Shown piece by piece: positions 1 through 20,883 of a stretch of 20,883 nt of DNA; within the stretch, counting starts at the first letter, position 1; each line of letters begins with the position of its first letter. Under the pieces are notes generated by a model. It was not told the origin of the DNA and did not search any database. It saw nothing but the letters and a program-made list of their open reading frames with translations. The translations under genes were made by a program, and so were the position numbers. Source of the DNA: a virus; the IMG/VR virus record IMGVR_UViG_3300008107_001434, positions 1 through 20,883 of that record. One strand, 5' to 3'.

Positions 1-126
1 ATATGCCTATCCAAAGGTATCAAGCGTTTTGCGCATCATGTGAGCGCAGTCGTGAACATAGCGCACGAGTCGTTAGATCATCATGGTGTGTCGTGCAAGA
101 GTATGGCAAGGGTAACTACCAACTAG
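1..126 (+). CDS. C-terminal end of an unidentified upstream gene (partial)
   Basis: Frame 1 is open from the window edge to a TAG at 124-126 and gives 41 residues with ordinary composition, including the stretch FAHHVSAVVNIAHES. I do not recognise it. A competing reading is the frame running 3-188, which would overlap the next gene by four bases. I prefer frame 1 because bases 127-184 then form a leader (TAACCA at 164-169, AAGGA at 171-175) of the same kind seen before other genes in this window, and because the 3-188 product is a poor-looking Arg/Ser/Cys-rich peptide. The call is uncertain without the upstream sequence. Confidence 0.35.
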   Translation: MCLSKGIKRFAHHVSAVVNIAHESLDHHGVSCKSMARVTTN

Positions 127-184
127 TTACACCCGAGAGCGCCATGACCACATTGAAACAAACTAACCAAAAGGAACTTAGATC

Positions 185-403
185 ATGAAACCGATCGTAT
201 TCTACAAAACCTACTCTGACCCAATGATGTGCTTGCTGTACGACAGTATGGACAAACCCTTTTGGTGTGCAAAACTAGAGGTGGTTAATCATCCGCACAT
301 TGGCAGTGGCAACATACGCACAAGCGAGATCGTCAGATTCAACCCAAGAGGTGGAGTCATTGAGACGAAGAACACAATCTACGTGCCTGAGGTGGAAAGA
401 TGA
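185..403 (+). CDS. Small hypothetical phage protein, 72 aa
   Basis: ATG at 185 follows an AAGGA SD site at 171-175. The product starts MKPIVFYKTYSDP and has alternating hydrophobic and polar residues suggesting a small beta-rich fold. It has no membrane segment and no metal motif. Its stop overlaps the next start as ATGA at 400-403, so the two are probably translationally coupled. It heads a run of small genes that looks like a phage early or accessory operon. I do not recognise the family and assign no function. Confidence 0.65.
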   Translation: MKPIVFYKTYSDPMMCLLYDSMDKPFWCAKLEVVNHPHIGSGNIRTSEIVRFNPRGGVIETKNTIYVPEVER

Positions 404-774
404 ACCACGATCACTTACCCGCACTCAAGCGGTACACATCCCAAGCCCAATACGATGCGCTCAAGTCTATTGACGATACCAAGTCAATCAAAGAACTAGT
501 GTTCTCGGGCTCATCAAATCGCACGCTGGGTGTGTTGGTGCGTAGTGCATGGATAAACACATTCACCTACGTAGAGAATGAAGTCAAGCACGAAGGGTGG
601 TGCGTTACCGATGCAGGCAGGCATGCAATGGCTTTGTTTGCAGAGAGGCGACGCATACAAGAAGAGGAAGAAACCAAGCACATGGCAATCTTCAACGGCT
701 ATCGTGCCTGTTTGGTATCGGCTTATGTATTAGATCGTATCGTAGGACAAGATATTAGGGGGATGAGGGTATGA
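400..774 (+). CDS. Hypothetical protein, possible winged-helix fold, 124 aa
   Basis: The start overlaps the stop of the preceding gene (ATGA), with GGAAAG just upstream. The product is soluble and charged. The middle part (about residues 25-85) alternates helix-like stretches with a turn and the segment GWCVTDAGRHAMALF, which resembles the wing and last helix of winged-helix DNA-binding proteins ('xLTdaGrxal'). The C-terminal third has an acidic/basic helical stretch (ERRRIQEEEETKH). The fold is inferred from pattern only. It is coupled at its 3' end to the next gene by an ATGA overlap. No specific function can be given. Confidence 0.65.
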   Translation: MNHDHLPALKRYTSQAQYDALKSIDDTKSIKELVFSGSSNRTLGVLVRSAWINTFTYVENEVKHEGWCVTDAGRHAMALFAERRRIQEEEETKHMAIFNGYRACLVSAYVLDRIVGQDIRGMRV

Positions 775-1103
775 AAGTACGCAAAAACAAACACAAGATA
801 CTCGATCGCATGGCTAACCCATCGTGGCTCGATGTATCCGACAAAATGTGGTACATCAACAAAGAGAAACCTTGTAGGTCGTATAGCCCATGGTGTCCTG
901 TATGTAACGCAGTCTTGTTTCGCAAGACGATGCAACGCTTCCCCTACTCATACGAAGAGTGGCGTTTGTTTGAGTTACGCCAAGCAGCACCTGAGGAAGC
1001 AGAGTTCAACCGCCTTGAAGAGCAACGCAACCAAGGCATTAAAGAGTTAAGCGATGCTGCTAAGTTTGCAGAAATAGCCAACCAACTGGAGGGGTTCAAA
1101 TGA
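771..1103 (+). CDS. Hypothetical protein with a CPVC motif, 110 aa
   Basis: ATG at 771 overlaps the previous stop and is preceded by GAGGG. The N-terminal third is basic (MKVRKNKHK). It has Cys35, Cys42 and Cys45, the last two in a C-x2-C knuckle (WCPVC), so it may bind a metal, although a clear fourth ligand is not visible. The C-terminal half (from about residue 65) is rich in Glu, Ala, Arg and Gln and is predicted helical, probably coiled coil. The frame 832-1050 inside it is a shadow. It is coupled to the next gene by ATGA at 1100. Function unknown. Confidence 0.65.
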   Translation: MKVRKNKHKILDRMANPSWLDVSDKMWYINKEKPCRSYSPWCPVCNAVLFRKTMQRFPYSYEEWRLFELRQAAPEEAEFNRLEEQRNQGIKELSDAAKFAEIANQLEGFK

Positions 1104-1288
1104 AATACAACCGAAGCGTACTCAATGCGTGGCTATACGTCATAGAGGCATACGCGTATGACTACAAAAAGGCAAGGAAAGACAAAGCCTTTCAAAAGTT
1201 TCTAGGTAACTTGGCTTGGTACTACCCTGACGAATGTGAAAAAGTTCTAGAAATACTAGAGAAGCAGGCATGGAGGAAAAAGAAATGA
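1100..1288 (+). CDS. Small hypothetical helical protein, 62 aa
   Basis: It has a strong GGAGGGG SD site just before the ATG and a 4-base overlap with the preceding gene. The product is almost entirely charged and aromatic (NAWLYVIEAYAYDYKKARKDK, then a C-terminal Lys-rich tail ending WRKKK) and should form two or three helices. It has no Cys pair and no membrane segment. It ends in an ATGA overlap with a 28-aa membrane peptide. I do not recognise it. Confidence 0.6.
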   Translation: MKYNRSVLNAWLYVIEAYAYDYKKARKDKAFQKFLGNLAWYYPDECEKVLEILEKQAWRKKK

Positions 1289-1371
1289 CTAAATGGGAAA
1301 AGACAGAGCGTATAGTATTTCTTGCAGGAATTATCATCGTCATGTTAGATGTACTTATATGGAGACCCTAA
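1285..1371 (+). CDS. Very small single-pass membrane peptide, 28 aa
   Basis: This short gene starts with ATG at 1285 inside an ATGA overlap and has GGAGG at 1271-1275. The product begins MTKWEKTERIVFLAGIII. Residues 10-25 are hydrophobic (Ile, Val, Leu, Phe, Gly, Met), so it is predicted to be a one-pass inner-membrane peptide with a charged N terminus. Its TAA shares its last base with the next ATG (TAATG). Overlaps on both sides and a good SD site argue that it is translated. Role unknown; it could be an inhibitor of a host membrane process, but nothing in the sequence shows this. Confidence 0.55.
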   Translation: MTKWEKTERIVFLAGIIIVMLDVLIWRP

Positions 1372-1547
1372 TGACTGAATTAGAAATCGTCTTATCAATC
1401 GCAGTAGTCGTATTACTGTGGGCATACCGCAGTGCGGTCAGGCGTGGAGATCATTACAAAGGTGTAATGTTAGCAATCGGTGTAGGCGCTGTACGCATCG
1501 AGGTCAATGAAGATGACAGGACATACAAGATAGAGGTCATCAAATGA
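1371..1547 (+). CDS. Small membrane-anchored hypothetical protein, 58 aa
   Basis: The frame is open from 1293, but I place the start at ATG 1371 (MTELEIVLSIAVVVLLW). That ATG follows GGAG, overlaps the previous stop by one base, and begins directly at a hydrophobic segment (residues about 5-18). After the membrane segment come a basic stretch (YRSAVRRGDHYKG) and a beta-like tail (VRIEVNEDDRTYKIEVIK) that probably lies in the cytoplasm. This gives two adjacent tiny membrane proteins, a common arrangement in phage accessory operons. It is coupled to the next gene by ATGA at 1544. Function not recognised. Confidence 0.55.
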   Translation: MTELEIVLSIAVVVLLWAYRSAVRRGDHYKGVMLAIGVGAVRIEVNEDDRTYKIEVIK

Positions 1548-1837
1548 AAACGAAAGTTATATGGAAGCCCAAGGCCAATAACTTTTGGACAGGCTCGCTT
1601 GAAACACCCGTCAACATAGCGTTAAGACTATTCGATGGGACTTACCATGATGGCGACTTGCGTGACATAGGTTATGTATGCAAGGTAGGTGACAAGTTTA
1701 TGGTTAGATTCTATGGCTCTGTATATAGCGGAGCACACCCAATCGAGCGGTGTCAGTTCGATACCAAAGAAGATGCAATGGAATGCGCTGAAAGATTCGC
1801 CATTGCAGCACTCATAGCCAAGAAACTGTCGCACTAG
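1544..1837 (+). CDS. Hypothetical protein, 97 aa
   Basis: ATG at 1544 lies in an ATGA overlap and follows GAGG. The product is a soluble, mostly beta-type protein (VIWKPKANNFWTGSL..., GYVCKVGDKFMVRFYGSV) followed by a C-terminal helix with the signature QFDTKEDAMECAERFA. The tail pattern F-D-T-x-x-x-A-x-x-x-A is also found at the end of the 77-aa protein at 2949-3182, so the two may share a fold. This is the last gene before a leader region with an inverted repeat. No function can be assigned. Confidence 0.6.
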   Translation: MKTKVIWKPKANNFWTGSLETPVNIALRLFDGTYHDGDLRDIGYVCKVGDKFMVRFYGSVYSGAHPIERCQFDTKEDAMECAERFAIAALIAKKLSH

Positions 1838-1879
1838 TGACAGGGCTGTACATACACACAATTTAGAATTCACTGGCTA

Positions 1880-1909
1880 CCCAATCGTTAATGCGTACAC
1901 GCATTGGGG
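1880..1909 (+). promoter_or_regulatory. Inverted-repeat leader before the ATPase gene
   Basis: AATGCG (1890-1895), TACA loop, CGCATT (1900-1905) is a perfect 6-base stem. CCCAAT (1880-1885) can instead pair with ATTGGG (1903-1908), so two mutually exclusive stems are possible. No U tract follows, so this is not a standard terminator. The element lies between the small-gene operon and the ATPase operon and may act as an attenuator, operator or RNA stability element. Part of it, ACGCATTGGGG (1899-1909), recurs at 10710-10720 before the Cas4-like nuclease gene. Confidence 0.4.
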
Positions 1910-1932
1910 CAAGCATCGAGTACGCGAAAACC

Positions 1933-1950
1933 TTTTCAACCACAAGGAAA
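1933..1950 (+). promoter_or_regulatory. Leader motif TTTTCAACCAC plus SD site that sets the ATPase start
   Basis: TTTTCAACCAC at 1933-1943 is followed by AAGGA at 1944-1948 and ATG at 1954. The same 11 bases occur at 5912-5922, also with exactly ten bases before the start codon at 5933. The SD site supports ATG 1954 over the earlier ATG at 1891. Confidence 0.55.
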
Positions 1951-1953
1951 ATC

Positions 1954-2952
1954 ATGCGTTATAGCAATATCAAAACATCAATCCTAGAGCAGTTCAAAGC
2001 GCCCAATGGCAACAAGATCGTGCCGTTCATACTAGGTGCACCCGGAGGTGGCAAGTCAGCTTGTGCCCGCGAGATCATGAAAGAGCTCAATCTCGATCAT
2101 GTCGTGGAGTTCACTGCGTCACTCCGTGATCCAGTCGATGTGCTTGGCACACCTAACAACACAGGTGCGTACACCCGTTGGGTTCCGCCTGAAGAGTTCT
2201 ACATGTTGCGTCAAGGCGTTGGTCGTGTAGGTCTGATCTTGGAAGAGTTATCAGATGCCCCAGTGCCCATGCAGAATGCCCTGTGCGGTGTAGTCTATGA
2301 CTTTCGTGCGGGTCAGCTTAATCTATCAGATCAGTTGTACATGATCGCCACAGGCAATCGTACTGAGGACAAGTCAGGTGCTAATCGCATCACGTCTAAG
2401 CTGGCTAATCGTACTAGACGCTTTGACTTCCAAGAGAACGTCGACGACTGGACTGAGTGGGCGCTAGACAATGACATTGATCCTGTATTGATTCAGTTCA
2501 TTAGGTTCAGACCTGCCCTGCTGTCTGACTTCGATCCCAATCGATTCGCCAACCCTACGCCTAGATCGTGGGAGCGTGTCAACATGATCCCTGCATCGTT
2601 AGAGAACGCACTGTTCTTCGACAACTGTGCCGGTGAGGTGGGTGAGGGCGCTGCTGCTGAGTACACAGGCTTTAGACGTATCTACTTAGCACTGCCTAAC
2701 ATCGAGAGTATCTTGCTTGATCCTGCTGGTGCTGACTTACCTGCTGACCCAGCGACTCTGTATGCACTGACTGGTGCATTGGCTCGCAAGTCTACCAAAG
2801 ACAACTTCGATCGTGTATCCAAGTATCTGTCACGCATGAGCCCCGAGTTCAATGTGATGGCAACTAAGGATGCAATCAAGTTGTGCCCAGCGATTAAGTC
2901 AACACGTTCATTCGTAGAGTGGGCTAGCAAAAATGCTGAGGTGCTGATGTGA
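1954..2952 (+). CDS. MoxR/CobS-type AAA+ ATPase, 332 aa
   Basis: This is an AAA+ ATPase of the MoxR/CbbQ/CobS type, which works as a ring that remodels or loads cofactors into a target protein, usually with a VWA-domain partner. Visible motifs: Walker A GAPGGGKS (residues 28-35), a TGAYTRWVPP segment (about 70-79) as in MoxR/CobS proteins, Walker B LILEELSDA (94-102), sensor 1 ATGNR (132-136) and an Arg finger region NRTRRFDF (about 152-159). The length is normal for the family. I chose ATG 1954 because it has an AAGGA site and gives MRYSNIKTSI; the 21 extra residues from 1891 would be read through a hairpin. The matching VWA gene at 4628-5734 makes a functional pair very likely. The target is unknown. 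Confidence 0.88.
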   Translation: MRYSNIKTSILEQFKAPNGNKIVPFILGAPGGGKSACAREIMKELNLDHVVEFTASLRDPVDVLGTPNNTGAYTRWVPPEEFYMLRQGVGRVGLILEELSDAPVPMQNALCGVVYDFRAGQLNLSDQLYMIATGNRTEDKSGANRITSKLANRTRRFDFQENVDDWTEWALDNDIDPVLIQFIRFRPALLSDFDPNRFANPTPRSWERVNMIPASLENALFFDNCAGEVGEGAAAEYTGFRRIYLALPNIESILLDPAGADLPADPATLYALTGALARKSTKDNFDRVSKYLSRMSPEFNVMATKDAIKLCPAIKSTRSFVEWASKNAEVLM

Positions 2953-3182
2953 CATATGTGTGGATGCAAGACAGCAACTACACAGCAACACTTTTGTACA
3001 AGCAAGACCCTAATGATAAAACGCCACAGCGTATGGCGTGGGTCGCTTGTGCGTACAGCACAGCTCAAGGGTACAAGAAGTTTTGGAAAGCCCGAATTGT
3101 CGGGACAAGCGAATTAAATATGTTCGATACAGAGCAACAAGCCAAAGACTGGGCTCAAGCAGTCGTTCTTCTCAACCAATGA
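2949..3182 (+). CDS. Small hypothetical protein in the MoxR-VWA cassette, 77 aa
   Basis: The start is GTG at 2949, overlapping the ATPase stop as GTGA, with GAGGTG about ten bases upstream. An ATG at 2964 is a possible alternative start that would remove five residues. The product is a small soluble protein (TATLLYKQDPND..., KKFWKARIVG) with a C-terminal helix after MFDTEQQAKDWAQAV. That tail resembles the end of the 97-aa protein at 1544-1837. Its stop codon overlaps a TCAACCA leader motif (3172-3178) that precedes the next gene. Function unknown; the position suggests an accessory role in the ATPase/VWA cassette. Confidence 0.6.
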   Translation: MTYVWMQDSNYTATLLYKQDPNDKTPQRMAWVACAYSTAQGYKKFWKARIVGTSELNMFDTEQQAKDWAQAVVLLNQ

Positions 3183-3191
3183 AAGACCTAT

Positions 3192-4067
3192 ATGCAACCA
3201 ACCAAACTGGCAGATAAGGTAATACTTGTCAAGCTAACAATGCGTCGTGCTTCACTGACTAAACGTGATGCATATCTATCAGACAAGATACAACGGCAGG
3301 AGGGTGATACATCGCTCACTGTGCTGACTAAGTTGTTCAAGTCTAAAGACAATCCGATTGCGCAGATCATGTCTAAGTACACAGAGGTGTATGCGTATCA
3401 CAAGAAGCACACGCTTCCCTATGTGGATGCAGGCCCACGTATCCTACCTAACGATCTGTACTTTGAGTACACGCAAGAGACTAAGCATCGCATTGCCATG
3501 ATGGAGAATCTCAAGCGCAACTACATGCCACACTACGATCAGCTAGTGCTTGAAGATGTAGCGTATCGTAACAGTGGACACGCGGCAGGTAGGGCTCATG
3601 TGGATGACTATCCAACGGCATCCCAGTTCGATCAGTCTATGTCTATTGACATTAAGTTTCAGCCCATGCCTGACTCAAGGCACTTCCTGTTTGACTTAAG
3701 TGAGGAGGACTTGAAGTCGTTCGAGCAGTCAGAACAAGAAGCAGCAGAAGCTATGAACATGGACACCATCGCTCGTATGCTCAAGCCACTGTCAGCACTC
3801 ACTCAGCGCTTGCAAGAGTATCAGGGTCAGAAGGGTGAACGCTTCCACAATAGTCTTGTCGAGAACGTCATTGAAGGTTGTGACGTAGCGCTTAAGTTGG
3901 CAATCAATCCAACGCAAGAGTTAATCGATGAGATCAACATTCTCAAAGCAACAGCGACTGGCTGTCTCAATACAGTCGAAGTCATCAAAGGTTCAGCCAA
4001 TGCTAGGCACGACGCCAAAGCTAAGCTCGAAGCAGTAGCCGCTCGCATGGCGGCATTCAACATCTAA
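3192..4067 (+). CDS. DUF3150-like protein of the MoxR-VWA cassette, 291 aa
   Basis: The product shows the layout I associate with the DUF3150-type proteins coded next to MoxR ATPases: a helical N terminus, then a conserved-looking core YHKKHTLPYVDAGPRILPND (about residues 69-88), DDYPTASQFDQ (about 138-148), and PMPDSRHFLFDLSEEDLKSF (about 158-177). From about residue 180 it is helical with Gln/Glu-rich coiled-coil character (LTQRLQEYQGQKGE) and an Ala-rich tail. There is no catalytic motif. In the family it is thought to be a structural or adaptor subunit, but its role is not established. It lies between the ATPase and the VWA gene, as expected for a three-part complex. The family call is from memory of the motif pattern. 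Confidence 0.62.
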   Translation: MQPTKLADKVILVKLTMRRASLTKRDAYLSDKIQRQEGDTSLTVLTKLFKSKDNPIAQIMSKYTEVYAYHKKHTLPYVDAGPRILPNDLYFEYTQETKHRIAMMENLKRNYMPHYDQLVLEDVAYRNSGHAAGRAHVDDYPTASQFDQSMSIDIKFQPMPDSRHFLFDLSEEDLKSFEQSEQEAAEAMNMDTIARMLKPLSALTQRLQEYQGQKGERFHNSLVENVIEGCDVALKLAINPTQELIDEINILKATATGCLNTVEVIKGSANARHDAKAKLEAVAARMAAFNI

Positions 4068-4076
4068 GGAAAGGTT

Positions 4077-4625
4077 ATGACAATGCGACCAACGCTCTAT
4101 CAAGCATCTAGGATGCTAACAACTGCAGGTGTATCAGCAGAGATCAAGTTCGACCCAACGCAGATTACTAATCGTTTGCGTAAGTCTATTCAACGCCAAG
4201 TGACAAGCGGTGTTATTACTGGAGGCTATTCATCACACGCATCGCGTCTTGCCAAGTATCTGTGTAAGCAGTTTGATTTGCGATACTCAGACAGTAGTTG
4301 GTATGGCTTACGAGTTCCTACTATGGAAGATAAATATCGCGAAGGCTTTGTTGAGCTTATTCACGCAGATTTAGCAGCGTATCTATTAGACGCTGATGAT
4401 CGAGACCCCACATGGCACAAGAACAATGCCGCAAGTGCAATCAATAAGATCAGATCAGGTATTGATACTGATGTAAGAACGCACAGCAGTATCTTTCAGA
4501 AGAAGTTGCAAGCGCTTATTGTGTCAACCCGCACCCCCGAAGAGGTGCAGAAAGCTAATCAAGTAGCGGCAATGCTTGACGCATGTAACCCAATCACCAT
4601 CAACCAATACAACTCAGAGGACTAA
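4077..4625 (+). CDS. Hypothetical protein in the MoxR-VWA cassette, 182 aa
   Basis: ATG at 4077 follows AAGGAAAGG; a second in-frame ATG is at 4083. The protein is soluble and mostly helical, with a basic N-terminal half (NRLRKSIQRQ, SRLAKYLCKQ) and no catalytic motif, Cys pair or membrane segment that I can identify. The middle holds many aromatic residues (YSDSSWYGLRVPTMEDKYRE). It sits directly before the VWA gene with a two-base gap and is probably co-translated with it. I do not recognise the family. It could be a phage-specific linker or a target of the ATPase/VWA pair; that is inference from position only. Confidence 0.65.
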   Translation: MTMRPTLYQASRMLTTAGVSAEIKFDPTQITNRLRKSIQRQVTSGVITGGYSSHASRLAKYLCKQFDLRYSDSSWYGLRVPTMEDKYREGFVELIHADLAAYLLDADDRDPTWHKNNAASAINKIRSGIDTDVRTHSSIFQKKLQALIVSTRTPEEVQKANQVAAMLDACNPITINQYNSED

Positions 4626-4627
4626 TC

Positions 4628-5734
4628 ATGAAAGTAACTACCCTAGACAAGGCAAAGGTATCGCTCGTAACACAGCATCCTTTCTTTGCCTCTATCCTTA
4701 TGAAGCGCCAGCTCATCGAGGATGAGACTATCCCAACAGCAGCAGTAGATCAGCGCAATCAAATCTACATCAACCCTACATGGTTCAACACACTATCTGT
4801 TGAAGAGGTTGTGTTCGTACTAGCACACGAGATCGGCCATGTGATCGGTCAGCATGCGACTCGTCGAGGTGCACGCACTCCTAAGAAGTGGAACATTGCA
4901 GGCGATGCTTGGATCAATGACATGCTCAAGGCAGCAGACATTGGCACACCCATCAAGGGATGCGTACAGATGGATGGCTCTAAGGATGAGACAGTCGATG
5001 AGATTTACAACAAGCTCCCCGATGATCCTAATGGTGATGGGCCCGGAGGTACAGGCGACGACATCATTGAGCGTGGCTCACCACTGACCCCAGAAGAAGC
5101 TACGCGCATCGATGCTGAGACTCGTGTCGAGATTGCACAAGCAGCACAGGCAGCTAAGGCTCAAGGCAAGATGCCCCCTGCATTGGCTAAGATCATTGCA
5201 GACCTCATCGATCCCGGAACACCATGGCACGAGATTCTCGAGCGTTACATGACAAGCTATGTACGTGGAGACTATTCATGGTCACGCCCCAACCGCAGAT
5301 TCGCTGACATTGCGTATCTCCCAAGCGCAGGCAAGGTAGCTGAGATGGGCGAGGTTGTCATCCAAGTCGACGTATCAGGCTCTATCAGTAAGACAGAGTT
5401 GGCTTATTACAACGGTCACATGGCTCGCATCATTGCGCAGTGCAACCCCGAGCGAGTACACGTCTTGTATGTTGACACTGGTGTATGCAAGCATGAAGTA
5501 TTCGAGCAAGGCGAGGAAGTAGCACTAGAGTTCTACTCAGGCGGAGGCACTGACATGGAAGCAGGCTTCGAGTTCCTTGCCAAGGAGGGCATTGAGCCCG
5601 AGGTATTTGTCTGTCTGACAGATGGTTACACAGACTTTAATGTAGATAAAGCACCTAACTACCCTGTTTTGTGGTGTATTTCTAGTGACATTAACGCTCC
5701 TTACGGTGAAAATATCCATTTTTCACTGGAGTAA
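4628..5734 (+). CDS. Metallopeptidase-like plus VWA protein (DUF2201 type), 368 aa
   Basis: This is a two-domain partner of MoxR ATPases. The N-terminal part (about residues 1-135) has the zinc-protease-like motif AHEIGHVIGQH (HExxH at 67-71) followed by NIAGDAWIND (89-98), the pattern of the DUF2201 putative metallopeptidase domain. A Gly/Asp-rich linker (PNGDGPGGTGDD, 134-145) and an Ala-rich helix follow. The C-terminal part (about 240-368) is a VWA-like domain with the metal-ion site: DVSGS (248-252), GGGTD (305-309) and LTDG (330-333). Both the HExxH and the metal-site residues are intact, so it should bind Zn and Mg. It probably works with the ATPase at 1954-2952. Whether it cuts proteins is not known. 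Confidence 0.85.
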   Translation: MKVTTLDKAKVSLVTQHPFFASILMKRQLIEDETIPTAAVDQRNQIYINPTWFNTLSVEEVVFVLAHEIGHVIGQHATRRGARTPKKWNIAGDAWINDMLKAADIGTPIKGCVQMDGSKDETVDEIYNKLPDDPNGDGPGGTGDDIIERGSPLTPEEATRIDAETRVEIAQAAQAAKAQGKMPPALAKIIADLIDPGTPWHEILERYMTSYVRGDYSWSRPNRRFADIAYLPSAGKVAEMGEVVIQVDVSGSISKTELAYYNGHMARIIAQCNPERVHVLYVDTGVCKHEVFEQGEEVALEFYSGGGTDMEAGFEFLAKEGIEPEVFVCLTDGYTDFNVDKAPNYPVLWCISSDINAPYGENIHFSLE

Positions 5735-5736
5735 TT

Positions 5737-5889
5737 ATGGACGCAATGGATCAACTGAACAGTTTGCTTGACTCGTATCAAAACATTCTGAAGCTATGCT
5801 ACGACGCCCTCGATGCAGGTGCATCACAACAAGAACGTGATGCACTTAGAAAATCAATAGAGGCTTTCGTATCAGAGAGCAACGATTAA
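5737..5889 (+). CDS. Small acidic helical protein closing the cassette, 50 aa
   Basis: ATG at 5737 lies two bases after the VWA stop and follows CACTGGAG. It codes MDAMDQLNSLLDSYQNILKL..., a 50-residue acidic, entirely helical peptide with heptad-like Leu spacing, ending EAFVSESND. Its TAA at 5887-5889 comes directly before a hairpin, so it is the last gene of the ATPase/VWA operon. It may be a small adaptor, but nothing shows its function. Confidence 0.6.
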   Translation: MDAMDQLNSLLDSYQNILKLCYDALDAGASQQERDALRKSIEAFVSESND

Positions 5890-5893
5890 CCAA

Positions 5894-5915
5894 GGGGCGC
5901 AAGCCCCATTCTTTT
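5894..5915 (+). terminator. Short hairpin with GCAA tetraloop and U-rich tail
   Basis: GGGGC (5894-5898), loop GCAA, GCCCC (5903-5907), then ATTCTTTT. The stem is only five base pairs but all G-C, and the GNRA loop is stabilising. It is probably a weak or partial intrinsic terminator, or an RNA end-stabiliser, since the next gene starts only 18 bases later with no visible promoter between. Confidence 0.55.
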
Positions 5916-5927
5916 CAACCACGGAGA
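5912..5927 (+). promoter_or_regulatory. Second copy of leader motif TTTTCAACCAC plus SD site
   Basis: The 11 bases at 5912-5922 match 1933-1943 exactly, and both end ten bases before an ATG. GGAG follows at 5924-5927. The U run of the hairpin just upstream overlaps the motif, so termination and the leader element may interact. Confidence 0.5.
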
Positions 5928-5932
5928 TTATT

Positions 5933-6601
5933 ATGGCTACAGTAAACATTACAAAAGAGTTCAAAGAGCGAGTTGAATCTCGCATTCGCAAGATGCATCA
6001 CAAAGAATTAGAAGCTGAGCTACCGCACCTCAACAAGCCACAACAGTTAGATGCTCACTACTTGTATCATTTTGGGTGCTGGGGTAAGGATCATATGCAC
6101 CTTGTGCATGAGATACCTAAGGATTGGTTAGGTAAAATTGACGATGTGCAGATCGTTATCAAGGGCGAGACTGATGAAGGTAAGAAGACTGCATGCACCA
6201 TTAGGTTCACTGGTGTCAATGGGTACAAACGCCCTCGTGATAGTTATTACATGAAGGCAGAATCTGAGATCACGTATGATGACTTAGTGGCATTGCCTGA
6301 TACGGTACTGGGCAGAGCCGAGGCGCTTCAAGCATGGGAGGAGAACAAGCAAGTTGTTGTACTCGATGCCAAATGGAAGAAAGTAGAGAGCGACATTCTC
6401 GAGTTCCTTGGCAAGTGTAAGACACTTAACGAAGCAGTTAGACTGTTTCCCAGTGTGCGGCTGTATGTCAATCGAGATGACTTAGAGCGTTTAGATCGTA
6501 AGGTCGAGCGCTTTACTGAGCGTAAGAAGATTGTGGAAGAGATGGCAACCGATGAACTAACCGCAGCCGCCATCGCTGCGAGACTTGCGGGGGCAATATG
6601 A
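5933..6601 (+). CDS. Nmad5-like phage protein, possibly linked to DNA base modification, 222 aa
   Basis: The N-terminal half begins ATVNITKEFKERVESRIRK and continues with a mixed alpha/beta region (DDVQIVIKGETDEGKK..., TIRFTGVNGYKRP). The C-terminal half is a long charged helix followed by LGKCKTLNEAVRLFPSVRLYV (residues about 159-179) and a coiled-coil tail rich in Arg, Lys and Glu. The segment 'T-L-x-x-A-x-x-L-F/W-P-x-V' after a helix is what I recall from Nmad5, a domain named for its association with phage nucleotide modification genes. No enzyme motif is visible and no modification enzyme is coded in this window, so the role is open. I am only moderately sure of the family. Confidence 0.6.
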   Translation: MATVNITKEFKERVESRIRKMHHKELEAELPHLNKPQQLDAHYLYHFGCWGKDHMHLVHEIPKDWLGKIDDVQIVIKGETDEGKKTACTIRFTGVNGYKRPRDSYYMKAESEITYDDLVALPDTVLGRAEALQAWEENKQVVVLDAKWKKVESDILEFLGKCKTLNEAVRLFPSVRLYVNRDDLERLDRKVERFTERKKIVEEMATDELTAAAIAARLAGAI

Positions 6602-6789
6602 AAGTAATGTCGAAAGCGTATCCATCCATTCCAGTCGGGCATCCCGATTACAAATGGACTTCACATGGCGACGTGCAAGCAGTATGGCGTAGGTTTGGAT
6701 GGGTTCCGCCCTCTGAATCTATGACACCACCACCACCTGAGAAGGTGTTGGAGTATGACCCTCCGAACAATTTATGGCGTATCAAGTAA
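6598..6789 (+). CDS. Small proline-rich hypothetical protein, 63 aa
   Basis: ATG at 6598 overlaps the previous stop (ATGA) and is preceded by a G-rich stretch (GCGGGGGC). An internal ATG at 6607 is an alternative start. The product contains HGDVQAVWRRFGWVPPSES and then a run of four prolines before EKVLEYDPPNNLWR. The 'W-R-R-x-G-W-x-P-P-S' phrase is common in short phage proteins of unknown role. No metal or membrane motif. Function unknown. Confidence 0.6.
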   Translation: MKVMSKAYPSIPVGHPDYKWTSHGDVQAVWRRFGWVPPSESMTPPPPEKVLEYDPPNNLWRIK

Positions 6790-6818
6790 TCAGCACTCAT
6801 CAACCAAGGAGCAACCAA

Positions 6819-7328
6819 GTGCCTACACTTCAATTAGAACTTAAGAAATTAGAAAACCTTTCGTTTGACGACGAAGGAAAGACTCAACCAAACGGAAGAA
6901 ATATGCTACCTCATGCATTCAAACCAACCAACAATGTAAGTCGAGAAACATTCAACTACATCAAAGAACATCCCGGTGTGACACGCTCAGTGATGGGCGC
7001 AGCAATGGAGAAGAAAGGCTTTAAGAAAAGCTCTACTATTTCATTGGCAACACAGTTCATTAGGCAAGGCATGGTGCGTAGCGCTAACCATGGTTTGTTT
7101 GTAACACAAGACAGTTATTCACCGCTCAAAGCGACTAAGGCTAAGAAGCCAAGCAAAGATGTATTGCCCAAGCCGCAAAAGTCAGTCGCAAAGGTGACAG
7201 CATCTCCTGCGCAAACGATTTATATTAGTGGCGTGAACACACAATCAGCACAAGAATTATTGGCAAGTATGTCTATTGTTCAAGCGCGTAGCGTGTATGA
7301 CGAACTTAAGAAAATCTTTGGGGCATAA
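6819..7328 (+). CDS. Probable winged-helix DNA-binding protein, 169 aa
   Basis: I place the start at GTG 6819 because a near-perfect AAGGAG (6806-6811) lies seven bases upstream. The frame is open from 6774, but that start would overlap the previous gene and has no SD site. Residues about 45-100 (VSRETFNYIKEHPGVTRSVMGAAMEKKGFKKSS..., HGLFV) match a winged-helix layout: helix, turn, recognition helix, then a short wing ending in Gly-Leu-Phe. A Lys/Pro-rich linker (about 105-135) leads to a C-terminal helix (AQELLASMSIVQARSVYDELKKIFGA) that may mediate oligomerisation. It could be a phage regulator or replication accessory protein. No known family is recognised beyond the fold pattern. Confidence 0.6.
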   Translation: MPTLQLELKKLENLSFDDEGKTQPNGRNMLPHAFKPTNNVSRETFNYIKEHPGVTRSVMGAAMEKKGFKKSSTISLATQFIRQGMVRSANHGLFVTQDSYSPLKATKAKKPSKDVLPKPQKSVAKVTASPAQTIYISGVNTQSAQELLASMSIVQARSVYDELKKIFGA

Positions 7329-7329
7329 C

Positions 7330-7425
7330 GTGGTATGGCCATTTCCGCCATTCCCCAATCCAAAAGACAAGGGCAACCGAGTGCCCAAGTTTAACCCTGA
7401 TAACCATGAGGACGCACCAGTATGA
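7330..7425 (+). CDS. Tiny proline-rich protein, 31 aa (GTG start)
   Basis: GTG at 7330 begins a 31-residue frame, MVWPFPPFPNPKDKGNRVPK..., which ends in an ATGA overlap with the next gene at 7422. Short 'W-P-F-P' proteins followed by 'N-P-K' are common in phage genomes. The SD site is weak (GGGGC), so this call is tentative; the overlap and the coding-like composition are the evidence. Confidence 0.4.
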   Translation: MVWPFPPFPNPKDKGNRVPKFNPDNHEDAPV

Positions 7426-7589
7426 ACGATATATTTTCTTTTCTGTTTAATATACGCAAAGAACGTGAATGGATCAGCCTAACCAAAGAAGAGATTTACC
7501 ACTTGTGGGATACCAACTCAGAAAAGTTTGGCAATGTCGAGGAGTTTGGTAGAGCCGTCGAACGTGCTATACAGGAGAAGAACACATGA
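7422..7589 (+). CDS. Small hypothetical phage protein, 55 aa
   Basis: ATG at 7422 overlaps the preceding stop and the stop at 7587-7589 overlaps the next start, so it sits in a coupled chain. It codes MNDIFSFLFNIRKEREWISL... and then TKEEIYHLWDTN, ending FGRAVERAIQEKNT. The pattern 'L-T-x-E-E-I-x-x-L-W ... F-x-R-A-V-E-x-x-I-x-E-K-N' is typical of very small phage proteins found near replication genes. Their function is not known. Confidence 0.6.
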   Translation: MNDIFSFLFNIRKEREWISLTKEEIYHLWDTNSEKFGNVEEFGRAVERAIQEKNT

Positions 7590-7786
7590 CACTAATAGAC
7601 AGAGCATGTTGGGAACGTGGCTGTGCTTGCCACGATGACAGAGACAAGTTTGATACTGTCGATGTTGTACAACGCAACGATGTACTGGAAGAAGTTGCTC
7701 GAGAGTTCGATGCCATGCGCATTGCGTTTGGTGATACAGCCGACAGCTTTGCGCGATATGTCAGGGACATGAAGATTGAAAAGTAA
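7586..7786 (+). CDS. Small acidic hypothetical protein, 66 aa
   Basis: ATG at 7586 follows GGAG and overlaps the previous stop. The product is acidic and helical with three cysteines near the N terminus (CWERGCACHDD at residues 8-18), which could hold a metal or form part of a protein interface. Two frames on the opposite strand across this region are shadows. The next gene begins inside its last codons at a TTG. Function unknown. Confidence 0.55.
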   Translation: MTLIDRACWERGCACHDDRDKFDTVDVVQRNDVLEEVAREFDAMRIAFGDTADSFARYVRDMKIEK

Positions 7787-8051
7787 CCACAACATTATTC
7801 GTGAGCTACTCAAACGACACCCCGATGGTTTGAAGTCAAGCGATATATCTAAGCTCACTGGCATAGACAATCGTTCTGTCAACAAATCATTGGAGAGTGT
7901 GTTTGGTGTGTACATCGATCGATGGGAGAAAGCAAGCTATCGAAATACGTTGGCAGCTATTTGGGTTGTCGTTGACGTACCCGAGAACTGTCCCAAACCT
8001 GAGAACACTGGAAGGAGATCGCGTGAACGGCTTTGTGAAACGACAGCTTGA
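7776..8051 (+). CDS. Probable helix-turn-helix protein, 91 aa (TTG start)
   Basis: The frame starts with TTG at 7776 inside the end of the previous gene; no ATG is available near the N terminus. Residues about 5-45 (HNIIRELLKRHPDGLKSSDI..., then SKLTGIDNRSVNKSLES) match a helix-turn-helix or winged-helix motif with the second and third helices clear. A short beta-like part (YRNTLAAIWVVVDV) and a basic tail follow. The tail overlaps the next gene by 29 bases. It may be a small DNA-binding regulator. The unusual start and weak SD site lower confidence in the exact N terminus. Confidence 0.5.
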   Translation: MKSNHNIIRELLKRHPDGLKSSDISKLTGIDNRSVNKSLESVFGVYIDRWEKASYRNTLAAIWVVVDVPENCPKPENTGRRSRERLCETTA

Positions 8052-8202
8052 TATTGGAAGTAGACAACCAATCCATCAATTACAACTTTGTAATAAATGC
8101 GAAGAGAAAAGACCGCCCGAAGGCGGCATACAAATCAGCCAAAGCAAATGGTATTGCGCCTCATGCTGGGCAAAAAAAGTAACAGTTAGAAATCTTAAAT
8201 AA
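8023..8202 (+). CDS. Small zinc-ribbon protein, 59 aa (GTG start)
   Basis: GTG at 8023 follows a strong AAGGAG (8012-8017) with five bases between. The frame is open further upstream, but those extra residues overlap the helix-turn-helix gene and look non-coding. The product has two C-x2-C knuckles: LCNKC (Cys23, Cys26) and YCASC (Cys45, Cys48), the spacing of a small zinc ribbon, with basic residues on both ends (MNGFVKRQLD, WAKKVTVRNLK). Such small phage zinc ribbons often bind nucleic acid or the host polymerase; here that is inference. Confidence 0.6.
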   Translation: MNGFVKRQLDIGSRQPIHQLQLCNKCEEKRPPEGGIQISQSKWYCASCWAKKVTVRNLK

Positions 8203-8218
8203 CCACACAGGACAAGTC

Positions 8219-8449
8219 ATGGAAGACCCAAACATCATGCAAGTAGGCGGTACACACTACGTATCTATGGCAGTACAGCCATGGGAAGTCATGGAAGCAG
8301 TCATGACTCGTGAAGAATTTATCGGGTTTCTCAAGGGCAACATCATCAAATACTCAATGCGCCAAGGCAAGAAAGAAGATAGCGATGACGTTGGTAAATT
8401 ACAACACTACATGGCTAAACTAAAACAGGTGCAGTCATGGGAGTTCTAA
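8219..8449 (+). CDS. DUF3310 family protein, 76 aa
   Basis: The product matches the phage DUF3310 pattern: GGTHY near the N terminus (residues 10-14), then VQPWEVMEA (about 19-27), a helix with FLKGNIIKYSMRQGKKED (about 37-54) and a final DVGKLQHYMAKL helix. These small proteins are widespread in phages, usually near nucleotide metabolism or replication genes. They are sometimes labelled nucleotide kinase by annotation transfer, but no kinase P-loop is present here and the activity is not proven. ATG at 8219 follows AGGA and a TAACCAC leader motif (8200-8206). The gene overlaps the next one by 13 bases. Confidence 0.82.
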   Translation: MEDPNIMQVGGTHYVSMAVQPWEVMEAVMTREEFIGFLKGNIIKYSMRQGKKEDSDDVGKLQHYMAKLKQVQSWEF

Positions 8450-8712
8450 GCAGCATGCTGCATGCGATTACAACAGTTACCAACCCTGCACAACAATCAA
8501 GTGTGATGCGTGATTACATGGAAAAGCCACGCATGAAGAACAAGACTATCTTCAGTGGCAGGATTGAAGTACAGCAAGTATGTAACGGTTACATCGTACA
8601 CATTGCATCCCGAGAGGGCTACGAGTTTGACTCGCACATCGCAGCCAACATCAAAGAGGTTAACGAGTTAATCTCAACAGCGATTGTTGCGTTTCAACTG
8701 GAGGGTAAATGA
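8437..8712 (+). CDS. Hypothetical protein upstream of the DNA polymerase, 91 aa
   Basis: ATG at 8437 lies inside the end of the DUF3310 gene; an in-frame ATG at 8458 is an alternative. After a short helical N terminus, residues about 38-72 look like a small beta sheet (KTIFSGRIEVQQVCNGYIVH, then EGYEFDSH) with a final helix. No catalytic or metal motif is seen. It ends in an ATGA overlap with the polymerase gene, so the two are coupled. Function unknown. Confidence 0.55.
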   Translation: MGVLSSMLHAITTVTNPAQQSSVMRDYMEKPRMKNKTIFSGRIEVQQVCNGYIVHIASREGYEFDSHIAANIKEVNELISTAIVAFQLEGK

Positions 8713-10643
8713 AACCAATTTACTTGGACTTTGAGACGTACTGGGATACAACCCACACGCTCTCGCGCATGTCTCCAACAGAGTACATACAACATCCTGA
8801 TACAGAAATCATTTCGGTATCTATCAAGGAAGGCGATGAGCCTACATACGTATTGTTTGGCGAGGACAATATACGCACCCACATGCAGGCAATGGACTGG
8901 TCAGATGCAATGGCAATCGGCCACAACATGTCCGGCTTTGACTCAATGATCTTAGCTTGGCGACTAGGGATAAACCCTAAGATGTACGGATGTACAGCAG
9001 CCATGGCAAGGTCGCAGTATTCCAAAACGTCAGTGTTCTTTGGCGGTAAATCCCTTACAGGTGTATCGCTTAAGAAGCTAGCGTATGAGTTTGGTGTAGG
9101 CGCAAAGTTAGACCTCGAAGCTACTAATACTAAGGGTAAACACCTAGCTAACTTTAGCGAAGATGAGATCGCCTCGATGGAGGAATACAACAAGGTAGAC
9201 ACTGACCTGTGCGCTAAGTTGTTCAAGAAGCTAGCCAAAGGCTTCCCTAAACAGGAGTTGGTTTTGATAGACATGACTACACGCATGCTTGTCGAGCCGA
9301 AACTGTTACTGGACGCCCCGAAGGTGCATCAAGCGCTTAAGCTTGTAAAGGAAGAGAAGCGCGATTCATTGCTTCAGTTAGCCAAAGCCTTGGATATTGG
9401 CACGTTTGTAGCTAACCGACTAAACGGCACTAGCATCGAGGAGACTGTACGTACTGAGTTAGCGTCAGCCGCCAAGTTTGGTGCGTTGCTTGAGAAGCTT
9501 GGTGTGCCAGTACCCATGAAGGTATCGCCTAGCAACCCTGCCAAGATGACACCCGCACTGGCTAAAACAGACGAGGCATTTATAGCCTTACAAACGCACA
9601 AGAACCCGCTTGTAGCCGCCGCTGCAATGGCTAGGCTAGAAGTTAAGTCTACCCTGTTAGAAACGCGCTTAGAGGCTTTCTTGCAGACCGCAGCGGTATG
9701 TGGAGGCAAGATACCTGTACCTCTTAAATACGCCGGCGCAGACACAACTGGGCGTTGGTCAGGTGAGCAGTACAACATGCAGAATTTACCTCGCATTGGT
9801 GCGTCACCTAAGCCCTCAGATGCCTTGCGTATGTCGTTACTCGCCCCTCCCGGGCACAAGGTGATCGTGTCTGACCTGTCCGGTATTGAGTTGCGGGTCA
9901 ACATGTTCCTGTGGAAAGTCCCGTATGCGATGGCATTGTTTGAGGCAAGCCCTGACAAAGCTGATCTTTACAGGTACTTTGCTGCCCATGATCTGTACAA
10001 CATCGATGAGATACAAGTCACCAAGACCCAGCGTCAAGTGGGTAAAGTTGCTCACCTCGGCCTAGGTTTTGGAGCTGGGGGTGCTACGTTCCAAAAGGTT
10101 GCCAAGCTCATGGGTGGCGTGGACATGAGCCTAGATGAAGCAACAAAGGTGGTAGACGCTTACCGTTCAGCCCATGCAGAAATTGCTACAGGGTGGAAAA
10201 CGTTTCAAAATAAACTTACCAACATCAAGCAAGGCGTGGAGTCGGCCATTGACCCGTGGGGTATGTGCGTTACCGAACAAAACGCAGTGCGCCTACCATC
10301 GGGCCGTCGCATCTACTACCCCGATCTCAAACAAGAACGTGATGACAACGGCAAAATGGAATGGTGGTATGGCAATGGTCGCACTCGGGCGCGCATCTAT
10401 GCAGGGAAAGGTGTAGAGAATTTAGTTCAAGCCCTTGCACGCGACGTCATTGCAGAGCACGCAGTTAAGTTCTTTAAGGCTACTGGGATGCGGCCAGCAC
10501 TCACCGTGCATGACGAGCTTGTGTACGTAGTTCCGGAAGATTCTGCCGAGCAATCCCTAGAACAATTACAAGCCATCATGCGTCAAGGTGTGTCATGGTG
10601 GCCCGAGTTGATAACATGGTCTGAATATGGCGAAGCAAAATAG
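8709..10643 (+). CDS. Family A DNA polymerase with 3'-5' exonuclease, 644 aa
   Basis: This is the replicative DNA polymerase. Exonuclease motifs: Exo I DFE (Asp7, Glu9), Exo II GHNMSGFD (Asn73, Asp78), Exo III YNKVD (Tyr160, Asp164). Polymerase motifs: TTGRWSGEQYNMQNLPR (346-362), motif A SDLSGIELR (388-396, catalytic Asp389), motif B RQVGKVAHLGLGFGAGG (442-458) and motif C VHDE (600-603, Asp602). All catalytic residues are present, so both activities should work. The residue in motif B equivalent to E. coli Phe762 is Leu450. There is no 5' nuclease domain, as usual for phage enzymes. GGAGGG and an ATGA overlap support ATG 8709. The antisense frames at 8720-9286 and 9374-9958 are shadows. Confidence 0.95.
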   Translation: MKPIYLDFETYWDTTHTLSRMSPTEYIQHPDTEIISVSIKEGDEPTYVLFGEDNIRTHMQAMDWSDAMAIGHNMSGFDSMILAWRLGINPKMYGCTAAMARSQYSKTSVFFGGKSLTGVSLKKLAYEFGVGAKLDLEATNTKGKHLANFSEDEIASMEEYNKVDTDLCAKLFKKLAKGFPKQELVLIDMTTRMLVEPKLLLDAPKVHQALKLVKEEKRDSLLQLAKALDIGTFVANRLNGTSIEETVRTELASAAKFGALLEKLGVPVPMKVSPSNPAKMTPALAKTDEAFIALQTHKNPLVAAAAMARLEVKSTLLETRLEAFLQTAAVCGGKIPVPLKYAGADTTGRWSGEQYNMQNLPRIGASPKPSDALRMSLLAPPGHKVIVSDLSGIELRVNMFLWKVPYAMALFEASPDKADLYRYFAAHDLYNIDEIQVTKTQRQVGKVAHLGLGFGAGGATFQKVAKLMGGVDMSLDEATKVVDAYRSAHAEIATGWKTFQNKLTNIKQGVESAIDPWGMCVTEQNAVRLPSGRRIYYPDLKQERDDNGKMEWWYGNGRTRARIYAGKGVENLVQALARDVIAEHAVKFFKATGMRPALTVHDELVYVVPEDSAEQSLEQLQAIMRQGVSWWPELITWSEYGEAK

Positions 10644-10645
10644 TG

Positions 10646-10673
10646 TTGACTAGTCGTAGAAACCTGCTAAAGT
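10646..10673 (+). promoter_or_regulatory. Probable sigma70-type promoter with extended -10
   Basis: TTGACT (10646-10651) and TAAAGT (10668-10673) are 16 bases apart, and TG one base before the -10 (10665-10666) makes an extended -10 element. It begins three bases after the polymerase stop codon and would drive the nuclease-helicase-SSB genes. The -10 matches the consensus in four of six positions. Confidence 0.55.
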
Positions 10674-10723
10674 GGGGGCTAACAACCACGAGCCTCCAAG
10701 CGACAAATGACGCATTGGGGGCC
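10674..10723 (+). promoter_or_regulatory. G-rich leader with possible hairpin before the Cas4-like gene
   Basis: GGGGGCT (10674-10680) can pair with AGCCTCC (10691-10697), allowing one G-U pair, over a 10-base loop. A second G run (10717-10723) follows, and ACGCATTGGGG (10710-10720) is a copy of 1899-1909. The 99 bases before the chosen ATG at 10742 look like an untranslated, possibly structured leader. The regulatory role is inferred. Confidence 0.3.
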
Positions 10724-10741
10724 AAAACCTATGGAGCAAGC

Positions 10742-11395
10742 ATGGCCAACCCAGCTTGGACTTATTCGCAATTAGACACGTTTGAAACGTGCCCGAAGAA
10801 GTTCTATCACCTTAAAGTAGTCCGCGATATTGTCGAGCCCCCAACCATTTACACTGAGTGGGGAACCAAGGTACACACAGCGTTTGAGAACTTCATCTTG
10901 AACGGTGAGTTACTGCCTGAAGGCATGACGCAGTGGCAACCATTAGCAAACCGATTAGCCACACTCAAAGGCGAGAAGTTTCCTGAAAGACAGTACGCTG
11001 TAGACAGAGACTTTACACCTTGCGATTGGGATAAAGCATGGACACGAGGCATTGCTGACCTTGTTGTTATTCAAGGCGCAAACGCTGCTGTCATGGACTA
11101 CAAAACAGGCAAACGCAAACCAACAGAACAATTAGATTTGTACGCTGCGTATGTGTTTCACCATCACCCCGAAGTGCAGAAAGTAACGACTGGCTTTGTG
11201 TGGTTAAAAGATAAAAAGATTGACTGGCAAGTACGTGAACGTGCTGACCTTGCAACCATATGGCAAGACCTACTGCCACGAGTGCGCAAACTTGAATCAG
11301 CCTACGAGCGTGATTCATGGCCAGCCAAAACATCAGGACTGTGCAAGGCGTGGTGTCCTGTTACGTCGTGTGACTTCAACGGAAGAAAATCATGA
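10742..11395 (+). CDS. Cas4/RecB-like PD-(D/E)XK nuclease with predicted Fe-S cluster, 217 aa
   Basis: I place the start at ATG 10742 (MANPAWTYSQLDTFETCPKK), five bases after GGAG. The frame is open from GTG 10643, but that extension reads through the promoter and leader and has no family-like sequence. Nuclease motifs: GTKVHTAFE (His45, Glu49), GIAD (Asp106), MDYKTG (Asp119, Lys121) and Gln130. Cys17 plus Cys201, Cys205 and Cys210 (CKAWCPVTSC) form the one-plus-three Cys pattern that holds a 4Fe-4S cluster in Cas4 and AddB. It is probably a DNA exonuclease acting in phage recombination or end processing. No CRISPR genes are near, so a CRISPR role is not indicated. Its stop overlaps the next gene (ATGA). 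Confidence 0.85.
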   Translation: MANPAWTYSQLDTFETCPKKFYHLKVVRDIVEPPTIYTEWGTKVHTAFENFILNGELLPEGMTQWQPLANRLATLKGEKFPERQYAVDRDFTPCDWDKAWTRGIADLVVIQGANAAVMDYKTGKRKPTEQLDLYAAYVFHHHPEVQKVTTGFVWLKDKKIDWQVRERADLATIWQDLLPRVRKLESAYERDSWPAKTSGLCKAWCPVTSCDFNGRKS

Positions 11396-11688
11396 CACCC
11401 GAAGGCAAGGTAAAAGATGCAGTGCGCAAAACCTTAAAAGCGCGTACCATTTGGTTTTACCAGCCTATGCAAAACGGCATGGGGCAAGTAGGTATACCGG
11501 ACTTCATCTGTTGCTGGAACGGAAGGTTTATTGGTATCGAAACTAAAGCCCCCGGCAAACGCAAAGACACGACTGCAAATCAAGACAGAGTGTTAGCGGA
11601 GATCGTTAGTCATGGTGGTCAAACTATTGTGGTTGACGACGTAAATCAACTGCATGATTTTTTAGAAAACATTGCATGGAGAGCATGA
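11392..11688 (+). CDS. VRR-NUC domain nuclease, 98 aa
   Basis: This is a stand-alone VRR-NUC protein of the PD-(D/E)XK superfamily. Motif residues: Glu4 near the N terminus, PDF (Pro36-Asp37), IETKAP (Glu50, Lys52) and Gln64 in TANQDR. The length is typical for phage members, which resemble Holliday junction resolvases and cut branched DNA. GGAAG lies upstream of ATG 11392, which overlaps the previous stop. It sits with a Cas4-like nuclease and an SNF2 helicase, a common phage recombination group. Substrate specificity is inferred from the family. Confidence 0.88.
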   Translation: MTPEGKVKDAVRKTLKARTIWFYQPMQNGMGQVGIPDFICCWNGRFIGIETKAPGKRKDTTANQDRVLAEIVSHGGQTIVVDDVNQLHDFLENIAWRA

Positions 11689-11954
11689 TGGTTACATCAA
11701 CTAAACAAAAGCTGGAATACCAAAAAGCATACAACGCACGCCCCGAAGAAGTGGCCAAGCGAGTGAAGAACAACGCTGCACGCCGTGAAGCTATGAAGGA
11801 TGGCAAAGCGCGTGTCGGTGATGGTAAAGATGTTGCACACAAGAAGTCATTAGAAAATGGTGGCGGTAATGGTAAAGGTAATACCGCTGTGCAAGCTCGA
11901 GCAACCAACAGAGGATGGAGGAAGGGAAGCAGCTCTTACAACCCCGATAAGTAA
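11685..11954 (+). CDS. Basic protein with degenerate HNH-like pattern, 89 aa
   Basis: The chosen start is ATG 11685, which overlaps the previous stop; ATG 11688 is equally possible, and the frame is open from 11676. The product is strongly basic: a helical N-terminal part (KLEYQKAYNARPEEVAKRVK), then GDGKDVAHKKSLENGGGN and a basic tail ending ATNRGWRKGSSSYNPDK. The 'G-D-G-K-D-V-x-H-K-x-x-L-x-x-G-G-x-N' phrase resembles the first half of HNH nucleases (DVDHI...L..GG.N), but here Ala replaces the usual acidic residue before His and the final N/H is unclear. It is therefore likely a non-catalytic or weakly active relative. I recall similar small basic proteins beside VRR-NUC genes in phages. Confidence 0.65.
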   Translation: MMVTSTKQKLEYQKAYNARPEEVAKRVKNNAARREAMKDGKARVGDGKDVAHKKSLENGGGNGKGNTAVQARATNRGWRKGSSSYNPDK

Positions 11955-13522
11955 TGCAAATACATAAAGAAAAAAAGGCGGTTATCTTCCGCTTAAAAAA
12001 CCCAAGTCGGATAACAACAGTAATACCGACAGCTATCGAAGTAGACCACAAAGGACAACGGCTTGTAGCCGTTCCACACCGCCCCGACGAAACTCGGGTG
12101 TTACGAAACTTAGGCTTTGAAGTCCCTGACCCAATGCCTATGCACTATGCGTTTCCAAAAGTAAGTGGGCGACACAATCCATTTGCTGCGCAGATTGAAA
12201 CTGCATCTTTTTTATCCATGCACAGTAGGGCGTTTTGTCTCAACGGTATGGGCACTGGCAAGACCAATAGCGCACTGTGGGCGTATGACTACATGCGTCG
12301 CACAAAGATCGTTAACAAAGTTCTTGTCGTGTGTCCGCTATCAACAATGGAGCGCACATGGGCAGATTCAGTCTTTAATACATTCTCACATCTCGATGCA
12401 GTAGTCTTGCATGGAACAAGAGAGAAACGAATTAAGTTACTCAAAGAAGATGTGCACATCTACATCATCAACATTGACGGCCTTGCTACGATCAAAGATG
12501 AATTAGCAAAGCGACCAGACATTGATTTGATTGTTGTGGATGAGCTAGCACTTGCGCGTAACTCCAGCACTGACCGATGGAAAACGCTCAACACAATTTG
12601 CAACAAACAAAGTAGTCGCCGTGTGTGGGGTATGACAGGTTCACCTACACCCAATGCACCTACAGATGCGTGGGCTCAATGCAAACTTATCACGCCTGAT
12701 AACACCAGTGTGCCTAAATACTTCGGTGCGTTTCGTGATCGTGTAATGCGCCAGTTGACACAGTTCAAATGGATATCAAGACCCGAAGCAAACGATGTGA
12801 TCTATCAGATGATGCAGCCTGCAATTCGGTTCTCACTTGACGACTGCACTGACTTGCCTGAACAAATATTTATGACTCGCGAAGTTGAGATGACTGTAGA
12901 GCAGAAGAAAGCCTACAAAGACATGTTGTCTAAACTTGCAACTGAGTACGCTGGCGGTCAGATTCTTGCTGTGAATGAAGCTGTAAAAGCAAACAAACTA
13001 ATTCAAATTGGCTGCGGTGTCGCATACGGGACAGACGGGGTGGAGGTAGTCCTACCATCTAAGCCTAGAATGGATGTCCTCAAAGAAGTCATTGAAGAAT
13101 CTGAAGGTAAAGTAATTGTGTTTGTGCCGTTGACTGGCGCTCTTGAACACGTAGCCACAGAGCTGCGCAAGGACTGGTCTGTAGAAATTGTCCACGGCGA
13201 GACTAGCAAGAACCAACGAGATCAGATATTTTCTGACTTCCAACGAGGGTTAGACCCGAGAGTATTAGTGGCAAATGCAGCTACCATGTCACACGGACTA
13301 ACGCTAACAGCGGCAACTACCATCGTATGGTACGCACCGGTGCATAGCAATGAGATTTACGAACAGGCTTGCGCTAGGGTTAGACGCCCCGGCCAGACCA
13401 AAACTACTGTGATTGTGCATATCGCAGGCTCAGACGTCGAAAGACGTGTGTACAAGAGGCTGCAAGACAAGCAGTCCATGCAGGGTTTATTGCTTGACAT
13501 GATGAAAGAACAACCGGAATAG
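11954..13522 (+). CDS. SNF2-type superfamily 2 helicase, 522 aa
   Basis: This is an SF2 helicase/translocase of the phage SNF2-like type. Motif I GMGTGKT (98-104), motif Ia region VVCPLSTMERTW (125-136), motif II VVDELA (194-199, DELA instead of DEAH), motif III MTGSP (227-231), motif V around ATMSHGLTLTAA, and motif VI QACARVRRPGQ (Arg475-Gln481). Length and motif set are complete, so it should hydrolyse ATP and move along DNA. The N-terminal ~70 residues form a small beta-rich region found in many phage members. The start is ATG 11954 in a TAATG overlap with no strong SD site, so translation probably depends on the gene before it. Next to VRR-NUC and Cas4-like genes, a role in recombination or fork restart is likely. 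Confidence 0.92.
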   Translation: MQIHKEKKAVIFRLKNPSRITTVIPTAIEVDHKGQRLVAVPHRPDETRVLRNLGFEVPDPMPMHYAFPKVSGRHNPFAAQIETASFLSMHSRAFCLNGMGTGKTNSALWAYDYMRRTKIVNKVLVVCPLSTMERTWADSVFNTFSHLDAVVLHGTREKRIKLLKEDVHIYIINIDGLATIKDELAKRPDIDLIVVDELALARNSSTDRWKTLNTICNKQSSRRVWGMTGSPTPNAPTDAWAQCKLITPDNTSVPKYFGAFRDRVMRQLTQFKWISRPEANDVIYQMMQPAIRFSLDDCTDLPEQIFMTREVEMTVEQKKAYKDMLSKLATEYAGGQILAVNEAVKANKLIQIGCGVAYGTDGVEVVLPSKPRMDVLKEVIEESEGKVIVFVPLTGALEHVATELRKDWSVEIVHGETSKNQRDQIFSDFQRGLDPRVLVANAATMSHGLTLTAATTIVWYAPVHSNEIYEQACARVRRPGQTKTTVIVHIAGSDVERRVYKRLQDKQSMQGLLLDMMKEQPE

Positions 13523-13555
13523 GAGGCGTTATCGACTACCAAATCTTTACCCCAA

Positions 13556-13572
13556 TCAACCACAAATTAGGA
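13556..13572 (+). promoter_or_regulatory. Leader motif TCAACCAC plus AGGA site
   Basis: TCAACCAC at 13556-13563 and AGGA at 13569-13572 precede ATG 13580. The 57-base gap after the helicase gene holds no convincing promoter. Confidence 0.4.
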
Positions 13573-13579
13573 TACAAAA

Positions 13580-13963
13580 ATGAAACTCTCAGAAGCTGTA
13601 AGCATCTACATCAAGATGCGAGACAAAAAAGCACAAATGAAAGCAGAGTTTGATGCCAGTGTTGCTCCTCTCAATGAGAAGATGGAAAAGCTAGAAGCCA
13701 AGCTACTAGATGTTTTCAACAAGACCGGTATTGATTCTGTCAAGACAGAATTTGGAACTGCGTATACCACAACTAGAGTCACTGCCAGCGTAGCAGACCG
13801 AGAAATATTTATGACTCACGTCAGAGAAAATGACGACTGGGCGCTTTTAGAAGTACGCGCTTCCAAAACAGCGGTAGAACAGTATCGCGAAACCAACAAC
13901 GACCTACCCCCGGGCGTATCTACTCGTGAAGAACGTGTAGTCAATGTGCGCCGTTCGTCGTAA
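13580..13963 (+). CDS. Phage protein with coiled-coil N terminus, 127 aa
   Basis: Residues 1-48 form a charged helix (IYIKMRDKKAQMKAEFDASV, then APLNEKMEKLEAKLLDVFNK) that should make a coiled coil. The rest reads TGIDSVKTEFGTAYTTTRVT, then a helix (FMTHVRENDDWALLEVRASKT) and LPPGVSTREERVVNVRR at the C terminus. This layout, 'T-G-x-x-S-x-K-T-x-x-G-T-A-Y' followed by 'R-A-S-K-T-A-V' and 'L-P-P-G-V', is one I recall in many proteobacterial phages beside single-strand-binding or recombination genes. Its biochemical role is unknown. The gene directly precedes the single-strand-binding candidate, 27 bases apart. Confidence 0.75.
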   Translation: MKLSEAVSIYIKMRDKKAQMKAEFDASVAPLNEKMEKLEAKLLDVFNKTGIDSVKTEFGTAYTTTRVTASVADREIFMTHVRENDDWALLEVRASKTAVEQYRETNNDLPPGVSTREERVVNVRRSS

Positions 13964-13973
13964 ACTCTTTCCC

Positions 13974-13990
13974 CCAACCACTGAAAAATT
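13974..13990 (+). promoter_or_regulatory. Leader motif CCAACCAC without clear SD site
   Basis: CCAACCAC at 13974-13981 is followed by TGAAAAATT and ATG 13991. No GGAG or AAGGA lies in the SD window. This is the only long gene here after an intergenic gap without a clear SD site, so initiation may depend on the unstructured CA/A-rich leader. Confidence 0.35.
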
Positions 13991-14878
13991 ATGAACATCA
14001 TTCCATTTGACTCCGGCTCCAACCTGCCATCATTCTTGAAAAAAGTTGACATCGCAGCTCTGAACTCTGACTTGACTGCTCATGCAGGCGGTGGGTTCCC
14101 AGTAATCTCCATCAAAGGCAAAGTGTTTGCAGTTGTCCGCGACGGTGAGCGCGAGTTGCAGATGAACCCTAAAGACCCTGACAGCGCAGCTACCAGCCTG
14201 AACGTGGTGTTGTTAAAAGCCAACAAAGGTACAAGCAAGGTGTTTTATCTCAAAGGCTACGACAAAGACACAAGCGAAGGTCAGAAGCCTGATTGCTACT
14301 CAAGCGATGGCATTGAGCCGGCAGCAGACGCACAGAACAAACAAGCCAAGAAGTGCGCAACCTGTGCCCACAATCAATGGGGCTCTCGTATCAGCGAGCG
14401 CGGTGCAACCAAGGGCAAGGCATGTTCCGACACCGTTCGTATGGCCGTAGCGCCAGCCGGTCAGATTAATGACGCGATGCTGTTGCGTGTACCTCCTGCT
14501 TCCATCAAGGCATTGGGTGAGTACGGTCAGATGTTGGCTAAGCGCGGTGTAGGGTACAGCATGGTTGTTACCAAGGTAGGCTTTGACTTGCAAGCAGAAT
14601 CACCCAAGCTGACATTCAGCGCCGTTGGTTTACTAGACGACGAGGGCTTTGCTGAAGTCCAAGAGATCGCTAAATCAGATATTGTTGCAACCATCTTGGG
14701 CGCTAACCCCGTAGCAGTAGAGTTTGTTGCAGAAGCAATCGAGGCACCTCCAGTTGCTAAAGCAGAGGCTCCCGAGCCAAAGCCCGAAGCTAAAGCTAAG
14801 CCAGCCGCCAAAGCCAAACCTGCCCCTGTTGAAGAAGAGTTAGAACTCGACCTCGACGGCATTAGTTTTGACGACTAA
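13991..14878 (+). CDS. Probable single-strand DNA-binding protein with zinc finger and acidic tail, 295 aa
   Basis: I infer a phage single-strand DNA-binding protein. The N-terminal ~210 residues look like a beta-rich domain (FPVISIKGKVFAVVRDGERE, about 36-55) that contains a probable zinc site: Cys102, Cys122, Cys125 and Cys145, with CATCAHNQWGS at 122-132. A flexible Ala/Lys/Pro/Glu-rich linker (about residues 250-277) then leads to an acidic end, EEELELDLDGISFDD. Acidic tails of this kind are the protein-docking ends of bacterial SSB, T7 gp2.5 and T4 gp32. Neighbours (helicase upstream, primase-helicase downstream) fit. It lacks a recognisable E. coli-type SSB signature, so the assignment rests on architecture and context. 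Confidence 0.72.
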   Translation: MNIIPFDSGSNLPSFLKKVDIAALNSDLTAHAGGGFPVISIKGKVFAVVRDGERELQMNPKDPDSAATSLNVVLLKANKGTSKVFYLKGYDKDTSEGQKPDCYSSDGIEPAADAQNKQAKKCATCAHNQWGSRISERGATKGKACSDTVRMAVAPAGQINDAMLLRVPPASIKALGEYGQMLAKRGVGYSMVVTKVGFDLQAESPKLTFSAVGLLDDEGFAEVQEIAKSDIVATILGANPVAVEFVAEAIEAPPVAKAEAPEPKPEAKAKPAAKAKPAPVEEELELDLDGISFDD

Positions 14879-14897
14879 ATAGCTCCACCCCCAAGGG

Positions 14898-14923
14898 AGC
14901 CCCTTCGGGGGCTTCTTCTGTTT
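14898..14923 (+). terminator. Intrinsic terminator with UUCG tetraloop
   Basis: AGCCCC (14898-14903), TTCG loop, GGGGCT (14908-14913), then TCTTCTGTTT. The UUCG loop closed by C-G is exceptionally stable. It ends the operon that begins at the promoter near 10646. Confidence 0.85.
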
Positions 14924-14936
14924 CACTGGAGTAGTC

Positions 14937-14984
14937 ATGAGTTGCATATTTACAACAGCTGGAGATCACAATGGACACCCTTGA
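14937..14984 (+). CDS. Possible 15-aa leader peptide overlapping the primase start
   Basis: GGAG at 14927-14930 and ATG at 14937 open a 15-codon frame (MSCIFTTAGDHNGHP) that ends at TGA 14982-14984, 14 bases inside the primase gene in another frame. Translation of it could affect ribosome loading at ATG 14971. The bases TTTCACTGGAGTA before it also occur at 5721-5733 before the 50-aa gene. There is no independent proof of translation. Confidence 0.25.
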   Translation: MSCIFTTAGDHNGHP

Positions 14985-17900
14985 GTTCCTCCGCACAATC
15001 CTGCCCGAATACGGCATACATTACTTGACGCTCTTTACCAAAGAGGTCAATCCAAAGACGAACAAGCCGTACACCTACCACAAGTACTACCTAAGCTTGG
15101 AGGAGATGGCTGACGCTATACCTTACTGGGAAAACAACCCCAAGTTTGTGGCAACCTACCATGCATGCGCATCGTATCTAAAGCCATTCATTGAAGTTGA
15201 GAAAGACGGGGAGACCCGCAAGAAATATCGCGTTGAAGAAAACTGGGATCGCGCCAAATCTTTTTGGATTGACATTGACTGTGGGCAAAAGAAACACGAC
15301 GCAGGGCAGGGCTACTTGACGCAGATGGATGGCGTTAAAGCTATTGCAATCTTTGCTAAGAAGGTAGGTTTGCCCCGCCCCATGATTGTGGATTCAGGCA
15401 ATGGCGTCCATGCTTACTGGCCTCTGACCAAAGACATTAGCCACACGAAGTGGGTCATGGTTGCCAAGTGGTTGAAGTCGTGCCTTGCGCACGAGAATGT
15501 CCTTGCAGATTCGTCACGAACTGCTGACTTTGCAAGCATCTTGCGCCCTGTCGGGTCAGCAAACCGTAAGGGTGAACCTAAGCCAATCAAAGTTAGATCA
15601 ACGTGCGAGCCTATCGAGCCCGGGGCATTTGCACTAGCACTTCAAACCTTCGTGGCAGACAATGACGTTAAGCTCATTAAAGAGTCCGTCAAACGTGCCT
15701 ACAACACCGATTTAAACTCTGACTTAACGGGTCACCTTACCCAGTATCCTGACGTGCCTGTAGATGCCAACGAGATGGCCAGTAAATGCCTTCAGGTAGG
15801 TGCTATGCGGGATTCTAAGGGGGATGTAGGATACGAGCCTTGGCGTGGCGTTATCGGTCTTTTAAAGCACTGCGAAGATGGCGAGAAGTTCTCCGAGGAG
15901 TGGAGCGCCGAGCGTGAAGCAACCGGCCACGACCAGATAGACTGGCAAAACAAGTACGACACATGGGAAGCCGGCCCTACAACCTGCTCATTTTTTGAGC
16001 AACATAACTGCAATGGTTGCACTGGCTGCGAGTTCAAAGGCAAGATCAATACACCCCTAGTCCTTGGTAGGGTAATCCCTATCGTAGAAGAATCAACTGC
16101 GGAAATCGTAACTGATGAAGGTGTAGTTCAAGAAGCCGCCATACCAGCACTGCCCTATGGCTACATATGGGACGGTAAATTGCTTAGCCGCCTACTCCCG
16201 GATAAGGAGGGCGTGCTACAACCGCTGTCTTTCTGTGAGAACCTGTTCTATCCAACAAGCCGTATCCGCAGCGAAGATGGCACATTTAAGTACGGCATTA
16301 GATTCCATCTACCTGACAAACGCATTCGGGACTTTGACATCTTGGGAGAATCTGTTGCTTCATCAACCGATTTGTTACGCGCACTAGCTCGATACGAACT
16401 AACAAAGAGTAACCACAAAAATGCAGGGGATCACATGTCTGCTTATTTGCTAGACCAGTTGCAGGCGCTAAAGCGAAGAATCACTGAAACCAATACCCTC
16501 ACAGCATTTGGTTGGCGAGACGAACACAAAGCCTTTTTGCTGGGTGACAAGCTGTACACCAAGGGTGCAGAACCTAGCGAAGTGTTAATTGGCGGCAATG
16601 CCAAAGAACGGGCAAGTACGTTTACGGCTAACAAAGGATCGCTGGAAGGCTACGCTGAAGCCTTAAACTTCTTGTACAACCGAGAAGGCGCAGTCCACTG
16701 GCAGTACACCATCTGTGCAGGCTGGGGCTCTTTACTAGCACACCACTGTGAAGACTTGTACAAAGGTTTGATCTTGGCATTGCAAGGCGGAGATACTGCC
16801 CGAGGCAAAACGACTGTCTGCCATGCGGCACTTGCGGCATTCGGTAACCCTGCAAAGATGACACTAAACTCCAAGGATGGTTTTACAACAAACGCACTGT
16901 GGGCAACCCTTGGTGTATTCAACAACATCCCTGTGTTGGTGGACGAGTTGACCGGTGTAGACCCTGCCACTTTTAGTGATGTAGCGTACGGCGTATCGAA
17001 TGGCCAAGACAAGATTCGCATGACCTCCAAAGGTGGCAATGTAGTCTTTGCCAAGTCATCTGAATGGCGGCTTAATGTTTATGTAACTGGCAACAAAGAC
17101 TTCCATGGATTGCTTGCGGCCAATCAAGCCAACTCTCAAGCTGAAGCTGTTCGTCTTATTCAAGTTAACGTAGACCGCTACCCTCCGCTTGTATTAACGG
17201 ATCGCTCTGAATACCCCGAAGGTAAAGAGGGTGACGACGCTTGGAATGCAGCATCAGCTATTGTGGCGGCAGAGAACATTAAGCAGATGACGCAGAACAG
17301 CGGCCATGCTGGGGCAGCCATCATTAAGTACATGCTAGACAACGAGGCAACAGTAACTAAAGCCATGGCAGAGTTTTTGGCTAGGTTTACTCAAATTCTG
17401 CCAAGCCCCAAGTATCGGTTTTACCGTGCTCACAGTGCATGCACGATGGTCATTGCGCAGATAGCAAAAAAGCTCGGCATCATCGAGTTTGATCTTCAAG
17501 AACTGTATGCATTTACAGTGAAGTTGATTGTTGAATTATCTGAGTCAGTCATGGAAACAAATACCATTTCTGCAGAAGATGCATTCCACCGCATGGTCAG
17601 TCACCTTGGCCCTCGCATCATTGTTACCAGTGAATACCGAGACAAGCGCGATGGCAGGGGCCCTGAGTCCCCACGTACGCGTGTAATGGGAGATGTGGCA
17701 GGGCGGTATGTTCTTGGGTCAAACAGCCACAAAGATCAGGCTGGACACTTGATGTTGTCGCAGAAAGAAGTCCGCGACTGGTGCATGAAGAACCGCATTG
17801 ACTTCCATGCAATGATGACAACCTTACAAAAAGAAGGCGCATTGCTTAAGCAGGGTGAGAAGTTTACCCTGACTCGAGGAACTGACTATCCCATCGTGCA

Positions 17901-18009
17901 ACAACGATGCATTTTTGTGGATACGCTCAAGCTTGACAAAGACTCAATAGCCCCTGCGCTGACATTAGTTTCTAATCAGTTTGACGGAGAGGCTGTTGGA
18001 GATGTATGA
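14971..18009 (+). CDS. Primase-helicase: AEP-like primase fused to DUF927-type helicase, 1012 aa
   Basis: The N-terminal part (about residues 1-230) looks like an archaeo-eukaryotic-type primase: FWIDIDCG (Asp101, Asp103), DSGNGVHAYWPL (141-152, His147) and LRPVGSANRKGEPKPIKV (191-208). A helical region follows, then a Cys cluster (Cys339, Cys347, Cys350, Cys353) that probably binds zinc. From about 390 comes a DUF927-type ATPase: Walker A GGDTARGKTT (606-615), Walker B IPVLVDEL (653-660), NGQDKIRMTSKGG (677-689) and sensor YVTGNKD (704-710). The C-terminal ~300 residues are helical with a likely winged-helix end. It should both prime and unwind. GGAG precedes ATG 14971. The length and joined domains are usual for phage or plasmid enzymes of this class. 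Confidence 0.87.
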   Translation: MDTLEFLRTILPEYGIHYLTLFTKEVNPKTNKPYTYHKYYLSLEEMADAIPYWENNPKFVATYHACASYLKPFIEVEKDGETRKKYRVEENWDRAKSFWIDIDCGQKKHDAGQGYLTQMDGVKAIAIFAKKVGLPRPMIVDSGNGVHAYWPLTKDISHTKWVMVAKWLKSCLAHENVLADSSRTADFASILRPVGSANRKGEPKPIKVRSTCEPIEPGAFALALQTFVADNDVKLIKESVKRAYNTDLNSDLTGHLTQYPDVPVDANEMASKCLQVGAMRDSKGDVGYEPWRGVIGLLKHCEDGEKFSEEWSAEREATGHDQIDWQNKYDTWEAGPTTCSFFEQHNCNGCTGCEFKGKINTPLVLGRVIPIVEESTAEIVTDEGVVQEAAIPALPYGYIWDGKLLSRLLPDKEGVLQPLSFCENLFYPTSRIRSEDGTFKYGIRFHLPDKRIRDFDILGESVASSTDLLRALARYELTKSNHKNAGDHMSAYLLDQLQALKRRITETNTLTAFGWRDEHKAFLLGDKLYTKGAEPSEVLIGGNAKERASTFTANKGSLEGYAEALNFLYNREGAVHWQYTICAGWGSLLAHHCEDLYKGLILALQGGDTARGKTTVCHAALAAFGNPAKMTLNSKDGFTTNALWATLGVFNNIPVLVDELTGVDPATFSDVAYGVSNGQDKIRMTSKGGNVVFAKSSEWRLNVYVTGNKDFHGLLAANQANSQAEAVRLIQVNVDRYPPLVLTDRSEYPEGKEGDDAWNAASAIVAAENIKQMTQNSGHAGAAIIKYMLDNEATVTKAMAEFLARFTQILPSPKYRFYRAHSACTMVIAQIAKKLGIIEFDLQELYAFTVKLIVELSESVMETNTISAEDAFHRMVSHLGPRIIVTSEYRDKRDGRGPESPRTRVMGDVAGRYVLGSNSHKDQAGHLMLSQKEVRDWCMKNRIDFHAMMTTLQKEGALLKQGEKFTLTRGTDYPIVQQRCIFVDTLKLDKDSIAPALTLVSNQFDGEAVGDV

Positions 18010-18057
18010 TTACCACGCTGGTTGCCATGACTAGCTCCTTTCGTGGTTGAAAGATCC

Positions 18058-18088
18058 CCCCTCGGCGTAACAACCGAGGGGTTTTTTT
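18058..18088 (+). terminator. Strong intrinsic terminator between converging operons
   Basis: CCCCTCGG (18058-18065), loop CGTAACAA, CCGAGGGG (18074-18081) and seven Ts. It clearly ends plus-strand transcription of the primase-helicase gene. Read on the minus strand, the same stem is followed by GGATCTTTC, a poorer U tract, so it may stop the opposite operon less well. The last minus-strand stop codon (18087-18089) touches it. Confidence 0.92.
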
Positions 18089-18230
18089 ATTTAACTTTAG
18101 CTTTCATCGCGCACATGCCCATCTTGGAGCATTTAGCGGGAGTAGGGCATCCGGCACATGGTTTAAATGGCGCAGATTTTTTAGCTTTGTTTGTAGCTGT
18201 GCGGCTACCACGCATTGGCATTTCTTTCAT
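18087..18230 (-). CDS. Small basic four-cysteine protein, 47 aa
   Basis: On the minus strand, ATG at 18230 opens MKEMPMRGSRTATNKAKKSA, then PFKPCAGCPTPAKCSKMGMC and the tail AMKAKVK. Cys25, Cys28, Cys34 and Cys40 (C-x2-C-x5-C-x5-C) are suited to bind one zinc ion in a very small knuckle. The N and C termini are Lys/Arg-rich, so nucleic-acid binding is plausible. It starts seven bases after the 48-aa gene and is the last gene of the operon, ending in the terminator. I do not know its function. Confidence 0.6.
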   Translation of the reverse strand: MKEMPMRGSRTATNKAKKSAPFKPCAGCPTPAKCSKMGMCAMKAKVK

Positions 18231-18237
18231 GATGTGC

Positions 18238-18384
18238 TCACTTCATCTTAGAGGTTGATTTTTTGCCTTCGTACTTCTTCTCCATGGCAGCGTAGGCTTT
18301 TTTACCGCCAGCCATTTTCTTTTCTTTGGCTTCCATGGCTTTAGATTCGCCTTTGCCAAACGGATTCATTTTCTTTTTCATCAT
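18238..18384 (-). CDS. Lysine- and methionine-rich small protein, 48 aa
   Basis: On the minus strand a GGAG site stands before tandem ATG ATG codons at 18384-18379. The product, MMKKKMNPFGKGESKAMEAK..., has 16 lysines and 7 methionines in 48 residues and should be a single basic helix. Small basic proteins of this kind are common after phage structural genes; they may pack in the head or bind DNA, but this is inference. The leader GAATCTTATG here also occurs before the gene at 18987. Confidence 0.6.
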   Translation of the reverse strand: MMKKKMNPFGKGESKAMEAKEKKMAGGKKAYAAMEKKYEGKKSTSKMK

Positions 18385-18400
18385 AAGATTCTCCAGTTAA

Positions 18401-18634
18401 TTAACGATGCCTCGCGGTTTTTGCAGCAATCTTTCTTGGTTGAGCTACAAACTGTTTCCCCTGAGCTTTGCCAGCGCGTTGTGCGCGTGTTGTCGCAGCG
18501 TATTCAGCAGGGCTAAGACTTTTAATTGCAGCCTCAGGTAAATACCTTTCGCCCGTATCAGATGATTTTTTACCACTTTTGGTTCTCCATTTTTGGTCAC
18601 CCCAGTCTTTCAGGGATTGTTGAGGGGCTTTCAA
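18401..18634 (-). CDS. Basic phage protein, DUF5872-like, 77 aa (TTG start)
   Basis: The start is TTG at 18634-18632, overlapping the previous stop as TTGA; a G-rich stretch lies about ten bases upstream. The product starts MKAPQQSLKDWGDQKWRTKS, continues GKKSSDTGERYLPEAAIKSL and SPAEYAATTRAQRAGKAQGK, and ends QPRKIAAKTARHR. 'L-K-x-W-x-x-Q-K-W-R-T-K-S-G-K' followed by 'T-G-E-R-Y-L-P' is a pattern I recall from small phage and giant-virus proteins, I think of the DUF5872 type. It is highly basic and has no enzyme motif. Function unknown. Confidence 0.7.
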   Translation of the reverse strand: MKAPQQSLKDWGDQKWRTKSGKKSSDTGERYLPEAAIKSLSPAEYAATTRAQRAGKAQGKQFVAQPRKIAAKTARHR

Positions 18635-18987
18635 TCTCTGTACCCCCCGCCTGCGGCTTTGTATTTCTTGGCTACAAGTTGTGCTTTACGGGCCGACCAT
18701 TGGCCTGCGCCAGTCCCTTGGGTAGCAGCAGCTTTTACCTGCGACACAATTCGTTTGCGCAACTCAGGTTTAGTATAGTTGCCCGCAGCGTTTACTTTAG
18801 ACTTGGTAGCCATGTTAGCAATTCCAAGCGCGCAATGATTTATTGATCCGGGGCCGCCCTCTGGCTGTGGAGCCTTGAGTCCCGGTTTGCCCGGATTGGC
18901 TGCATTGTAAGAGGCTCGCCCTTTGGCGTTCAAGCCGCCCTTCTCGGACTTCCCCTCTTTGCGTTGCCATGCTGGTGACTTAGCCAT
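18631..18987 (-). CDS. Basic two-part phage protein (DUF6321-like N part plus AAGNYTKP-type C part), 118 aa
   Basis: AAGGA precedes ATG 18987. Residues 1-45 (MAKSPAWQRKEGKSEKGGLN, then AKGRASYNAANPGKPGLKAP) match the start of the DUF6321-type small phage proteins. Residues 59-118 (MATKSKVNAAGNYTKPELRK, QWSARKAQLVAKKYKAAGGGY) match another small phage protein that usually stands alone. The joining stretch GGPGSINHCALGIAN is unlike either. Met59 (codon at 18813-18811) could be the start of a separate protein, with only a weak GGAA before it. The frame has no stop in between, so this may be a natural fusion or a deletion that joined two genes. Function of both parts is unknown; they are positively charged and likely virion-linked or DNA-binding. 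Confidence 0.7.
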   Translation of the reverse strand: MAKSPAWQRKEGKSEKGGLNAKGRASYNAANPGKPGLKAPQPEGGPGSINHCALGIANMATKSKVNAAGNYTKPELRKRIVSQVKAAATQGTGAGQWSARKAQLVAKKYKAAGGGYRD

Positions 18988-18996
18988 AAGATTCCT

Positions 18997-20883
18997 TTAA
19001 TTTTCAGCTACGGATTCTGCCAGTTTTCTTTGCCCTTGGCGATAGGTTACACCGCCAATAGTTTGTTTCTCACGTTCTCTTTGCTCTTGCGGTGCTTTGA
19101 GCAAGTTAGACAGTGGTTGTGGTTTCAAACCATTTTCTTGACGAGTACGCTGTAATTTCTGCCAAGCTTCGCGAGCGTCTTGTTTACCTTCGCCATCGTT
19201 TTCGCGAACAGCTTTAGCATAATCATTTTTAATTCGCGTTGTACGATCTTGGAAGTTCTGAGTAACATCGCGCATGCGATTCTGTCGCTCATAAACAACA
19301 GTTTCTTTAACAGACGGAACACCTAAACCTGTCAAGACGGCAGAGATTGCACTGACCTCATCGGCTGGCAATACCACATCACCGTTACGGCGAGTCATAC
19401 CTTCAGCAGCTTGGCGTCCAGCTTTGAGCGCATCGGATACACCCTTGGGCATAGTGCGCTCGACACCTTTGTAGTAATCACCACTGAGAATTAACCCCAT
19501 GCCGTCGGCTACACGAGACACCATGCCTAGCGATGCGCCTCCTACCAAAGTACCAAATGCTTCTGCACGGCCAGCCGTTGTGCTGAGATCGGCGTCGCTA
19601 AATGGCATGATAGAAAGCATGTTGCCCGCACCAATCTTGCCTGACAAATCAACGCCCACTAACGTGGGAGCGCCGCGCATAATCAGGTCAGCCCACTCAG
19701 GGCCAAGAGCCTGACGCATATCAGCAGTTAAATCGTACGGCTCATCCTCGTCGCCGAAGAAGCCCAAGATTGCAGCAATCGCAGCGTAACCGGGCAAGCC
19801 CATCATGCCAGCAAAGACTGCGGTATGACCTAATGAGAAAGCCAGTGTGCGCATGGCAACAGCTCGCTCAGCAGGGTTTGTAAACGCATCGCGCAACAAC
19901 TTGGCGTAGAACGCAATCTGAATCAACTGGAACTTACGGAACTGTAGCGCAACCTTACCCCACTGGCTGTTAAAAATGCGAGGCGCATTCATAGCGGTGT
20001 AATCGCCATGGGTGTCAGTCAGAATGTCAGCAGCGTACTGCGTAGCTTTTTCTGTGTCTTTAGTTCTTGCAAACTCTAAACGGTAGGCAGCGATGGCAGT
20101 AGACAAACGGTTGGTAGCTTCCACTTTCTGCACAGCCAAGCGCATGCTCTTGTTTAAGCGTTGTGCAAACTTACCCAACTTGCTATCAGCATCAACTTTG
20201 TATTCGTTAATTTCAGTGGCTAAGCCAATGTCAATCTGACCTTGGTTAACGAGTTTCGTAATCGCTGCGCGTACATCAGCAGGAACTTTGGAGAAATCAA
20301 ACTGCTGGTCAAACAACTTAATGTCTTTAAACAGTGGGCCAAGTTCAGCGTAAGCATCAAATAAAGCCTTACCTGCTTTGGTGTAGTCATGACGGCCAGC
20401 CAGCGCAGGCAGAGACATCATGAATGGCTGTGTCAAATTCTGCATGTAGTACGCAGGACTCGAAGCCAAGAAGTACTTAGAAGCCGTGTTTGTCAGGCCG
20501 GTAATAAACCCGTTGCCCTTGGTTTCCAAAGAGTCAACATAACGCTTGGTCAGTTCGTCAAAGATTTCTGACTTGCGTTCGCGGTTTCCGCCACGGCGAT
20601 CGTTACGCATTTGCTGCAATGCATCTTGGATCAACGGCTCAAACTCTACGTTGGCAAGGAAGTTAGCATCAGCGCGACCCTGACGAGTAAACGCCTGCAA
20701 CATATCTACTTCACCAGCTACGCCACGACGACGCATCTCGGACTTGCGAGCACTGCCCTCTGCCAACGCCTCCAAGTACAACTGGCTAACGATGTTTAAC
20801 ATCTTGCTGCGATCAGAGTCGTCGCGTTTGTCAACTGCAGCACGAATTTTGGTCAGTGCTGGCAAGAGCGCTTCGCCGCTAAA
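18997..20883 (-). CDS. C-terminal part of a giant phage polyvalent protein (LPD38-like), partial
   Basis: The frame is open to the window edge (six more codons beyond the TTG at 20865), so this is the 3' end of a longer gene. At least 628 residues are visible. The N-terminal visible part is charged and helical. About 300-345 of the visible chain (WGKVALQFRKFQLIQIAFYA, AKLLRDAFTNPAERAVAMRT) is followed by a hydrophobic, Gly/Ala-rich segment (GHTAVFAGMMGLPGYAAIAA) and the acidic GDEDEPYD. This is the layout I associate with LPD38, a domain at the end of the very large polyvalent proteins that some phages carry in the virion and probably inject. The tail is Arg/Gln-rich and disordered. It lies on the opposite strand to the replication genes, as expected for a structural block. 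Confidence 0.75.
   Translation of the reverse strand, partial: FSGEALLPALTKIRAAVDKRDDSDRSKMLNIVSQLYLEALAEGSARKSEMRRRGVAGEVDMLQAFTRQGRADANFLANVEFEPLIQDALQQMRNDRRGGNRERKSEIFDELTKRYVDSLETKGNGFITGLTNTASKYFLASSPAYYMQNLTQPFMMSLPALAGRHDYTKAGKALFDAYAELGPLFKDIKLFDQQFDFSKVPADVRAAITKLVNQGQIDIGLATEINEYKVDADSKLGKFAQRLNKSMRLAVQKVEATNRLSTAIAAYRLEFARTKDTEKATQYAADILTDTHGDYTAMNAPRIFNSQWGKVALQFRKFQLIQIAFYAKLLRDAFTNPAERAVAMRTLAFSLGHTAVFAGMMGLPGYAAIAAILGFFGDEDEPYDLTADMRQALGPEWADLIMRGAPTLVGVDLSGKIGAGNMLSIMPFSDADLSTTAGRAEAFGTLVGGASLGMVSRVADGMGLILSGDYYKGVERTMPKGVSDALKAGRQAAEGMTRRNGDVVLPADEVSAISAVLTGLGVPSVKETVVYERQNRMRDVTQNFQDRTTRIKNDYAKAVRENDGEGKQDAREAWQKLQRTRQENGLKPQPLSNLLKAPQEQREREKQTIGGVTYRQGQRKLAESVAEN

Follow-up and report, generated by a model that had tools for sequence, protein, structure and literature searches.

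Phages and plasmids commonly carry MoxR-VWA pairs, under labels as varied as chelatase, HNH endonuclease, and metallopeptidase, and the locus described here raises the question of what such a pair does for the DNA that carries it. The locus lies in a viral stretch of 20,883 nucleotides (IMG/VR record IMGVR_UViG_3300008107_001434; hereafter, the window), in which a tight six-gene operon occupies positions 1954 to 5889 (Table 1). A sequence-only reading of the window had described six adjacent genes, and all six ORFs were confirmed on the + strand, each in the place assigned to it. The intergenic gaps are 2 to 10 nt, and the 77-aa gene overlaps the stop codon of the ATPase gene. A terminator-like site of the kind that follows the operon occurs in 20/83 relatives versus 54/1700 control stretches.

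Table 1. The six-gene operon and its downstream context (positions in the window)
Feature	Position	Strand	Remarks
AAA+ ATPase, 332 aa	1954..2952	+	ORF open from 1891; phrog_1297, conserved motifs
77-aa protein	2949..3182	+	Matches no library; close relatives only
291-aa DUF3150-family protein, putative adaptor or third subunit	3192..4067	+	HHalign to plasmid DUF3150 proteins
182-aa protein	4077..4625	+	Confined to the query's phage family
Metallopeptidase-VWA protein, 368 aa	4628..5734	+	DUF2201_N + DUF2201
50-aa protein	5737..5889	+	Kept right behind the VWA gene in the query's phage family
Terminator-like hairpin GGGGC-GCAA-GCCCC, then ATTCTTTT	5894..5915	+	Closes the operon
222-aa Nmad5-like protein	5933..6601	+	Next transcription unit, conserved neighbour
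DNA polymerase A (context)	8709..10643	+	Downstream of the cassette, same strand

The ATPase matched its PHROGs family at E = 2.1e-63 and carries Walker A (GAPGGGKS), Walker B (LILEEL), sensor-1 (ATGNR), and arginine-finger region (NRTRR) motifs, which are intact and conserved among 245 aligned homologues. With these motifs, including the sensor-1 Asn, and with a VWA gene close by, it has the features of a MoxR-type ATPase. The start at 1954 is better than that at 1891 because AAGGAA lies directly 5' of it and many homologues are 330 to 336 aa long. By profile, the best solved relatives are the AAA modules of midasin, a protein whose six such modules inflate the whole-sequence score, and then other AAA+ proteins, including CbbQ/NirQ/NorQ. 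For the window ATPase, Pfam AAA_3 scored 11.7 bits, below its cutoff of 27, and AAA_5 gave no match at E 0.001; a cyanophage relative scored above the AAA_5 cutoff.

In Pfam, the VWA protein matched DUF2201_N (E = 2.4e-52) and DUF2201 (E = 5.3e-21), the cutoffs of PF13203 and PF09967 both being passed (178.6 and 75.5 bits versus 23.2 and 26.4), and in PHROGs it matched phrog_1314 (E = 1.2e-96). Its HExxH motif reads HEIGH (aa 67 to 71) and is accompanied by conserved D93 and N97, while the VWA domain has a complete MIDAS (D248, S250, S252, T308, and D332); the positions of both motifs hardly vary across homologues. A search of the PDB with the VWA profile also returned weak matches to TCTP that have no evident meaning.

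The 291-aa protein was harder to place, as neither it nor 23 relatives directly matched Pfam PF11348 (DUF3150), and a DUF3150 search of the query's own genome came back empty. HHalign linked it to plasmid DUF3150 proteins with a probability of 99.8 (E = 3e-29) over 280 columns, nearly the full length, and one of these plasmid proteins scored E = 1.1e-4 (22.1 bits) against PF11348, slightly below the cutoff of 24.9. The comparison with the DUF3150 protein of plasmid pCAR1 gave 93.5 (controls, 1.1 and 0.2), with homology over only ~104 N-terminal columns. Because of these links, the phage protein is, on profile evidence, a distant relative of the curated DUF3150 family. Its AF2 single-chain model (pLDDT 88.2) resembles a DUF3150 phage protein in BFVD (TM 0.71); Foldseek found no matching fold in the PDB (best E, 0.3), and a PDB profile search with the 291-aa alignment gave chance-level matches only. 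In the searchable literature, we found no mention of the DUF3150 family itself or of DUF3150 as a third subunit of MoxR-VWA pairs.

Conservation separates the core of the operon from its accessories. Our locus scans kept the 80 loci nearest the query, and the frequencies are therefore not a census. In most of these viral loci the genes for the ATPase and the 291-aa, 182-aa, VWA, and 50-aa proteins are syntenic, and because nearly all of the 80 keep the order, their association is not chance. Co-conservation had been proposed as a check on the cassette; it holds for these genes, with the ATPase, DUF3150-like, and metallopeptidase-VWA genes as a conserved unit, and fails for the 77-aa gene, which is present in 20/81 loci, only in close relatives, and is by this distribution dispensable. 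The 50-aa gene is present in 69/81 of the same loci. Scans of the 77-, 182-, and 50-aa proteins against Pfam, PHROG, NCBIfam, and PADLOC gave nothing reliable. The 182-aa protein has 68 long homologues with a mean column identity of 26% in their alignment, and its AF2 model (pLDDT 91.8) had no Foldseek match in the PDB, where a profile search was likewise at chance level; its gene is shifted behind the 50-aa gene in three relatives (L069, L070, and L080). Apart from one weak match, the 182-aa and 50-aa proteins do not occur outside the query's phage family, and no homologues were found in plasmid loci. These two could therefore be phage-specific parts, as had been suggested for all three small proteins.

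The core itself is not peculiar to phages. The triad stands in identical order in conjugative plasmids of Burkholderiales and in bacterial genome contigs belonging to several phyla, which makes the phage-only cassette of the sequence-only reading too narrow. When bacterial genomes were scanned with the alignment of phage DUF3150 proteins, none turned up because the search patterns were too phage-specific; a scan seeded with the VWA protein found at least 51 bacterial-genome loci with DUF3150. Among the loci listed that had enough upstream sequence, the order ATPase-DUF3150-VWA is seen in 38/63 bacterial-genome loci and 23/61 further viral loci, and start and stop codons within triad loci often overlap. 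The three proteins show correlated pairwise distances (r = 0.62 to 0.74; Mantel, 0/500), and the correlation is still 0.43 to 0.61 for phage versus non-phage pairs. On the VWA tree, phages, plasmids, and genomes interleave, and the DUF3150 label needs 13 changes versus 34.8 when shuffled. As far as gene content and sequence go, this comparison has thus shown that phages, conjugative plasmids, and genome contigs carry a conserved ATPase-DUF3150-VWA triad with its key motifs intact. N4-like phages, Bacillus phage G, Thermus phiFa, a Klebsiella jumbo phage, and pSYSA have the ATPase and VWA genes with no detectable DUF3150, and a search for a hidden DUF3150 in N4-like and other phages with both genes found none; with so many relatives of this kind, DUF3150 is not universally needed.

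An AAA ring combined with a MIDAS domain makes a remodelling machine in midasin (Rea1/Mdn1), a single giant polypeptide that carries six AAA modules and serves eukaryotic ribosome assembly, whereas the window encodes separate proteins along with DUF3150 and an HExxH domain. To our knowledge, ViaA lacks a metallopeptidase domain of the window VWA type, and models of RavA and ViaA had no match among the window proteins. RavA-ViaA, a MoxR ATPase with a separate VWA partner (PMC3893208), shares that division of the machine with the window and differs in having no DUF3150. Phage MoxR-VWA pairs have already been published, among them the jumbo-phage MoxR and metallopeptidase-vWA proteins (PMC7824862) and N4 gp24/gp25 (PMC7650795), to which ATV p618/p892 can be added (PMC4124505). 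Like the window cassette, these phage and archaeal-virus pairs join an AAA+ ATPase to a VWA partner, which in N4-like phages has the same DUF2201_N + DUF2201 layout; the pairs examined lack the DUF3150 gene that the window has between ATPase and VWA, as well as its 182- and 50-aa accessories. The vWA-MoxR-VMAP ternary conflict systems (PMC7159879) do have a third conserved protein, but theirs is VMAP and the window's is DUF3150, and that paper mentions neither DUF3150 nor DUF2201. The Burkholderiales plasmid cassettes share all three genes, their order, and the VWA family with the window. In pCAR1, ORF101 to ORF103 (PMC2642839) encode ATPase, DUF3150, and VWA in that order, but with a different VWA type, a 604-aa protein annotated NorD, and with the shorter DUF3150 homology given above.

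The genomic surroundings of the triad point toward replication. In phages, it sits in the replication module: a DNA polymerase gene lies downstream on the same strand in 50/50 loci of the query's family and in 27/59 other viral loci. SSB, RecT, and exonuclease genes are near the pCAR1 triad, and the neighbours on genome contigs include Gp157/Gam-like, RadC, SSB, Rad52, RNase H, ParB, and integrase genes, in small counts (2 to 4 of 140 genes each) that have no background control. Closeness to replication genes may merely mirror expression timing. The 222-aa neighbour had no direct Pfam match to Nmad5 (PF18757); the link runs through L199 and L178, by an HHalign match (99.2; E = 3e-19) with a viral cluster in which two members pass the Nmad5 cutoff. 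As an obligate subunit it was rejected, since a relative occurs without the triad in the examined stretch of phage Rollin, while RHph_TM3_14A, despite its ATPase and VWA genes, yielded no detectable relative.

We give roughly even credence to the reading that the triad encodes a three-subunit AAA+ remodelling machine, similar to midasin and RavA-ViaA and fitted with phage-family accessories, that would act on a complex met during the replication or establishment of mobile DNA. The architecture is well supported; the target we infer. The ATPase would form a ring on which the VWA protein docks, its MIDAS metal gripping an acidic residue of the target or of an adaptor; DUF3150 would bridge ring and VWA or present the target, ATP cycling would then dismantle or re-set the target, which the HExxH domain may cleave, with the 182- and 50-aa proteins acting as family-specific adaptors. 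One fixed three-gene unit in phages, plasmids, and contigs narrows the possible function to a need common to mobile DNA of many kinds and speaks against a role confined to the virion or to vitamin supply. The likeliest target would be a protein complex encountered by every one of these kinds of mobile DNA during replication, recombination, or establishment in the cell, either the replication/recombination complex of the element itself or a host protein lodged on it. It would be neither a tetrapyrrole nor chiefly the virion. A bolder version, which we offer tentatively as a possibility, makes DUF3150 the defining third subunit of an unnamed ATPase-DUF3150-VWA machine exchanged by phages, conjugative plasmids, and integrative elements, a small split midasin that dismantles or re-sets the protein complexes on mobile DNA as it replicates or when it has just arrived, and that HExxH would turn into a remodelling protease.

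It is also conceivable, if rather doubtful, that the triad serves counter-defence or host takeover by capturing, unfolding, or cleaving a host protein that restricts incoming phage or plasmid DNA. Such a role would account for the presence of the triad in phages, plasmids, and integrated elements, unrelated as they are, and the fusion of an HExxH domain to the VWA domain, the DarB-like antirestriction gene within the same window, and the Nmad5-like neighbour (Tmn-escape mutations map in the Nmad5 family [PMC11846954]) are all in keeping with it. Yet PADLOC defence models gave no convincing match, and the genes are core and syntenic in the query's phage family, whereas anti-defence genes are often patchy. 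Pag-Yong1 has a neighbour annotated AcrVA2, which lacks conservation and was rejected as a part of the system.

We consider it unlikely that the pair is a virion-assembly chaperone with tail or head proteins as the substrates that it remodels or processes, the role put forward for the jumbo-phage pairs (PMC7824862). ATV p618 does bind both the VWA protein and virion proteins (PMC4124505), and roseophage RPP1 encodes four virion proteins near its homologues of N4 gp24/gp25, but the N4 genes themselves are middle genes (PMC4193335), the phage triad lies in the replication module, and the identical triad is found in conjugative plasmids; because these make no virion, a purely virion-assembly reading fits poorly. 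A cobalt chelatase, in which viral CobS/CobT would act together with CobN of the host to boost the supply of cobalamin, shares the general AAA+ ATPase and VWA architecture; it has been put forward for tailed viruses of archaea, and CRP-810-type roseophages carry the annotation (PMC8651126, PMC11288001), but this reading fits poorly and was dropped as highly improbable, in line with the earlier doubt about such a role, because the NCBIfam CobS/CobT profiles were unmatched by the window proteins (E up to 1) and by their relatives (E up to 0.01), PHROGs giving only a weak porphyrin-biosynthesis match (E = 0.22).

For the preferred remodelling machine, the triad gives DUF3150, an uncharacterised domain family, a firm genomic context, and pCAR1 is a genetically tractable carrier of it.

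The sequence-only reading described a phage-borne six-gene MoxR ATPase/DUF3150-like/VWA cassette and left its target open. The six adjacent genes are confirmed at 1954 to 5889 of the 20,883-base record from the IMG/VR virus collection: all lie on the plus strand, separated by 2 to 10 nucleotides or overlapping. The ATPase start proposed in that reading is preferable to the open reading frame start at 1891 because AAGGAA lies just before it and many homologues are 330 to 336 aa long. A hairpin with a T-rich tail closes the cassette; 20 of 83 relatives have one of this kind 3' of the 50-aa gene, versus 54 of 1700 control stretches.

Features of the cassette and of the genes that follow it
Feature	Position	Strand	Remark
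AAA+ ATPase	start 1954	+	first gene of cassette
77-aa protein		+	second gene
291-aa protein		+	third gene; DUF3150-related by profile comparison
182-aa protein		+	fourth gene
Metallopeptidase-VWA protein, 368 aa	4628-5734	+	both DUF2201 domains
50-aa protein		+	sixth and last gene
Hairpin with T-rich tail	5894-5915		3' of 50-aa gene
222-aa protein	5933-6601		next gene after cassette; predicted remote Nmad5 relative
76-aa protein	8219-8449
Primase-like protein, 1012 aa	14971-18009
DarB-like antirestriction protein fragment	18997-20883	-	cut off by contig end

Across 81 loci (the window and 80 from IMG/VR, where many gaps are contig ends), the VWA protein has a homologue in all 81, the 291-aa protein in 75, the 182-aa protein in 70, the ATPase and the 50-aa protein in 69 each, and the 77-aa protein in 20; the 222-aa gene has one in 72. 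The 182-aa gene is missing in some relatives and relocated 3' of the 50-aa gene in others (L069, L070, and L080).

The ATPase retains Walker A, Walker B, the sensor-1 Asn, and the arginine-finger region. In a direct scan it falls below the Pfam MoxR-type cutoffs, while a cyanophage relative passes that of AAA_5. Against solved structures, its profile ranks midasin AAA modules first (E 8e-36, a score to which several modules contribute); weaker matches include CbbQ/NirQ/NorQ (1.6e-7). The VWA protein carries both DUF2201 domains far above threshold. It has a HEIGH motif accompanied by conserved D93 and N97, and its MIDAS is complete; these residues are nearly invariant in all groups compared: this phage family, phages outside it, plasmids, and genome contigs. 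The main exception is the HExxH Glu: of 29 genome loci that lack DUF3150 (mostly Desulfovibrio type, L268 to L328), 9 have lost it but kept both His. One plasmid protein has also lost the HE. The label "HNH endonuclease" on PHROG 1314, the family of this protein, and on N4 gp25-like proteins in many RefSeq phage records looks like a propagated misannotation.

The 291-aa protein gave no DUF3150 match in a direct Pfam scan, but profile comparison places it with DUF3150. Its family aligned with nine plasmid proteins at a probability of 99.8 over 280 columns; one of the nine, a Cupriavidus protein annotated DUF3150, hits PF11348 at 1.1e-4, slightly short of the cutoff. The DUF3150 protein of plasmid pCAR1 aligned with the family profile at a probability of 93.5 over 104 N-terminal columns, versus 1.1 and 0.2 for two unrelated control proteins from pCAR1. 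The predicted structure (pLDDT 88.2) found no match in the PDB; its BFVD match is a phage protein annotated DUF3150 (TM 0.71).

The phage-only framing does not hold, as the ATPase-DUF3150-VWA triad also occurs, in the same order, in plasmids and bacterial genome contigs. It is contiguous in plasmids of Burkholderia, Cupriavidus, Caballeronia, Paraburkholderia, Variovorax, and Rhodovastum, some adjoining PRTRC genes and others type IV secretion genes. A VWA-seeded scan, which took the 80 loci nearest the query per collection and is not a census, found the order in 38 of 63 genome-contig loci and 23 of 61 further viral loci with enough upstream sequence. Codon overlaps are frequent in these loci, and record titles include Acidobacteriota, Cloacimonadota, Chloroflexota, and Bacteroidota. 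Plasmid pCAR1 shares the order, with a VWA protein that is annotated NorD and likewise carries a MIDAS-like motif and a HECSH motif; the pCAR1 authors report conservation of ORF100-103 in R478, Rts1, SXT, and R391 (PMC2642839). Phage records with a VWA relative number 685, and those with an ATPase relative 712. Among them are N4-like phages, whose pair is gp24 and gp25, classed as core proteins in some analyses. A single-sequence search found DUF3150 in three phage records only, and none was detectable beside the ATPase-VWA pair in N4-like phages, Bacillus phage G, Thermus phiFa, a Klebsiella jumbo phage, roseophage CRP-7, or plasmids pSYSA and pREL1. The term "DUF3150" is absent from the searchable literature, which leaves out most subscription journals, so this is no proof of absence; "DUF2201" occurs there in four papers.

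On a quick VWA tree of 109 rows with many weak forks, the DUF3150 state requires 13 changes, whereas shuffling gives a mean of 34.8 (0 of 500 shuffles as low). Element type requires 20, with phage, plasmid, and genome rows intermixed. ATPase, DUF3150, and VWA distances correlate at 0.62 to 0.74 (Mantel 0 of 500), and still at 0.43 to 0.61 between phage and non-phage rows. On this evidence the triad behaves as a unit swapped among elements, with DUF3150 repeatedly gained or lost.

In phages the cassette is part of the replication module. It is followed on the same strand by DNA polymerase A in 50 of 50 phage-family loci and in 27 of 59 other viral loci for which 4 kb or more of downstream sequence was available; Rhizobium phage RHph_TM3_14A and LUZ7 show this arrangement too. 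Around genome-contig triads, Gp157/Gam-like, RadC, SSB, Rad52, RNase H, ParB, and integrase genes recur (small numbers, with no background control); SSB, RecT, and an exonuclease neighbor that of pCAR1. Triad architecture and distribution are well supported. The target is one we infer: this gene context is compatible with a function that mobile DNA shares inside the cell. Virion assembly, proposed for phage ATPase-VWA pairs (PMC7824862) and backed by interactions in ATV (PMC4124505), is a possible job of such pairs in other phages, but a role limited to virions fits badly because the same triad sits in plasmids, which have none. A CobST chelatase role fits badly as well, since no CobST profile matched the window proteins or their relatives.

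The MIDAS of midasin grips a ubiquitin-like domain, so a link between the triad and ubiquitin-like proteins is conceivable. Three Cupriavidus plasmids (L151, L158, and L160) have PRTRC genes, including one for a ThiF-family protein, within a few kilobases of the triad.

The 222-aa protein matched a viral cluster (99.2, E 3e-19), two members of which pass the Nmad5 cutoff, pointing to a remote relative of Nmad5. In many viral loci without DUF3150, Nmad5-like genes lie between the ATPase and VWA genes; where DUF3150 is present, they come 3' of the VWA gene. The protein is separable from the triad: Pseudomonas phage Rollin has a relative without the triad in its 30- to 61-kb part. Nmad5 is found in hypermodified-thymine phages (PMC9476957), and mutations that escape Tmn fall in it (PMC11846954). 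Just past the cassette of Planktothrix phage Pag-Yong1 is a gene annotated anti-CRISPR AcrVA2 (5454 to 6494 of locus L332); this neighbor is not conserved among the other compared loci. The 76-aa protein matches a small domain common to many phage "nucleotide kinase" families and is probably not a kinase by itself. Rollin and RHph_TM3_14A, the nearest cultured relatives found, have proteins related to both the primase-like protein and the polymerase.
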